A DNA stretch of 64,000 nucleotides from Janibacter sp. CX7 (GTDB taxonomy: Bacteria; Actinomycetota; Actinomycetes; Actinomycetales; Dermatophilaceae), in NCBI RefSeq assembly GCF_024362365.1, contig NZ_CP101464.1:1488001-1552000 (forward strand). The letters are read 5' to 3'. The translations under genes and the position numbers were made by a program. The notes under the pieces are model-generated. The model was given only the letters and a program-made list of their open reading frames with translations, searched no databases and had not been told where the DNA came from. Each line of letters starts with the position of its first letter. The first letter of the stretch is position 1. Shown one piece after another: positions 1 through 64,000 of the stretch.

Positions 1-225
1 AAGGGCGTGACGGTCAACGCCGTCGCCCCGGGCTTCATCGAGACCGAGATGACCGCGAAGATCCCGCTCGCGACCCGCGAGATCGGCCGCCTGACCAACT
101 CCCTGTCGCAGGGTGGTCTGCCGGTCGACGTCGCCGAGACGATCGGCTGGTTCAGCTGGGACAGCAACCGCGCCGTCACGGGCAACACCGTGCGCGTGTG
201 CGGCCAGATGCTGCTGGGTGCCTGA
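1..225 (+). CDS. fabG: 3-oxoacyl-ACP reductase (SDR family), C-terminal part
   Basis: This is the last 74 codons of a short-chain dehydrogenase; the start lies outside the window. The visible piece has the SDR C-terminal signature [13 protein letters not shown] followed by the usual substrate-loop and last-strand region ending in [14 protein letters not shown] enzymes of this type reduce 3-oxoacyl-ACP or -CoA with NAD(P)H in fatty acid synthesis. The stop codon overlaps the next start (TGATG), so it is translationally coupled to a MaoC hydratase. That pairing resembles mycobacterial fabG4-htdX, which suggests a beta-ketoacyl reductase and hydratase working in succession. The catalytic Ser-Tyr-Lys residues are not in view. 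Confidence 0.85.
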
Positions 226-1070
226 TGGCCGTCACGACCGTCAAGAGCATCCCCGCGCTGGGGCCGATCTACGCCAAGGCGGCGCTGCCGGGCAAGGGCG
301 GCGGCTCGTCGCTGCCCGACACCCGGCTGCGGCTCCAGGGCCACGAGATCGACCGGTCCGACCTGCTCGAGTACCAGCGCATCTGCGGCTTCAACAACAG
401 CGACGTGCTGCCGCACACCTACCCGCACGTCGTCGGCTTCCCGCTGCAGATGCAGCTCATGTCGGGCAAGGGCTTCCCCCTGCCGCTCATGGGCCTGGTC
501 CACGTCGAGAACGTCATCACGGTGCACCGTGAGATCCGCTTCGACGAGGCCCTGGACATCACCGTCTCGGCCGAGAACCTGCGCGCCCACCCCAAGGGCA
601 AGGTCGTCGACCTCGTCACCGAGGTCGACGTCGCGGGAGAGCGCGTCTGGGAGGGTCGCTCGACCTACCTGGCCCGCGGCAAGGGTGACGCCGACGCGGA
701 CCGCGGTGCGCAGCCCCCGGCGATCCCCGCGGGTCAGGCGGCAGCCAAGTGGAGCCTGCCCGCCAACCTCGGGCGCACCTACGGTCTGGTGTCGGGTGAC
801 ATCAACCCGATCCACATGAGCGGTGTGACGGCCAAGGCGATGGGCTTCCCGTCGGCGATCGCGCACGGCATGTGGACCTACGCCCGGGTGCTCGCAGCCA
901 TCGGTCCGCGCACCAGCGGTTCGAGCACGAGCCACGTGTGGTTCAAGAAGCCGGTGCTGCTGCCGGCCAAGGTCGACTTCGTCATCGACACCACTGGCGA
1001 GCAGGTCGTCGCGGGACTGCGCAGCACGCGCAAGCCCGAGACCGAGCACCTCGTGCTCACCCTGGCCTGA
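225..1070 (+). CDS. MaoC-family (R)-specific enoyl/3-hydroxyacyl hydratase, HtdX-like
   Basis: A 281-residue protein with a double hot-dog layout. The C-terminal half carries the hydratase-2 motif SGDINPIHMS near residue 190, followed by AMGFPSAIAHGM; the Asp and His of this motif are the catalytic pair of the MaoC/hydratase-2 family. It should interconvert trans-2-enoyl and (R)-3-hydroxyacyl thioesters. The ATG at 225 overlaps the fabG stop and is preferred over an in-frame upstream GTG because it gives the conserved N-terminus and the coupled arrangement. The gene is followed by a strong hairpin, so it probably ends the operon. Confidence 0.85.
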   Translation: MAVTTVKSIPALGPIYAKAALPGKGGGSSLPDTRLRLQGHEIDRSDLLEYQRICGFNNSDVLPHTYPHVVGFPLQMQLMSGKGFPLPLMGLVHVENVITVHREIRFDEALDITVSAENLRAHPKGKVVDLVTEVDVAGERVWEGRSTYLARGKGDADADRGAQPPAIPAGQAAAKWSLPANLGRTYGLVSGDINPIHMSGVTAKAMGFPSAIAHGMWTYARVLAAIGPRTSGSSTSHVWFKKPVLLPAKVDFVIDTTGEQVVAGLRSTRKPETEHLVLTLA

Positions 1071-1081
1071 CCGCCGAGCTC

Positions 1082-1120
1082 ACGACGGCCCGTGTCCCGC
1101 AGGGGGACACGGGCCGTCGT
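1082..1120 (+). terminator. Rho-independent-type hairpin after the MaoC gene
   Basis: A perfect 17-bp stem (1082-1098 with 1104-1120) and 5-nt loop, starting 12 nt after the MaoC stop. It has no following T-run, as is common for actinobacterial hairpin terminators. Confidence 0.75.
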
Positions 1121-1171
1121 GCGTCTCGGGCCGTCGCGCCGGCCCGCGGGTCCGTGGGCGACGATGGGGTC

Positions 1172-1633
1172 ATGACGTCCCCGCCCCCGTCTCCGCCGCA
1201 GCCGCCTCCCTTCGTCCAGCAGCCCGTGCCGGCCGGGCGCGGGACGCTCGCCTGGGGGATGGGTCTGACCGCCCTCATGTGCCTGCCCTTCGTCGGCAGC
1301 CTGCTCGCGAGCGTCCTGATGATCTGTGTCGGCCTGTCCCTGCGGCCGAAGGGAGGGCTCGCCGCCCGCAACGGGGTGCACGCGGCCAACTGGGGTCTGA
1401 CCTACCTCGTCCTCACGGTCGTCCTCGTCGGCACGCACTTCGGGTTGCTCTGGTACCTCACCGCCGACGACCCCGAGGGGACCATGAGCTTCTTCCCCTT
1501 CGGTCTGGTCATCACGGCCTGGGCCCTGATCTCCCTCTGGCACCTCGTGCTGTGCATCTGGGGCATCGTCGCGAGCGCTCAGGAGCGTGAGCTGCGCGGC
1601 ACGGGCCTGCCCGTCTGGCGGGCCTCAGCCTGA
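1172..1633 (+). CDS. DUF4870-like small membrane protein
   Basis: A 153-residue protein with a Pro-rich N-terminal tail (about 25 residues) and three hydrophobic segments (about residues 30-55, 75-98 and 108-132), the layout of DUF4870 proteins. Function unknown; it should sit in the cytoplasmic membrane. The ATG at 1172 begins right after the Pro-rich codons open and is preferred over long in-frame read-through from 872, which is a shadow of the MaoC gene. It ends convergently with the beta-glucosidase gene, overlapping its 3' end by 9 nt. Confidence 0.7.
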   Translation: MTSPPPSPPQPPPFVQQPVPAGRGTLAWGMGLTALMCLPFVGSLLASVLMICVGLSLRPKGGLAARNGVHAANWGLTYLVLTVVLVGTHFGLLWYLTADDPEGTMSFFPFGLVITAWALISLWHLVLCIWGIVASAQERELRGTGLPVWRASA

Positions 1634-3001
1634 GGCGCGCACAGCCAGGATGCGGTCGCGCAGCCAGGCGTAGGAGTCCTTGGGGGTGCGCTCCTGGTCG
1701 GCACCGACCCGCACGAGCCCGAAGCGCTGGGTGTAGCCCTCCGCCCACTCGAAGTTGTCGAGCAGCGACCACACGAAATACCCCCTGACGTCGACCCCGA
1801 CGTCGATGGCGTCGGCCACGGCGTCGAGGTGCTGGTCGAGGTAGCGGATGCGCGCGTCGTCGTGCACGGTGCCGTCCTCGACGACGTCGTGCGTCGAGCA
1901 GCCCGACTCCGTGACGTGCACCGGCGGGAGCCGGTCGCCGTAGCGGTCGCGCAGCTGCACGAGCACCTCGGTCAGCCCCTCCGGCGCGACCGGCCAGCCG
2001 AAGGCGGTGTACTCACCAGCCGGTACCGGCACGAGGTCGAAGGGGATGCCCTCGGGGACGGTCAGCTGGACCTGCTGGTCGGGGACCGCGTCGCGGGCGG
2101 CCTCGGTGCCGGGCGACCCGGGCATCCCGACGAGCGTCGGGTTGTAGTAGTTGACCCCGTAGGCGTCGAGCGGCTCGCTGATCACGGCCAGGTCCTCGGC
2201 GACCGGTCCGGGCATCCCGTCACCCATGCCGTTGGGGTACTCGCCGAGCAGGATCGGCTCGGCGAAGGCCCGGTTGTGGATCGTGTCGTAGAGCGCTGCG
2301 GCAGCGACGTCCCCGTCGGCATCGCTCACCGCGTGCACGGGCGTGTGGTTGTTGGCCGTGCCGACCGCCGCGGCACCCGCCGCGCGCAGCGCCCGGGTCG
2401 CCAGCCCGTGACCCAGCAGCAGGTGGTGGGCCGCGGCCAGTGCCTCGAAGCCCCGGGACTCACCGGGGGCGTGGACCCCGATGGCGTGCCCGAAGAGCGT
2501 GGCGACGACGGGCTCGTTGACCGGCAGCCACATGGCCACCCGGTCGGCGAGACGCTCGGCGACGAGCCCCGCGTAGTCGCCGAAGCGCTCGGCGGTCTCC
2601 CGGACCATCCAGCCTCCCCGCGCCTGGAGGGCGGCGGGCAGGTCCCAGTGGTAGAGCGTGACGAAGGGAGCGACCCCCGCCTCGCACAGTGCGTCGACGG
2701 CGCGGTCGTAGAAGTCGAGGCCCTGTGGGTTGGCCGGCCCGGCTCCGGTCGGCTGGATGCGGGGCCAGGCGATGGAGAAGCGGTAGGCGTCGGTGCCCAG
2801 GTCGCGCACGAGCGCGACGTCTTCGTCCCACCGGTGGTAGCTGTCGCAGGCCACCGCCCCCGACGACCCGTCGGCGATCGCTCCGGAACGGTCGCAGAAG
2901 TCATCCCAGATGCTGCGGCCACGGCCACCGGCGGCCACACCCCCTTCGACCTGGTAGCTGGCGGTGGAGGTGCCGAAGACGAAGTCGTGGGGCAGGGGCA
3001 C
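1625..3001 (-). CDS. GH1 beta-glucosidase
   Basis: A 458-residue glycoside hydrolase family 1 enzyme of normal length. It opens with PHDFVFGTSTASYQVEG, has the acid/base motif LPVNEP (Glu about 163) and the nucleophile motif VTESG (Glu about 365; many relatives have TENG), and ends with the family signature SLLDNFEWAEGY. It hydrolyses beta-glucosides such as cellobiose in the cytoplasm; there is no signal peptide. The GTG at 3001 is chosen because AGGAG precedes it and everything upstream belongs to the MFS gene, which ends 8 nt away. The transporter presumably imports its substrate. Confidence 0.92.
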   Translation of the reverse strand: MPLPHDFVFGTSTASYQVEGGVAAGGRGRSIWDDFCDRSGAIADGSSGAVACDSYHRWDEDVALVRDLGTDAYRFSIAWPRIQPTGAGPANPQGLDFYDRAVDALCEAGVAPFVTLYHWDLPAALQARGGWMVRETAERFGDYAGLVAERLADRVAMWLPVNEPVVATLFGHAIGVHAPGESRGFEALAAAHHLLLGHGLATRALRAAGAAAVGTANNHTPVHAVSDADGDVAAAALYDTIHNRAFAEPILLGEYPNGMGDGMPGPVAEDLAVISEPLDAYGVNYYNPTLVGMPGSPGTEAARDAVPDQQVQLTVPEGIPFDLVPVPAGEYTAFGWPVAPEGLTEVLVQLRDRYGDRLPPVHVTESGCSTHDVVEDGTVHDDARIRYLDQHLDAVADAIDVGVDVRGYFVWSLLDNFEWAEGYTQRFGLVRVGADQERTPKDSYAWLRDRILAVRASG

Positions 3002-3009
3002 GGGGTCTC

Positions 3010-4290
3010 CTAGTCGACGGTGCGGATCTTGCGGATGAGCAGGGCGGCGGCGATGCCGATCGCCGCTGCGAGCAGGTAGAGGGCCCGATAGCCGTCGGCG
3101 TGGGTGCCGTGGGCGGCGAACCACGTGATGATCGGGCCGGCGATCGCCGGGGCGAGGACCTGCGGCAGGGCATTGGCGATGTTGATGACGCCGAGGTCGC
3201 GGGCCCGGTCGTCGGCGCGGGGGAGCACCTGGGTGATGAGGGCGAAGTCCACGGCGAGGTAGACGCCGTAGCCGATCCCGAGGATCACCGCGCCCACGAG
3301 AGCCGCGGACCAGGTCTGCACGATCGCGAGCAGCGCTGCGGCGCAAGACATCACGACACCCGAGACCATGACGAAGGGCTTGCGAACCCCGAGCCGGTCC
3401 GACCACGCACCCGCGACGATCGCGGACACGACGAGGCACGCCGCGTAGAGCAGCGTGAGCACGAGGACCCCGAGCTCGGGGTCCTCGACGCCGACGGCGT
3501 CGGTGAGGAAGAAGAGCAGGTACATCGTGCAGATCGAGTTGGCGATCGTCGCGAGGAAGCGCGTGGCCCAGGCCCACGCGAAGTCGGGGTGGCGCCGCGG
3601 CGAGATCCAGAAGCCGGCGAGGAAGGCGCCCACGCCGATGCGGGGGAGGTGGCCGCGGGGGAGCGGCCGGTCCAGCGAGCCGAGGACGAAGGGGGTCACC
3701 GCGGCGACGACGAGCACGGCCAGGACGAGGTAGGCAGCCGTGGTCCCGGCGACGAGCGTGGCCACGCCGGTGCCGACGACGATGCCGAGCGTCTGGGTCA
3801 TGCCGACGACGCCGCTGACGAGGCCGCGCTGCTCGACGGGCACGAGATCGGGGATCGCGGCGGTCAGGGCGGCGAGCGTGCCGTTGAGCCCGGCCTGCAC
3901 GAGGCACCACCCGAGCACCATGCCGGGGACCGTGGTGGCCATCGCGAGCAGGACGAGACCGACCGCGCCGACGAGGGTGCCGCCGACGACCCAGGGGACC
4001 CGGCGTCCCCACCGTGAGGTCGTGCGGTCGCTGAAGGCCCCGGCAAGGGGGTTGGCGAGCGTCGACACGGCGGCGCCGATGCCCGTGACGAGGGAGAGGG
4101 TGGCCTCCTTGTGGTCGGGCGTCAGGCTCGCGGCCTGGAGGCCGAGGAGGACCTGGATCGGGCCGAACCAGCCGGCGCACATGCCGACGCCGGCGAGGCC
4201 GAGGCGCGCCACCCACGAGGTCGGGACCGGATGCGTGGGCTCGGCTGAGGGGTCGTGGCCGTCGACGGTGACGGCCTCCGGGGGCTGCAT
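3010..4290 (-). CDS. MFS transporter, probable sugar importer
   Basis: A 426-residue major facilitator with about 12 hydrophobic segments, a short hydrophilic N-terminus and MFS loop signatures (FSDRTTSRWGRR between helices 2 and 3, WSDRLGVRKP in the second half). It lies 8 nt upstream of the GH1 beta-glucosidase on the same strand, so a two-gene operon importing and hydrolysing beta-glucosides is likely. The substrate is inferred only from this neighbour. The ATG at 4290 gives a normal N-terminus. The flanking 110-nt intergenic region towards the VOC gene contains an 8-bp inverted repeat (4364-4371/4380-4387) that could be an operator. Confidence 0.82.
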   Translation of the reverse strand: MQPPEAVTVDGHDPSAEPTHPVPTSWVARLGLAGVGMCAGWFGPIQVLLGLQAASLTPDHKEATLSLVTGIGAAVSTLANPLAGAFSDRTTSRWGRRVPWVVGGTLVGAVGLVLLAMATTVPGMVLGWCLVQAGLNGTLAALTAAIPDLVPVEQRGLVSGVVGMTQTLGIVVGTGVATLVAGTTAAYLVLAVLVVAAVTPFVLGSLDRPLPRGHLPRIGVGAFLAGFWISPRRHPDFAWAWATRFLATIANSICTMYLLFFLTDAVGVEDPELGVLVLTLLYAACLVVSAIVAGAWSDRLGVRKPFVMVSGVVMSCAAALLAIVQTWSAALVGAVILGIGYGVYLAVDFALITQVLPRADDRARDLGVINIANALPQVLAPAIAGPIITWFAAHGTHADGYRALYLLAAAIGIAAALLIRKIRTVD

Positions 4291-4404
4291 GCGCCGAGGC
4301 TAGCCGCGGGTCGGGCCCGTCGGGGGTCTGCGCTGCCGGGGGTCGATCCGACCGTTCACCTCGCGGGTGTGGTGGCTGTCACACCCGGGTGCCATGCTCG
4401 GTGG

Positions 4405-4770
4405 ATGGCACACGGAGACATCACGCACATCGACATCCCGGTCAGCGACCTCACGGCAGGCGCGGCCTTCTACAGCGGGCTCTTCGGCTGGCAGATCGCC
4501 GAGATCCCCGGCTTCGAGGGCTACCCCATGTGGCAGGCCCCCAACAAGATCAGCGGCGGCGGGCTGGCGCCCCGGGGCGAGGGCTTCGAGCATCCTCGCT
4601 CCTACGTCGAGGTCGACTCGATCGACGAGGTCCTCGCCAAGGTCGAGCAGGCCGGCGGCTCGGTCGTCATGCCCAAGTCACCGATCTCGGAGACGAGCTG
4701 GTTCGCCGTGCTCGCCGACCCGGACGGCAACCACATCGGGCTCTACGAGGGCACGACCGAGGCGGGCTGA
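4405..4770 (+). CDS. VOC (glyoxalase/bleomycin-resistance) family protein
   Basis: A 121-residue single VOC domain: the first repeat starts GDITHIDIPVSDL with AAFYSGLFGW, the second ends FAVLADPDGNHIGLYEG. His near residue 8 and Glu near 115 lie at usual metal-ligand positions. Reaction unknown; the family includes glyoxalases, dioxygenases and resistance proteins. It is convergent with nupC and shares a strong hairpin with it. Confidence 0.8.
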   Translation: MAHGDITHIDIPVSDLTAGAAFYSGLFGWQIAEIPGFEGYPMWQAPNKISGGGLAPRGEGFEHPRSYVEVDSIDEVLAKVEQAGGSVVMPKSPISETSWFAVLADPDGNHIGLYEGTTEAG

Positions 4771-4775
4771 CCGTC

Positions 4776-4810
4776 CCGTCGGTGGCCGCACGGGGTGTGG
4801 CCACCGACGG
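4776..4810. terminator. Bidirectional hairpin between VOC and nupC genes
   Basis: A 12-bp perfect stem (4776-4787 with 4799-4810) and 11-nt loop in the 49-nt gap between convergent genes; it can serve both strands. Confidence 0.7.
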
Positions 4811-4819
4811 TGGACCCGG

Positions 4820-6073
4820 TCAGCCGAGCATGATCCCGGCGATCGTCGCGCTCATGAGGTTGGCCAGGGTCGCGGCGAGGATCGCCCGCATGCCCAGGCT
4901 GGCGATGTCCTTGCGGCGGCTCGGCGCCATCGACCCGAGCCCGCCGAGCAGGATGCCGAGCGAGCTGAGGTTGGCGAAGCCGGTCAGGGCGAAGGTGACG
5001 ATCGCCTGCGTGCGCGGGCTGTAGGACTCGACCTCGGGGCCGAAGTTCGTGAAGGCCACGAACTCGTTGACGATGACCTTCTGCCCGAGGAAGGACCCGG
5101 CGTCGACGGCCTCGTGCCACGGGACGCCGATCATGAGCATGATCGGCGCGAAGACGTAGCCGATGATCGTCTCGAAGGACAGGCCGGGGTGGCCGAACCA
5201 GCCGCCGACCCCGCCGATCATCGCGTTGAGCAGGGCGATGAGGGAGATGAAGGCGAGCAGCATCGCGCCGATGTTGATCGCGAGCTTCGCCCCGTCGGCG
5301 GCACCGGCGGCCGCCGCGTCGATGACGTTGCGGTGCTCGGTGACGTCGCCGAGCTCGCTCGGCGTGTCCTTGGCGGCATCGACCTCGTCCTCGTCGAACT
5401 CGATGCCGGCCGCGACGTTGTCCGGCTCCTCGGGCACGAGCATCTTGGCCATGAGCAGGGCACCCGGGGCGGCCATGAAGCTTGCGGCGATGAGGTAGTC
5501 GAGCTCGGCGCCGAGCAATGAGTAGCCGACGAGCACGGACCCCGCAACGGTCGCCAGGCCGCCGACCATGACGGCGAAGAGGCCCGAGCGGGTCAGCCCG
5601 GCGACATAGGGCCGGATCACTAGGGGCGCCTCCGTCTGGCCGAGGAAGATGTTGGCCGCGGCATTGGTCGACTCGGCCCTGCCCGTGCCCAGGACCCGCT
5701 GCAGCCCGCCGCCGAGCACCCGGACGACCACCTGGAGCCAGCCGAGGTGGAAGAGCACGCCGGTGAGCGAGGCGAAGAAGACGACGACGGGGAGCACCTG
5801 CAGCGCGAAGACGACGCCCTCGTCGGGCAGCAGGGGACCGAAGAGGAAGCTGATCCCCTCGGTCGCCGAGTCGATGACCGACTGGAAGCCGTCGGAGACC
5901 CACCGCAGCGCGGTGCGGCCCCACGGGACGAAGAGCACGAGCGCGCCGAAGCCGACCTGGATCGCCAGGGCCGGCAGCACGGTGCGCAGCCGGATCGCCC
6001 GACGGTTGGTCGACAGCGCGGCGGCGATGACGAGCAGGCCGAGCATGCCCGCCAGGCCCCAGATGACGTGCAT
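4820..6073 (-). CDS. nupC: NupC-type concentrative nucleoside transporter
   Basis: A 417-residue polytopic protein with CNT family signatures: GQTEAPLVIRPY, the NFGPEV segment and the C-terminal FANLSSLGILLGGLG. It symports nucleosides with H+ or Na+ across the cytoplasmic membrane. The middle contains an acidic loop (about residues 205-245, rich in Asp and Glu) of the kind seen in actinobacterial members. The ATG at 6073 is chosen because the hydrophobic first helix begins there and AGAGGGA precedes it; an upstream in-frame ATG would add a hydrophilic tail. Confidence 0.88.
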   Translation of the reverse strand: MHVIWGLAGMLGLLVIAAALSTNRRAIRLRTVLPALAIQVGFGALVLFVPWGRTALRWVSDGFQSVIDSATEGISFLFGPLLPDEGVVFALQVLPVVVFFASLTGVLFHLGWLQVVVRVLGGGLQRVLGTGRAESTNAAANIFLGQTEAPLVIRPYVAGLTRSGLFAVMVGGLATVAGSVLVGYSLLGAELDYLIAASFMAAPGALLMAKMLVPEEPDNVAAGIEFDEDEVDAAKDTPSELGDVTEHRNVIDAAAAGAADGAKLAINIGAMLLAFISLIALLNAMIGGVGGWFGHPGLSFETIIGYVFAPIMLMIGVPWHEAVDAGSFLGQKVIVNEFVAFTNFGPEVESYSPRTQAIVTFALTGFANLSSLGILLGGLGSMAPSRRKDIASLGMRAILAATLANLMSATIAGIMLG

Positions 6074-6122
6074 GGTCCATCCCTCTCGTGGTGTGTCCGC
6101 GGACGCGTGCCCGCCCACACTC

Positions 6123-6845
6123 TCAGATCACGGCGACCGGGTCCTCCCGGCGCACGACCCCCGGGGTGACGACGTCGGCGTCGACGCCGAAGGGGACCTC
6201 ACCCTCGGGCCGCTCCCGCCGGGCGAGCGTGTGCAGATGCCGCGTGTCGAGCTCGCCCGTCTCGCAGTTGATGTCGACGACCCGGCATCGGGGGACCGGG
6301 CCGCGCACCCGGACCACGGCCTCGCCCAGGCGCAGCAGGCTCCCCGGCTCGGGGTCACGGTCGGCCTCGATCGTCAGCGTCGCGCGGAACCGGGCGGCCT
6401 GCGCCTCGCCGAGGTCGCGCAGCGCCCCGGTCGTCACCATGCTCACGGAGCCGCCGTAGACGACCTCGCCGGCTGAGCGGATGCGGGCCAGCCGGACCGG
6501 TCGGCCCAGGTGCTGGCCGAGGAGGTCGGCATGATCCGAGGCCATGACCTCGAGCCGGGCTCGCCGCCCCCAGTAGTCGGCCTCGACGACCTCACCGGTG
6601 GGTGTGGGCTCCCCGGTGAGGGGCCCTCCCTTCGGCGTGGTGACCGTCAGCCGGGGGCCGCCCAGGGAGGCGGAGACGAGGACCATCGACGGGTTGTCGA
6701 CCGTGCGCAGCACGTGGTCGCGGTCGGCCTCGAGCAGGCAGAAGAGCCGGTCGCCGCGTGGGCCCGTCGGGTCGACGTGGAGGTGGGCGAGGTCGGCGTG
6801 GCGGGCGCCCTTGAGCGGCGTGAGTCCGATGCGGGTGATGTGCAC
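6123..6845 (-). CDS. MOSC domain protein with N-terminal beta barrel
   Basis: A 240-residue protein matching the MOSC_N plus MOSC arrangement: an N-terminal [19 protein letters not shown] module and a C-terminal core with [17 protein letters not shown], where the conserved Cys would carry a persulfide or bind substrate. Relatives include the sulfurtransferase domain of molybdenum cofactor sulfurase and the amidoxime-reducing proteins YiiM/YcbX. No molybdenum cofactor genes lie nearby, so the partner is unknown. Confidence 0.75.
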
Positions 6846-6870
6846 GGCCGCCAGTCAACCAGCCGTGGGC

Positions 6871-7977
6871 TCAGGCGACGTGACGTTCGTAGTCGCGGTC
6901 GCCGCGGAAGGGCATGAGGTGCTGCTCGACGATGCCCTCCGGCACGCTCTCCAGCCGCAGGACGCCGTACTCCTCCGGCCAGCTGCCGTCACGGGGGAGC
7001 TTGAAGCTGCCCATGAGCATGTCGACGACCGGCAGGTGGATCGCGTAGTTGCGGTCCCAGTAGTCGACGTGCCGGGCGTGGTGCCAGTGGTGGTAGCGCG
7101 GCAGGACGACGAGGTACTCGAGCCAGCCGAAGCGCACCCCGATGTTGGCGTGGGCCACGACGGCCTGGAGGCCGACGATGATGACATAGGCGTTCATCGC
7201 GGGGGTCGAGAAGCCGAGGACCATGAGCGGCAGCAGGACGATGCTGCGGGTCAGGACGGTCTCGGCGAGGTGGACGCGCGAGCCGGCGAGCCAGTCGAGG
7301 TCGCGGCTGGAGTGGTGCACGGCGTGGAACCGCCACAGGCTCTTCACCCGGTGGTAGGCGCGGTGCAGCACCGCCTGGGCGAGGTCGGCGACGAAGACCG
7401 CGAGCAGGACCTGCAACCACAGGGGGACCGCGCGGACCAGCTCCTTGATCGGGTCGACGGCGATGGCTGCGGCGACCGTCGTCGTCGACGTCGTGACGAC
7501 GATGAGGATCAGCTGGACGAGGACGTGGCTGAGGAAGAAGTAGCAGACGTCGGTGCGCCAGCCCCGGCGGAGCACCGGGTGCGGTCGGTGGGCGAGGTGG
7601 CGCTCGAGCGGGATGAAGACGACCGCCGAGAAGACGAGCGAGAGGATGAACCAGTCGACACCCAGCGACCACGGGGTCGCCTCGATCTCGCCGAGGGGGA
7701 CCTCGGACCCACCCAGCAGCACAGCCACCGTGGCCGCGACGACCCCGGTGAAGGCGATGGGCCGTCGCTGCCCGGCGAGCACGGCGACCGTGCCGATGAC
7801 CAGAGCTCCGATGATGCCGACGAGCAGCAGCCCGCGGGCGAAGCCCGAGGTGTAGACGGGGCGGAACTCCTGGCTCGTGAGGAGCTCGGGGAAGTGGAAG
7901 CACAGCACGGCGAGCAGGCTGAGCACGCCGAACCAGCAGGCGGTGTGCGGGAGCAGTCGAGCGTCCTTGGTGAGCAT
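6871..7977 (-). CDS. Sterol desaturase / fatty acid hydroxylase family membrane protein
   Basis: A 368-residue protein with at least six hydrophobic segments and the three His clusters of the di-iron fatty acid hydroxylase superfamily: HRAYH (205-209), HAVHH (218-222) and HHWHH (296-300). It should hydroxylate or desaturate a lipid substrate in the membrane. The N-terminal 120 residues form an extra membrane region before the catalytic domain. It is divergent from thrS. The substrate cannot be told from the sequence. Confidence 0.8.
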
Positions 7978-7995
7978 GCATCGACGCTAGGGAGG

Positions 7996-8115
7996 GCGAA
8001 GGGGGCGCGGCCTGAGGTCTGGTACTCAAGGTGGAATGCGTTGGGGGCCGCCCCCTTCGCGGGGATAGAGTTCTTCGCGGTGCCCGGCCGGGCACCGCAC
8101 CCCGTCCCACAGGAG
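7996..8115 (+). promoter_or_regulatory. thrS leader with two strong inverted repeats and SD
   Basis: Between the divergent hydroxylase gene and thrS lie a long-loop stem (7996-8012 with 8046-8060, 15 pairs with a 2-nt bulge, arms containing CGAAGGGGG/CCCCCTTCG) and a perfect 22-bp palindrome (8077-8098). The palindrome ends 12 nt before the Shine-Dalgarno AGGAG (8111-8115), which is 6 nt from the GTG start. No T-box consensus was found. The structures may control thrS, act as a protein operator, or be a chromosomal motif pair. Confidence 0.45.
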
Positions 8116-8121
8116 CATCCC

Positions 8122-10170
8122 GTGTCTGCCCAGATCACCATCAACGTCGCCGGAGACGAGCGATCGGTGGACCGGGGGACTACTGCGGCGGACCTCTTCG
8201 AGGGGGACCGGGCGGTCCTCGTCGCCCGGGTCAACGGCGAGCTGCGCGACCTGGCCCACGAGGTCGCCGAGGGCGACGTCGTCGAGCCGGTCACGGCCGC
8301 CGAGCAGGACGGTCTCGACGTCCTGCGCCACTCCACGGCCCACGTGCTCGCGCAGGCCGTGCAGCAGATCAACCCCTCCGCCAAGCTCGGCATCGGCCCG
8401 CCGATCCGCGACGGCTTCTACTACGACTTCGACGTCGAGGAGCCCTTCACCCCCGAGGACCTCAAGGCGCTCGACAAGGCGATGCAGCGGATCATCAACG
8501 AGGGCCAGACCTTCGTGCGCCGCGAGATCAGCGACGACGACGCGCTCGTCGAGCTGGCCGACGAGCCCTACAAGTGCGAGCTCATCGGGCTCAAGGGCGG
8601 CGCCTCCGAGGACGCGGCCGAGGGCGCCTCGGTCGAGGTCGGCGGCGCCCAGCTGACGATCTACGACAACGTCCGCCGCGACGGCACCCGCGCCTGGGGC
8701 GACCTGTGCCGCGGACCGCACGTGCCGAGCACCAAGGTCATCGGCAATGCCTACAAGATCATGCGCAGCGCCGCGGCCTACTGGCGCGGCAGCGAGAAGA
8801 ACCCCCAGCTGCAGCGTGTCTACGGCACGGCCTGGCCGTCCAAGGACGAGCTCAAGGCCTACCTCGACCGGCTCGCCGAGGCGGAGAAGCGCGACCACCG
8901 CAAGCTCGGGCGCGACCTCGACCTCTACTCCTTCCCCGACGAGATCGGCTCCGGCCTGCCGGTCTTCCACCCCAAGGGTGGCGTCATCAAGCGCGAGATG
9001 GAGGACTACGTCCGCCAGCGGCACATCGAGGAGGGCTTCGAGTACGTCGGCACGCCGCACATCGCCAAGGAGGGGCTCTTCCACACCTCCGGCCACCTGC
9101 CCTACTACGGCGAGGGGATGTATCCCCCCTTCGACGTCGACGGCATGGACTACCGCCTCAAGGCGATGAACTGCCCGATGCACAACCTCATCTACCGGAG
9201 CAAGCAGCGCTCCTACCGCGAGCTGCCGCTGCGGCTCTTCGAGTTCGGCCACGTCTACCGGCACGAGAAGTCCGGTGTCATCCACGGCCTGACGCGGGTG
9301 CGCGGCTTCGCCCAGGACGACAGCCACTCCTACGTCACCAAGGAGCAGGCGCCCGACGAGATCCGCCACCTGCTCGACTTCATCCTCGGGCTGCTGCGCG
9401 ACTTCGGTCTCGACGACTTCTACCTCGAGCTGTCCACCCGGGACGAAGGGGGCGAGAAGTCCAGCAAGTTCATCGGCAGCGACGAGGACTGGGCCGAGGC
9501 GACCGCCGTCCTCGAGCAGGTGTGCTCCGAGACCGGGCTCGAGCTCGTGCCGGACCCGGGCGGCGCCGCCTACTACGGCCCCAAGGTGTCGGTGCAGGCC
9601 CGTGACGCCATCGGCCGCACCTGGCAGATGAGCACGATCCAGTACGACTTCAACCAGCCCTCGGCCGACCGCTTCGCGCTCGAGTACCAGGCGGCCGACG
9701 GCTCGCGGCAGCAGCCGGTGATGATCCACTCGGCGAAGTTCGGCTCGATCGAGCGCTTCATCGGTGTGCTCGTCGAGCACTACGCCGGCGCCTTCCCGGT
9801 GTGGCTCTCGCCCGTCCAGGTGCTCGGCGTGCCGGTCGCCGAGGAGTACAACGACTACCTCTGGGACGTGCTGCAGCAGATGCGGGCGAAGGGGATCCGC
9901 GTCGAGCTCGACGAGAGCGACGACCGCTTCCCGAAGAAGATCCGCAATGCGAGCAAGTCCAAGGTGCCCTTCACCCTCATCGCCGGCGAGGAGGACCGCA
10001 GCAACAACGCCGTCTCCTTCCGCTACCGCGACGGCAGCCAGGAAAACGGGCTGCCGATCGAGACCGCGATCGCGCGGGTCCTCGCGGCCATCGAGGCCAA
10101 GGACCAGATCACCTCGGCCCCGAGCCTGACCAACCCCGGCCCCGACGCCGCGCCCGCCGGCACGATCTGA
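8122..10170 (+). CDS. thrS: Threonine--tRNA ligase
   Basis: A 682-residue class II aminoacyl-tRNA synthetase. Domains in order: TGS (about 1-65), the editing/second-additional domain with [11 protein letters not shown] (His 71), the catalytic core with MNCPMH near residue 350 (zinc Cys) and motif 2 VYRHEKSG...[12 protein letters not shown], and a C-terminal anticodon-binding domain. It charges tRNA-Thr. The GTG at 8122 is set by AGGAG 6 nt upstream and by the TGS start [12 protein letters not shown]; the frame is open far upstream but that part is noncoding. It heads the thrS-GNAT-HIT-pgsA-PIM gene run known from mycobacteria, with the GNAT as an addition here. Confidence 0.97.
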
Positions 10171-10183
10171 GGCGTCAACCCCA

Positions 10184-10252
10184 CAAGAACCCGCATTTCC
10201 TTAGGTCGTGCGGCCTCCGGGCCGCATTTCCTCAAGGAAGTGCGGGTTCTTG
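10184..10252. terminator. Long nested inverted repeat after thrS
   Basis: A 22-nt outer stem (10184-10205 with 10231-10252, two G-U type mismatches) encloses an inner 7-bp stem (10209-10215 with 10220-10226, loop TCCG). It starts 13 nt after the thrS stop and ends 14 nt before the GNAT start. It is A/T-richer than its surroundings. It could be a terminator or attenuator, or a small palindromic repeat element; no second copy was seen in the window. Confidence 0.6.
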
Positions 10253-10266
10253 GCTATGTTGCGGGC

Positions 10267-10731
10267 ATGACGACGCGGATCCGCCCGATCGAGCGCGACG
10301 ACGCGCTCTCGCTCGGCGCGCTGCGCCTGCAGCAGGACCGGGAGGTCGGGCACACGCCGCGGCCCGGCTTCCTCACCGACTACGCCGATGCGCTGCTCGC
10401 CGACTTCGACGGGGTCCGTGGCTGGATCGCCGAGGAGCCCGACGGGCGGCCGGTCGGCTGCGTGCTCGCGCTGCGCGTGCGCAAGCTGCCCACGCTGAGC
10501 CACCTCGGGCGGCCGGAGTGGTGGTACGTCCAGCAGGTCTTCGTCTCCGCCGACCGACGCCGCGAGGGGCTGGGCCGCCGCCTGCTGCACGCGGTGCAGG
10601 AGGCCGCGACCGCCGAGCGGGTCCGCTTCGTGCGACTCAACGCCAGCGACGCCGGGCGGCCGCTCTTCGACGCCACCGGCTTCGACGACCCGACCGCCCG
10701 GCTGCGCGAGTGGGTCCCGCGGCAGGTCTGA
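10267..10731 (+). CDS. GNAT family N-acetyltransferase
   Basis: A 154-residue single GNAT domain with the acetyl-CoA-binding loop RRREGLGRRLL (about residues 97-107) and the terminal PLFDATGFDD motif. Substrate unknown. The ATG at 10267 lies just after the nested inverted repeat, with a weak ribosome site (TTGCGGGC). It sits between thrS and the HIT gene, which are adjacent in mycobacteria, so it may be a lineage-specific insertion. Confidence 0.8.
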   Translation: MTTRIRPIERDDALSLGALRLQQDREVGHTPRPGFLTDYADALLADFDGVRGWIAEEPDGRPVGCVLALRVRKLPTLSHLGRPEWWYVQQVFVSADRRREGLGRRLLHAVQEAATAERVRFVRLNASDAGRPLFDATGFDDPTARLREWVPRQV

Positions 10732-10749
10732 GCGCCGGCCCGGCCAGGG

Positions 10750-10776
10750 GACGAAGGGGGCGGACCCCCCTTCGTC
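10750..10776. terminator. Hairpin after the GNAT gene
   Basis: An 11-bp perfect stem (10750-10760 with 10766-10776) and 5-nt loop, whose arms are GACGAAGGGGG and its complement; it falls 18 nt after the GNAT stop. The arms are an inverted pair of the motif that recurs throughout the window. Confidence 0.6.
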
Positions 10777-10800
10777 ACGGGGCGTGACAGGATCGGGCCC

Positions 10801-11361
10801 ATGACGCAGCAGGACCACCCGACCGAGGACGCGCGCTCCCTCGTGGGCGTGCCCGACGGCTTCGACCGGCTGTGGACGCCGCACCGCATGGCCTACGTGA
10901 CGGGGGAGCGGCCGAGCGACGACGCGGGAGACGGGTGTCCCTTCTGCGTGGCCCCCGACAAGGACGACGCCGAGGGGCTGATCGTCCACCGCGGCGAGAC
11001 CTGCTTCGTCGTCATGAACCTCTTCCCCTACAACGCCGGTCACGTCCTCGTCTGCCCCTATCGGCACGTCTCGCTCTACATCGACCTCACCGACGAGGAG
11101 ACGGCGGAGTTCACGGCCCTGACCAAGACGGCGATCCGCGCGCTGCAGGCCTCGTCCAACCCGCACGGCTTCAACCTCGGGATGAACCAGGGCGCCGTCG
11201 CCGGCGCCGGGGTGGCAGCGCACCTGCACCAGCACGTCATCCCGCGGTGGGGCGGGGACATGAACTTCCTGCCGATCATCGCCCAGACCAAGGCGCTGCC
11301 GATCCTGCTCGAGGACGCCCGTGCGGCCCTCGTCGCGGCGTGGGAGGACGCCAGCCGCTGA
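10801..11361 (+). CDS. HIT family hydrolase/phosphorylase (AP4A phosphorylase-like)
   Basis: A 186-residue histidine-triad protein with the active-site motif HLHQHVIPR (from about residue 141) and a zinc-type CPFC pair (46-49). The mycobacterial gene in this position (Rv2613c type) encodes a diadenosine tetraphosphate phosphorylase, so a dinucleotide-cleaving activity is the likeliest. It is followed by pgsA after 67 nt. The start ATG at 10801 follows a modest AGGATCGG. Confidence 0.85.
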   Translation: MTQQDHPTEDARSLVGVPDGFDRLWTPHRMAYVTGERPSDDAGDGCPFCVAPDKDDAEGLIVHRGETCFVVMNLFPYNAGHVLVCPYRHVSLYIDLTDEETAEFTALTKTAIRALQASSNPHGFNLGMNQGAVAGAGVAAHLHQHVIPRWGGDMNFLPIIAQTKALPILLEDARAALVAAWEDASR

Positions 11362-11428
11362 GGCTGCTCGCCCACACGCCGGTGCGCCGTCCGGCGGCGG
11401 TGCGGGGCGCGGTTACGCTGGACCCGCC

Positions 11429-12067
11429 ATGCTCAATCGATACGCACGCGCCGCCGTCACCCGGATCCTCACCCCGGTGGCGCGCCTTCTGCTCCGGCTG
11501 GGCATCAGCCCCGACGCCGTCACCATCATCGGCACCCTCGGCGTCTGCCTCGGTGCCCTCGTCTTCTTCCCCCGCGGGCAGCTGCTCGTCGGCGTGCTCG
11601 TCATCACCGCCTTCGTCTTCTCCGACACGATCGACGGGATCATGGCCCGCCAGCTCGACCGGTCGAACCGCTGGGGTGCATTCCTCGACTCGACGCTCGA
11701 CCGGCTCGGTGACGCCGCGATCTTCTCCGGCCTGGCGATCTGGTTCTTCCAGGGCGGCGACGACCGGCTCATGGCCTGGCTCGCCCTGGCCTGTCTCGTC
11801 CTCGGCAGCGTCGTCTCCTACGCGCGCGCCCGCGCCGAGGGGCTCGGGATGCGGGCCGACGTCGGCATCGCGGAGCGGGCCGATCGGCTCGTCGCCGCGC
11901 TCGTCACGACCGGCTTCGTCGGCATGGGCCTGCCCGAGGTGGTGCTCAAGGTCGTGCTCGGGCTGCTTGCCGTCGCCAGTGTCGTGACGATCTTCCAGCG
12001 CGTCCTGCTCGTGCGCCGGCAGGCCTTTGCCCAAGAGTCCTCCGGCACCGCACCCGCCGGGTCATGA
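11429..12067 (+). CDS. pgsA: Phosphatidylinositol phosphate synthase (CDP-alcohol phosphotransferase)
   Basis: A 212-residue membrane enzyme with the complete CDP-alcohol phosphotransferase signature: D66, DG at 69-70, AR at 73-74, G83, D87 and D91, which bind metal and CDP-diacylglycerol. In actinobacteria the pgsA next to the PIM acyltransferase and pimA makes phosphatidylinositol phosphate from inositol-3-phosphate. Start at ATG 11429 gives the conserved N-terminus; the in-frame extension upstream is noncoding. The stop overlaps the next ATG by 4 nt (ATGA). Confidence 0.9.
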   Translation: MLNRYARAAVTRILTPVARLLLRLGISPDAVTIIGTLGVCLGALVFFPRGQLLVGVLVITAFVFSDTIDGIMARQLDRSNRWGAFLDSTLDRLGDAAIFSGLAIWFFQGGDDRLMAWLALACLVLGSVVSYARARAEGLGMRADVGIAERADRLVAALVTTGFVGMGLPEVVLKVVLGLLAVASVVTIFQRVLLVRRQAFAQESSGTAPAGS

Positions 12068-13014
12068 CGCGGCTCCGGCAGCGCGCCACCGTCCTCGCCT
12101 TCCTCCTGGCGTGGCGGGCGCTGCGGCTGCTGCCGGCCCGGCTGGCCTATCTCCTCTTCGGCCTCGCGGCCGACCGCACCCACCGCGCCGACGGCCCGTC
12201 CGTCCAGCGGCTGCGGGCCAACTACGCCCGGGTCCGCCCGGAGCTGTCGGCGGACGAGCTCGAGCGGCTCGTCGCCGATGGCGTGCGGGCCAGCCTGCGC
12301 TACTACGTCGAGGCCTTCCGACTGCCCGCGGTGAGCGGCGAGCACGTCGACTCGGTCGTCCGCTTCGAGGGGGCGATGCCGCAGCTCAAGGCGGACCTGC
12401 TCGCCGGCCGACCGGTCCTGGCCTTCCTCGGCCACACGGGCAACTGGGACCTCGCCGGGGTCTGGTGCGCCCGCCACCTCGGCACCGTCGTCACCGTCGC
12501 CGAACGGCTCGAGCCGGAGGAGATGTTCCGCGCCTTCCTCGACTACCGAGAGAGCCTGGGCATGGTGATCCACCCGGCCGAGCGGGGCACCTTCGTCAGG
12601 CTGCGCGAGCAGCTCGCGACGGGGGAGCCGGTCGTCATGCCGCTGCTCGCCGACCGTGACCTGTCCGCGAGTGGCGTCGAGGTCGACCTGTGCGGGCACC
12701 GGGCGCGCATGGCCGCCGGCCCCGCGGCCCTCGCCGTCGAGACCGGCCTGCCGCTCTACCCGGTGACGCTGCGCCACGAGCGGGTCGGCGGCACCTGGGG
12801 CATGGTCGTGACCGTCCACGACGCCGTCGCCGTCGCACCGGCGAGCGCGCCCGACGCGGTGGCCCGCACGACCCAGGCCTGCGCCAACGCCTTCGGCTCG
12901 GCGATCCGCGAGCACACCGCCGACTGGCACATGATGCAGCGGGTCTTCGTCGACGACCTCGACCCGGCACTCGATGCCGCCCGACGCGAGGCCTCCCGAC
13001 GGGAGGTCGCATGA
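12064..13014 (+). CDS. Phosphatidylinositol mannoside acyltransferase (PatA-like)
   Basis: A 316-residue LPLAT/HtrB-type acyltransferase with an N-terminal hydrophobic helix and the catalytic region LGHTGNWDLAG (His/Asp dyad, about 121-131) followed by VAERLEPEEMF. It would acylate the mannose of PIM1/PIM2 at the inner membrane face. Both ends overlap neighbours by 4 nt (pgsA upstream, pimA downstream), so the three are tightly coupled. Position matches Rv2611c in mycobacteria. Confidence 0.88.
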   Translation: MTRLRQRATVLAFLLAWRALRLLPARLAYLLFGLAADRTHRADGPSVQRLRANYARVRPELSADELERLVADGVRASLRYYVEAFRLPAVSGEHVDSVVRFEGAMPQLKADLLAGRPVLAFLGHTGNWDLAGVWCARHLGTVVTVAERLEPEEMFRAFLDYRESLGMVIHPAERGTFVRLREQLATGEPVVMPLLADRDLSASGVEVDLCGHRARMAAGPAALAVETGLPLYPVTLRHERVGGTWGMVVTVHDAVAVAPASAPDAVARTTQACANAFGSAIREHTADWHMMQRVFVDDLDPALDAARREASRREVA

Positions 13015-14228
13015 GGATCGGCCTCGTCAGCCCTTACTCCTTCGACGTGCCCGGGGGAGTGCAGTTCCACATCCGCGACCTCGCGGAGTACCTCGGCGCC
13101 CACGGTCACCAGGCCTCCGTGCTCGCCCCGGCCGACGAGGGCACCGCGTTGCCCGACTACGTCGTGCCCGCCGGCCGCGCCGTGCCGATCCGCTACAACG
13201 GCTCGACCGCCCGCCTGCTCTTCGGCCCGGTGGCGGCGGGCAAGGTGGGCCGCTGGCTCGAGGAGGGCGACTTCGACGTCGTGCACATCCACGAGCCGCT
13301 CGCACCGAGCCTGTCGATCCTCGCGTTGTGGGCGGCGACGACCCCCGTCGTCGCGACCTTCCACACCTCCAACGTCCGCTCCCGCGTCATGCAGGCTGCC
13401 TACCCCTTGCTGCGCCCCTCGTTGGAAAAGATCCACGGCCGCATCGCCGTCTCCGAGGACGCCCGCCGCACGGTGACGACCCACATCGGCGGGGACGCCG
13501 TCGTCATCCCCAACGGCGTCGACACCTCGGCCTTCGCCTCGGTCACCCGTGACCCGCAGTGGACCGGTGCGCCCGGCCGACCGACGATCGTCTTCCTCGG
13601 CCGCATCGACGAGCCGCGCAAGGGTCTGCCGGTCCTCACCGAGGCCATGCCCGCCGTGCTCGACGCCGTGCCCGGGGCGCGACTGCTCGTCGTCGGGCCG
13701 GGCAGCGCCGAGGCGGCGCGAGCGCGCATGCCCGAGCGGGTCGCTGCCGCAGCCGAGTTCCTCGGCGCCCTGTCCGACGAGGACAAGGCGCGTGCGCTGG
13801 CCTCGGCCGACCTCTACGTCGCGCCGCACACCGGGGGAGAGAGCTTCGGGATCGTGCTCGTCGAGGCGATGGCCGCCGGTGCGCCGGTGCTCGCCAGTGA
13901 CCTCGCGGCCTTCCAGCGGGTCCTCGACGGAGGCCGGAGCGGCATGGCCGGGGCGCTCTTCCACTCCGAGCGCCCCGACGACCTGGCGGCACGCACGATC
14001 GAGCTCCTCGGCGATCCGGCGCGACGCGCGACGCTCTCACAGCTGGGCCGGGAGCGGGCACGCGTCTTCGACTGGGACGTCGTGGCCCGCGAGATCATCG
14101 CCGTCTACGAGACGGTCCTCGACGCCGGGCACCGGCACCACGAGGTCACCCGTCTGCGGCCGGGGCTGGGGCGCCTGCCCGGCGAGGGCCGTGACCACGG
14201 TCAGGCAGGAGAGCCATGGAGACGCTGA
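13011..14228 (+). CDS. pimA: Phosphatidylinositol alpha-mannosyltransferase
   Basis: A 405-residue GT4/GT-B glycosyltransferase. The N-terminus MRIGLVSPYSFDVPGGVQ is the typical PimA start, and GGESFGIVLVEAMAAG (about residue 275) is the EX7E nucleotide-sugar motif. It transfers the first mannose from GDP-mannose to phosphatidylinositol at the cytoplasmic membrane. The ATG overlaps the acyltransferase stop. The C-terminal 30 residues are Arg/Gly/His-rich and read through the start of the next gene by 13 nt. Confidence 0.92.
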   Translation: MRIGLVSPYSFDVPGGVQFHIRDLAEYLGAHGHQASVLAPADEGTALPDYVVPAGRAVPIRYNGSTARLLFGPVAAGKVGRWLEEGDFDVVHIHEPLAPSLSILALWAATTPVVATFHTSNVRSRVMQAAYPLLRPSLEKIHGRIAVSEDARRTVTTHIGGDAVVIPNGVDTSAFASVTRDPQWTGAPGRPTIVFLGRIDEPRKGLPVLTEAMPAVLDAVPGARLLVVGPGSAEAARARMPERVAAAAEFLGALSDEDKARALASADLYVAPHTGGESFGIVLVEAMAAGAPVLASDLAAFQRVLDGGRSGMAGALFHSERPDDLAARTIELLGDPARRATLSQLGRERARVFDWDVVAREIIAVYETVLDAGHRHHEVTRLRPGLGRLPGEGRDHGQAGEPWRR

Positions 14229-14788
14229 GCTGGATCGCCCTCGCGCTGTGCGTGGTCCTCGTCCTCGCCTGGTACCTCTCCTACAGCGCGGCGCGGCTCG
14301 ACCGGCTGCACGCGAAGGTCGAGGGGGCCCTGTCGGCCCTCGACGCCCACATCGTGCGGCGTGCCGAGGCCAGCCTCGAGCTGGCCAACTCCGGTGCCCT
14401 TGACCCGGCGAGCGGCTTCCTCGTCGCTGCGGCGGCCAGCGAGTCGCTCGAGCGCGTCAACGAGCGCACCTTCGAGACCGATCTGCTGGAGGGACAGCAC
14501 TTCGCGGGGCGTGAGGCCGTCGAGAGCGAGCTGACCGAGGTGCTCCACGCGGCCCTGCCGCCCGAGGTCGCGCGAGGGATCGACGCGGACGGCGGGTCGG
14601 GCGCCGCCGCGCTGGAGCGCGTGCGCGAGGCCGGGCTGCGGGTGCAGTTGGCCAGGCGCTTCCACAACGAGGCGGTCAAGGAGGTCCAGCGGGTGCGGGC
14701 CAAGCGCATCGTGCGACTCTTCCGCCTCGCCGGCTACGCCGCCCTGCCCCAGACGGTCGAGTTCGACGACGCCCTCCCGGGGGCGTGA
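14216..14788 (+). CDS. LemA-like membrane-anchored protein
   Basis: A 190-residue protein with one N-terminal transmembrane helix (residues 3-19) and a helical body. The pattern resembles LemA: LDRLHAKVEGALSALDAHIV followed by RRAEASLELA, and near the end ARRFHNEAVKEVQ, comparable to the LemA ARRxYN segment. Function unknown. It overlaps pimA by 13 nt and has its own CAGGAG site, so it is the last gene of the PIM operon. The LemA assignment rests on layout and local similarity only. Confidence 0.65.
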   Translation: METLSWIALALCVVLVLAWYLSYSAARLDRLHAKVEGALSALDAHIVRRAEASLELANSGALDPASGFLVAAAASESLERVNERTFETDLLEGQHFAGREAVESELTEVLHAALPPEVARGIDADGGSGAAALERVREAGLRVQLARRFHNEAVKEVQRVRAKRIVRLFRLAGYAALPQTVEFDDALPGA

Positions 14789-14794
14789 GCCGAG

Positions 14795-14829
14795 CCTCCC
14801 TTCGGCCCGGCCACAGGGGCGAAGGGAGG
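14795..14829. terminator. Bidirectional hairpin between LemA-like gene and pdxR
   Basis: A 10-bp perfect stem (14795-14804 with 14820-14829) with a 15-nt loop fills the 41-nt gap between convergent genes. The arms are CCTCCCTTCG and its complement, another inverted pair of the CGAAGGG motif. Confidence 0.65.
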
Positions 14830-16161
14830 TCAGGAGCACTCGTCGACGGCAGCCAACAGGTCGTCGGCGAGCGCGGCGGCCTCCGCGTCGGTGAGGTCGT
14901 GCACCGTGAGCCGCAGGTGCTGTGACGGCTCGTCGCCCTCCTCGAGGCGGAACCCGTCGCCCGTGCGCACGAGCCAGCCGCGCCGGGTCAGTCGCTCGGT
15001 GACCTCGCGGGCGGGAACCGGCAGAGGGACCCACAGGCTCATCCCGTCGCCCGCGACGGTGGGCAGACCCCGGTCGGTGAGCAGCCCGGCGAAGCTCGCG
15101 TTGCGCTCGGCGTAGTGCGCACCGGCCCGCTCGATGAGCGCCAGCGCCGCCTCGTCGGTCATCACCGCGTGGGTGATCCGCTGCAGCAGGTGACTCACCC
15201 ACGTCGTGCCGGGGCTCAGGCGCAGCTCGAGCCGGGCTGCGGTCTCCGGGTCGCACGCGGTCACGGCGAGGCACATGTCGGGCCCGGCGAACTTCGACAC
15301 CGACCGCACGAGGGCCCAGCGCTGGTGCTCGGGGCCCACGATCGAGTGGAAGGGCTGCCGGGACAGGTAGGAGTAGTAGTCGTCCTGCACGACGAGGACG
15401 TAGGGGTGGTCGGCGAGGACCTCGCGCAGCGCCGCGGCTCGCTCGGCGGTGAGCGACGCCCCCGTCGGGTTCTGCGCCCGCGGGGTGCACACGACCGCCC
15501 GCGCGCCCTGCTCGAGCGCGTGCCGCAGCCCCGCCACGGTCATCCCCTCGTCGTCGACGGGGACCGGGACCGCCCGATAGCCGCCGAGCTGGGCCAGGTG
15601 GATGCTCGCGAGGAAGCACGGGTCCTCGAGGGCGACGGTGTCGTCGCGCAGGAGCGCCTGGGCGAGCAGCCGCTCGACCGCGTCGACGGCGCCGCTGGTC
15701 AGGGTCAGGCGCAGGTCGTCGGCCCCCACGGGCACGTCGGGCGCCATCCACTCCCGTGCCCAGGAGCGCAGGTCGGCGTCGATCGTCGGCTCGCCGTAGA
15801 GCACGTGGCGTCCGGCAGCGGCCGCCAGCGCCGGGCCGAGGTCTGGGATGAGGCTCGGGTCCGGGTTGCCGGTGCCGACGTCACGCAGGGCACCCGCACC
15901 GGCGAAACCCTCCTGGGGCACCCGGCTGCGTCGGGCCACGCGGGTCCCCGCCCGTCCCTGGGAGATGACGACACCGGAGCGAGCGAGGTCGCGATAGGCC
16001 GCGACGGCGGTGTTGCGGTTGACGCCGAGCTGTTCGGCCAGCGCCCGGACCGGGGGCAGCGCCTCGCCGGGGGCGAGCTGCCCGCGCTCGACGAGGCCGC
16101 GCACGCTCTCGGCGATCTCGGCCGCGGTGCCGCCGGAGATCTGCGGCGTCTGGGTGCTCAC
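14830..16161 (-). CDS. pdxR: MocR/PdxR-type transcriptional regulator
   Basis: A 443-residue fusion of an N-terminal GntR winged helix (about 10-75, LAEQLGVNRNTAVAAYRDL) and a class I aminotransferase fold (about 95-440). The PLP-binding Lys is in SVSKF (Lys 290), with the NPTG motif upstream. PdxR proteins sense pyridoxal phosphate and control pdxS/pdxT. It is divergent from pdxS with a 124-nt shared intergenic region, which supports the assignment. The start ATG at 16161 gives a normal-length regulator. Confidence 0.88.
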   Translation of the reverse strand: MSTQTPQISGGTAAEIAESVRGLVERGQLAPGEALPPVRALAEQLGVNRNTAVAAYRDLARSGVVISQGRAGTRVARRSRVPQEGFAGAGALRDVGTGNPDPSLIPDLGPALAAAAGRHVLYGEPTIDADLRSWAREWMAPDVPVGADDLRLTLTSGAVDAVERLLAQALLRDDTVALEDPCFLASIHLAQLGGYRAVPVPVDDEGMTVAGLRHALEQGARAVVCTPRAQNPTGASLTAERAAALREVLADHPYVLVVQDDYYSYLSRQPFHSIVGPEHQRWALVRSVSKFAGPDMCLAVTACDPETAARLELRLSPGTTWVSHLLQRITHAVMTDEAALALIERAGAHYAERNASFAGLLTDRGLPTVAGDGMSLWVPLPVPAREVTERLTRRGWLVRTGDGFRLEEGDEPSQHLRLTVHDLTDAEAAALADDLLAAVDECS

Positions 16162-16285
16162 GACAGCCGAGTCTAGGTGGCGTCGTCCCCGTCCGTGGAC
16201 GGCGGATCGGCATTGTCCTGTGCCGTGCTAGTTTTTGGCCTAGATCAAACGACGTCGCAACCTGCGACCCGACGAGGAGCACGAC
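16162..16285 (+). promoter_or_regulatory. pdxR-pdxS divergent control region
   Basis: This 124-nt region must hold both promoters. It is locally T-rich (a run of five T at 16232-16236) and has the rare tetranucleotide CTAG three times (16173-16176, 16228-16231, 16240-16243); the last two form an inverted pair spaced by 8 nt. These may be part of the PdxR operator. GAGGAG lies 6-8 nt before the pdxS ATG. I could not fix the -10/-35 elements. Confidence 0.4.
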
Positions 16286-17185
16286 ATGAGCACCGAGACC
16301 CAGACCCAGACCGGGACCGCGCGCGTCAAGCGAGGCATGGCCGAGATGCTCAAGGGCGGCGTCATCATGGACGTCGTCACCCCCGAGCAGGCGAAGATCG
16401 CCGAGGACGCCGGAGCCGTCGCCGTCATGGCCCTCGAGCGCGTCCCCGCCGACATCCGCGCCCAGGGTGGCGTCTCGCGGATGAGCGACCCCGACATGAT
16501 CGACGGCATCGTCAGCGCGGTCTCCATCCCCGTCATGGCCAAGGCCCGCATCGGCCACTTCGTCGAGGCGCAGGTCCTGCAGTCGCTGGGTGTCGACTAC
16601 ATCGACGAGTCCGAGGTGCTCACCCCGGCCGACTACGCCAACCACATCGACAAGTGGGCCTTCACCGTCCCCTTCGTCTGCGGCGCGACCAACCTCGGCG
16701 AGGCGCTCCGTCGCATCACCGAGGGCGCCGCGATGATCCGGTCGAAGGGGGAGGCCGGCACCGGTGACGTGTCCAACGCGACGACCCACATGCGCCAGAT
16801 CCGTCAGGAGATCCGTCGCCTCCAGGGTCTGGCGGAGGACGAGCTCTACGTCGCGGCCAAGGAGCTGCAGGCCCCCTTCGAGCTGGTCAAGGAGGTTGCG
16901 ACTGCCGGAAAGCTCCCGGTCGTCCTCTTCACCGCCGGTGGGATCGCCACGCCCGCCGACGCCGCGATGATGATGCAGCTGGGCGCCGAGGGCGTCTTCG
17001 TCGGCTCCGGGATCTTCAAGTCCGGCAACCCCGCCCAGCGGGCCGAGGCGATCGTCCGGGCGACGACCTTCTTCGACGACCCGGACATGCTGGCCAAGGT
17101 CTCTCGCGGGCTCGGTGAGGCCATGGTCGGCATCAACGTCGAAGAGATCCCGCAGCCGCACCGCCTGGCCGAGCGCGGCTGGTGA
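16286..17185 (+). CDS. pdxS: Pyridoxal 5'-phosphate synthase lyase subunit
   Basis: A 299-residue TIM-barrel enzyme, the PdxS/Snz subunit. Conserved segments are [18 protein letters not shown], the Lys of [10 protein letters not shown] (ribose-phosphate Schiff base), [13 protein letters not shown] and [15 protein letters not shown]. It makes PLP from ribose 5-phosphate, glyceraldehyde 3-phosphate and ammonia supplied by PdxT. Its glutaminase partner pdxT is not adjacent here but 3.9 kb downstream behind an opposite-strand block. Confidence 0.97.
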
Positions 17186-17203
17186 CGTGTCACCCAGCGC
17201 ATG

Positions 17204-17240
17204 GGTGAGGGGCCCCGGTCGACGACCGGGGCCCCTCACC
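17204..17240 (+). terminator. Strong hairpin after pdxS
   Basis: A perfect 16-bp stem (17204-17219 with 17225-17240) with a 5-nt loop, 18 nt after the pdxS stop. It separates pdxS from the convergent gene and can act on both strands. Confidence 0.75.
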
Positions 17241-17253
17241 TGCCGCCGCCCGG

Positions 17254-18602
17254 TCAGTAGCTGCCGACGAACTGGGTCCATCCGGGGTACAGCTCGGCGC
17301 CGTCGGACACCAGGATCTTGCGGTCCGCGGCCTTGCGCAGGTCGAGCGGGCGGCCCAGCTTGAAGCTGTAGATGCGGATGACCGAGCGACCGCCCCCGCC
17401 GCTCAGGCCCGCCCGCAACCCGTGGTCGGTCTTGCCGCTCATGGCGATCGTCGTGGTGGAGATGATGTTGTGCGGGGGGCCGTAGACGGCCACGTACCCG
17501 GCCCGGTCCACGCCCAACCCGGTGACCCCGGTGCACAGGTGATGTCGGTTGCCGTAGGCGAGCGCGTCGGCAGACGTCTCCGAGAAGCGGATGCGACACC
17601 CGCGCTGAACGAGGGCGATGGGTTCGACGGAGCCGTCCATGAAGGGTCCGTATGCGTGCGCTGCGGGCGTCGTCACGGCATTGGACACTCCCGGTCGCTG
17701 GGTCGTCTTGGTCCAGGAGAGCCACACGTTCGCGGTGCTGCCGACCACTCGCGCCTAGTCCTGCAGCTGCCGCAGGTCGAGCCGCCGACGCAGACGGGAG
17801 TCGAAGATGCTCACCGTCTGACCGACGGGGTCGCGGACACGCCGGTGACCAGACCGCGGGTGGCGAGCGTCTCGTCGGGGTCCGCCTGGGCGTTGACGAC
17901 CGCTCCACGCTGCTCGGTCGACGAGACGACCTGCAGGTCACCGGTGGATGACAGGCGCACGGACGAGACCCCGATGCATCGGTGCGACGAGTTGGCGTGG
18001 ACGCGCGGGGTCTCGCTGTCGAAGCGGATGACGCATCCGCCCGCGATCGTCGTCTCCGACGTCGCCGTGCGGTCACGGTAGGGGCCGAGCGCGTCGTACC
18101 CCGGGTCCTTGAGCAGGGACGCCGCGGTCGTCCCGGACGGTGTCACCTTGACCCAGCCGATGACCAGGTCGGCGCCGACCACCCTCCGCCGCTGCGTGGT
18201 GCTGCGCAGGCTGATCCGGCTCTTGTCCCGGGCGTCGTAGAACCTCACGGTGACGTGCTTGCCGTTGCCCGTGGCACTGGTGTCAATGCCGCGAGCACTG
18301 AGCACGGGGCCGGCCTGCACCATGATCCGCAGCGAGGGATACGGCGCCTGGGGCGTCATCCGCACGATGAGGTCGCCGCGGCTGTCGACCCCGAGCGAGC
18401 TGACGCCCACGCAGGGCCGCCCCGCGGAGCCGACCGGACTCGCGGTCCCGGCCGCGTCGAAGGCGATCCGGCACCCTCCGACGACGTACCGGTCGACCGG
18501 GACGAACTCGTCGTCGATGGCCGCAGCGTTCCCGGACGGGACGAGGAGGACGGCGAGGAGAAGTGCTGACAGGACGGACGCGATCAGCCCGCGGCGAGGC
18601 AT
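17254..18602 (-). pseudogene. Secreted repeat protein of unknown function, apparently broken
   Basis: The first part (18602 to the stop at 17811) encodes a signal peptide (ALLLAVLLVPSG, then AAA) and about 240 mature residues with two related units, each with GGCxIxFD, a second Cys in xCxGVSS, and a beta-rich GDL strand. The second part (17748-17254) contains a third unit (RGCRIRF, then CTGVTGLGVD) but no signal. Between them, a second frame gives VSIFDSRLRRRLDL, which aligns with VRFYDARDKSRISL of unit one, and then hits TAG at 17755-17757. One frameshift near 17820-17840 plus this stop would explain both pieces as one former gene. A TTG at 18611 is an alternative start. Function not recognised; the repeated Cys pairs suggest extracytoplasmic disulfides. 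Confidence 0.6.
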
Positions 18603-18767
18603 GATGAGCAAGGTGACCCCCGGTGACCAGCCCGGGCTTCCCCTCCGGGCAAGGCACGCACACTGCGTGCGGGGGAAAACCTAGCGCACCGTGCCGCGCC
18701 GTGGGCGAGGCGGACGTCCGTGCATTTCCGCGGCGGTTCCGACCGGGGCACACCGCGTGGCCTGCGC

Positions 18768-19826
18768 TCAGTCGCCGTCGGTGCGCCCGTGCCCCCTGCG
18801 GCGCAGTGCTCGCGCATCCCGGACGTCCGCCTCGTGCTTGTCCTTCTTCTTGTCGATGCCGGTCGTGTCCCGCCGAGGCAGCTGGATCTCGTCCTCGGCG
18901 GGCATGCCGGCCTGCAGCTCCCGCCCACGCTCGAGCTCGGCGTCGAGCTCAGCACCGAAGAGCAGGGCGAGGTTGGTCAGCCACAGCCACAGCAGGAAGA
19001 CGATGACGCCGGCCATCGATCCATAGGTCTTGTTGTAGGAGCCGAAGTTCGCCACGTAGATGCCGAAGGCCACGGACGCGAGCACCCACACGAGGATCGC
19101 CACGAGCGCGCCGGGGCTCATCCACCTGATCTTCGGCTGGCGCACGTTCGGCGTCGACCAGTACAGCAGCGCGACGATGACGACCACGGCGAGGAGGAGG
19201 ACCGGCCACTTGGCGATCTGCCAGACCGTGACGGCACTCGACCCGAGCCCCAGCAACGAGCCGATCGACTCCGCGACCGGTCCCGAGACGACCAGTGCCA
19301 CGAGCACGGCGGCCACCAGGACGAGAAGCACCGCGGTGACGAGGAGCATCAGCGGGCGCAGCTTCCAGACCGGCCGGCCCTCGGTGACGCCGTAGATCCT
19401 GTTCATCGCCCGGGAGAAGGCGTTCACATATCCCGATGCCGACCACAGGGCACCGGCGAGGCCGAGCACCAAGGCCAAGCCGGCGCCGGTGCCCTGGGCC
19501 AGTGAGGTGAGGACCGGCTCGAGGGTGTCCGCCACGGAGGCTCCCGCCGTGTCCCGCAGGACGCCGAGGACCGTGTCGACCGTCTGCGGCCCCTGCCCGA
19601 CGAGGCCCACGAGTGAGACGAGCGCGATGAATGCCGGGAAGAGTGCCACGACGGCGTAGTACGTCAGTGCCGCCGCGAGGTCCGTGCACTCGTCCGCGGA
19701 GAACTCCCGCGCCGTCCGGCGCAGCACGTGGCGCAGCGTGGGCTTCTCGAGGTCGGTCGGCCCGTCCGGCGCGCGGGAGTCCTCCGAGTGCGGTGCTGGA
19801 CCGCTGCGGTCAGCTCGTCCGGTCAT
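18768..19826 (-). CDS. YihY/BrkB family membrane protein
   Basis: A 352-residue protein with six main hydrophobic segments and the family core DLAAALTYYAVVALFPA, LGLAGALWSASGYVNAFSRAMNR and SYNKTYGSMAGVIVFLLWLWLTN. The N- and C-terminal tails are charged and cytoplasmic. The family is often misnamed ribonuclease BN; its function is unsettled. The start overlaps the DUF3618 stop (TGATG), so it is the last gene of a coupled four-gene envelope operon. Confidence 0.85.
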   Translation of the reverse strand: MTGRADRSGPAPHSEDSRAPDGPTDLEKPTLRHVLRRTAREFSADECTDLAAALTYYAVVALFPAFIALVSLVGLVGQGPQTVDTVLGVLRDTAGASVADTLEPVLTSLAQGTGAGLALVLGLAGALWSASGYVNAFSRAMNRIYGVTEGRPVWKLRPLMLLVTAVLLVLVAAVLVALVVSGPVAESIGSLLGLGSSAVTVWQIAKWPVLLLAVVVIVALLYWSTPNVRQPKIRWMSPGALVAILVWVLASVAFGIYVANFGSYNKTYGSMAGVIVFLLWLWLTNLALLFGAELDAELERGRELQAGMPAEDEIQLPRRDTTGIDKKKDKHEADVRDARALRRRGHGRTDGD

Positions 19827-20212
19827 CAGAGCCGGTAGCCCCGGTACCGGTGGAGCCGTCTGCCACGTGAACGGACGAGGCGCACGGCGAGCGGCAGCCC
19901 GACGAGCGCGACGGCCGCGGCGACACCCGCTGCCCAGACCTGCGGCAGCGGCTTCCCCTCACGATCGGTCGCGGAGCGCCGCACGTTGGCCACGGCGTGC
20001 TGCACCCGCGCCTTCTGCTCGTCGGCCCCGTGCTTCGCCCGCGTCCTGACGTCGAGCTTTGCGGCGAGTGCGTCGACCGTCTCACCGAGCTCGGCTCGCG
20101 TGGCGGCGGCCTCGCGCTCCAGCTGCTCGACCCCCTCGTCCGGTGACGGATGGTGCTCGTCCGGGACCGCGCGGAGGTCATGGCGGGGTTCCTGCTCGTC
20201 GAAGGTGCTCAC
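19826..20212 (-). CDS. DUF3618 protein
   Basis: A 128-residue protein with the DUF3618 core EREAAATRAELGETVDALAAKLD, predicted helical, then one transmembrane helix near the C-terminus (VWAAGVAAAVALVGLPLAV) and a basic tail. Function unknown. The GTG at 20212 overlaps the upstream stop by 4 nt (GTGA); longer in-frame read-through is a shadow of the holin-like gene. Confidence 0.78.
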   Translation of the reverse strand: MSTFDEQEPRHDLRAVPDEHHPSPDEGVEQLEREAAATRAELGETVDALAAKLDVRTRAKHGADEQKARVQHAVANVRRSATDREGKPLPQVWAAGVAAAVALVGLPLAVRLVRSRGRRLHRYRGYRL

Positions 20213-20658
20213 GGGTGGTTGCCTCCCCTGACCGTGTCGATGTCGGCCTTGACGTTGTGGACGGTGCGCTCGGCGGGCGGTGCCGCCTCGGACACCTGCT
20301 TCTTGCCCACGAGGGCAAGGAGACCGGCGACCGCCAGGAGGACCACGCCGATGACCAACGCGGCCAGCCACAGGGGCATGACGAGGTCGAGGGAGATGAT
20401 GGCGGTCGCGACGAGCGCGGCGACGCCGTACAGCGCGACGAGACCGGCACCTCCGAAGAGTCCCGCTCCCGTCCCGGCCTTCTTCGCGCTCTGCGTCAGC
20501 TCGGCACGAGCGAGCGCCATCTCCTGACGGACGAGCTGCCCGATCTGCTCGGTGGCGTCGGCGACGAGCTGCCCCGTGCTCTCGTGCTGGGTCGGGATGT
20601 CGTCGCGGCCCGCGGCGTGCGAGCCGCTCGCGTGGGTGGGATCAGCCAAGGCCGCCAC
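20209..20658 (-). CDS. Phage-holin-like (actinobacterial holin-X, PF07332 type) membrane protein
   Basis: A 149-residue protein: helical cytoplasmic region GQLVADATEQIGQLVRQEMA then ARAELTQSAKKAG, and two closely spaced transmembrane helices (about 75-96 and 101-124). The holin name is historical; in chromosomal operons with DUF3618 and YtxH genes it is an envelope protein of unknown role, not a lysis gene. The GTG at 20658 overlaps the YtxH gene end by 17 nt; TTG at 20649 is an alternative start. Confidence 0.72.
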   Translation of the reverse strand: MAALADPTHASGSHAAGRDDIPTQHESTGQLVADATEQIGQLVRQEMALARAELTQSAKKAGTGAGLFGGAGLVALYGVAALVATAIISLDLVMPLWLAALVIGVVLLAVAGLLALVGKKQVSEAAPPAERTVHNVKADIDTVRGGNHP

Positions 20659-21007
20659 GTCCCGGGGTGGTGCCGGGGCCCGAGGTGGGCTCGCCCGACC
20701 CGAGACCGCCTGCGCCGGTCCCGGGGGTGGTGCCGACGCCGGTGCCGGGGGAGGCGGTGGTGGTCGTCGTCGGGGTGTCGGTGGAGTCGTTCCCCGCCTT
20801 TTCCTTGACCTTGGCGGTGATCTTGTCCCCCGCCTTGTGCCCCAGGTCCTCGGCGGCCTCCTGGGCCTGACCGGCCTTGCGCTGCACCTTGGGGTCCTTC
20901 CACAGCCGCTTGGCCTGGCCGCTGATCTTGTCGTACTGCTCACGGCCGGCTCGCGTGCCGAACACGTAGCCGATGGCTCCGGCGGCGAGCATCGAGATCT
21001 TGCCCAT
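20642..21007 (-). CDS. YtxH-like small membrane protein
   Basis: A 121-residue protein: a short N-terminal transmembrane segment with MLAAGAIGYVFGTRAGREQY, a helical stretch with VQRKAGQAQEAAEDLGHKAG, and a low-complexity Thr/Gly/Pro tail (about 75-121). The start ATG is fixed by AGGAGG 6 nt upstream, the best ribosome site in this operon. It is the first gene of the YtxH/holin-X/DUF3618/YihY operon, which may respond to envelope or general stress; that is inference from related operons. Confidence 0.75.
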   Translation of the reverse strand: MGKISMLAAGAIGYVFGTRAGREQYDKISGQAKRLWKDPKVQRKAGQAQEAAEDLGHKAGDKITAKVKEKAGNDSTDTPTTTTTASPGTGVGTTPGTGAGGLGSGEPTSGPGTTPGRGGLG

Positions 21008-21130
21008 GACAACCTCCTGGGTTGAGTCGTGCGGTTGGTTCATCTGGCTACCCGCTGACCGGGGGACCAAACACGTCCACGCATCGAGGCGGCGGCAGTC
21101 GCAGGCGTGCGGGCGACTACATTCCGCTCC

Positions 21131-21742
21131 ATGAGCGACCTCTCCCGTCCCGTCATCGGAGTCCTCGCGGTCCAGGGCGACGTCCGGGAGCACCGAGCCG
21201 CCCTCGAGGAGGCCGGCGCAGCGACGCTGCCGGTACGTCGACCGGAGGAGCTGGCGACGGTGGACGCGCTCGTGCTCCCCGGAGGGGAGTCGACGACCAT
21301 CGACAAGCTCACCCGCACCTTCGGCCTGCGTGCCCCCCTTCGCTCCCGCATCGCCGACGGGATGCCGGTCTACGGCAGCTGCGCCGGGATGATCCTGCTC
21401 GCCGACCGCCTGCTCGACGGGCACCCGCAGCAGCAGACGCTCGGCGGGCTCGACATCACGGTGCGGCGCAATGCCTTCGGCCGCCAGGTCGACTCCTACG
21501 AGACCGATCTCGAGGTGGCCGACATCGCCGGCGGGCCGGTCCGCGCCGTCTTCATCCGGGCTCCCTGGGTGGAGCAGGCCGGCGACGGCGTCGAGGTGCT
21601 CGCCGGCGTGGAGGCGAAGGGGGAGACCCGTCCGGTCGTCGTGCGGCAGGGCCACCTGCTCGCCACGAGCTTCCACCCCGAGGTGACCGGGGACCACCGC
21701 GTCCACGCGCTCTTCGTCGAGATGGTGCGGCGCGCCGCGTAG
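21131..21742 (+). CDS. pdxT: Pyridoxal 5'-phosphate synthase glutaminase subunit
   Basis: A 203-residue class I glutamine amidotransferase with the nucleophile Cys 84 in GSCAGMI, the PGGEST motif at 50-55 and the His/Glu pair of the HPE motif (182, 184). It hydrolyses glutamine and channels ammonia to PdxS. It is separated from pdxS by four intact genes and one broken gene, all on the other strand, so it needs its own promoter. yebC follows after 43 nt. Confidence 0.95.
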
Positions 21743-21785
21743 GATCGACCCTCGGACCACCTGCCAGCCACAACGAGGAGACAAC

Positions 21786-22547
21786 GTGTCCGGCCACTCC
21801 AAGTGGGCAACCACGAAGCACAAGAAGGCGGCGATCGACGCCAAGCGCGGCAAGCTCTTCGCCAAGTTGATCAAGAACATCGAGGTCGCGGCGCGCACCG
21901 GTGGCGGCGACCCCACCGGCAACCCCACGCTCTACGACGCGATCCAGAAGGCGAAGAAGAGCTCGGTCCCCAACGACAACATCGACCGCGCCGTCAAGCG
22001 CGGCTCGGGCGCCGAGGCCGGTGGCGCCGACTGGGAGAACATCACCTACGAGGGCTACGCCCCCGGCGGTGTCGCCATCCTCATCGAGTGCCTGACCGAC
22101 AACAAGAACCGCGCCGCCACCGAGGTGCGCACGGCCCTGTCGCGCAACGGCGGCAACCTCGCCGACCCCAACTCGGTGGCCTACCTCTTCAACCGCAAGG
22201 GCGTCGTCATGGTGCCCAAGGCGGAGAAGAGCGAGGACGACCTGCTCGAGATCGTGCTCGAGGCCGGCGCCGAGGAGATCAACGACTTCGGCGACTCGTG
22301 GCAGATCGTGTCCGAGGCGACCGACTTCGTCGCCGTCCGCACGGCGCTCCAGGAGGCCGGGGTCGACTACGACTCGGCCGAGGCCTCCTTCCTGCCGAGC
22401 ATGCAGGTGCCCCTCGACAAGGAGGGCGCCAAGAAGATGATCCGCGTCGTCGAGGCCCTCGAGGACAGCGACGACGTCCAGGACGTCTTCACCAACGGCG
22501 ACATCTCCGACGAGGTCCTCGCCCAGCTCGAGGCCGACGAGTCCTGA
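21786..22547 (+). CDS. yebC: YebC/PmpR family protein
   Basis: A 253-residue YebC-family protein starting [24 protein letters not shown], the family signature, with the central [17 protein letters not shown]. Members act as transcription regulators or as translation factors relieving ribosome stalling at proline runs. GTG at 21786 follows GAGGAG. It lies in the pdxT-yebC-ruvCAB order conserved in actinobacteria. Confidence 0.95.
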
Positions 22548-22553
22548 GCCCGG

Positions 22554-22586
22554 CGTGTCGGCGGCGCCCGGTGCGCCGCCGACACG
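22554..22586 (+). terminator. Hairpin between yebC and ruvC
   Basis: A perfect 14-bp stem (22554-22567 with 22573-22586) with a 5-nt loop, 6 nt after the yebC stop. It has no T-run. It probably ends or attenuates the pdxT-yebC transcript before ruvCAB. Confidence 0.7.
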
Positions 22587-22632
22587 TAGTCTCGACCAGA
22601 ACAGGTGTTCGAGTCGATCCGGGAGGCCGCAG

Positions 22633-23166
22633 GTGCGAGTGCTCGGCGTGGACCCCGGGTTGACCCGGTGCGGTCTCGGCGTCGTCGAAGGGGAGGCCCG
22701 TGCCCTGCGCATGGTGGCCGTCGGTGTCGTGCGCACCTCGGCGGACCGCTCCACCGGTGACCGACTGGCCTACGTCCAGGACGAGCTCGACGCCTGGCTC
22801 GACCGCTTCGAGCCCGACGCGATCGCGCTCGAGCGCGTCTACGCCGCCGACCACGTGCCGACCGTCATGACGACGGCACAGGTGAGCGGGCTGGTCCACC
22901 TCGCCGGGGCCCGCCGCGGGCTGCCGGTCACCCTGCACACGCCCACCGAGGTCAAGGCGGCCGTCTCCGGCTCCGGCCGGGCAGACAAGGCACAGATCAC
23001 GACGATGGTCACCCGCATCCTCTCCCTGACCGAGGCCCCCCGGCCGGCCGACGCGGCCGACGCCCTGGCGCTCGCGATCTGCCACCAGTGGCGCGGGGCC
23101 GGTGCCGCCCGCCGCGAGCTCGCCGCCGCGAGCGAGCGGGCCCGCCTGAGGTCGGTCGCCCGATGA
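22633..23166 (+). CDS. ruvC: Crossover junction endodeoxyribonuclease RuvC
   Basis: A 177-residue RNase H-fold resolvase. Catalytic acidic residues are visible in [11 protein letters not shown] (Asp 6), IALERVY (Glu) and [11 protein letters not shown] near residue 140. It cleaves Holliday junctions processed by RuvAB. GTG at 22633 follows GGGAGG. The stop overlaps the ruvA ATG (ATGA). Confidence 0.95.
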
Positions 23167-23759
23167 TCGCCTCCGTCACCGGCACCGCCCAGCACGTCGG
23201 CCTCGACCGGGTCGTCGTCGACGTCCACGGCATCGGGCTGCTCGTGCACACCCCGCCGGCGGTGGCCGCCGCGACCCGGGTGGGCCAGCCGGTCGAGCTC
23301 GCGACGAGCATGATCGTGCGCGAGGACTCGATGACCCTCTACGGCTTCGCCGAGGCCTCCGAGCGCGACACCTTCGACCTCGCGCAGACCGTCACCGGCG
23401 TGGGCCCGCGCGTCGCCATGGCGCTGCTGTCGGTGCTCAGCCCCCAGGAGCTCGCCGCCGCCGTCGCCGCGGACGACATCGCCACGCTGACCAAGGTCCC
23501 CGGCATCGGCAAGAAGGGCGCCGAGCGCATCGCCCTCGAGCTGCGGGGCAAGCTGCCGGAGGTGCCCGGGGCCGCCGCCGCGGGTGCCGCCGGGGGAGCG
23601 ACGGCCGCGCCCTGGCAGGACCAGGTCATCGAGGCGCTCGTGGGTCTGGGTTACTCCGCGAAGCAGTCCGCGGACGCGGTGGCCAAGGTCGCCGACGAGC
23701 ACGGTGACGGTGGCGTCTCCAGCGTCCTGAGGGCCGCCCTGCAGGTGCTCGCCCGGTGA
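23163..23759 (+). CDS. ruvA: Holliday junction branch migration protein RuvA
   Basis: A 198-residue protein with the N-terminal OB fold ([20 protein letters not shown]), two helix-hairpin-helix motifs ([16 protein letters not shown] and [16 protein letters not shown]), an Ala/Gly linker and a C-terminal RuvB-binding domain ending VLRAALQVL. It binds four-way junctions and loads RuvB. It overlaps ruvC and ruvB by 4 nt each. Confidence 0.95.
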
Positions 23760-24879
23760 GCGGCTTCAGCTCCGAGATGCGGGTCGCCGACGACGAGGAC
23801 CCCCGGGCCTCCGACGGTTCCTACGACGCAACCGCCCGCGTCGTCGACGCCGGCGGCACCGACGACGACACCACCGTCGAGGCGGCGCTGCGACCGCGAC
23901 GGCTCGACGAGTTCCCCGGCCAGCCCAAGGTGCGCGACCAGCTCGGTCTCGTGCTCGAGGCCGCGCGCCGCCGCGGCGCCCCGCCCGACCACGTGCTCCT
24001 GTCCGGTCCGCCCGGCCTGGGCAAGACGACCCTGGCGATGATCGTCGCCGCCGAGCTCGAGCAGCCGATCCGGGTGACCTCCGGCCCCGCGATCCAGCAC
24101 GCCGGCGACCTCGCGTCCGTCCTGAGCTCGCTGTCGGAGGGGGAGGTGCTCTTCCTCGACGAGATCCACCGCATGTCCCGCCCCGCCGAGGAGATGCTCT
24201 ACCTCGCGATGGAGGACTTCCGCGTCGACGTCGTCGTCGGCAAGGGCCCGGGGGCCACGGCGATCCCGCTCGAGCTGCCCCCCTTCACCGTCGTCGGGGC
24301 GACGACCCGGGCCGGCCTGCTGCCGGCGCCGCTGCGCGACCGCTTCGGCTTCACCGGTCACCTCGACTTCTACGAGGTCGCCGACCTCGAGCGCATCCTC
24401 GCCCGCAGCGCCCGGCTGCTCGGCGTCACCGCCGACGACGCCTCGCTCGCCGAGATCGCGATGCGCTCCCGCGGCACCCCCGCATCGCCAACCGACTCCT
24501 GCGCCGGGTGCGCGACTGGGCCCAGGTGCACGGCACCGGGCAGGTCGACGTCGACGCCGCCCGGGCCGCGCTGGCGCTCTTCGACGTCGACGAGGCCGGG
24601 CTCGACCGCCTCGACCGGGCCGTGCTCGACGCGCTGTGCCGCCGCTTCGGGGGCGGGCCGGTCGGCCTGTCGACCCTCGCCGTCGCCGTCGGCGAGGAGA
24701 CCGACACCGTCGAGACCGTCGCCGAGCCCTATCTCGTGCGGCAGGGCTACATCGTGCGCAGCCCGCGCGGACGGATGGCCACGCCGGCGGCCTGGGCCCA
24801 CCTCGGCCTCACCCCGCCAGCGGGGGAGCAGGGGGCTCTCCCCTTCGCCGAGCGGCCGGACACCGGCCGTCTCGGCTGA
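23756..24879 (+). pseudogene. ruvB: RuvB Holliday junction helicase, interrupted by a -1 frameshift
   Basis: The first 241 codons are normal RuvB: Walker [10 protein letters not shown], Walker B LFLDEIHR, sensor GATTRAG and the arginine-finger region LRDRFGF. At the run of five C at 24477-24481 the frame changes: reading ACCCCCGCATC destroys the expected [15 protein letters not shown], which reappears in the -1 frame and continues to a TGA at 24877-24879 ([20 protein letters not shown], then [13 protein letters not shown]). Restoring one G (CCCCGCGC) would give a 374-residue protein. No other lesion is visible. It is either a recent mutation or a sequence error in a GC-rich run; as written, the winged-helix domain is lost. 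Confidence 0.85.
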
Positions 24880-24912
24880 CGTCACACGGAACCAGATCGC
24901 CCGCCGTGTCTG

Positions 24913-24972
24913 TTGGTGAGGGCGCAGGTGCCTGACCTAGACTCTGCCACTGGCTCGGGCGACCCCGAGCCA
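24913..24972 (+). promoter_or_regulatory. Probable promoter and hairpin upstream of yajC
   Basis: A TTGGTG (24913-24918) and TAGACT (24938-24943) pair with 19-nt spacing resembles a sigma-70-type promoter, followed by a 9-bp perfect stem (24951-24959 with 24964-24972, 4-nt loop) about where the transcript would begin. The yajC start is 50 nt further on. Confidence 0.4.
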
Positions 24973-25021
24973 CTGCGACGTCACCTCGACCGACCAGTCC
25001 CGACCCAGGAAGTCCGCACTC

Positions 25022-25324
25022 ATGAACCAAGGCTCGCAGACCGCCAGCCTGATCCTGCTGATCCTCCCGCTGATCCTCATCGGATTCATGCTCTGGAGCG
25101 CGCGGCGACGGCAGAAGACCATGGCGGACTTCTCTGCCTCCCTGCAGGTCGGGGAAGAGGTCGTGACGACCTCGGGCATCTTCGGGCGGATCACCGAGGT
25201 CGAGGACGACCGGGTGCGCCTCGAGGCCGCCCCGGGCATCGTGCTCACCCTCGACCGACGCGCCATCGGTGCCAAGGTCGCGCCGGGCGGGGACGTCACC
25301 ACCGACACCGACGGGCGGGACTGA
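25022..25324 (+). CDS. yajC: Preprotein translocase subunit YajC
   Basis: A 100-residue protein with one N-terminal transmembrane helix (residues 9-25), the following RRRQKTMADFSASLQVGEEV and TTSGIFGRI core, and a short hydrophilic tail. YajC associates with SecDF and the SecYEG translocon. It is followed by secD after one base, in the usual yajC-secD-secF order. Confidence 0.93.
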   Translation: MNQGSQTASLILLILPLILIGFMLWSARRRQKTMADFSASLQVGEEVVTTSGIFGRITEVEDDRVRLEAAPGIVLTLDRRAIGAKVAPGGDVTTDTDGRD

Positions 25325-25325
25325 C

Positions 25326-27200
25326 ATGGCTGACCGGCGACGCAGCAAGGACGTGGCCCGCAAGGACAACGCCAAGCGCACCCTGATGTGGCTCTTCGCC
25401 TTCATCATCATGCTCACCGGCGCGCTGGGCTACGGCGTGTGGAAGAAGGATGCCTCGTGGACGCCCGCGCTCGGGCTCGACCTCGAGGGCGGCTTCCAGT
25501 TCATCCTCTCGCCGCGCAGCACCGAGGGTGGCTCGGTCTCCCAGCAGCAGCTCGAGGAGGCCCGCGACATCATCGTCCAGCGCATCGACGCGCAGGGAAC
25601 CTCGGGGGCGGAGGTGACCACGCAGGGCTCGTCCAACATCGTCGTCGCCATGCCCGGTGTGCCGACCAAGGAGCAGCAGGACGCGATCGCCGCGTCGTCG
25701 CAGATGCAGTTCCGCCCGGTGCTCGCGACGGACCTCGGCTCGCCGCAGGCCGCCGAGCCGACGCCCTCCGCGACGACCTCCGGGTCCGGCAGCGGGTCCA
25801 AGAGCAGCTCGTCGAGCAGCTCGACCCAGCCGAGCGCCAGCCGCAGCAGCTCGACCGCCGCCTCGCGCGAGCAGGAGCGCACCGCCGAGCCGACCTCGAC
25901 GCCGAGCGACTCGAAGTCGAGCACGACGTCCGGCACGAAGACCACGTCCGGCACGAAGACCACCTCGGGCGCCACTCCCACGGCGAGCGAGCAGTCGTGG
26001 AAGCCCTCGGGCAAGCCGACCGACGAGCTCGACCCCAACAACATCTCGACGAAGGTCTGGAAGGAGTTCCAGGACCTCGACTGCTCGAAGCCGCCGGAGG
26101 ACCAGCCGGCCGGCAACACCGACAGCGCGATCGTCGCCTGCAAGGAGGACGGCTCGCTCAAGTACGTGCTCGGCCCGGTCGTCGTCGCCGGTACCGAGAT
26201 CGCCGACGCGCAGGCCGGTTACCGGGTCGGCCCGCAGGGCCAGCAGACCAACGAGCCCGAGATCCAGCTGACGCTGACGAGCAAGGGCCGCAAGGAGTAC
26301 GGCGACGTCTCCAAGCAGATGGTCAAGCTGCAGGGGCTCAACCCGGCCAACCCGACCAACCCGCCGGCCTCCTACAACGCGCTGGCCGCCGTGCTGGACT
26401 CCAAGGTCCTCATCGACCCGGGCTTCAACGAGGCGATCCCCAACGGCCAGGCGAGCATCTCCGGCTTCTCGATCGACGAGGCACGGTCACTGGCCAAGTC
26501 GCTGAAGTTCGGCGCCCTGCCGCTGTCCTTCGACGTGGAGAGCCGTCAGGAGATCAGCCCGACGCTCGGCTCCGAGCAGCTGCGCTACGGCATCATCGCC
26601 GGGCTCATCGGCCTCTTCGTCGTGCTGCTCTATTCGCTCGTGCAGTACCGCGCGCTGTCGATCGTCGTCATCGGTTCGATGCTCGTGGCCTTCGGCATCA
26701 CCTACCTGGCGATCGCCCTGCTCGCATGGGGCTACAACTACCGGCTCGACATGGCCGGCGTGACCGGCCTGATCATCGCCATCGGTGTCACCGCCGACTC
26801 CTTCATCGTCTACTTCGAGAGGGTGAGGGACGAGCTGCGCGAAGGGAGGAACCTGCGGGCAGCGGTCGAGGCCGGCTGGGCCCGGGCCAAGGGCACGATC
26901 CTCGTCGCCGACGGCGTCAACCTCATCGCCGCCGTCGTGCTCTACGTCCTCGCCAGCTCGGGTGTGCGTGGCTTCGCCTTCACGCTGGGCCTGACGACGC
27001 TCATCGACCTCGCGATCTTCTGGCTCTTCACCCACCCGCTGCTGACGATCCTCGCCCGCAACAGGTTCTTCGCCTCCGGGCACAAGTGGTCCGGCTTCGA
27101 CGTCGACACGCTGCGTGAGGCCAAGGTCCGCTACAAGGGGCGCGGCAACTTCGACATCGACAACCCGGTCGCCGTGCCGGCCGAAGGGAGCGCCCGATGA
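25326..27200 (+). CDS. secD: Protein translocase subunit SecD
   Basis: A 624-residue SecD. One N-terminal helix (about 20-40), the periplasmic P1 region ([14 protein letters not shown]), a Ser/Thr-rich low-complexity stretch (about 144-224) inside P1, then five C-terminal transmembrane helices with [21 protein letters not shown]. It uses the proton gradient to complete secretion with SecF. The insertion makes it longer than SecD of many bacteria and contains an exact 18-bp duplication. The ATG at 25326 follows the yajC stop at once; secF overlaps by 4 nt. Confidence 0.95.
25926..25961 (+). repeat. Two exact 18-bp tandem copies inside secD
   Basis: The unit ACGTCCGGCACGAAGACC occurs at 25926-25943 and 25944-25961, in frame, encoding the repeated TSGTKT. 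It lies in the low-complexity P1 insertion. Confidence 0.9.
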
Positions 27201-28480
27201 GTCGCATGGCGCAGTGGGGCAACGACCTCTACACCGGCGACCGGTCGATCGACTTCGTCGGCAAGTCCAAGACCTGGTACATCGCCTCGGCCGTCATCAT
27301 GGCGGTCGCCGCACTCGGCTTCGTCGTCCAGGGGCTCAACCTCAGCCTCGAGTTCACCGGCGGTTCGGAGTTCCGCGTCGTCACCCAGGGGGCACCGGCC
27401 TCCTACGAGGACGACGCGACCTCGGCCGTCCGCGAGGTCGCCGGTGGCTCCGCCTCGGCCAATGTCACCACCATCGGCGGCAACACGGTCCGCGTGCAGA
27501 CCGAGGAGCTCGACGGCGACGAGTCGCGGGAGGTGGCCCGCGAGCTGGCCCGCACCTTCGGCGTGCCCCAGTCGGAGGTCAACTCCAGCTTCATCGGCCC
27601 CTCGTGGGGTGCCTCGGTCAGCCAGCAGGCCCTGCGGGCCCTGATCGTCTTCATCGTCATCACGACGGCGCTGATGGCGCTGTACTACCGCAACTGGAAG
27701 ATGGCGATCTCGTCGATCGTCGCGCTGGCGCACGACATGCTCATCACGGTCGGCATCTACACGTGGACCGGCTTCGAGGTCTCGCCGGCGACGCTCATCG
27801 GCTTCCTCACGGTCCTGGGCTACTCCCTCTACGACACGGTGGTCGTCTTCGACCACGTGAAGGAGAACACCCGGGCCGCCTTCCAGAACAAGCGCTCGAC
27901 CTTCGCGCAGGCGGCCAACCTCGCGGTCAACCAGACGCTCGTGCGCTCGATCAACACCACGGTCATCGCCGTGCTGCCGATCGTCGCCGTCCTCATCATC
28001 GGCTTCGCGAAGCTCGGCCCCGGCACCCTGCTCGACCTCTCGCTGGCGCTCTTCATCGGCATGACGGTCGGTGCCTTCTCGTCGGTCTTCATCGCGACCC
28101 CGCTGCTCGTCGACCTGCGGCGCAAGGACGCCGACGTCGTCGCGCTCGACAAGGCGGCGACGAAGCACCAGGCATCGGCCGCGCGACGGGCCGTGCCCGC
28201 CACCGCCGGTGCGCGCACGGGGGCCGGCTCGACCGGCGCCGGCGAGGGCACGGCGACGGTTGGTGCCACGACCGCCGGCACCGCCACGACCGCCGGGACC
28301 GCCACGACGGCCGGCGACTCGTCCGGCACGGCCACGACGAGCGAGGCGGCGCCCCCTTCGTCCTCGGCGGACCCGGACGAGGCCCAGACCGTCACCGGGC
28401 GCAAGGTGCACAAGTACGCCCAGGCCGGGCCGCGCAACCAGCCGAAGAAGACCCCGCGCAACCGGCGGGGGAAGGCGTGA
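27197..28480 (+). CDS. secF: Protein translocase subunit SecF
   Basis: A 427-residue SecF with a first helix (about 28-46), the LEFTGGSEF strand, five C-terminal helices ([36 protein letters not shown]) and a long cytoplasmic tail from about residue 310. The tail contains an imperfect Thr/Ala/Gly repeat (28269-28317, GTATTAG units) and a basic end. It pairs with SecD in secretion. Overlaps secD upstream and apt downstream by 4 nt. Confidence 0.94.
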
Positions 28481-29025
28481 GCCAGGTCGACCGCGACGTG
28501 CCGGCGCAGCTGCGGGAGCAGATCCTCGGTGCGCTGCGCGACGTGGCCGACTTCCCCGAGCCGGGCGTGACCTTCAAGGACATCACGCCCCTGCTCGGCG
28601 ACGGGCGGCTCTTCGGCGAGGTGACCCGGGACCACGCACGGGTCTGGGACGGACAGGTCGACGTCGTCGCCGGGCTCGAGGCACGGGGCTTCATCTTCGG
28701 CGCGGCGGTCGCGCTGCACCTGGGTGTGGGGTTCGTCCCGGTGCGCAAGGCCGGCAAGCTGCCGGGGGAGACGGTCGGGCTCGACTACGCGCTGGAGTAC
28801 GGCACGGCCCGCATCGAGGTACATGCCGACGCCGTCGCCCCGGGAGCCAGGGTGCTCGTCGTCGACGACGTGCTCGCGACGGGTGGGACGGCCCGAGCGG
28901 CGTGCGATCTCCTCGAGTCCTGCGGCGCAGAGGTGCCCGGCATCGAGGTCCTCGTCGAGATCGCCGCTCTCGGCGGACGCGCAGCGCTGGCGGGGCGTGA
29001 CGTCCGCAGCCTCGTCACGGTCTAG
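28477..29025 (+). CDS. apt: Adenine phosphoribosyltransferase
   Basis: A 182-residue type I phosphoribosyltransferase with the PRPP loop [14 protein letters not shown], the [16 protein letters not shown]-terminus and [10 protein letters not shown]. It salvages adenine to AMP. GTG at 28477 overlaps the secF stop (GTGA). The apt-rel pair after secDF is conserved in actinobacteria. Confidence 0.94.
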
Positions 29026-29034
29026 GCTCACTCC

Positions 29035-31323
29035 ATGAGCGAGCGCAACGCCGGCAGCAGCGGATTTTCTCCGCGGTCGCTCGCGCGCGCCTCGCTGGCT
29101 CGTATCGGCGGCGGACGAACCGCGACTCCGGGAGTCCTCGACCCGCTGCTGCAGATCGTGCGGCAGGGCCACCCCAAGGCCGACACCTCGATCATCGAGC
29201 GCGCATACGTCGTCGCCGAGAAGGCGCATCGCGGGCAGGTCCGCAAGAGCGGCGACCCCTACATCACGCACCCGCTCGCGGTGACGACGATCCTCGCCGA
29301 GCTCGGCATGACGCCGGTGACCCTCGCCGCGGCGCTGCTCCACGACACGGTCGAGGACACCGACTACGGCCTCGACGACCTCGAGGAGGAGTTCGGCGCC
29401 GAGGTGGCCAAGCTCGTCGACGGGGTGACCAAGCTCGACAAGGTCACCTACGGCGACAATGCCCAGGCCGAGACAGTCCGCAAGATGATCGTCGCGATGG
29501 CGCGCGACATCCGGGTGCTCGTCATCAAGCTCGCCGACCGTCTGCACAATGCCCGCACCTGGCGCTACGTCTCCGCCGCCTCGGCCCAGCGCAAGGCGCA
29601 GGAGACGCTGGAGATCTACGCTCCGCTCGCGCACCGGCTGGGCATGAACACCATCAAGTGGGAGCTCGAGGACCTCGCCTTCGCGACGCTCTACCCGAAG
29701 GTCTACGAGGAGATCGTGCGCCTCGTCGCCGAGCGGGCGCCGGCCCGCGAGGAGTACCTCACCACGGTCAAGGCCCAGGTCGTCACCGACCTGCGTGAGG
29801 CGCGGATCAAGGCGACGGTCACCGGGCGGCCGAAGCACTACTACTCCGTCTACCAGAAGATGATCGTCGGCGGCCGTGAGTTCGGGGAGATCTACGACCT
29901 CGTCGCGGTCCGGGTCCTCGTCGACACCGTGCGTGACTGCTACGCGGCGCTCGGCGCCCTGCACGCCCGGTGGAACCCGCTTCCCGGGCGCTTCAAGGAC
30001 TACATCTCGCTGCCGAAGTTCAACATGTACCAGTCGCTGCACACGACGGTCATCGGGCCGCAGGGCAAGCCGGTCGAGATCCAGATCCGCACCCACCAGA
30101 TGCACCGGCGGGCCGAGTACGGCGTCGCCGCGCACTGGAAGTACAAGGACCGGGGCAGCCCGGACGGCGGTCGCGTCGACGACGGCCAGGTGGGGGAGAT
30201 GGCGTGGCTGCGCCAGCTGCTCGACTGGCAGAAGGAGACCTCGGACCCGAGCGAGTTCCTCGACTCGCTGCGCTACGAGATCACCACCCAGGAGGTCTAC
30301 GCCTTCACCCCGAAGGGGCAGGTCATCGCCCTGCCCGCCGGGTCGACGGCCGTCGACTTCGCGTATGCGGTCCACACCGAGGTGGGGCACCGGTGCATCG
30401 GTGCCCGGGTCAACGGCCGTCTCGTGCCGCTGGACTCACCTCTCGAGAACGGTGACGCCGTCGAGATCCTCACCTCGAAGGCCGAGGGCGCCGGTCCGTC
30501 GCGCGACTGGCTGACCTTCGTGCGCTCGGCGCGCGCCCGCAACAAGATCAAGCACTGGTTCACCAAGGAACGCCGCGAGGAGATGGTCGACGCCGGCAAG
30601 GAGGCGATCGCCAAGGTCGTGCGCAAGCAGAACCTCCCGCTGCACCGCATCGTCACCGTCGAGAGCCTCACCGCCGTCGCGAGCGAGCTGCGGCGCCAGG
30701 ACGTCGACGGCCTCTACGCCGCGGTCGGGGAGGGGCACGTCTCCGCGCAGCACGTCGTCTCGCGACTCATCGCCGCGGCCGGTGGCGAGGACGGCGCGAC
30801 CGAGGACCTCGCCGAGGCCACCCTGCCCGGGCCCGTCGGGCGTCCGCGCAGCAGCGGCGACCCCGGGGTGGTCGTCCGCGGTGTCGACGACCTGTGGGTC
30901 AAGCTCGCGAAGTGCTGCACGCCGGTCCCCGGTGACGAGATCATGGGCTTCATCACTCGCGGCAACGGCGTCTCCGTGCACCGCGTCGACTGCCCCAACG
31001 CCTCGTCGCTGAAGAAGGAGGCCGAACGGCTCATCGACGTCGAGTGGGCCCCGAGCAGCACGAGCCTCTTCCTCGTGCAGGTGCAGGTCGAGGCGCTCGA
31101 CCGGGCCGGCTTGCTCTCCGACGTCACGCGCGTGCTCTCCGAAAGCGGGGTCAACATCCTCTCGGCCGCCGTGCAGACCTCACGCGATCGCGTCGCCGTC
31201 CTGCGGTTCACCTTCGAGATGGGCGACGTCGCGCACCTGAGTCACGTCATGGACCAGGTCAAGCGGATCGAGTCGGTCTTCGACTGCTTCCGGATCACGG
31301 GCGGCACCAGCAAGAAGGGGTGA
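29035..31323 (+). CDS. relA: Bifunctional (p)ppGpp synthetase/hydrolase Rel
   Basis: A 762-residue long RelA/SpoT homologue. Domains in order: HD hydrolase with [10 protein letters not shown] from residue 103, synthetase (VFYD-equivalent region [18 protein letters not shown] and [19 protein letters not shown]), TGS ([16 protein letters not shown]), helical region, a Cys-containing zinc-finger-type segment ([13 protein letters not shown]) and C-terminal ACT. Both active sites look intact, so it can make and degrade the alarmone. Start ATG at 29035, 9 nt after apt. Confidence 0.95.
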
Positions 31324-31354
31324 GCTTCGCCCTGCGGAGCCTGCGGACCGCTCC

Positions 31355-31453
31355 CGGTGAGGAGGGGTGGCGCGCTGCCGAAGTCCTTCGCCGTCGTGTG
31401 GTCACGTCGTCGTTCTCGACTTCGGCTTGATGCTGCGCCACCCCTCCTCACCG
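31355..31453. terminator. Large inverted repeat between rel and the DUF349 gene
   Basis: Perfect 19-bp arms (31355-31373 and 31435-31453) enclose a further 9-bp stem (31377-31385 with 31418-31426). It fills much of the 262-nt convergent gap and may stop both transcripts. No other coding signal was found in the gap. Confidence 0.55.
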
Positions 31454-31585
31454 TCCGCTGTGCTGCCGGCCGCCGTGAGACACGCGTCCAGTGCTGCTGC
31501 GCCGGATCTCCCGTCCGGGAGCGGGAGCGGACCCTTCGAGACGCTGCGGGCGCGGGCGGCCCTGCTCCTCAGGGACCGCGCGGGG

Positions 31586-32959
31586 TCAGCCGCCGAACTC
31601 GTCGAGCCCCTTGCGGGCCTGGTCGAGCCACGCCTGCTGGGCGTCGAGCTGCTCGCGCAGCTTCGTCGCGCGGGAGGTGTCACCCTTCGCCTCGGCTGCC
31701 TCGACGTCGGCCTGCAGCTCGGCGACCTTCGACTCCAGCTGGGTGACCATCGAGGAGGCGCGGGCCGACAGCTCCGGGTTGGAGGAGGCCCACTTCTTGT
31801 CCTCGGCCTCGCGCACGGTCTGCTCGACACGGCGCATGCCCTTCTCCATCCGGTCGATGTCGGCGCGCGGGACCTTGCCCGCAGCCTCCCACCGCTCCTG
31901 GATGCCGCGCAGCGCGGCCTTGGTGCGCTCGAGGTCCTTGACCGGCAGCAGGGCCTCCGCCTCGGCGAGCAGGCCCTCCTTGACCTCGAGGTTGCCCTGG
32001 TGCGCCTCGTCCTCCTTGGCGGCCTCGGCGTCCTTGGCGTTGAAGAAGGTGTCCTGGGCGCTGCGGAAGCGCTCCCACAGGCGGTCGTCGTCGGCGCGGC
32101 CGGCGCGACCGGCGCGACGCCACTGGTCCATGAGGCGCTTGTAGGCGCCGGCCGTGGCATTCCAGTCGGTGGAGGTCGACAGGCGCTCGGCCTCGACGAC
32201 GAGGTCCTCCTTGATCCCCTTCGCCTCGCCGCGGGACTGCTCGAGGTGGGCGAAGTGCGAGCGCCGTGCCTTGTCGAAGCCGTTGCGCGCCTTGGAGAAG
32301 CGCTGCCACAGCGCGCTCTCGACGTCCTTGTCCAGACGGACCTTGCCGCGCTGGTGGGCCTTCCACTCGTCGAGCAGGACGCGCATCCGCGCGGTCGACT
32401 GCTTCCACTGGACCTTCTCGACCGGCTGGGCGGCGATCTGCTCGGCCTCGGCGACGATCTTCTCGCGCTCGGCGCCGGCGACCTTCTTGGCCTCGGCGCG
32501 CTCGGCGGACTCGGTCTGGCGCTTTGCGGTCAGGCCCTCCTCGAGCTCGCCGATGAGGGTGGCGAGGGCGGGCAGGTCGCCCACGACGTTGGGCTGCTCG
32601 GCGTGCTCGCGCAGGGACTTCAGGCCGTCGGCGATCTCCTTGGCCGAGACGTCGTGGGAGTCGAGGCGCTGCCGCAGCAGGGTCGCCGAGGCGAAGAGCT
32701 CGTCGTACTTGCGCGCGAAGTACTGCAGCGCCTCCTCGGGCGTGGCGCCCGGGTAGGAGCCCACCTCACGCTCGCCGTCGCCCTCGCGCACGTAGACCTT
32801 GCCCTCCTCGTCGGCGCGGCCGAAGGCGGCTGACGCGGAGTGGTCGTCGGTGACCGCAGGCACCTCGGGGGCCGGGGTCACGGAGGGGCGGGGGGCCATG
32901 CGGGCCAGGGCCGCAGGCGAGGGCGCAGCGGGGCGCGGGGCGTTGGTGTCGTCACTCAC
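31586..32959 (-). CDS. DUF349 domain protein
   Basis: A 457-residue, largely helical protein with repeated DUF349 units, for example LWQRFSKARNGFDKARRSHF and LWERFRSAQDTFFNAKDAEA, each about 75 residues, after a Pro/Ala-rich N-terminus. Function unclear; related coiled-coil repeats occur in bacterial proteins implicated in stress and RNA metabolism. GTG at 32959 is preferred (SDDTNAPRP); an ATG at 32977 would add six residues. Confidence 0.8.
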   Translation of the reverse strand: MSDDTNAPRPAAPSPAALARMAPRPSVTPAPEVPAVTDDHSASAAFGRADEEGKVYVREGDGEREVGSYPGATPEEALQYFARKYDELFASATLLRQRLDSHDVSAKEIADGLKSLREHAEQPNVVGDLPALATLIGELEEGLTAKRQTESAERAEAKKVAGAEREKIVAEAEQIAAQPVEKVQWKQSTARMRVLLDEWKAHQRGKVRLDKDVESALWQRFSKARNGFDKARRSHFAHLEQSRGEAKGIKEDLVVEAERLSTSTDWNATAGAYKRLMDQWRRAGRAGRADDDRLWERFRSAQDTFFNAKDAEAAKEDEAHQGNLEVKEGLLAEAEALLPVKDLERTKAALRGIQERWEAAGKVPRADIDRMEKGMRRVEQTVREAEDKKWASSNPELSARASSMVTQLESKVAELQADVEAAEAKGDTSRATKLREQLDAQQAWLDQARKGLDEFGG

Positions 32960-33015
32960 AGGCCCGAGGTTACCCATTCCCGCGGCTCGTGCGTGGGCGC
33001 ACGTAGGGTTGGGAC

Positions 33016-33717
33016 GTGCTCACCGTGTCCTTCCCGGCCCAGGCGTTCGGGACCAACTGCTATGTGCTCGCCGATGCCCCCGGCGAGGAGTGCATCATCG
33101 TCGACCCCGGGATCGGCATCGAGGAGACGCTGCGGGAGGTGCTTGCCACGCACCGGCTCAAGCCGGCAGCGGTGCTGCTCACCCACGGTCACGTCGACCA
33201 CGTCTTCTCCGTGACGCCCGTCTGCGGGGGCGAGCTCGCCGCCTACATCCACACCGACGACCGCTACCGCCTCGAGGACCCGCTGTCCGGCTCCTCGCTC
33301 GGACCTGCCCTCAGCGGCATGCTCGAGCAGCAGTTCGGCAAGCAGGTCACCTGGCGCGAGCCCGAGCGTGTCGTCGAGATCCGGGACTGCGAGACGGTGA
33401 CCGTTGCCGGTCTCGAACTCGAGGTCGCCCACGCACCCGGCCACACCGAGGGCTCAGTCGTCTTCGGCATGGGCCGGGTCCCCGACGGCATCCCCGACGA
33501 GGCGCAGGTCGACCGCACCCTGATCACGGGTGACGTGCTCTTCGCCGGGTCCATCGGCCGCACCGACCTCCCGGGAGGGTCGCACGAGGCGATGCAGGAC
33601 TCCCTTCGTCGCGTCGTCCATCCGCGGCCCGACTCGAGCCTCGTCCTGCCCGGCCACGGACCGGCGACGACGCTCGGCCGTGAGAAGGCGACCAACCCGT
33701 ACCTGCAAGGACTGTGA
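33016..33717 (+). CDS. Metallo-beta-lactamase-fold hydrolase (glyoxalase II-like)
   Basis: A 233-residue MBL-fold protein with the zinc motif THGHVDH (56-62), APGHTEGSV, TGDVLFAGSIGRTDLPGG and the terminal LPGHGP. The pattern is that of glyoxalase II and related thioester hydrolases. GTG at 33016. It overlaps hisS (stop and ATG in TGATG), an order seen across actinobacteria. Confidence 0.85.
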   Translation: MLTVSFPAQAFGTNCYVLADAPGEECIIVDPGIGIEETLREVLATHRLKPAAVLLTHGHVDHVFSVTPVCGGELAAYIHTDDRYRLEDPLSGSSLGPALSGMLEQQFGKQVTWREPERVVEIRDCETVTVAGLELEVAHAPGHTEGSVVFGMGRVPDGIPDEAQVDRTLITGDVLFAGSIGRTDLPGGSHEAMQDSLRRVVHPRPDSSLVLPGHGPATTLGREKATNPYLQGL

Positions 33718-35093
33718 TGACTGACCGCACCACCCCCCGCCCGACGAAGGTCACGCCCCTGTCGGGCTTCCCCGAGTACCTGCCCGAGCAGCGGGTCGTC
33801 GAGCAGCACTTCATCGACGTCATCCGGTCGACCTTCGAGCTGCACGGCTTCCCCTCCATCGAGACCCGCGCCGTCGAGCCGGTCGAGCGCCTGCTCGGCA
33901 AGGGGGGTGATGCCGACAAGGAGATCTACGGCATCCACCGCCTCGCCGAGGACGAAGGGGGTCCCGCCGCCGGTGGTCGTGAGGGCGAGCTCGGCCTGCA
34001 CTTCGACCTGACCGTGCCCTTCGCCCGCTACGTGGTCGAAAACGCCGGCAAGCTCAACTTCCCCTTCCGCCGTCACCAGATCCAGAAGGTCTGGCGCGGC
34101 GAGCGCCCCCAGGAGGGTCGCTACCGCGAGTTCACCCAGTGCGACATCGACGTCGTCGACGCCGGCGAGCTCGCGCCGCACTTCGAGGCCGAGATGCCGC
34201 TCGTCATGGCGGAGATCTTCGCCAAGCTGCCGATCCCGCAGATGGTCATCCAGGTCAACAACCGCAAGATCCCCGAGGGCTTCTACCGGGGTCTGGGCAT
34301 CGAGGACGTCGCGGGCACCCTGCGCATCGTCGACAAGCTCGACAAGATCGGGCCGGACAAGGTGGCCGCCCTGCTCGTCGAGGCCGGGCGCACGCCCGAG
34401 CAGGCGCGAGCCTGCCTGGCCCTCGCGGAGATCCGCACCGAGGACACCTCCTTCGTCGAGCGGGTCCGGGAGCTCGGCGTCGAGCACCCGGTCCTCGACG
34501 AAGGGTTGGCCGCCCTGGCCGCCGTCATCGAGACGGGCGCGGCCGCTGCACCCGGGGCGATGGTCGCCGACCTGCGCATCGCCCGCGGGCTCGACTACTA
34601 CACCGGCACGGTCTACGAGACCCAGCTCGTCGGCTACGAGTCGTGGGGCTCCTTCTGCTCCGGCGGTCGCTACGACGAGCTGGCGAGCGACGGACGGACC
34701 ACCTATCCCGGGGTCGGCATCTCGATCGGTCTCTCGCGGCTGCTCGGTCTGCTCCTCGGCAAGGGCCTCGTCGGGGCCAGCCGCAAGTCGCCGTCGGCGG
34801 TACTCGTGGCCGTCACGGACGAAGGGAGCCGCCCCCGCTCCGTCGCCGTCGCCACCGCTCTGCGGGCGCGGGGCATCCCGTGCGAGGTCGCGCCCGCTGC
34901 GGCGAAGTTCGGCAAGCAGATCCGCTTCGCCGAGCGTCGTGGCATCCCCTTCGTGTGGTTCCCCGGAGCGGGGGAGGACGACGGAGACCAGGTCAAGGAC
35001 ATCCGCTCCGGCGAGCAGGTCGACGCGCAGGCGTCGGCGTGGGAGTGCCCGGAGGAGGACCTGCGGCCTCAGGTCATCGCGCTCGAGGGCTGA
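33717..35093 (+). CDS. hisS: Histidine--tRNA ligase
   Basis: A 458-residue class II synthetase with motif 2 (VWRGERPQEGRYREFTQCDID), the HisA motif ARGLDYYTGTVYE and motif 3 (GVGISIGLSRLLG), and a C-terminal anticodon domain. It charges tRNA-His. The ATG at 33717 overlaps the preceding stop; a GTG one codon earlier is also possible. Two in-frame stretches, EDEGGPAAGG and TDEGSRPRS, are encoded by copies of the recurrent CGAAGGG motif. Confidence 0.95.
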   Translation: MTDRTTPRPTKVTPLSGFPEYLPEQRVVEQHFIDVIRSTFELHGFPSIETRAVEPVERLLGKGGDADKEIYGIHRLAEDEGGPAAGGREGELGLHFDLTVPFARYVVENAGKLNFPFRRHQIQKVWRGERPQEGRYREFTQCDIDVVDAGELAPHFEAEMPLVMAEIFAKLPIPQMVIQVNNRKIPEGFYRGLGIEDVAGTLRIVDKLDKIGPDKVAALLVEAGRTPEQARACLALAEIRTEDTSFVERVRELGVEHPVLDEGLAALAAVIETGAAAAPGAMVADLRIARGLDYYTGTVYETQLVGYESWGSFCSGGRYDELASDGRTTYPGVGISIGLSRLLGLLLGKGLVGASRKSPSAVLVAVTDEGSRPRSVAVATALRARGIPCEVAPAAAKFGKQIRFAERRGIPFVWFPGAGEDDGDQVKDIRSGEQVDAQASAWECPEEDLRPQVIALEG

Positions 35094-35165
35094 GCGCCGC
35101 ACGACGAGCGGGAGGAGCCGCGCCTCCTGCCGGGTCGGTGGGCTCGCTGGCCGAGCGGCGCGGGG

Positions 35166-35837
35166 TCACGCGGCCGAGCCGCTCTGGGGGCGTCGCCACG
35201 TCCACGCCCGCCCCTTGAGGGAGGGGTCCTCGCGCAGCTCGTTCGCCGGGTGCCAGGTGACCTGCGCGTCGGGGGGCGGGCGCCGGTGGCGGGCATCGCG
35301 CGCCAGCAGGTCCTCGGCACCCCACCAGGTGCTCCGTGGCTCTGCCGCCGCGAGATCTGGTGGGCGGGCGACGGGCAGCGCCGGCGCGACGGGGTCGGGC
35401 GGCTCGGGATCCGGCGGCCACGGACCGGGCTTGGTCGGGTCCACCGGCAGCAGGGCCAAGCGGTAGCCGATGTGACGCAGGAGGCTGTCGACCTTGTCGA
35501 CGGACTGCACGCCGGCATCGCTCTCCAACCTGCCCAAGGAGGCGCGGCTCCACCCGACCTCGGCGGCCAGGTCGCGTTGGGTCAGGTGGTGCAAGCGACG
35601 GTGGAGCCGGGACAGGAGCCCGATCCGATCGGCGAGCCCCAGGTCGGCCCGGGCGCCCTCCAGCTCGCTCGCCTTGCTGGGGTGGGCGTATCCCCGAGGT
35701 GGGGGAGCAGGAACTTGGTCCTCGTCAACCAACCGGGGCCAGTAGAGGCAGTCGAGGCAGTCGTCGCAATCACCCGGTGCCGTGCAGACCTCGCACTCCA
35801 TCGGGCAGGTGGTCTCGGGATCGTGTGTGCTCGTCAT
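35166..35837 (-). CDS. XRE-type HTH protein with Cys-rich N-terminus
   Basis: A 223-residue protein. The N-terminus has six Cys in 20 residues (11, 15, 18, 24, 27, 30), possibly metal-binding. A helix-turn-helix follows at about 85-106 (LTQRDLAAEVGWSRASLGRL), and the C-terminal half is Pro-rich with a basic Trp-containing end. It is likely a DNA-binding regulator with an unusual sensor; target unknown. The ATG at 35837 is chosen because AAGGATCGG precedes it; an in-frame upstream ATG is possible. Confidence 0.6.
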   Translation of the reverse strand: MTSTHDPETTCPMECEVCTAPGDCDDCLDCLYWPRLVDEDQVPAPPPRGYAHPSKASELEGARADLGLADRIGLLSRLHRRLHHLTQRDLAAEVGWSRASLGRLESDAGVQSVDKVDSLLRHIGYRLALLPVDPTKPGPWPPDPEPPDPVAPALPVARPPDLAAAEPRSTWWGAEDLLARDARHRRPPPDAQVTWHPANELREDPSLKGRAWTWRRPQSGSAA

Positions 35838-35937
35838 GATCCGATCCTTGGCCGTCCCGGTCGGGCTCGGGAGACCCACGACGAACCTGTGGATGGCAGC
35901 CATTTGCCACGCCCCTTCTGTGGACGACGGTCACGGG

Positions 35938-36229
35938 CGACGTTGCTCCGTACGACGGGCCAAGTGGGCTTCGCGGGGCAGTGCCCGCCTGCCCCGTTCG
36001 CTACGCCGCTGCTCCGTACGACGGATATCGCTACGCAGGACCGTGCTCGCCGTACGGAGCAGCGCGGCCGTTCGCGTCGTACGAAGCAATGGCGAATACC
36101 GAGATGGCCCCCCGGTCGCTTGGCGGCTGGGCAGGTCCGGCTCGTCGTACGGAGCAGTGGCGAATTCCGGGATGGTCCCCGGTCGCTTGGCGGCCGGGCA
36201 GGTCCGGCTCGCCGTACGGAGCAACGGCG
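35938..36229. repeat. Intergenic repeat array, locus 1 (six copies of a 20-bp element)
   Basis: The 434-nt gene-free stretch 35838-36271 holds six copies of a 20-bp element close to CGTCGTACGGAGCAACGGCG. Two are inverted (35938-35957, 36004-36023) and four direct (36048-36067, 36075-36094, 36143-36162, 36210-36229). The last three are spaced 68 and 67 bp with similar spacers (GGTCGCTTGGCGGC and GGGCAGGTCCGGCTCG). The same element recurs at 60666-60833. No coding function is supported; translated frames in it are artefacts. Confidence 0.85.
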
Positions 36230-36271
36230 TATGGGCCCGCGGTCCTCCCCGGTCGTTCGCTGAGCGGGTGG

Positions 36272-36907
36272 TCAGCGCCCGGAGCCGGGGGAGTCGCGAG
36301 AGTCCGCGGGCGGGCGCAGGCCGCAGTCGGCGAGCTCGAGCAGTGCGAGGCTGCGGATCACCTCGGTGTCGCCGCGACGCCAGGCGCCGGCCGGGTCGGA
36401 GCTGATCCGGGAGAGCGCCGGGAGCGGCTGGTTGGCCATGGCCCGCAGCGCGAAGAGGTCGAGGTCGTCCACGTCGTCGACGAGCGCCTGGGCCGCGGTG
36501 GCCCGCCGCACGAAGCGCCACCGCTGGGACAGCCACAGCGCGCCGACGATGACGATCGGCGTGAGCGCGGTGACCCAGCCGAGCACGTCCGCCAATTTCT
36601 CGCAGGCATCGACGAGATCGCGACCAGCGTCCTCGATCGACGTCCCCGCGCCCGCGGCGTCGCGGAAGGGATCGGCGACCCGGTCGTCGAGGATCGGCAG
36701 GTCGTCGACGCCGTCGCCCGCGGACTCCAGCCGTTCGCGGAAGCCGCTGCCGGCCGACTCGAGGCGCCGCCCCGGAGCGGCCAGCTGCAGCGTCGAGTCG
36801 TGGACGGCCAGCCCGATCCTCGCCCAGACCACGACCCAGGCGAGGAGGAAGAGGTCAGCGACGATCTGTCGGGTTCGACGCGCGGGCAGATCCGCGTAGA
36901 GCTTCAT
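36272..36907 (-). CDS. Conserved hypothetical membrane protein
   Basis: A 211-residue protein with two clear transmembrane helices (about 18-38, [18 protein letters not shown], and about 112-132, [20 protein letters not shown]) separated by about 75 polar residues with two ESAG-type repeats, and a C-terminal cytoplasmic region. I do not recognise a family or function. It is divergent from xerD. ATG at 36907 chosen; an ATG three codons upstream is also possible. Confidence 0.6.
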
Positions 36908-36996
36908 GCAGGCCATTACACTCCCGATCCGTGGCCCTGCCACCCGTGGGCACAATGGCGTGCCCGCGGCACATCCCTCCACGGAAGGCTGGACCG

Positions 36997-37923
36997 GTGA
37001 GCACGACCCCCATGGAGCGGGCCGTGCGGACCTGGCTGACCCAGCTGGACGTCGAGCGCGGCGTCTCCGCCCACACCCTCGCGGCCTACACCCGCGACGC
37101 GCGGCGTTACGTCGACCACCTCGCGACGCACGGCATCACCGACCCCGCCGACGTCACGGAACTCCACGTCTCGGGTTTCCTCGCCTCCCTTCGCTCCGGT
37201 GACGACGACCACCCACCGCTGGCCGCCAGCTCGGCCGCTCGCACGCTCGTCGCGGTGCGGGGCCTGCACAAGTTCCTCGCGCTCGAGGGCGAGACCACGC
37301 ACAACCCGGCCCAGGACGTGGCGCCGCCGGCACCCCCTTCGCGCCTGCCCAAGGCCATCGGCCGCGACGAGGTGGTCCGCCTCATCGACGCCGCCGGCGT
37401 CGGCGACGGCCCGGTACCGCTGCGCGACCGGGCCCTGCTCGAGCTCCTCTACGGCACCGGTGCCCGCATCTCCGAGGCCGTCGGCCTCGACCTCGACGAC
37501 CTCGACCTCGACATCGGCGCTGCGCGGCTGCTCGGCAAGGGCGGCAAGGAGCGGGTCGTCCCGCTCGGCTCCTATGCCGTCGACGCCGTGCGCGCCTGGC
37601 TGGTGCGGGCCCGTCCCGAGCTGTCGGCGAAGGGGAGGGCCGGGCCGGCGCTCTTCCTCAACCGACGCGGGGCGCGGCTGTCCCGGCAGAGCGCCTGGGA
37701 GGTCATCACGACGGCCGCCGGCCGGGCCGACCTCGCCGGCCACGTCTCGCCGCACACGCTGCGCCACTCCTTCGCGACCCACTTGCTCGAGGGCGGGGCC
37801 GACGTGCGCGTGGTCCAGGAGCTGCTCGGGCACGCGTCCGTGACGACCACGCAGATCTACACGATGGTGACCGTCGACCAGCTGCGCGAGGTCTACGCAC
37901 AGAGCCACCCCCGTGCCCGCTGA
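36997..37923 (+). CDS. xerD: Tyrosine recombinase XerD
   Basis: A 308-residue tyrosine recombinase: N-terminal SAM-like domain ([20 protein letters not shown]) and catalytic domain with Arg in [24 protein letters not shown] and the nucleophile Tyr in QIYTMV. It resolves chromosome dimers at dif and is not part of an obvious mobile element: its neighbours are parA-scpAB, the usual order. GTG at 36997 follows GGAAGG. Confidence 0.92.
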
Positions 37924-37985
37924 TAGTGTCGTCGCTGATCAGCGAGAGGCTGACCGACCGCCAGACCCGATGGAGTGATCCGCCT

Positions 37986-38873
37986 GTGGCATCCGAGGTG
38001 ACGCCGCCGCTCGACTTCGAGCACGACTTGGCCCAGCCGGGTCCGACCGGCCGACCCCTGCCCTCCTTCCCCGAGCCGCCGCCCCTGGCGTCGCACGGCC
38101 CGGCGCGCATCATCGCGATGTGCAACCAGAAGGGCGGCGTCGGCAAGACGACGACCACGATCAACCTCGGCGCGGCCCTGGCCGAGGCCGGCCGCAGGGT
38201 CCTGCTCGTCGACTTCGACCCGCAGGGTGCCCTCTCCGTCGGCCTCGGCGTGCCGACCCACACCCTCGACCTGACGATCTACGACCTGCTGGTCACCCGC
38301 GGCCACGAGATCACCGAGATCATCCAGCACACCGCCGTCGAGGGGCTCGACGTCGCCCCGGCCAACATCGACCTGTCGGCCGCCGAGGTTCAGCTCGTCG
38401 GCGAGGTCGCCCGCGAGCAGATCCTCTCGCGCGTGCTGCGCCCCGTCGTCGACGACTACGACGTGGTGCTCATCGACTGCCAGCCCTCGCTCGGCCTGCT
38501 CACCGTCAACGCCCTCACCGCGGCGCACGGCGTGATCATCCCGCTCGAGACCGAGTACTTCGCCATGCGTGGTGTCGCGCTGCTCGTCGAGACGATCGAC
38601 AAGATCACCGACAGGCTCAACCCCGGCCTGACGATCGACGGCATCCTCGCGACGATGTTCGACGGACGCACCCTGCACAGCCGCGAGGTCGTCGGCTCGG
38701 TCGTCGAACACTTCGGCGACAAGGTCTTCCACACCGTCATCTCCCGCACGGTGAAGTTCCCCGACGCCACGCTCGCCGCGGAGCCGATCACCACCTATGC
38801 GACCGGCCACTCGGGCGCCAACGCCTACCGTCAGCTGGCCCGCGAGCTCATCTCGCGCGGCGGCGCCCCCTGA
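37986..38873 (+). CDS. parA: ParA-family chromosome partitioning ATPase
   Basis: A 295-residue ParA/Soj ATPase with the deviant Walker A KGGVGKTTTTINLG, the VDFDPQGALSVGLG loop and the DCQPSLGLLTVNAL region. A 50-residue Pro-rich N-terminal extension precedes the fold. It sits immediately before scpA-scpB, away from any parB, as is common in actinobacteria; it probably works with the SMC-ScpAB complex. GTG at 37986 is preferred (GGAG 9 nt upstream); an in-frame GTG at 37926 would add 20 residues. Confidence 0.87.
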   Translation: MASEVTPPLDFEHDLAQPGPTGRPLPSFPEPPPLASHGPARIIAMCNQKGGVGKTTTTINLGAALAEAGRRVLLVDFDPQGALSVGLGVPTHTLDLTIYDLLVTRGHEITEIIQHTAVEGLDVAPANIDLSAAEVQLVGEVAREQILSRVLRPVVDDYDVVLIDCQPSLGLLTVNALTAAHGVIIPLETEYFAMRGVALLVETIDKITDRLNPGLTIDGILATMFDGRTLHSREVVGSVVEHFGDKVFHTVISRTVKFPDATLAAEPITTYATGHSGANAYRQLARELISRGGAP

Positions 38874-38878
38874 CGACC

Positions 38879-39793
38879 GTGGAGGCCCCCGAGGTCGCTG
38901 TCCCGGGCGGCGTCATCACCAAGCGGGGCGCCGAGCAGGCCTTCACCGTCCACCTCGACAACTTCGAAGGTCCCTTCGACCTGCTGCTCGGCCTGATCAG
39001 CAAGCACCAGCTCGACATCACCGAGATCGCGCTCGCCAAGGTCACCGACGAGTTCATGGCCCACCTGCGCGCGCTCCAGGCGAGCGAGCCCTCGTGGGAC
39101 CTCGGCCAGACGAGCGAGTTCCTGCTCGTCGCCGCCACGCTGCTCGACATCAAGGCCGCCCGCCTGCTACCGAGCACCGGTGATGGCGACGAGGATGACC
39201 TCGAGCTCATCGAGGCGCGTGACCTGCTCTTCGCGCGGCTGCTGCAGTACCGCGCCTTCAAGGACGTGGCGCGCTTCCTCGGCGAGACGATGGCCGCGAC
39301 CGGTCGGATGACCGCCCGCCAGGCCGGCCTCGAGCCGCACCTGGCCAAGCTGCTGCCCGAGCTGGTCATCAGCGTCACGCCCGAGCAGCTGGCGATGGTC
39401 GCTGCCCGCGCCCTGACGCCCAAGGAGCCCGAGACCGTCGGGCTGGCCCACCTGCACGCGCCCGCGGTGAGCGTGCGCGAGCAGGCGGTCGTGGTCGTCG
39501 ACCGGCTGCGCCGCGACGGCACGACGTCCTTCCGGTCGCTCGTGCGCGACGCGGACTCGACGCTCGTCGTCGTCGCGCGCTTCCTCGCGCTGCTCGAGCT
39601 CTTCCGCGACAAGCAGGTCGTCTTCGAGCAGCCCGAGGCGCTCGGCGAGCTCGAGGTGAGCTGGACGGGCAGCGAGGAGGGCACCGTGGACGTTGGTGCC
39701 GAGTTCGACGAAGGGGAGGCCCCGCCCCCTTCGCCCGAGCAGGACGAGCAGGACGAGCAGGACGAGCGGGTCGTGGAGGAGAGCGATGACTGA
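38879..39793 (+). CDS. scpA: Segregation and condensation protein A
   Basis: A 304-residue kleisin: N-terminal FEGPFDLLLGLISKHQLDIT, central ARLLQYRAFKDVARFL and C-terminal winged helix (FLALLELFRDKQVVFEQ), followed by an acidic tail with a DEQ triplet repeat (DEQDEQDER). It bridges SMC heads together with ScpB. GTG at 38879, six bases after parA stops; the ribosome site is weak, so translation is probably coupled. It overlaps scpB by 8 nt. Confidence 0.92.
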   Translation: MEAPEVAVPGGVITKRGAEQAFTVHLDNFEGPFDLLLGLISKHQLDITEIALAKVTDEFMAHLRALQASEPSWDLGQTSEFLLVAATLLDIKAARLLPSTGDGDEDDLELIEARDLLFARLLQYRAFKDVARFLGETMAATGRMTARQAGLEPHLAKLLPELVISVTPEQLAMVAARALTPKEPETVGLAHLHAPAVSVREQAVVVVDRLRRDGTTSFRSLVRDADSTLVVVARFLALLELFRDKQVVFEQPEALGELEVSWTGSEEGTVDVGAEFDEGEAPPPSPEQDEQDEQDERVVEESDD

Positions 39794-40472
39794 ACCAGAC
39801 GCCCCGGTCCCGGAGGCGGTGCCGGAGGTGGCCGCGGAGGCCCTCGAGCCCGAGAGCCTCGAGCCCGAAGGCCTCGAGCCCGAGGGCGACGACGTGCAGG
39901 TGGCCTTCGACGTCGGTGAGCTGCCGGGCGGCGCCCGGGCGGCCATCGAGGCCGTGCTCATGGTCGTCGAGGAGCCGGTCACCGACCACGCGCTCGCCTC
40001 CGCGCTCGAGCTGCCGGTCGAGGAGATCCGCGACCACCTCGCCGACCTCGAGCGGCAGTACGCCGACGGCTCGCACGGCTTCACCGTGCGCAACGTCGGC
40101 GGCGGCTGGCGCTTCTACAGCCACCACGCCTACGCGCCCGTCGTCGAGCGATTCGTCCTCGACGGCCAGCAGTCGCGCCTGACCGCGGCCTCGCTCGAGA
40201 CCCTCGCCGTCGTCGCCTATCGTCAGCCGATCTCCCGCGCGCGCATCTCCGCCGTGCGCGGGGTCAACGTCGACGGCGTCGTGCGCACCCTCCTCACCCG
40301 TGGCCTGATCATCGAGGTGACCAAGGACGAGGAGTCGGGTGCGACGCTGTACGGGACGACGCCCTACTTCCTCGAGCGCATGGGCCTGAACTCCCTCGAC
40401 GACCTGCCGCCCATCGCCCCCTACCTGCCCGACGCATCCGTGCTCGACGAACTCGTGAACGAGGCCCGCTGA
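39786..40472 (+). CDS. scpB: Segregation and condensation protein B
   Basis: A 228-residue ScpB with tandem winged helices (AIEAVLMVVEEPVTDHALAS and LETLAVVAYRQPISRARISA). The N-terminus carries three tandem LEPEx units encoded by a 15-bp repeat. It binds ScpA in the condensin complex. ATG at 39786 follows GGAGGAG; the stop overlaps the next start (TGATG). Confidence 0.93.
   Translation: MTEPDAPVPEAVPEVAAEALEPESLEPEGLEPEGDDVQVAFDVGELPGGARAAIEAVLMVVEEPVTDHALASALELPVEEIRDHLADLERQYADGSHGFTVRNVGGGWRFYSHHAYAPVVERFVLDGQQSRLTAASLETLAVVAYRQPISRARISAVRGVNVDGVVRTLLTRGLIIEVTKDEESGATLYGTTPYFLERMGLNSLDDLPPIAPYLPDASVLDELVNEAR
39843..39887 (+). repeat. Three 15-bp tandem copies inside scpB
   Basis: Units of CTCGAGCCCGARRGC at 39843, 39858 and 39873, in frame, encode LEPES, LEPEG and LEPEG in a disordered N-terminal region. 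Confidence 0.85.
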
Positions 40473-41383
40473 TGACCCCACCCCGCAACCGCCGCCCCGG
40501 AGGACCCCAGGGAGCCCCGCGCGGCACCGGACCGAAGAAGCCGCCGCGCCCCGGCCGCCGACCCCAGCCCGACCGGGGGACCACCGGTCGCAGCCGAACC
40601 GGCCAGCCGGACCTCGCGCCCCCGCCGCCCACCGGCCCGACGATCGACGTCCACAACCCCGAGGGCACCCGCCTGCAGAAGGTGCTGGCCGCCGCAGGCG
40701 TCGGCTCCCGCCGCGCCTGCGAGCTGCTCATCGCCGAGGGTCGCGTCGAGGTCGACGGCCAGGTCGTCACCGAGCTCGGGGTGCGCGTCGACCCCCTTCG
40801 CCAGACCGTCCACGTCGACGGCGAGCGGATCCAGCTCGACGAGTCGCGGGTCTACCTCGCCTTCAACAAGCCCGCCGGCGTCGTCACGACGATGTCCGAC
40901 GAGCTCGGCCGGCTCAACATCGGCGACTACGTCGCCGGCCGCCCGGAGCGGCTCTTCCACGTCGGCCGGCTCGACGCCGACACCGAAGGCCTGCTCATCC
41001 TCACCAACGACGGCGACCTCGCCCACCGGCTGCAGCACCCCGCGCACGGCGTGCTCAAGACCTACATCGCGGAGATCCCCGGCCCGGTGCCCAAGGACCT
41101 CGGCAAGACGCTGCGCGCCGGCGTCGAGCTCGACGACGGGCCGGTCCAGGCCGACTCCTTCCGCATCGTCGACTCCAAGCCGGGCAAGGCGATCGTCGAG
41201 GTGATCCTCCACGAGGGGCGCAAGCACATCGTGCGTCGCCTCCTCGAGCACGTCGGTCACCCGGTCATCTCGCTCGTGCGCACCCAGGTCGGGCCGATCA
41301 CCCTCGGGTCGACGAAGTCCGGCCGCTGGCGGCCGCTGAGCCAGCGCGAGATCAGCGACCTCTACAAGGCTGCGGGGCTGTGA
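40472..41383 (+). CDS. rluB: 23S rRNA pseudouridine synthase (RluB/RsuA family)
   Basis: A 303-residue protein with a basic Pro/Arg-rich N-terminus (about 60 residues), an S4 domain (TRLQKVLAAAGVGSRRACEL) and the pseudouridine synthase core with the catalytic Asp in VGRLDADTEGLLILTNDG. It modifies a uridine in 23S rRNA. It lies in the conserved scpA-scpB-rluB run and overlaps tyrA by 4 nt. Confidence 0.92.
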   Translation: MTPPRNRRPGGPQGAPRGTGPKKPPRPGRRPQPDRGTTGRSRTGQPDLAPPPPTGPTIDVHNPEGTRLQKVLAAAGVGSRRACELLIAEGRVEVDGQVVTELGVRVDPLRQTVHVDGERIQLDESRVYLAFNKPAGVVTTMSDELGRLNIGDYVAGRPERLFHVGRLDADTEGLLILTNDGDLAHRLQHPAHGVLKTYIAEIPGPVPKDLGKTLRAGVELDDGPVQADSFRIVDSKPGKAIVEVILHEGRKHIVRRLLEHVGHPVISLVRTQVGPITLGSTKSGRWRPLSQREISDLYKAAGL

Positions 41384-42504
41384 CGGCCTCCACCGAGGCG
41401 AAGGGAGCGGCCTCCGCCCTGCCCCCGGTGCACGTCGTCGGGACCGGCCTCATCGGCGCGAGCATCGGGCTGGCGCTCACCGCGGCCGGCGCCGACGTCA
41501 CGCTCGAGGACCAGTCGGAGACCTCGGTCTCGCTCGCCCGTGACCTCGGGGCCGGGCGGATCAGCGCCGACGTCGTCCCCGGTGTCGTCGTCGTGGCCGC
41601 GCCGCCGGACGTCACGCCACGCCTCGTCGTGGCTGCCCTGGAGCGGTGGCCCGAGGCCGTCGTCACCGACGTCGCGTCCGTCAAGCAGGTGATCCTCGCC
41701 GACCTCGTGCGCGCCGGGGTGGCCATCGAGCGCTATGTCGGCAGCCATCCGATGGCCGGCCGCGAGCGCTCGGGCGCGATCAGTGCGCGGGCCGACCTCT
41801 TCGAGGGTCGGGCGTGGGTGCTCTGCCCGCACGAAGGGAGCGACCCGACCGCCACGCAGGTCGTCGCCCGGCTCGCGCAGGCCACGGGTGCCGCGGTCAC
41901 GACCCTCAGCCCCGCCGACCACGACGCCGCCGTGGCCGCCGTCTCCCACGCTCCGCAGGTCGCCGCCTCGCTCGTCGCGGCCCGGTTGGAGCACTTGAGC
42001 GAGCAGGCCGTGGGTCTGGCCGGCCAGGGCGTGCGTGACGTCACGCGGATCGCCGCGAGCGACCCCGGCCTGTGGACCCAGATCCTCTCCGGCAACGCCG
42101 GAGCCGTCGCGCAGGTGCTGCGCGCGATGTCGCACGACCTCGTCGGGATCGTCGAGGCCCTCGAGGCCCTGTCGACCGACCCGCACGTCGCGGACGCCCC
42201 CGGGGCCCGTGCGGTGCTCGCCCGCAGCATCGCCGACGGCAACGCCGGCCACGCCCGCATCCCCGGCAAGCACGGTGCGCCGCCGGCCGCCTACGCCGTC
42301 GTGCGGGTCGTCGTCGACGACCGCCCGGGCGAGGTCGCGCGTCTGCTCACGGAGATCGGCGAGGAGGGGGTCAACATGGAGGACCTGCGCCTCGACCACG
42401 GCCTCGGACTGCCCTTCGGCGTGGCGGAGATCTCCGTGCTGCCGGCTGCTGCCGGACCCCTCACCGAGGCCCTGCAGACCCGCGGGTGGCAGATCCACTC
42501 CTGA
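41380..42504 (+). CDS. tyrA: Prephenate dehydrogenase
   Basis: A 374-residue protein with an N-terminal Rossmann motif (VGTGLIGASIGLAL), the DVASVK and GSHPMAGRERSG segments of prephenate dehydrogenases, and a C-terminal ACT domain (about 303-370, VVDDRPGEVARLLTEIGEEG) for feedback by tyrosine. It makes 4-hydroxyphenylpyruvate. GTG at 41380 overlaps the rluB stop. Confidence 0.92.
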   Translation: MTASTEAKGAASALPPVHVVGTGLIGASIGLALTAAGADVTLEDQSETSVSLARDLGAGRISADVVPGVVVVAAPPDVTPRLVVAALERWPEAVVTDVASVKQVILADLVRAGVAIERYVGSHPMAGRERSGAISARADLFEGRAWVLCPHEGSDPTATQVVARLAQATGAAVTTLSPADHDAAVAAVSHAPQVAASLVAARLEHLSEQAVGLAGQGVRDVTRIAASDPGLWTQILSGNAGAVAQVLRAMSHDLVGIVEALEALSTDPHVADAPGARAVLARSIADGNAGHARIPGKHGAPPAAYAVVRVVVDDRPGEVARLLTEIGEEGVNMEDLRLDHGLGLPFGVAEISVLPAAAGPLTEALQTRGWQIHS

Positions 42505-42526
42505 GCGGCGACTAGGCTGACCCCTC

Positions 42527-43225
42527 GTGACCAGCCAGCCCGCCCCCTTCGTCATCGGCATCGACGGACCCTCGGGATCCGGCAAGTCCAGCGTCTCGCG
42601 CGCCGTCGCCACCCGGCTCGGCGCCGGCTACCTCGACACCGGCGCGATGTACCGCGCCCTGACCTGGTGGTGCCGGCACACCGAGGTCGACCTCGGTGAC
42701 GCCGATGCGATCATCGCGGCCGCGCTGAGCCTGCCGCTCGAGATCGGCGACGACCCGCAGGCGCCGACGGTCGCCGTCGACGGCACCGAAGTCGCCGCGG
42801 CGATCCGCACCAGCGAGATCAGCTCGCTCGTCTCGACCGTCGCGACCGTGCCCGAGGTGCGCGTCGAGATGCAGCGACGCCAGCGCGCGCTCATCGACGA
42901 CATCGCCGCGCGCCACGGTGCGTGCGTCGCCGAGGGACGCGACGTCACGACCGTCATCGCGCCCGACGCCCAGGTGCGCATCCTGCTCACCGCGAGCGAG
43001 GAGGCCCGGCTGCGGCGCCGCTCGCTCGAGGTGCACGGCGCCACCGACGACGCGGCCATCGCCGCGACCCGCGACCAGGTCGTGCGGCGCGACCGCGACG
43101 ACTCGACCGTCTCGCAGTTCACCGAGGCCGCGGAGGGTGTGACCGTCGTCGACACCTCCGATCTCGACTTCGACGGCTCGGTCGCCGCGGTGATGGACGT
43201 CGTCGCTGCTGCGCGAGCGAGCTGA
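42527..43225 (+). CDS. cmk: Cytidylate kinase
   Basis: A 232-residue NMP kinase with the P-loop [14 protein letters not shown], the [13 protein letters not shown] substrate region and [13 protein letters not shown]. It phosphorylates CMP/dCMP. GTG at 42527, 22 nt after tyrA; der follows. Confidence 0.93.
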
Positions 43226-43302
43226 CACCCCCTTCGACATCGGCGGCCCCGCCCGCCCACGGCTGCGACAATGGCCGTCACCACCGACTGACCAGGAGCA
43301 TC

Positions 43303-44781
43303 GTGGACACCACCGAACCCACCGCACCCCACGGGGACGACGAGAGCGCCGAGGGCGTCGAGCGGGTGCTGCGTGCCGGGCTCGAGGACTTCGAGCTGAC
43401 GGCCGAGGACCGCGCGATCATCGACGGCTTCCAGCCGGGCGAGGAGGAGCACGCCGCCGGGCCGTTGCCCGTCGTCGCCATCGTCGGCCGGCCCAACGTC
43501 GGCAAGTCGACCTTCGTCAACCGCGTGCTGCGGCGCCGCGAGGCGGTCGTCGAGGACACCCCCGGCGTCACCCGTGATCGCGTCGCCTACGACGCGGAGT
43601 GGGCGGGCCGCCGCTTCACCCTCCTCGACACCGGTGGCTGGGAGATCGGCGCCGAGGGCATCCACCTGCGCGTCGCCGAGCAGGCCGAGGTGGCCATCGA
43701 GATGGCCGACGTCGTCGTCTTCGTCGTCGACGCCATCGTCGGTGCCACGGACGACGACGAGGCGGTCGTGCGGCTGCTGCGCAAGTCCGGCAAGCCGGTC
43801 GTGCTCGTGGCCAACAAGGTCGACGACCAGCGCTTCGAGGCCGACGCGGCCGCGCTGTGGAACCTCGGCCTCGGCGAGCCGCTGCCCGTCTCCGCCCTCC
43901 ACGGGCGGGGGAGTGGCGACGCCCTCGACGCCGTCCTCGACGTCATGCCGGAGGTCTCCGCCTCCGGCAAGGCACTGCCCGAAGGGGGTCCGCGTCGCGT
44001 GGCCCTCATCGGCCGGCCCAATGTCGGCAAGTCGAGTCTGCTCAACAAGCTCGCGGGGGAGGAGCGGGTCGTCGTCGACGACTTCGCCGGGACCACGCGT
44101 GACCCCGTCGACGAGATCATCGAGCTCGGCGGGCGCCCGTGGCGCTTCGTCGACACCGCTGGCATCCGGCGGCGGGTCCACCAGACCAAGGGCGCCGACT
44201 TCTACGCCTCGCTGCGCACCCAGGCGGCGCTCGAGAAGGCAGAGGTCGCCGTCGTGCTCATCGACACGCACGAGTCGATCACCGAGCAGGACCTGCGGAT
44301 CATCAGCCAGGTCGTCGAGGCCGGACGCGCGCTCGTCATCGCCTACAACAAGTGGGACATGCTCGACGAGGAGCGCCGCTTCTACCTCGAGCGGGAGATC
44401 GAGCGCGAGCTCGTGCAGACGCAGTGGGCGCCGCGAGTCAACATGTCGGCGCTCACCGGTCGCCACGTCGACCGGCTGACGCCGGCTCTCGACACGGCTC
44501 TCGACTCGTGGGACACCCGTGTGCCGACCTCGCGGCTCAATGCCGTGCTCGGCGAGATCGCCTCGGCGCACCCGCACCCGGTGCGCTCGGGCAAGCAGCC
44601 GCGGATCCTCTTCGCGACCCAGGCCTCGACCCGTCCGCCGCGCTTCGTCATCTTCGCCTCGGGCTTCATCGAGGCCGGCTACCGACGCTTCCTCGAGCGC
44701 CGTCTGCGCGAGGAGTTCGGCTTCGAGGGCACGCCCATCGAGATCTCCGTGCGGGTACGCGAGAAGCGTCGTCGGCGCTGA
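43303..44781 (+). CDS. der: GTPase Der (EngA)
   Basis: A 492-residue protein with two GTPase domains, each with a P-loop GRPNVGKS (near residues 64 and 237), NKVD and NKWD guanine-specificity motifs, and a C-terminal KH-like domain. It acts in 50S ribosome assembly. The N-terminus has a 58-residue acidic extension, typical of actinobacteria. GTG at 43303 follows AGGAG 5 nt upstream; the open frame further upstream is a shadow of cmk. Confidence 0.95.
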
Positions 44782-44859
44782 TCCGAGACCCGCGGACCTC
44801 GATTCGGTGAGTGCCGGGGACGTGGGATATGGTGACGTTCGCTCCTGAGGGAGCAGCCA

Positions 44860-44933
<74 letters not shown>

Positions 44934-44940
44934 CGGGTAA

Positions 44941-44972
44941 AAGGCCCGGAATCTTAACGGATTCCGGGCCTT
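44941..44972 (+). terminator. Terminator after tRNA-Pro
   Basis: A 13-bp stem (44941-44953 with 44960-44972) and 6-nt loop TTAACG, flanked by A and T residues; 8 nt after the tRNA. Confidence 0.85.
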
Positions 44973-45127
44973 CGTCGTGTCCGGGGCGAGGAGCGAGAGC
45001 GTGTCTGACAGCAACCGTGACAGCAACGGGGAAACGGGGCGTGGTCGGGAAGCGTCAGACAGCAATGCGCAAGGCGCCTCGCGTGAGATTTGTTGCGGAG
45101 GGTCAGGCGCGGGCCTACCGTCGCCGC

Positions 45128-45259
45128 ATGGATGAGATCGAAGGGGGAGAGGCCGGGGCGACCTTCGTCGTCGTGGCCAGTGAGGACGGGCGCGCGGTCG
45201 CGCTCTTCAGTGACGGGTCATGGGGCCCGGCGGAGGAGTTCGGGCTCGGAGAGGGCTAG
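45128..45259 (+). CDS. Hypothetical small protein (43 aa)
   Basis: A 43-codon frame MDEIEGGEAGATFVVVASED and onward, acidic, with one hydrophobic strand. It begins 155 nt after the tRNA terminator. The nearby sequence repeats TGACAGCAAC twice (about 45005-45026). No family recognised. It may be a remnant of a longer gene or not expressed. Confidence 0.3.
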   Translation: MDEIEGGEAGATFVVVASEDGRAVALFSDGSWGPAEEFGLGEG

Positions 45260-45395
45260 AGCGCGCGCGGAGCGGCCGAGGTCCCGACCCCACGCCAGAA
45301 CGCGGCCGGGGAGACCGACAGGGGCGCGGTGCGCCGAGGCAGGCTCTAGCGACGGCGGCCCAATGTCGGCAGACCCCCGCTCACCGGCCGGCCGG

Positions 45396-45821
45396 TCATG
45401 CCGTCGCGAGGCTGCGGGTACCCCCGCGCGCGCGTCGGTCCGCCGCGCGCGCTTCCATCCGCTCGATCTTACGGGCGTCCTCGGCGTCCTCACGGTCCAA
45501 TAGATCGAAGATCGAAAGGCGGCGCCGATCGGCGGCGGCAGCCTCCTCGACGCTCACCGCGCGTCGCTTCCGCGTCGTGGCGCTCCCACCCTTAGCGCTC
45601 GGCGACGGGCGGCGCCCGCTGCCCTGTTGGTGCCGTCCTGCGGCCCTGTTGAGCGAGGGGACGGTGATGCCAGCACCGGAGGGAGTCGCCGAGAGGATGC
45701 CTTGCCCCACCATGGCCCGGACCTCGTCGGTCGTCACGCCGAGTTGCTCGGCGGCTTCGCGCACGGGGACCGACGGCGGTGAGGCCGTGCAGGGCGCCGA
45801 GGAAGGCATCCTGCATCGCAT
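45396..45821 (-). CDS. Hypothetical HTH/excisionase-like DNA-binding protein
   Basis: A frame of up to 141 residues. Residues about 20-55 (VPVREAAEQLGVTTDEVRAM, then VGQGILSATP) look like a helix-turn-helix of the excisionase/MerR-like type; the rest is Arg/Ala-rich and helical, ending in a basic tail. The N-terminus is uncertain: the first 18 residues are out of character and another frame there reads MQDAFLGALHGL, so a frameshift may lie near 45780. It is beside tRNA-Pro, a common integration site, so it could be an element remnant. Confidence 0.4.
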   Translation of the reverse strand: MRCRMPSSAPCTASPPSVPVREAAEQLGVTTDEVRAMVGQGILSATPSGAGITVPSLNRAAGRHQQGSGRRPSPSAKGGSATTRKRRAVSVEEAAAADRRRLSIFDLLDREDAEDARKIERMEARAADRRARGGTRSLATA

Positions 45822-45999
45822 CGCCGAGGCAGGGGGCGGGGGGCGTGCGAAGGGGGCGGGGGTGGGCGGTGTTGTTTACACGGGGCATCGCGCCCGGCCG
45901 CGAGTCGGTGCGCGAACTACGTGCGATGGCCGTCGCCCTGCGAGAAGACAACGAATTCGACCTGTCCCGGCTCCGGGGCCTGATGAAAGTGGCAACCTC

Positions 46000-46149
46000 A
46001 TGAGCATCTCGATCCTTCGAACCGCCGACGCCTGGTGGGTCCAGACCACCGAGGGCGCCGTTCGGGTCGACACCTCGGCGACGACCACCGGAGAACTGCT
46101 CGCCGACCGTGCGGCCGGCGACCGGGATGGTCGGCACCATCAGTCCTGA
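46000..46149 (+). pseudogene. N-terminal fragment resembling a fumarylacetoacetate hydrolase family protein
   Basis: The first 38 codons (MSISILRTADAWWVQTTEGA, VDTSATTTGELLADRAA) resemble the N-terminus of FAH-family hydrolases; after residue 38 the frame runs into unrelated codons and stops. The ATG overlaps the stop of an upstream open frame (ATGA at 46000-46003; residues RELRAMAVALREDNEFDLSR), which looks like the C-terminal end of another lost gene. This is the pattern of an operon with internal deletions. The FAH assignment is from memory of the family N-terminus. Confidence 0.4.
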
Positions 46150-46687
46150 GGACTACGACGGGATCGCCGAGCTCCGCTTCGCGGGTGTCGTCGGAGCCGT
46201 CCGCAACATCCCGCACTCCGAGGCTGTCTACTTCGACGAGCAGAACCCCTTCGAGACCGTCATCGGCTACCAGACCGGCCAGTCTCGAGGGCGGTGGTGG
46301 ACCGAACGACTCGACGACAGCGTCGGGCATCGGACCGTCGTCATGATCCGGCAGCGCAAGGGCACCCGGTCCCGTGATTTCCGCACCTTCATCCACGACG
46401 AGCTGGGACGAGCGTTGCACGGGGCCGGCGCCCAGGATCTGCGCACGTACACCTTCATGCGCTACATCGCAGCCATGTGGAGCACCCCGGGCGTGAACCA
46501 CGCGGGCCCTGCGCACCGCCGCCACCACGCGGCTTTGGTCATCGGAGCCGACTCCCGCCAGCAGTTCGACGACATCCTCAAGTCCACGGAGGTGGCCGCT
46601 GTCGTCGATCGTCAGGAGCGGCACATCACCGCAGCACACGCCTACACCGTCGATCGGACCGTTCCCGGCATCAGGATGAAGCCGTGA
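46109..46687 (+). CDS. Unrecognised protein, probably 5'-truncated
   Basis: A frame of 192 codons from GTG 46109 (or 186 from ATG 46127). The body looks genuinely coding: ETVIGYQTGQSRGRWWTERL, GHRTVVMIRQRKGTRSRDF, LRTYTFMRYIAAMWSTPGVN, HRRHHAALVIGADSRQQFDD. I cannot name a family with confidence; an EthD-like ferredoxin fold is a guess. The N-terminal part overlaps the broken FAH fragment in another frame, so this is probably the second half of a deletion junction. A further frame starts in its stop (GTGA at 46684) and is cut off about 46740. Confidence 0.45.
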   Translation: MRPATGMVGTISPEDYDGIAELRFAGVVGAVRNIPHSEAVYFDEQNPFETVIGYQTGQSRGRWWTERLDDSVGHRTVVMIRQRKGTRSRDFRTFIHDELGRALHGAGAQDLRTYTFMRYIAAMWSTPGVNHAGPAHRRHHAALVIGADSRQQFDDILKSTEVAAVVDRQERHITAAHAYTVDRTVPGIRMKP

Positions 46688-46726
46688 AGGTCACCGACGA
46701 GCCCGGCCCGACTGAGGACCCCATCG

Positions 46727-47506
46727 TCATCCGGCCGCGGGCATCACCACGGGTTGGTCGGCGACCCGTCGGCCTGCCAGAGCGGCGCCGATGACCCCCG
46801 CGTCGTTGCCGAGCGCTGCCGGGACGATCGGGGCGCGGGTGCGCACGTGCGGGAGGAACCGGTCGGCCGATGCGCTCACCGCCCCGCCGACGACGATGAG
46901 GTCGGGGGTGAGGAGGCTCTCGAGGAGCCCGTAGTAGGCGGTGAGCCGCTCCGCCCACTTCACGTACGAGAGCCCTTCCCGCTCCCGGGCCGCGGTCGAG
47001 GCGAGGTGCTCGGCGGGGCGGCCCGACATGGGCAGGTGACCCAGCTCGGTGTTCGGCACGAGGGTGCCGTCGACGAGGAGGGCGCTGCCGATGCCGGTGC
47101 CGAGGGTCGTCACGACGACGACACCGGAGCCTGCCGCCGCGGCGCCCCGCCTGGTCTCGGCGATGCCGGCGGCATCGGCGTCGTTGACGGCCGTGACGGG
47201 GCGCGCCAGTGCCGTGTGGAGCGAGTCCTCGACGGGGTACCCGATCCACGACGGGTCGATGTTCGCGGCCGTCTCGACCACCCCGCGCCGGACGACGGCC
47301 GGGAGGGCGATGCCGACGGGGGTGGCGTCGGTCGGTGCCAACGCCCGCACGATCTCCGCCACACACTCGGAGATCGCCGCCGGCGTGGCCGGCCGGGGGG
47401 TGTCGGCGACGAATCGCTGTCCCATGAGGATGCCGCTGCCGGCGTCGACGAGGGCGGACTTGATCGTCGTCCCGCCGACGTCGACCCCGACGACGTGCTC
47501 AGGCAC
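46727..47506 (-). CDS. ppgK: Polyphosphate glucokinase
   Basis: A 259-residue ROK-fold kinase. It has the phosphate motif VGVDVGGTTIKSALVD and the PpgK-type motifs TTLGTGIGSALLVDG and LVPNTELGHLPM, and lacks the Cys-rich zinc loop of ordinary ROK glucokinases. PpgK phosphorylates glucose with polyphosphate or ATP. It ends the zwf-edd-eda operon, overlapping eda by 8 nt, and would supply glucose 6-phosphate to the pathway. GTG at 47506. Confidence 0.85.
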   Translation of the reverse strand: MPEHVVGVDVGGTTIKSALVDAGSGILMGQRFVADTPRPATPAAISECVAEIVRALAPTDATPVGIALPAVVRRGVVETAANIDPSWIGYPVEDSLHTALARPVTAVNDADAAGIAETRRGAAAAGSGVVVVTTLGTGIGSALLVDGTLVPNTELGHLPMSGRPAEHLASTAAREREGLSYVKWAERLTAYYGLLESLLTPDLIVVGGAVSASADRFLPHVRTRAPIVPAALGNDAGVIGAALAGRRVADQPVVMPAAG

Positions 47507-48125
47507 GGATGGTCCCGGCCACCGCGAGCGCCTCGCTCGCGAGGCGGGTGATCTCGCCCCAGTCAGCGACCTCGACCACGGCCGCGGGGGTGATCCACGA
47601 GCCGCCGACGCAGCCGACGTTGGGGAGCGCGAGGTAGTCGGCGGCGTCGGCCGGGCCGATCCCACCCGTGGGGCAGAAGCGCATGTCGGGCACCGGGCTG
47701 TGCACCGCCTGGAGGAAGGGAGCACCACCCGAGGCCCGCGCGGGGAAGACCTTCGCCTCGCGGATGCCGCGCTCGCGCAGGGCGAGCATCTCGCTCACGG
47801 TCGCGGTGCCGGCGAGGAAGGGCAGCCCGGTCTCCGTCATGGCGTCGAGGAGGGGGTCCGTGGCGCCCGGGGAGACGAGGAAGCTCGCCCCCTTCGCTGC
47901 AGCCTGCCCCGCCTGCGCCGGGTCGACGACCGTGCCCGCCCCGACGGTGATCTCGGGCACCTCCTTGGCGATCCGCTCGATGGACTCGAGCGCGGACGAG
48001 GTGCGCAGGGTGAGCTCGATGATGTCGATGCCGCCCGCGACGAGGGCCCGTGCGAGCGGGACCGCCCGGCTGGCGTCCTCGAGGATGACGACGGGGATGA
48101 CGGGGGAGATGTCGAGAAGGCTCAT
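47499..48125 (-). CDS. eda: KDPG aldolase (2-keto-3-deoxy-6-phosphogluconate aldolase)
   Basis: A 208-residue class I aldolase with the catalytic Glu 37 in IIELTLRT and the Schiff-base Lys 125 in AKVFPA, then FCPTGGIG and GCVGGSWIT. It splits KDPG to pyruvate and glyceraldehyde 3-phosphate, the last step of the Entner-Doudoroff pathway. The ATG overlaps the edd stop by 4 nt. Confidence 0.94.
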
Positions 48126-49936
48126 GCGTGACCACCTGAGAAGAAGAAGGACGCGCCCTCGTCGGCCGGGCCGGCCGACGCGCGCATGTTGTCGAAGAGC
48201 TCACGGCCGGTGCCCGTGAAGTCGTGGGAGACGAGGTGCGCCTCCCGCGCACTGATGTCGTCGTGGACGAAGAAGGTCCCGGCATCCGCGTCGACGGTGA
48301 CGAGATCGCCGTCCACCACGCGGCAGAGCGGGCCGTCGAGGCTGGCCTCGGGCGTGACGTGGATGGCCGCGAGGATCTTGCCCGAGGCGCCGGACATCCG
48401 GCCGTCGGTGACGATCGCGACCCGGTGGCCTCGGTCCTGGAGGACCCCGAGCGCGGGCGTGAGCTTGTGCAGCTCCGGCATCCCGTTGGCCGCCGGACCC
48501 TGGTGCCGGACCACGGCGACGAGGTCGCCGTCGAGGCTGCCCTCCTCGAAGGCGCGCAGCAGGTCGTGCTGGTCGTCGAAGCACCGCGCCGGTGCGGTGA
48601 CGCTCCGGTGCTCCGGCGCGACCGCGGAGACCTTGACGACGCCGCGACCGAGGTTGCCCTCGATGACCCGCAGACCGCCGTCCGTGGCGAAGGGGGCGTC
48701 CACCGTCCGCAGCACGGACTCGTCGAGGCTCTCTGCCGGTCCCTCCTCACGCACCACCTCGCCGTCGCGCAGCCGCGTCTCACGGGTGTACCGCCGCAGG
48801 CCCCGGCCATCCGCGGTGAGGACGTCCTCGTGGAGCAGTCCGTGCTCGAGGAGGGTGCGCACGGTGACGGCGAGCCCGCCCGCCGCCGCGTAGTGGTTCA
48901 CGTCCGCGGAGCCGTTGGGGTAGATGCGGGCGAGGAGGGGCACGACCGTCGACAGGTCGGCGAGGTCGTCCCAAGAGAGGATGATGCCGGCGGCCCGCGC
49001 GATGGCCACGAGATGGAGAGTGTGGTTCGTCGAGCCGCCCGTTGCGAGGAGCGCGACGCACGCGTTGACGACCGCCCGCTCGTCGACGACCTCCCCGAGC
49101 GGCGCCTGCCCGGCGAGCGCGAGCTCGGTGACCCGGCGCCCGGCCTCGACGGTCAGCGCCTCCCGCAGTGGCGTGCCGGGGTTGACGAAGGTGGCTCCCG
49201 GCAGGTGCAGGCCCATGACCTCCATGAGGAGCTGGTTGCTGTTCGCCGTGCCGAAGAAGGTGCACGTACCCTCGGAGTGGTACGAGCTGGCCTCCGCGTC
49301 GAGGAGGGCGCGCCGGTCGACCTTGCCCTCGGCGTACTCCTGCCGCACCCGCGCCTTCTCACCGTTCGGCAGTCCCGAGGTCATCGGACCCGCGGGCACG
49401 AAGAGGGTCGGCAGGTGGCCGAAGGACAGCGCACCGATGAGCATGCCCGGCACGATCTTGTCGCACACGCCGAGCAGGAGCGTGCCGTCGAACATGTCGT
49501 GCGAGAGCGCCACAGCGGTCGACATCGCGATGACGTCACGGCTGAAGAGCGAGAGCTGCATGCCGTCGCGTCCCTGGGTGATCCCGTCGCACATCGCGGG
49601 CACGCCGCCGGCGACCTGCGCGATGCCGCCCGCCCCGAGCACCGCCCTCTTGAGCGTCTCGGGGTAGCCGGCGAAGGGGACGTGCGCGGAGAGCATGTCG
49701 TTGTAGGCCGTGACGATCGCGATGTTGGGCTTGACCAGGCCGCGCAGGTCCGCCTTCGCCTCCCGAGGTGCTCCGGCGAAGCCGTGGGCCAGGTTGGCGC
49801 AGCCGAGCCGGCCGCGGGCGGGTCCGCGGTCGGCGGCGGCACGCACCCGTGACAGGTAGGCCCGGCGGGTCGTCGCGCTCCGCTCGCGGAGTCGGGTGGT
49901 CACGTCGTCGATGACGGGGTGGAGGGTGGGGTTCAT
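48122..49936 (-). CDS. edd: 6-phosphogluconate dehydratase
   Basis: A 604-residue IlvD/Edd-family dehydratase with [28 protein letters not shown], the cluster-ligand region [15 protein letters not shown] and [20 protein letters not shown]. It converts 6-phosphogluconate to KDPG using an Fe-S cluster. Overlaps zwf and eda by 4 nt each. No 6-phosphogluconolactonase gene lies in the operon; that step may be spontaneous or encoded elsewhere. Confidence 0.94.
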
Positions 49937-51390
49937 CGGGTCACGTCCTCGTTCCAGGAGCGTCCGTCACGCTCGATCAGCAGGTCGGCCGCGGCGGGGC
50001 CGTCGGTGCCGGCCGCGTATGGGCGGGGTCGGCGGGCACCGACCCCACGGATGATCGGCTCGACCCAGCGCCAGGCCGCCTCGATCTCGTCGCGGCGCAT
50101 GAAGAGCGTCGTGTTGCCGCGCACGACGTCCATGAGGAGTCGCTCGTAGGCGTCGGGGGAGGGTGCGCCGAAGGCCTGGGAGAAGTTGAGGTCGAGCGAG
50201 ACGGGGCGGACTCGGATCCCGCCGGGTCCGGGCTCCTTGGCGACGAGGTGGAGCCTGACGCTCTCGTCGGGCTGGAGGCGCATGACGAGCCTGTTCGGCT
50301 CCTGCGTCCCTTCGCTGCCGGGGAACATCGGGTGCGGGGTCGGCTTGAAGGCGACGACGATCTCGGAGCAGCGCTCGCGCATCCGCTTGCCGGTGCGCAG
50401 GTAGAAGGGGACGCCCGCCCAGCGCCAGTTGCGGACCTCCGCCCGGAGCGCGACGAAGGTCTCCGTCCGGCTCGGCGCCTCGACCTCCTCGACGTAGGAG
50501 GGGGCGGCCGCGCCGTCGACGAGACCGGCCGTGTACTGCCCGAGGACGCACGCGCCGTCGAGGTCCTCGAGCGGCGTGAGGGCCTGCAGGACCTTGAGCT
50601 TCTCGTCGCGCACCGACTCACCGGCGACCTGGGTCGGGGGTTCCATCGCGACGAGGCAGAGGAGCTGGAGCAGGTGGTTCTGCAGCATGTCGCGCATCGC
50701 GCCTGCACTGTCGTAGTAGCCGCCGCGGCTCCCGACACCGACCGACTCGGCGACCGTGATCTGCACGTGGTCGATGGCCGTGGCGTGCCACAGCGGCTCG
50801 AAGACCGAGTTGGCGAAGCGCGTCACGAGGAGGTTCTGCACGCTCTCCTTGCCGAGGTAGTGGTCGATCCGGAAGATCTGCGACTCGGCGAAGACCTCGC
50901 CGACGGAGTCGTTGATCTCCCGGGCAGAGGCGAGGTCGTGCCCGAGCGGCTTCTCGAGGACGACACGGCTGCTCGGCTGGACGAGCCCGATCTCGTCGAG
51001 GCGGTGGCAGATCGTCCCGAAGAGGGCCGGCCCGACGGCGAGGTAGAAGACCCGGACCGGGTTCGCCCGCTCGCGGAGGCGATCCCCGAGTGCGTGCCAG
51101 TCGTCCGGCTCGTCGACGTCGAGGCACACGTGCTCGAGCCGCGCGGCGAAGTCGTCGATCTCGCCCGACGTGACGCCGGGGACGAACTCCGGGAGCGCGC
51201 CGCGCACCTTGTCGCGGTAGCCGGCGTCGTCGAGACCGGCGCGCGAGACGGCGACGACGCGCGTCCGCGTGGGCAGCTGGCCGTCGCGCAGTCGGAGCAG
51301 CAGCGCGGGGAGCAGCTTGCGGAGGGCGAGGTCGCCCGTGCCTCCGAAGATGACGAAGTCGGTGGCCTCGAGAGGCGCGGTCACGTTCAT
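49933..51390 (-). CDS. zwf: Glucose-6-phosphate dehydrogenase
   Basis: A 485-residue enzyme with the NADP-binding [16 protein letters not shown], the active-site motif [15 protein letters not shown] and the C-terminal substrate domain. It makes 6-phosphogluconolactone. It is the first gene of zwf-edd-eda-ppgK, with an A/T-rich promoter region upstream shared with a divergent ROK regulator. No opcA is adjacent, unlike the pentose-phosphate zwf of actinobacteria, so this may be a second, Entner-Doudoroff-specific copy. Confidence 0.94.
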
Positions 51391-51410
51391 GGGCGGTGAG
51401 CCTAGGGAAA

Positions 51411-51439
51411 CTTATGAACGCTGGCAATACAAAAGTCAG
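51411..51439 (-). promoter_or_regulatory. Probable zwf promoter in the divergent zwf/ROK intergenic region
   Basis: On the minus strand CTGACT (51439-51434) and CATAAG (51416-51411) are spaced 17 nt, near the sigma-70 pattern. The 77-nt intergenic region is by far the A/T-richest stretch nearby. A start about 51404 would leave a leader of some 14 nt. GAACTAAAG (51448-51456) and CTTATGAAC (51411-51419) may be ROK operator halves. Confidence 0.5.
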
Positions 51440-51467
51440 TATTTGAAAGAACTAAAGTCCTGCGTGG

Positions 51468-52661
51468 TTGAATGACGCGGTGCCCGCCCCCTCCGCGCCC
51501 GCCACTGCCGGGGAGGTCCTCGCACTCATCCGCGAAGGGCGAGCGACGACCCGAGGCGATGTCGGTCGGGTCACCGGGCTCTCCCGCACCGCCGTGACCG
51601 CTCGGCTGACCGCGCTCCTCAGGGCCGGGCTGCTCGTCGAGACAGTCGTCGAACCCTCGGGAGGTGGCCGCCCGCCGGCGCGCCTGACCTTCAACTCGGA
51701 CTTCGGGGTCGTCCTCGCCGTCCCGCTCGGACGGAGCCGGACCCAGGCCGCGGTGTGTGCCCTCGACGGCGAGGTCCTCGCCGCCACGGCCTTCGACCAC
51801 GCCGACGGGGCATCGCCGGAGGAGATGATGCCGCGGATCCTCGGGGCACTCGAGGAGCTCCTCGCATCGATCGACGTGCCGCCGGAACGAGTCCGGGGCA
51901 TCGGGGTCAGCCTGCCCGGCACCGTCGACACCGAGCGCGGCATGAGCCTGTCCTCGCCGATCATGCCCGGGTGGGACGGCGTGCCGCTCGCCCCCTTCTT
52001 CGACGCCTACGGGGAGGCCCCGGTACGCGTCGAAAACGACGCGACCGTCCTCGCCCTCTCGGAGGCCGACGGCCACCGTCGGCGCTTCGACGACTTCGTC
52101 GCCCTCAAGGCCTCGACCGGGATCAGTGTCGGCATCTTCGGCGGAGGGCGCCTCCTGCGGGGCGCTCTCGGCGCGGCCGGGGAGATCGGGCACACCCGCA
52201 CCCCGGCGGCGGCGGGACGCACCTGCCGGTGCGGTGGCACGGGCTGCCTCGAAGCCGTCGCGGGCGGCTGGGCGCTCGTCCAGGACACGGTGGCCGCGGA
52301 CCGTCCGGTGGCCCACGTGCGCGAGCTCGTCGCCAGGGCCATCGAGGGCGACGCCGCCGCGCGTCGGCAGCTGCGCGAGAGCGGACGGCGGGTCGGCGAG
52401 GTGCTGTCCGGGGTCGTCAACCTGCTCAACCCCGGGGCGGTCGTCGTCGGTGGCGACATGGCTGCGGGCTACGACTTCTTCGTCGCGGGACTGCGCGAGA
52501 CCCTCTACGCGGAGGCGACGGCACTCGCGACGCGGGACCTCGAGATCCTGCCGAGCACGCACGGGCAGGAGGCCGGAGTCGTCGGCTGCGCCCAGCTGGC
52601 CCTGAGTGAGGTGCTCCGACCCGAGCGGGTGGACCGCTACCTCGCGCGGGCGGGGTCCTGA
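51468..52661 (+). CDS. ROK family transcriptional regulator
   Basis: A 397-residue ROK repressor: N-terminal winged helix (GRATTRGDVGRVTGLSRTAV) and a sugar-kinase-like domain with ENDATVLAL, AGEIGHTRTP and the zinc motif CRCGGTGCLE (about 247-256). It should sense a sugar or sugar phosphate and control the divergent zwf-edd-eda-ppgK operon. The start TTG at 51468 is used for lack of a better one; GTG at 51480 is possible. Confidence 0.87.
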   Translation: MNDAVPAPSAPATAGEVLALIREGRATTRGDVGRVTGLSRTAVTARLTALLRAGLLVETVVEPSGGGRPPARLTFNSDFGVVLAVPLGRSRTQAAVCALDGEVLAATAFDHADGASPEEMMPRILGALEELLASIDVPPERVRGIGVSLPGTVDTERGMSLSSPIMPGWDGVPLAPFFDAYGEAPVRVENDATVLALSEADGHRRRFDDFVALKASTGISVGIFGGGRLLRGALGAAGEIGHTRTPAAAGRTCRCGGTGCLEAVAGGWALVQDTVAADRPVAHVRELVARAIEGDAAARRQLRESGRRVGEVLSGVVNLLNPGAVVVGGDMAAGYDFFVAGLRETLYAEATALATRDLEILPSTHGQEAGVVGCAQLALSEVLRPERVDRYLARAGS

Positions 52662-52677
52662 GGGCTCGCGACACGCG

Positions 52678-52710
52678 CTTGCAGCAAGTTGCAGATCTCT
52701 TGCACGGCAA
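52678..52710 (+). promoter_or_regulatory. Two LacI-type operator palindromes upstream of the GH13 gene
   Basis: CTTGCAGCAAG (52678-52688) and TTGCACGGCAA (52700-52710) are palindromes whose centres lie 22 bp apart, two helical turns, 52-84 bp before the ATG. The TTGCnnnGCAA form fits LacI/MalR-type operators. The -35-like TTGCAC overlaps the second, so binding would block transcription. The LacI regulator downstream is the likely ligand. Confidence 0.6.
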
Positions 52711-52761
52711 CTTGCGGCTGCGTTACCGTCGGTCGGCACTCACCCCGACCGAGAGAGACCG

Positions 52762-54456
52762 ATGACCCACCCCGCACCCACCGCACCCACCGCGCCCGCC
52801 TCGGCCGCCCCCTTCGCCCACGAGGACGCGGCCGACTGGTACCGCGGCGCCGTCATCTACCAGGTGTACCCGCGCAGCTTCGCCGACAGCGACGGTGACG
52901 GCATCGGTGACCTGGCCGGCATCCGCGCACGGCTGCCCTACCTGCGGGACCTCGGCGTCGACGCCGTGTGGATCTCGCCCTTCTACGCCTCACCCCAGGC
53001 CGACGCCGGCTACGACGTCTCCGACTACCGCAAGGTCGACCCGGTCTTCGGTGACGCCGCCGACGCGGAGGGGCTCGTGCGCGATGCCCACGAGCTCGGG
53101 CTGCGGGTCATCTTCGACATCGTCCCCAACCACTGCTCCGAGGAGCACGAGTGGTTCCAGCGGGCCCTCGCCGAGGGGCCCGGCTCCGCCAGCCGCGCGC
53201 TCTTCCACTTCCACGAGGGGCGGGGCGAGGCCGGCGAGCTGCCGCCCAACGACTGGGAGTCGATCTTCGGCGGGCCGGCGTGGACCCGCGTCGAGGACGG
53301 CGAGTGGTACCTGCACCTCTTCGCCCCACAACAGCCGGATCTCAACTGGGACAACCCGGTCGTGCGCGAGGAGTTCCGCTCCGTCCTGCGCTTCTGGCTC
53401 GACCTCGGGGTCGACGGATTCCGCGTCGACGTCGCCCACGGCCTCGTCAAGGCACCCGGCCTGCCGGACATCGGTCGGACCGGTCAGGTCGGCCTGCTCG
53501 GCAACGCACCGATGCCCTTCTTCGACCAGGACGGTGTCCACGAGATCTACCGCGACTGGCGGCGTGTCCTCGAGGAGTACCCCGGTGAGCGAGTCCTCGT
53601 CGCCGAGGCGTGGACCCCGACCATCGAGCGGTCGGCGTGCTACGTCCGCCCCGACGAGATGCACCAGGCCTTCAACTTCACCTACCTCGCGACGGACTGG
53701 GACGCCTGCGCCCTTCGCGAGGTCGTCGACACGACGCTCGAGGCGATGCGGCGGGTGGGCGCCCCGGCGACCTGGGTCCTGTCCAACCACGACGTCACCC
53801 GGCACACGACCCGTCTGGGCAACCCACCCGGCTCGGGGACCCAGATGGTGACGCCCGGCGACCCGGTCCTCGGCCTGCGCCGCGCCCGGGCCGCGACGCT
53901 CCTCATGCTCGGCCTGCCCGGCTCCGCCTACCTCTACCAGGGGGAGGAGCTCGGCCTGCCTGACGTCACCGACCTGCCCGACGAGGTCCGCGCCGACCCC
54001 TCCTTCCACCGGGCGGCCGGGCAGGAAGGCTTCCGGGACGGCTGCCGCGTGCCCATCCCGTGGTCCGGGACGAGCCAGCCCTACGGCTTCGGCCCACGAG
54101 AGGGCGGCCCGAGCTGGCTGCCGCAGCCGGACGCGTGGCGCGAGTTGAGCGTCGAGGCCCAGACCGGGGTCGCCGGGTCGACCCTCGAGCTCTACCGCTC
54201 CGCCCTCGACGTGCGCCGCGAGCAGCCCTCGCTCGGAGCCGGCGACGAGGTCGAGTGGCTCGACGCGCCCGACGGCGTCCTCGCCCTGGTCCGGCGCGGC
54301 GAGGACGGCGCGCCCGTCGTCGTCACGACGAATCTCACGAGTGAGGAGGTCCGCCTCCCGCTGCCCGGGGGCCTCCTGCTCGCATCGGCGGAGCTCGCGG
54401 TCGACGGCGACGAGGCCGTGCTGCCGGCTGACACGACCGCGTGGTGGCTGGGCTAG
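52762..54456 (+). CDS. GH13 alpha-glucosidase
   Basis: A 564-residue GH13 enzyme. Family regions: VIYQVYPRSFADSDGDGIGD, IFDIVPNH, GFRVDVAHG with the nucleophile Asp 223, VAEAW with the acid Glu 282 and SNHDVTRH. It lacks a signal peptide, so it cleaves imported alpha-glucosides such as maltose or isomaltose to glucose. It directly precedes the LacI gene (start adjacent to its stop). Glucose produced can be phosphorylated by PpgK of the neighbouring operon. Confidence 0.92.
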   Translation: MTHPAPTAPTAPASAAPFAHEDAADWYRGAVIYQVYPRSFADSDGDGIGDLAGIRARLPYLRDLGVDAVWISPFYASPQADAGYDVSDYRKVDPVFGDAADAEGLVRDAHELGLRVIFDIVPNHCSEEHEWFQRALAEGPGSASRALFHFHEGRGEAGELPPNDWESIFGGPAWTRVEDGEWYLHLFAPQQPDLNWDNPVVREEFRSVLRFWLDLGVDGFRVDVAHGLVKAPGLPDIGRTGQVGLLGNAPMPFFDQDGVHEIYRDWRRVLEEYPGERVLVAEAWTPTIERSACYVRPDEMHQAFNFTYLATDWDACALREVVDTTLEAMRRVGAPATWVLSNHDVTRHTTRLGNPPGSGTQMVTPGDPVLGLRRARAATLLMLGLPGSAYLYQGEELGLPDVTDLPDEVRADPSFHRAAGQEGFRDGCRVPIPWSGTSQPYGFGPREGGPSWLPQPDAWRELSVEAQTGVAGSTLELYRSALDVRREQPSLGAGDEVEWLDAPDGVLALVRRGEDGAPVVVTTNLTSEEVRLPLPGGLLLASAELAVDGDEAVLPADTTAWWLG

Positions 54457-55470
54457 ATGACCGAGTCGCGCCCGGGAGCGCGTCTCGCCGACGTCGCTGC
54501 ACACGCCAGGGTCAGTGAGGCGACGGTCTCGCGCGTCCTCAACGGTCGGGCGGGCCCCTCCGCGTCGACGCGACAGGCCGTCCTGGCCGCGCTCGACGTG
54601 CTCGGCTACGAGCGACCCCGCCGGCCCAAGGAGACGAAGGCCGGTCTCGTCGGGCTGATCATGCCGGAGCTGAGCAACCCGATCTTCCCGGCGATCGCCC
54701 AGGTCATCGAGCAGACCCTCGCGAGACACCGCTACATCCCGGTGCTCGGCACACAGACCCCGGGCGGGTCGACGGAGGACGACCTCGTCGAGGTGCTCAT
54801 CGCGCGCGGCGTCGACGGGATCATCTTCGTCTCCGGCCTGCACGCCGACATGACGGCCGACCACGAGCGGTACGCACAGATCGCGGCGCAGGGCATCCCC
54901 TTCGTCCTCGTCGACGGGTACAGCGAGCGGATCTCGGCCCCCTTCGTCTCGGCCGACGACGCCGCGGCCATGGAGATGGCCGTGAGCCACCTCGCCGAGC
55001 TGGGCCACGAGCGAGTGGGTCTCGCGCTGGGGCCCGAACGGTTCGTCCCCGTCGCCCGCAAGGTCGCCGGGTTCGCCGACGCGATGCGCCGCAGGGGCCT
55101 CGACGCAGGCCACGTCGAGCACTCGCTCTTCACCCTGGCGGGTGGGCAGGCGGCCGCCGGTGCGCTCCTGGACCGGGGGTGCACGGCGATCGTGTGCGGC
55201 AGCGACATCATGGCGCTGGGCGCGGTCCGTGGCATCCGTGCCCGTGGGCTCTCGGTGCCCGAGGAGGTCTCCGTCGTCGGCTTCGACGACAGCCCGATGG
55301 CGGCCTTCTCCCATCCCGCACTCACGACGCTGCGCAAGCCGGTCGAGGCGATGGGGACCGCAGCGGTCGACGCGTTGCTCGACGAGATCGGCGGCAGCAC
55401 GGCCCACCGCGCGGAGTTCCTCGTCCAGCCCGAGCTCGTGCTCCGCGGGTCGACAGCGCGGGCACGCTGA
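54457..55470 (+). CDS. LacI family transcriptional regulator
   Basis: A 337-residue LacI/GalR regulator: HTH and hinge at 7-55 (LADVAAHARVSEATVSRVLN) and a periplasmic-binding-protein-like sensor domain (VVGFDDSPMAAFSHPALTTL). It starts on the base after the GH13 stop and probably represses that gene and itself through the two palindromes upstream. Effector unknown; maltose or another oligosaccharide is likely. Confidence 0.9.
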   Translation: MTESRPGARLADVAAHARVSEATVSRVLNGRAGPSASTRQAVLAALDVLGYERPRRPKETKAGLVGLIMPELSNPIFPAIAQVIEQTLARHRYIPVLGTQTPGGSTEDDLVEVLIARGVDGIIFVSGLHADMTADHERYAQIAAQGIPFVLVDGYSERISAPFVSADDAAAMEMAVSHLAELGHERVGLALGPERFVPVARKVAGFADAMRRRGLDAGHVEHSLFTLAGGQAAAGALLDRGCTAIVCGSDIMALGAVRGIRARGLSVPEEVSVVGFDDSPMAAFSHPALTTLRKPVEAMGTAAVDALLDEIGGSTAHRAEFLVQPELVLRGSTARAR

Positions 55471-55544
55471 CGCGACTCGACCCCCGGATTCTGTCGGGAG
55501 CGGAACTCTCACCGCAGCGCCGCCGGCCAGTCCTACGCTGAGGC

Positions 55545-55901
55545 ATGGCCGAGTCAGCCCAGACCACCCACCGCGAGGCGACCCCCTTCGAGCGGGCGCT
55601 GCTCCAGCGACGACGACGAGCAGCCGAGCCACTGTGGCGCGATGCCCTGGGCGAGCAGCTCCGGCGACGACGCCACGAGCGTCGCGACACCCTCGACGAC
55701 ACGGCCACCCGAGCGGGGATCTCCCCCCAGTACCTCTCGGAGATCGAGCGCGGGCTCAAGGAGCCGTCGAGCGAGATGATCGCCGCGGTCGCCGGCGCGC
55801 TCGACGTCACCCTCCTCGACCTCACCCTCTCGGTGGCGGCGTCGCTGCAGGCGCCGGCCAGGGCGCGGGGGAGCGCGTCCACCCTGGCCCTGGCCGCCTG
55901 A
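55545..55901 (+). CDS. PopR/ClgR-like XRE regulator of clp genes
   Basis: A 118-residue XRE protein with the HTH TLDDTATRAGISPQYLSEIE and RGLKEPSSEMI that follows, the pattern of the actinobacterial ClgR/PopR regulators. The last residues are LALAA; in Streptomyces PopR the two C-terminal alanines mark it for ClpP-dependent degradation. It ends 3 nt from the convergent clpP pair, whose upstream region carries a PopR-box-like palindrome. It is therefore likely the activator of these clpP genes. Confidence 0.7.
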   Translation: MAESAQTTHREATPFERALLQRRRRAAEPLWRDALGEQLRRRRHERRDTLDDTATRAGISPQYLSEIERGLKEPSSEMIAAVAGALDVTLLDLTLSVAASLQAPARARGSASTLALAA

Positions 55902-55904
55902 CGC

Positions 55905-56492
55905 TCACCGCACGTCCATCACCTCGTCGACGATCCCGAAGTCCTTGGCGGCCGCGGCGGTGAGGACCCGAGTGCGGTCGGTGTCGCGCCGCAGCTGCTC
56001 CGGCGTGCGGCCGGTGGCTCGGGCGAGGATGCCCTCGATGTCGGACCGCACGCGCACCAGCTCGTCGGCCTCGAGGATGAGGTCGGGGATCGGGCCGCGC
56101 CCCTGGGTCGACGGCTGGTGCAGCACCACCCGGGCGTGGGAGAGCGCTGCGCGCTTGCCCGGCGCGCCCGCCGCGAGCAGGACTGCACCGACCGAGATCG
56201 CCTGTCCCACACAGGTGGTCGCGACGTCCGGGCGGATGTAGCGCATCGTGTCGTGGATCGCGAGCATGGCGCTGGGGTCGCCCCCTTCGCAGTTGACGTA
56301 GAGCTGGACGTCGCGGTCGGGGTCGACCGACTCGAGGTGGATCAGCTGCGCGATGAGCGCGTTGGCGACGCAGGCATCGATGGCGGTGCCGAGGTAGATG
56401 ATCCGCTCGGTGAGCAGGTGCGAGTAGACGTCCATGATCCGCTCGCCGCGCGGGTGCTGGGCGATGACGTTGGGGATCGGGTAGGTGCTCAT
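55905..56492 (-). CDS. clpP: ATP-dependent Clp protease proteolytic subunit (ClpP4-like)
   Basis: A 195-residue ClpP with an intact triad: Ser 100 in GQAISVGAVLLAAG, His 125 in VVLHQPS, Asp 172 in DTDRTRV. It is the second gene of the pair; the ATG overlaps the stop of the first by 4 nt. The motif ISVGAV differs from the usual ASMGAF, as in divergent ClpP paralogues. It forms mixed tetradecamers with a partner ClpP in related actinobacteria. Confidence 0.9.
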   Translation of the reverse strand: MSTYPIPNVIAQHPRGERIMDVYSHLLTERIIYLGTAIDACVANALIAQLIHLESVDPDRDVQLYVNCEGGDPSAMLAIHDTMRYIRPDVATTCVGQAISVGAVLLAAGAPGKRAALSHARVVLHQPSTQGRGPIPDLILEADELVRVRSDIEGILARATGRTPEQLRRDTDRTRVLTAAAAKDFGIVDEVMDVR

Positions 56493-57118
56493 CGGTTGCT
56501 CCCGACGAGTCCGCCGCGGAATCCCGTGGGCGCGCGGCCGCCCGGGACCACGTCGTCGAAGCTCGCGACGATCTCGTCCACGAAGCCGTAGTCGAGCGCC
56601 TCGGTCGCGCTGTACCAGCGGTCACGAAGGGAGTCCTCGAAGACCCGCTCGAGTGGTTGCCCGGTGTCGCCGGCGATCAGGCCGAGCACCGTGTCGCGGG
56701 TGTGCCGCAGGTCGTCGGCCTGCAGCTCCACGTCGACGGCCGTGCCGCCGATGCCGGCCGAGCCCTGGTGGAGCAGGATCCGTGAGTGCGGCAGAGCGCG
56801 TCGCTTGCCCGGGGTACCCGCCGAGAGCAGGAACTGGCCTGCGCTGCAGGCGATCCCGAGCGCCAGCGTGCTCACGTCGTTGGGCACCAGCCGCATGATG
56901 TCGCGGATCGCGAGCATCGCGGGGACGGAGCCGCCGGGGGAGTGGATCCACAGCGCGATGTCACTCGTCGGGTCGTCGGCGGCCAGCGACATCAGCTGGG
57001 TCATCAGCAGCGTGCCGTTGTCGTCGTCGAGGACGCCGTCGAGGACGAGGACTCGCTGTCGCTGCAGCTCTCGCCGGGTGCGGTCGTCGAAGGAGGTGGG
57101 TGTCGGTGTCTCGCTCAT
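56489..57118 (-). CDS. clpP: ATP-dependent Clp protease proteolytic subunit (ClpP3-like)
   Basis: A 209-residue ClpP with Ser 92 in IACSAGQFLLSAG, His 117 in RILLHQGS and Asp 166 in SLRDRWYS, so the triad is intact. The oligomerisation motif HSPGGSVPAML is present. It is first in the two-gene operon and 41 bp from the PopR-like palindrome. Absence of a clpX neighbour suggests these are the secondary pair (ClpP3/P4 type), not the housekeeping ClpP1/P2. ATG at 57118. Confidence 0.9.
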   Translation of the reverse strand: MSETPTPTSFDDRTRRELQRQRVLVLDGVLDDDNGTLLMTQLMSLAADDPTSDIALWIHSPGGSVPAMLAIRDIMRLVPNDVSTLALGIACSAGQFLLSAGTPGKRRALPHSRILLHQGSAGIGGTAVDVELQADDLRHTRDTVLGLIAGDTGQPLERVFEDSLRDRWYSATEALDYGFVDEIVASFDDVVPGGRAPTGFRGGLVGSNR

Positions 57119-57158
57119 GGGTCCACCGTCGCGCGGCGCAGCGCGCCCGGCGGCACGA

Positions 57159-57175
57159 ATCCGCCTGCGGCGGAT
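57159..57175. promoter_or_regulatory. PopR-box-like palindrome in the clpP/AAA divergent region
   Basis: The 17-bp palindrome ATCCGCC-TGC-GGCGGAT has the 6-3-6 layout TCCGCC-N3-GGCGGA. It matches the reported Streptomyces PopR site TCTGCC-N3-GGCAGA with one symmetrical change. It lies 41 bp before the clpP start and 34 bp before the AAA start, so it could serve both operons. Confidence 0.55.
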
Positions 57176-57208
57176 CCGCCCACAGCAGAGGGGTCTAGCC
57201 TGCGGAGG

Positions 57209-58609
57209 GTGAGCACCGCGACTGCCGCCCCCACCATCTCCACCGTCGGCGAGCTGCGCGCCGCCGGCCACGAGGCCAAGCCCCTGCGGATCGAGATCCG
57301 CGACAACCTCCTGGCCCGCCTGCGTGCCGGGGAAGACCCCTGGCCGGGGCTGCACGGCTACGAGGACACGGTCATCCCGCAGGTCGAGCGGGCCCTGCTC
57401 GCCGGGCACGACATCGTCCTGCTCGGCGAGCGCGGTCAGGGCAAGACCCGCCTGCTGCGCACCATCGCCGGCCTGCTCGACGAGTGGACGCCGGTCATCG
57501 AGGGCTCGGAACTGGCGGAGCACCCCTTCGAGCCGATCACGCATGCCTCCCGCCGGCGGGCCGAGGCCGAGGGTGACTCCCTTCGCATCAGCTGGATGCA
57601 CCGCGACGAGCGCTATGTCGAAAAGCTCGCCACCCCCGACACCTCCGTCGCCGACCTCATCGGCGACGTCGACCCGATGAAGGTCGCCGAGGGACGCTCG
57701 CTCGGCGACCCCGAGACGATCCATTTCGGGCTCATCCCGCGCAGCCACCGCGGCATCGTCGCGATCAACGAGCTGCCCGACCTCGCGGAGCGGATCCAGG
57801 TGGCGATGCTCAACGTCATGGAGGAGCGCGACATCCAGATCCGCGGCTACGTCCTGCGCCTGCCGCTGGACGTGCTCGTCCTCGCGAGCGCCAACCCCGA
57901 GGACTACACCAACCGCGGGCGGATCATCACGCCGCTCAAGGACCGCTTCGGCGCCGAGATCCGCACGCACTACCCGCAGGAGCTCGAGGCCGAGGTCGCC
58001 GTCACCCGGCAGGAGGCGCACCTCGTCGCCGAGGTCCCCGACCACCTGCTCGAGATCCTCGCCCGGTTCACCCGCAACCTACGGGCCTCCTCGTCCGTGG
58101 ACCAGCGCAGCGGCGTGAGCGCCCGCTTCACCATCGCCGGGGCCGAGACCGTCGCCGCGTCGGCCTTGCACCGCGCGGCACGTCAGGACGAAGGGGAGGC
58201 CGTCGCCCGCATTGTCGACCTCGAGGCCGCGGTCGAGGTCCTCGGCGGCAAGATCGAGTTCGAGAGTGGCGAGGAGGGCCGCGAGCAGGAGGTCCTCACG
58301 CACCTGCTGCGCACCGCCGTGGCCGACACCGTCCGTCACCTGCTGCGCGGCATCGACCTCGGCCCGCTCGTGGCCGCGATCGAGGACGGCGCGGAGGTCG
58401 CGACCGGCGAGCAGGTCACGGCGCGTGACGTCCTCGACGCACTGCCGGCGCTGGGGGAGGCGCAGGTCTACGAGGAGCTCTTCGACCGGCTCGGGGCCAC
58501 GAGCGACGGCGAGCGGGCCGCAGCCGCCGAGCTCGCGCTCGAGGGCCTCTACCTGGCGCGCAAGGTCGGCAAGGACTCTGCTGGGGGCGAGACCGTGTAT
58601 GGCCAGTAG
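57209..58609 (+). CDS. MoxR/Mg-chelatase-type AAA+ ATPase
   Basis: A 466-residue AAA+ protein with Walker A LLGERGQGKT (73-80) and a Walker-B-position motif IVAINEL (Asn 187-Glu 188 where most AAA have Asp-Glu), followed by MLNVMEERDIQIRGY and ASANPEDYTNRGRI, the insert typical of MoxR/ChlI chaperones. The C-terminal third is helical. It overlaps the vWA gene by 11 nt; such pairs act as ATPase plus von Willebrand adaptor. Start GTG 57209 has a close GGAG; target protein unknown. Confidence 0.8.
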   Translation: MSTATAAPTISTVGELRAAGHEAKPLRIEIRDNLLARLRAGEDPWPGLHGYEDTVIPQVERALLAGHDIVLLGERGQGKTRLLRTIAGLLDEWTPVIEGSELAEHPFEPITHASRRRAEAEGDSLRISWMHRDERYVEKLATPDTSVADLIGDVDPMKVAEGRSLGDPETIHFGLIPRSHRGIVAINELPDLAERIQVAMLNVMEERDIQIRGYVLRLPLDVLVLASANPEDYTNRGRIITPLKDRFGAEIRTHYPQELEAEVAVTRQEAHLVAEVPDHLLEILARFTRNLRASSSVDQRSGVSARFTIAGAETVAASALHRAARQDEGEAVARIVDLEAAVEVLGGKIEFESGEEGREQEVLTHLLRTAVADTVRHLLRGIDLGPLVAAIEDGAEVATGEQVTARDVLDALPALGEAQVYEELFDRLGATSDGERAAAAELALEGLYLARKVGKDSAGGETVYGQ

Positions 58610-60623
58610 CCGCAGTCGATTTCGTCGCTACGCCGGGGGTGACCCGCTCGCCCCGCCCGTCGACATCGCCGAGGCGCTCGACGACATCGGCGAGCGGGTC
58701 ATGGGCGGGTCCTCGCCCGAGCGGGCGCTGCAGGAGCTGCTGCGCCGGGGCACGTCCGACCAGATCGGGCTGGACGAGCTGTCCCGACGCATCCACGAGC
58801 AGCGGCGGGAGCTGCTGCAGCGGCACAACCTCGACGGCACCCTCCAGCAGGTGCGCGAGCTGCTCGACCGGGCCGTGCTCGAAGAGCGGGGGCAGCTGGC
58901 CCGGGACGTGCAGATGGACGACACCGACCGGGCCTTCGCCGAGATGAGGCTCGACGGGCTCCCTTCGTCCACGGCGGCGGCGGTGAGCGAGCTGCAGGAC
59001 TACTCCTGGCAGTCCTCGCAGGCGCGGACCGACTACGAGCAGATCAAGGACCTGCTCGGCCGCGAGGTGCTCGACCAGCGCTTCGCCGGCATGAAGCAGG
59101 CGCTGGAGGGGGCCACGGACGAGGACCGTGCTGCCGTCGGGGAGATGCTGCGCGATCTCAACTCCCTGCTCGAGAAGCACCAGCGCGGCGAGGACACGCC
59201 GCAGGACTTCGACGACTTCATGGCCGAGCACGGGGAATTCTTCCCCGAGGGACCCCAGGACATCGACGAGCTCGTCGACGCGCTGGCCCAGCGAGCCGCC
59301 GCAGCCCAGCGGATGCTGGCCTCGATGACGCCCGAGCAGCGCCAGGAGCTCATGGAGCTGTCCGCGCAGGCCTTCGGCTCGCCCGACCTGATGGAGGCGC
59401 TGGGGCGGCTCGACGGCAACCTGCAGGCCATGCGTCCGGGAGAGGACTGGAGCGGGTCGGAGCGCTTCGGCGGTGACCAGGGGCTGGGCCTGGGCGACGG
59501 GACCGGGATGCTCCAGGACATCGCGAGCCTCGATGCCCTGGCGGAGCAGGTGTCGCAGACCTACGGCGGAGCACGACTCGACGACATCGACCTCGACGCC
59601 CTCGCCCGGCTCCTCGGTGAGGACGCCGCTGTCGAGGCCCGCGCGCTCCGCGAGCTCGAGCAGGCCCTGCGTGGCAGCGGGGCGCTGCGCCGGGATTCCG
59701 AGGGACACCTGCGGCTGACGCCCAAGGCGATGCGGCAGCTGGGCAAGGCCCTGCTGCGTGACATTGCGCAACGCATGTCCGGCCGTCAGGGCCAGCGCGA
59801 CCTGCGACAGGCGGGCGCGGCGGGGGAGCGCTCGGGCGCGACCCGGCCCTGGGCCTTCGGCGACACCGAGCCGTGGGACATCCCGCGCACCGTGCTCAAC
59901 GGCGTGCTGCGCCGGGCGGGTGCCGGCGCCGACGGTGGTCGGCTCATCACGACCGAAGACATCGAGGTGGCCGAGACGGAGGCGCGCACCCAGGCCGCCG
60001 TCGCGCTGCTCGTCGACACCTCCTTCTCGATGGCGATGGACGGACGCTGGGTGCCGATGAAGCGGACCGCGCTGGCGCTGCACACCCTGATCCGCACCCG
60101 CTTCCGCGGTGACCACCTGCAGCTGATCGCCTTCGGTCGGCACGCGCGCGTCATGGAGATCGAGGAGCTCACCGCGCTCGACGCCTTCTGGGACAAGGGG
60201 ACCAACCTCCACCACGGCCTGCTCCTGGCACACCGGCACTTCCGCAAGCACCCCAACGCGCAGCCCGTGCTGCTCGTCGTGACCGATGGCGAGCCCACCG
60301 CCCATCTCGAGCCGCACGGGGAGACCTTCTTCGACTACCCGCCGCACCCCCTGACGATCGCGCGGACGGTGCGCGAGCTCGACGCGGTGAGCCGGCTCGG
60401 GGCGCAGACGACCTTCTTCCGGCTCGGCGAGGACCCGGGTCTTGCCCGCTTCATCGAGTCGCTCGCCCGGCGGGCGGACGGCCGGGTCGTGGCGCCCGAG
60501 CTCGACGACCTCGGCGCTGCGGTCGTCGGCTCCTATCTCGGCTCACGGCAGCCGGGCCGCGGAGACGAAGGGGGCGGCTACGGCGGCTGGTTCGGCGGCC
60601 GGGGCTTCTGGTTCGACCAGTGA
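58599..60623 (+). CDS. vWA-domain protein, partner of the MoxR-type ATPase
   Basis: A 674-residue protein: a long helical N-terminal region (1-430, Gln/Leu/Glu-rich), a linker, and a C-terminal vWA domain with the MIDAS motif DTSFSM (Asp 473) and VVTDGEPTAH. The end is Gly-rich (GGGYGGWFGGRG). It should bind metal and substrate and be remodelled by the AAA ATPase. ATG at 58599 overlaps the AAA gene, so co-translation is expected. Confidence 0.8.
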   Translation: MASSRSRFRRYAGGDPLAPPVDIAEALDDIGERVMGGSSPERALQELLRRGTSDQIGLDELSRRIHEQRRELLQRHNLDGTLQQVRELLDRAVLEERGQLARDVQMDDTDRAFAEMRLDGLPSSTAAAVSELQDYSWQSSQARTDYEQIKDLLGREVLDQRFAGMKQALEGATDEDRAAVGEMLRDLNSLLEKHQRGEDTPQDFDDFMAEHGEFFPEGPQDIDELVDALAQRAAAAQRMLASMTPEQRQELMELSAQAFGSPDLMEALGRLDGNLQAMRPGEDWSGSERFGGDQGLGLGDGTGMLQDIASLDALAEQVSQTYGGARLDDIDLDALARLLGEDAAVEARALRELEQALRGSGALRRDSEGHLRLTPKAMRQLGKALLRDIAQRMSGRQGQRDLRQAGAAGERSGATRPWAFGDTEPWDIPRTVLNGVLRRAGAGADGGRLITTEDIEVAETEARTQAAVALLVDTSFSMAMDGRWVPMKRTALALHTLIRTRFRGDHLQLIAFGRHARVMEIEELTALDAFWDKGTNLHHGLLLAHRHFRKHPNAQPVLLVVTDGEPTAHLEPHGETFFDYPPHPLTIARTVRELDAVSRLGAQTTFFRLGEDPGLARFIESLARRADGRVVAPELDDLGAAVVGSYLGSRQPGRGDEGGGYGGWFGGRGFWFDQ

Positions 60624-60665
60624 TGCCCGCCGCGACGGCGGGCCGGGGGCCGGTGCTGACCGATA

Positions 60666-60833
60666 CGCCGTTGCTCCGTACGACGAACGGTTCGGCGTAC
60701 GGAGCAACGGCGTACTGCGAGTGCTGAGAGGGCAGCCTCGACCCGTGTGGCTCGTCGTACGGAGCAACGGCGAAGTGCACGGGGCCGAGGGGGCAGCCTC
60801 GACCGATGCCGCTCGTCGTGCGGAGCAACGGCA
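60666..60833. repeat. Intergenic repeat array, locus 2 (four copies of the 20-bp element)
   Basis: Copies at 60666-60685 (inverted), 60693-60712, 60753-60772 and 60814-60833 (direct, the last with two changes). The first two face each other and form a 17-bp hairpin (60666-60682 with 60696-60712) right after the vWA stop, a plausible terminator. Direct copies are 60-61 bp apart with related spacers (GGGCAGCCTCGACC). The same element fills 35938-36229. Confidence 0.85.
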
Positions 60834-60860
60834 TGGCGCGCCGGAGCCCCGGTGGGTGTG

Positions 60861-61649
60861 TCAGGGCACGAGGTAGTCGGAGTCGCGCGCGTCGGTGATC
60901 GCCATCATCCCCGGTGCATGCCCGATGGCGAACGGCGGGCGGGACTGCATGATCGCCGCCTGCGGGGTCACGCCGCAGGCCCAGAAGACCGGGACCTCAC
61001 CGGCGCGCACGGGCACAGCGTCGCCGAAGTCCGGCGACCCGAGGTCGCGGATGCCGAGAGCGGCAGGATCGCCGACGTGGACGGGCGCGCCGTGCACCGC
61101 GGGGTAGCGCGAGGTCACGCGGACCGCGGTGGCGACCTGGTCCGCAGGCATCGGCCGCATCGACACGACGAGCGGCCCGCCGATCTGGCCCGCCGACCGG
61201 CACTGCCGGTTCGTGGAGTACATCGGCACGTTGCTGCCGACCTCGATGTGGCGCACGGGTGCCCCGGCTTCGAGCAGCGCCGCCTCGAAGGTGAAGCTGC
61301 ACCCGACGAGGAAGGCGACGAGGTCGTCGCGCCACACGTCGCGGACGTCGGTCACCTCGGCGACGAGCTCGCCGTGCTCGTAGACCCGGTAGCCGGGCAG
61401 ATCCGTGCGCAGGTCGCCGTCGAAGATCGAGCAGGCCACCTCGCCCGGCTCCGTGACGTCGAGGACGGGGCACGGCTTGGGGTTGCGCTGGGCGAAGAGG
61501 AGCACGTCATAGGCCTGCTCGCGCGGCACCGCGATGAGGTTGGCCTGCGTGTAGCCCGCGCTCCAGCCGGAGGCCGGGACGGACAGCCCGTCGCGAAATC
61601 GCGCACGAGCCTCCATGGGGGACAAGGCGGCCGGGACGAGGTCAGCCAC
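60861..61649 (-). CDS. DUF1445 / D-glutamate cyclase family protein
   Basis: A 262-residue protein of the DUF1445 family ([33 protein letters not shown]-like core, and [18 protein letters not shown]). Mammalian relatives are D-glutamate cyclases making 5-oxo-D-proline. It ends the pxpABC operon and overlaps pxpC by 8 nt, which fits an oxoproline-related function. GTG at 61649 is chosen because GGGAG is 8 nt upstream; a GTG at 61658 is possible. Confidence 0.78.
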
Positions 61650-62565
61650 GGCGAACACTCCCTTCGAGCTCGAAGCGAAGGCGCTGGCCCGGCTGTGCCT
61701 GGGCCGCGCGCCCGATGTCGGCGGCGATGACGACCCCGATGACGGGGTAGCCACCGGTCACCGGATGATCGGCGAGGAAGAGCGTGGGCTGCCCGGTCGG
61801 CGGCACCTGGAGAGCTCCGGGCACCATGCCCTCGCTGCTGAGCTCACCCTCGCGGGCGCGCTCCAGCCGCGGCCCGGACAGGCGCATCCCGACCCGATCG
61901 CTCTCCGAGGTCACCTCGTACGTGCCGCCGAGGAGGGCGTCGAGGGCCGTGGGCTCGAACCAGTCGTCCCGCGGTCCGGGGACGACCCGCAGCCGCACCT
62001 CGCCGGTCGTCGGCGCGGCGACCGGCGCCAGGTCGACGAGCGGCACGGCGAAGGGAGCCCGTCCCACGGGCAGCAGGCTGCCGGGGGAGGGCACCGCCGG
62101 GCCGAGTCCGGCGAGGGTGTCGGTCGAGCGGGAGCGCAGCACCGGCTCGACGTCGATCCCACCGCGCACGGCGAGATAACTGCGCAGCCCGGCCGCCGCC
62201 GCCCCGAGCCGCAGCCGCGCCCCGTCCGGCAGCCAGGTCACCGCCGCGTGGCCCACTGGGACCCCGTCGACGGTCGCGGGGGTGGTCGCCCCCGTCACGG
62301 CGAACCACGTGCCGCCGACGGACCGCACCTCGAGCCCGCCGAAGGTGACCTCGAGGGCCGCGGCCCCCTCCCGGTTGCCGAGCAGCCGGTTGGCCAGCCG
62401 GAGCGAGCCCGGGTCGGCGGCGCCGGACCGGCCCACGCCCAGCCCGGCGAGCCCGACCCGGCCGAGGTCCTGGACGGTCGTCTGCGGCCCGGTCGCGAGG
62501 ACCTCGATCGCCCGCGTCCCGGCCCCGGCCCGGGCCGCCGTCCCGGTCACCGCCCCGGTACTCAC
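61642..62565 (-). CDS. pxpC: 5-oxoprolinase subunit C (biotin-dependent carboxylase-like)
   Basis: A 307-residue KipA/PxpC-type protein: [30 protein letters not shown] and the C-terminal [20 protein letters not shown] followed by [10 protein letters not shown]. With PxpA and PxpB it hydrolyses 5-oxoproline to glutamate using ATP. GTG at 62565 overlaps the pxpB stop (GTGA). Confidence 0.88.
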
Positions 62566-63176
62566 GACGACACCTCGACGTAGCGCACCGTCGTGCCGGG
62601 CACGAGCAGCGCCGGGGGCTCGCGGCCGATGTCCCACACCTTGAGCGTGGTGCGGCCGATCAGCTGCCAGCCTCCCGGGGACTCGCGCGGGTAGACGCTC
62701 GCGAACTCGCCGGCGATCGCCACGGACCCGGCCGGCACGCGCGTGCGGGGGTTGTCGCGTCGCGGCACCCGCAGCCGCTCGTCCCCGCCGATCATGTAGC
62801 CGAAGCCGGGCGCGAAACCGCAGAAGGCGACGGTCCACGGAGACCCGGTGTGTGCCTCGATGACGCCCCGCTCGCCGAGCCCGGTGATCCGACCCACCTC
62901 GGCCAGGTCCTCACCGTCGTAGACGACCGGGATCTCCACCTCACCCGTCGTGGCCCGCTCGTGGCTGCCGACGGTGACGCCCGAGACCTGCCGCGAGATC
63001 CGCTCCACGTCGGTCGCCCTCGGGTCGATCGTCACGAGCAGCGTCGACGCGGCCGGCACGAGGTCGATGACCCCCTCGGGCAGGTCCTCGTCGAGCTGGG
63101 CGTAGAGCGAGAGCACCTCGTCGAGGTCGCCGAGCTCGACGAGCAGCGCGGTGTCACCCGCGGGCATCAGCCTCAT
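62562..63176 (-). CDS. pxpB: 5-oxoprolinase subunit B (KipI-like)
   Basis: A 204-residue PxpB with [39 protein letters not shown] and [15 protein letters not shown], the family blocks. It forms the B/C heteromer of 5-oxoprolinase. ATG at 63176 overlaps the pxpA stop (ATGA). Confidence 0.9.
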
Positions 63177-63940
63177 GCCGCCCCCAGGGCGAAGGGAGTG
63201 AGCCGCACCCCGGCATCCTCGAGCCCGGCGCGCACACGCCGGGCGATCTCGACCGCACCGGGGCTGTCGCCGTGCACGCACAGCGACCCGGCGGGGGCCG
63301 GCACGACGCTGCCGTCGACGGCGACGACCTCTCCCTTCGTCGCGATCCGGATGCACCGCTGCGCGATCTCGTCGGGTTCGTGGAGCACGGCGCCGGCCTC
63401 GCGTCGCGAGACGAGGGTGCCCTCGGGGGTGTACGCCCGATCGGCGAAGGCCTCGCCGACCGTCGTCAGGCCGGCCTCGCCGGCCAGCCGCAGCCAGGCC
63501 GAGCCGGGCAGGCCGAGGACGGGCAGCGTCGGGTCGTACTGCACGACGGCCGCGACGACCGCGGCGGCCTGCTCCTCGTGGTGGACGATGGCGTTGTAGA
63601 GCGCCCCGTGCGGCTTGACGTAGCGCACCCGCGTCCCGGCGACCCGGGCGAAGGCCTCGAGCGCGCCGATCTGGTAGAGCACGTCGTCGGTCAGCTCGGC
63701 CGGTGCGATGTCGATGAAGCGTCGCCCGAAGCCCGCCAGGTCCCGATAGCCCACCTGGGCGCCGATGGCGACGCCCCGGGCCGCGGCCTCCTCGCAGCTG
63801 TGGCGCAGCACCGACGAGTCGCCGGCATGGAATCCGCACGCGACGTTGGCGCTCGAGACCACCTCGAGCATCGCGTCGTCGTCGCCGAGGGTCCAGCGGC
63901 CGAAGCTCTCACCGAGGTCGGCGTTGAGGTCGATCTGCAT
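63173..63940 (-). CDS. pxpA: 5-oxoprolinase subunit A (LamB/YcsF family)
   Basis: A 255-residue PxpA starting [20 protein letters not shown], with [16 protein letters not shown] and [14 protein letters not shown]. First gene of the pxpABC-DUF1445 operon. The second of two consecutive ATGs (63940) is chosen because AGGAG is then 6 nt upstream; the first (63943) is too close to it. Confidence 0.92.
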
Positions 63941-64000
63941 CATCTGCTCCTGTCGTCGTACGTCGTGGTCGGTCCCGGGACTCACTGCTCCCAGAGGTCG

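Follow-up and report, generated by a model that had tools for sequence, protein, structure and literature searches.

The window analysed here, 64,000 nucleotides long (C1:1488001-1552000 of a single-contig, 3.23-Mb Janibacter genome), carries a pair of clpP-like genes, a small XRE-type regulator gene and, across an intergenic region, divergent moxR and vWA genes (Table 1). The reading frames of clpPa and clpPb share an ATGA overlap, which bears out the coupled pair described in the initial annotation, and the regulator gene is convergent with clpPb, the gene ends being 3 bp apart. A Pfam search found HTH_3 in the regulator and CLP_protease in both ClpPa and ClpPb. Also present as first described are the LALAA end of the regulator and a palindrome placed between the clpP pair and the moxR and vWA genes, which lie on its opposite side. 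A separate housekeeping clpP pair is found at C1:2127904-2129149, so that the window pair is distinct from clpP1P2. The ClgR of this genome is encoded by its own gene elsewhere (100 aa, C-terminus ...VVSAA), next to open reading frames that we take to resemble cinA and pgsA.

Table 1. Genes and sequence features of the clpP locus, in window coordinates
Feature	Position	Strand	Basis
popR-like XRE/HTH_3 regulator gene, 118 aa, C-terminus STLALAA	55545..55901	+	ORF; PF01381; tree position outside ClgR clade
clpPb (ClpP4-like, downstream subunit), 195 aa	55905..56492	-	PF00574; PDB alignments
Codon ACT (Thr174) replacing the catalytic Asp of ClpPb	55971..55973	-	PDB alignment and E. coli numbering
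clpPa (ClpP3-like, putative catalytic subunit), 209 aa	56489..57118	-	PF00574; PDB search
-10-like hexamer GACGGT of clpPa, 29 nt from proximal box	57125..57130	-	Inferred from position conserved in relatives
Putative PopR box 1, clpPa-proximal, perfect 6-3-6 palindrome TCCGCC-TGC-GGCGGA	57160..57174	.	Sequence
Putative PopR box 2, clpPa-distal, TCCGCC-CAC-AGCAGA on +, in tandem with box 1 (15-bp step)	57175..57189	.	
-10-like TAGCCT of moxR; boxes at about -48 to -19 of the predicted promoter	57196..57201	+	Conserved in Janibacter moxR upstream regions
MoxR-like AAA ATPase gene, divergent neighbour, GTG start 57209	57209..58609	+	PF07728
vWA-domain protein gene, ATG start 58599, overlapping the moxR end; mere neighbour	58599..60623	+	PF13519

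How unusual is such a locus outside Streptomyces? The initial annotation had treated the setting as exceptional, but the regulator-clpP arrangement is common in Actinomycetota, and among the genomes compared the PopR-clpP module is widespread there. Relatives were sampled by their similarity to the window's proteins. The 80 named loci (the best 80 of 96 confirmed) were found via the regulator and hence all hold it; the convergent clpP pair is seen in 77 of them and, within the DNA examined, is absent from the remaining three. In the class sample a ClpPb match at 1e-62 was found in 75 of 246 genomes, a count that may run over, as some matches are housekeeping ClpPs, or under, where Streptomyces-type ClpPb falls below the threshold. 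Seven class matches (G130, G280, G062, G120, G259, G071, G083) were left out; 69 pairs were examined, 50 of them with popR in the flank. The pair count excludes copies of the window, loci already counted and pairs of unfit spacing or strand. In total 144 popR-linked pairs were assembled, one of which had too little upstream DNA for operator scoring; the 143 scored consist of 77 named loci, 50 from the class sample, 13 close relatives and 3 plasmids. The rows are not independent, e.g. L064 and L134, or J. limosus L039 and G009 (G009 and J. limosus NBRC 16128 have identical PopR proteins). In 130 of the 144 pairs popR and clpPb are no more than 450 bp apart, and in the other 14 the distance exceeds 700 bp. 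Two loci of family f53 (L257, L258) gave no clpPb match; they have the operator, clpPa and a popR-like gene that is upstream and codirectional.

Tandem boxes and promoter geometry of clpPa

The 6-3-6 palindrome exists as first noted, with 41 bp between it (57160-57174) and the clpPa ATG at 57118. It does not stand as the sole operator, since a second box (57175-57189) abuts it head to tail; on the clpP strand the two read TCTGCT-GTG-GGCGGA, then TCCGCC-GCA-GGCGGA. The lone 15-bp palindrome was dropped as evidence, being too common. Across the genome the single box TCYGCYNNNRGCRGA has 8 matches and the reversed control pattern more, at 26, and the palindrome pattern with one mismatch was found 3 times against 3.03 expected, i.e. 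at chance; a single box is therefore weak evidence. When the six other single boxes were read on both strands (12 readings), a NANNNT hexamer at roughly the expected distance turned up in one case, at 27 nt. The perfect 30-bp double box is present at one site in the 3.23-Mb genome, and when up to three mismatches are allowed there is one further site (with 3 mismatches), the reversed control giving 8.

The S. lividans PopR site is quoted as TCTGCC-3N-GGCGAATCTGCC-3N-GGCAGA, i.e. two boxes with a 15-bp step (PMC9775585, citing Viala 2000). Compared with the motif as quoted there, the window operator differs at 4 of 24 fixed bases, all C/T or A/G, and the step between boxes is equal. A scan of 394 class genomes with this literature motif at two or fewer mismatches matched 32 of them, the reversed control none, with no match in the window genome. 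In the 12 loci of family f37 (Streptomyces-type) that were examined in full, the literature motif precedes a clpP pair with a convergent popR ending in LAA.

Relatives of the Janibacter pair were scored for the double box out of 24 fixed bases, 20 or more being counted as strong. The initial annotation had proposed conservation beside orthologous clpP pairs as a check, and the operator is conserved at most of them: 120 of 143 popR-linked pairs score at least 20, versus none of 2860 dinucleotide shuffles. By sample, the score is reached in 73 of 77 named loci (drawn from the best 80 of 96 confirmed), 12 of 13 close relatives, all 3 plasmids and 32 of 50 class-sample pairs (0/1000 shuffles). The remaining 18 class-sample pairs fall below 20, and several class loci below that score, mainly in families f38 and f35, show just one good box. 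Pairs without popR in the examined flank also reach a score of 20 in 10 of 19 cases. The double-box consensus and the hexamer described below were fixed after the alignments had been viewed, and the named loci are thus no independent test; the literature-motif scan, the hexamer count in f37 and the class sample come nearer to one.

The hexamer GACGGT at the window clpPa would be a weak -10. Loci with a short leader, in which the boxes begin 70-72 nt away from the ATG, have a NANNNT hexamer (mostly CANNNT) at 28-30 nt downstream of the proximal box in 106 of 109 cases, and those with a longer leader in 19 of 21; control windows of equal width gave 14, 6, 7 and 4 of the 109, and 10, 1, 1 and 0 of the 21. 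The loci counted were the 130 that score at least 20, including 10 with no popR in the flank, and the hexamer had been noticed in the alignments before the count. The f37 loci, found by the literature motif, have the hexamer at 29 nt in 12 of 12. Since short and long leaders share this spacing, it goes with the promoter rather than with the start codon. With the hexamer taken as -12 to -7, the boxes would occupy -71 to -57 and -56 to -42, immediately ahead of a -35 region that has no evident consensus. Such a geometry of operator and hexamer suits an activator. The common short form would be leaderless, the predicted transcript start of the window clpPa being its ATG. The -10-like hexamer at a fixed distance from the proximal box is new here.

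Catalytic residues in the two ClpP subunits

The initial annotation held both catalytic triads to be intact. This is so for ClpPa (S92, H117, D166), but in ClpPb, where S100 and H125 are kept, the catalytic Asp has become T174; both assignments come from alignments to PDB chains that are gapless near the sites, and from alignment to E. coli numbering. Across the popR-linked pairs, ClpPa has the full triad in 142 of 142 complete cases (2 of 144 are incomplete) and ClpPb in 26 of 144. Substitution removed a catalytic residue from ClpPb in 117 of 143 pairs, the frameshifted ClpPb of L010 not being counted. The altered triad is found in 76 of 77 named loci (from the best 80 of 96 confirmed) and in 31 of 50 of the class sample; inactivity of ClpPb is not universal, because 19 of those 50 class-sample pairs retain the triad. 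A ClpPb inactive everywhere is likewise ruled out by the 26 pairs that keep S-H-D. Ala, Gly, Glu, Trp or Asp takes the place of Ser, and one of Thr, Asn, His, Glu, Ser and Gln that of Asp; in the 12 f37 loci examined in full, His has become Gly in every one, which rules out the view that Streptomyces ClpP4 is intact. Pairs without popR in the flank retain the ClpPb triad in 15 of 19 cases, and the two housekeeping ClpPs of the window genome have complete triads. Loss of catalytic residues confined to the downstream ClpP, with the upstream one unaffected, is the other new element; the titles and abstract openings listed for open-licence papers yielded no mention of such loss in an actinobacterial ClpP4, which is not proof of novelty.

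How often has this happened? On a ClpPb tree thinned from 170 to 98 rows, the four triad states need 8 changes (gains or losses), and between broken and intact triads there are at least 6 changes on well supported branches. The Janibacter ClpPb Ser is nested in a clade that has mostly lost Ser. The fewest changes favour a regain, and repeated loss also fits; one Janibacter locus (L015) has Ala at this site. Single-sequence structure prediction of ClpPb gave a pLDDT of 36.9, and no conclusion rests on it.

Does ClpPb have another role? It has an E. coli-like N-terminus with the loop retained, and Tyr62 and Leu114 are found in 144 of 144 sequences. The window ClpPa has Trp62 and Arg112 and is without the E. 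coli-like N-terminus; its relatives keep Tyr62 in 28 of 142 and Phe112 in 40 of 142. At the positions that we take to form the docking pocket, the window ClpPb also departs from E. coli, with Gln60 for Tyr, Thr90 for Ile and Ala112 for Phe. The pocket-residue case for ClpPb as a docking ring is therefore mixed. The best reading of the residue patterns is a back-up Clp core with one cutting ring (ClpPa) and one mainly structural or docking ring (ClpPb). From its residue losses we infer that ClpPb is inactive, although the window protein, with Ser and His retained, could have residual activity. Such a split would match that of ClpP1P2 in Streptomyces, where ClpP1 is described as cutting and ClpP2 as recruiting the ATPases (PMC12607617).

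Regulator, neighbouring genes and the proposed switch

The regulator tree has 63 rows, i.e. 41 of the 144 popR-linked regulators, 6 of Streptomyces type and 16 labelled ClgR (one, L025, wrongly). Its 100/100 clade of 15 ClgRs leaves out the window protein, an outcome in favour of the initial proposal; the window regulator groups with clpP-linked regulators on the other side of the tree. PopR of the Streptomyces type branches separately, on the side of the tree that holds the window regulator. The backbone forks are weak, and three clpP-linked regulators of f38 branch near ClgR. C-terminal AA is present in 134 of 144 regulators, versus 2.0% AA dipeptides across the preceding 40 residues; 66 end in ALAA, and 40 in YALAA or FALAA. 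The tmRNA tag of this genome is ANSKRTDFALAA, and the PopR tail therefore looks like a built-in ssrA tag, a putative degron. Streptomyces PopR is described as activating the clpP3clpP4 operon and as being degraded by ClpP1P2 (PMC9765437, PMC12607617), in a ClpX-dependent manner (PMC9765437).

Might the regulator instead be a paralogue of ClgR acting on the general ClgR regulon, with coincidental palindromes? It matches the NCBIfam ClgR equivalog NF041677 weakly, at 57.9 bits (a weak test, as the genome's own ClgR scores 120 and is likewise under the cut-off of 170), and most ClgRs in the tree likewise end in AA. Yet the genome already has its ClgR, the ClgR clade leaves the window protein out, and the double box, found once in the genome, is unlike the ClgR motif quoted as GTTCGC-5N-GCG (PMC9775585); these features together lead to a PopR-clpP circuit, and a ClgR paralogue is very improbable. 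The initial annotation had also suggested that the moxR-vWA genes belong to the PopR regulon. The two promoters share a 90-bp intergenic region, PopR-type operators precede other genes elsewhere, and where moxR abuts clpPa (G000, G006, G009, G010, G012 and J. limosus L039) the boxes are intact, with scores of 23-24 out of 24. The gene moxR was found in 9 of 16 Janibacter genomes, and in the four where it does not adjoin clpPa (G001, G003, G008, G011) the boxes are absent upstream of it, the best scores being 13-15, at shuffle level. In G011, with about 0.7 kb between clpPa and moxR, recognisable boxes are at clpPa, and the draft genome G002, in which moxR was not found, retains them. The boxes thus follow clpP and not moxR, which furthermore adjoins the pair in only 1 of 80 named loci (the best 80 of 96 confirmed). 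A -10-like hexamer of its own lies 7 nt before the moxR GTG (TAGCCT upstream of 7 of the 9 Janibacter moxR genes, TAACCT or TAGCGT upstream of the other two) and is kept whether or not clpP adjoins. Since the boxes overlie the -35 and spacer of this predicted promoter, a repressing position, bound PopR would more likely block moxR than activate it. The moxR-vWA genes are thus probably not regulon members, and PopR governing them as such is an unlikely alternative.

A fully active ClpPb, acting as a second protease, would be a further alternative. Thr may be tolerated, Ser and His may suffice, or another acidic residue may replace the Asp, and some ClpPs with an altered triad Asp, e.g. Listeria ClpP1, retain activity. 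Ser and His are still present in the window protein, and its Ser within a mostly Ser-less clade could be a regain under selection. There is also a mild counter-signal to inactivity from S. cattleya, whose ClpP1, 3, 4 and 5 are reported to have shortened the half-life of RelB2 when co-expressed, one at a time, with ClpX in E. coli, a host that has its own ClpP (PMC4989188). Against this, the losses recur at different triad positions and in one subunit only, while ClpPa is invariant, and L015 is a Janibacter protein with Ala at the Ser site. We regard full activity of ClpPb as improbable, and ClpPa cutting beside a mainly structural partner remains the preferred reading.

The Janibacter locus appears, from its sequence, to belong to the already known PopR-clpP3clpP4 kind of circuit. 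Of the initial proposal to this effect, the synteny, the operator (in tandem form), the tree position and the tail hold up, but the two intact triads, the single palindrome and a moxR-vWA regulon find no support. We consider it quite likely that the locus is a PopR-clpP back-up protease switch with a mixed core, in which ClpPa cuts and ClpPb is mainly a partner ring. Synteny, tandem operator, fixed spacing between operator and hexamer, conserved tail and residue losses are seen directly; activation by PopR and degradation by ClpP1P2 would be carried over to Janibacter from the published Streptomyces work. PopR would be made and then removed by the housekeeping Clp protease via its ssrA-like ALAA tail. 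Overload, inhibition or absence of ClpP1P2 would let PopR accumulate, bind the two abutting boxes of 15 bp immediately upstream of the clpPa -35 region and activate the weak clpPa promoter, with a transcript that would start at the ATG. ClpPa and ClpPb might then form a mixed core in which ClpPa does the cutting, and ClpPb, its Asp lost here and Ser or His in many relatives, would be mainly a partner ring, most likely for docking of the Clp ATPase.

Several known systems invite comparison. Cyanobacterial and plastid ClpR and Listeria ClpP1, with its changed Asp, belong to mixed Clp cores with one inactive subunit. The pair described here is similar in that one of two paralogous ring subunits is without the full triad, but it is a PopR-controlled back-up core of Actinomycetota, and the loss has taken several routes. 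The S. lividans PopR-clpP3clpP4 system (Viala 2000, 2002, as presented in PMC9775585, PMC9765437 and PMC12607617) shares the XRE activator, the two-gene clpP operon and the tandem 15-bp boxes; the Janibacter version differs in its genus, in the four operator bases relative to the quoted motif and in the divergent moxR neighbour. Convergent synteny and an LAA tail are common to the Streptomyces-type loci, but there the ClpP4-like triad is broken at His (12 of 12) and in Janibacter at Asp. The ClgR-clpP1clpP2 housekeeping circuit has an XRE regulator, an AA tail and a ClpP target as well, whereas ClgR is a separate gene in Janibacter, of another clade and with another box as quoted (PMC9775585).

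The circuit described in Streptomyces is thus a widely kept module of Actinomycetota with a strict promoter geometry, and the residue losses suggest that the back-up Clp protease often runs with one dead ring. This conserved geometry and, above all, the loss of catalysis in one subunit are the main interest of the locus. One dead ring, if true, bears on the division of tasks within a heteromeric Clp protease. It would also bear on the description of the ClpP1P2 and ClpP3P4 cores as not interchangeable, and of ClpP3P4 as resistant to acyldepsipeptides (PMC12607617). A bolder statement is that in most lineages the PopR-run core is one-sided, with a downstream subunit repeatedly silenced (Ala, Gly, Glu or Trp in place of Ser; Gly in place of His in Streptomyces-type ClpP4; Thr, Asn or His in place of Asp) and kept as an ATPase-docking ring, while the upstream one alone cuts, and that the Janibacter operator in addition represses the divergent moxR promoter. 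This wider statement is put forward tentatively, its chances being a little short of even. Within Janibacter, a close PopR (at least 70% identity) is present in 7 of 16 genomes and a divergent version of the module in one more; with some version in 8 of 16, the module is patchy in the genus.

PopR-type operators outside clpP

In two genomes of family f36, which we infer to be Frankiaceae, a PopR-type double box (two tandem 15-bp operator boxes) precedes a gene for an MBL-fold hydrolase and not clpP (locus L259 on contig C382 of genome G386, and L262 on contig C58 of G332). The double boxes differ from the S. lividans PopR motif by 1 and 2 mismatches, the -10-like NANNNT hexamer is found 28-29 nt downstream of the proximal box, as at clpP loci, and an ATG follows 41 nt downstream. 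The L259 protein belongs to PF00753, and that of L262 is similar in appearance. It is possible that the PopR regulon extends to the hydrolase gene in these genomes.

Variant modules in Janibacter

A Janibacter draft genome (G002; L010/L203) has a frameshift in clpPb, with popR, clpPa and the boxes retained. Another Janibacter genome (G001; L017/L208) carries a divergent popR-clpP module on a long branch, situated away from the moxR site; identities are 54% for PopR and 55-59% for the ClpPs, and one in-frame TAG is present inside the matched stretch of PopR. This module was possibly acquired separately. In the stretch surrounding the housekeeping clpP pair of Janibacter sp. CX7 itself (L216), a weak ClgR-like sequence, TTCGC-N5-GCG, is present at position 2813.

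Atypical and plasmid-borne arrangements

In two f53 genomes (L257 in G248, L258 in G149), the operator and clpPa are preceded by a popR-like gene of greater length (225-238 aa), which has the same orientation; no clpPb was found near the operator and clpPa. The popR-clpP module can be plasmid-borne, as those of L120 and L121 are carried by Tsukamurella tyrosinosolvens and Prescottella equi plasmids. On a plasmid of Embleya sp. NBC_00888 (L119), clpPa appears by eye to be preceded by three tandem boxes at 15-bp steps, and ClpPb displays a Ser to Ala change.
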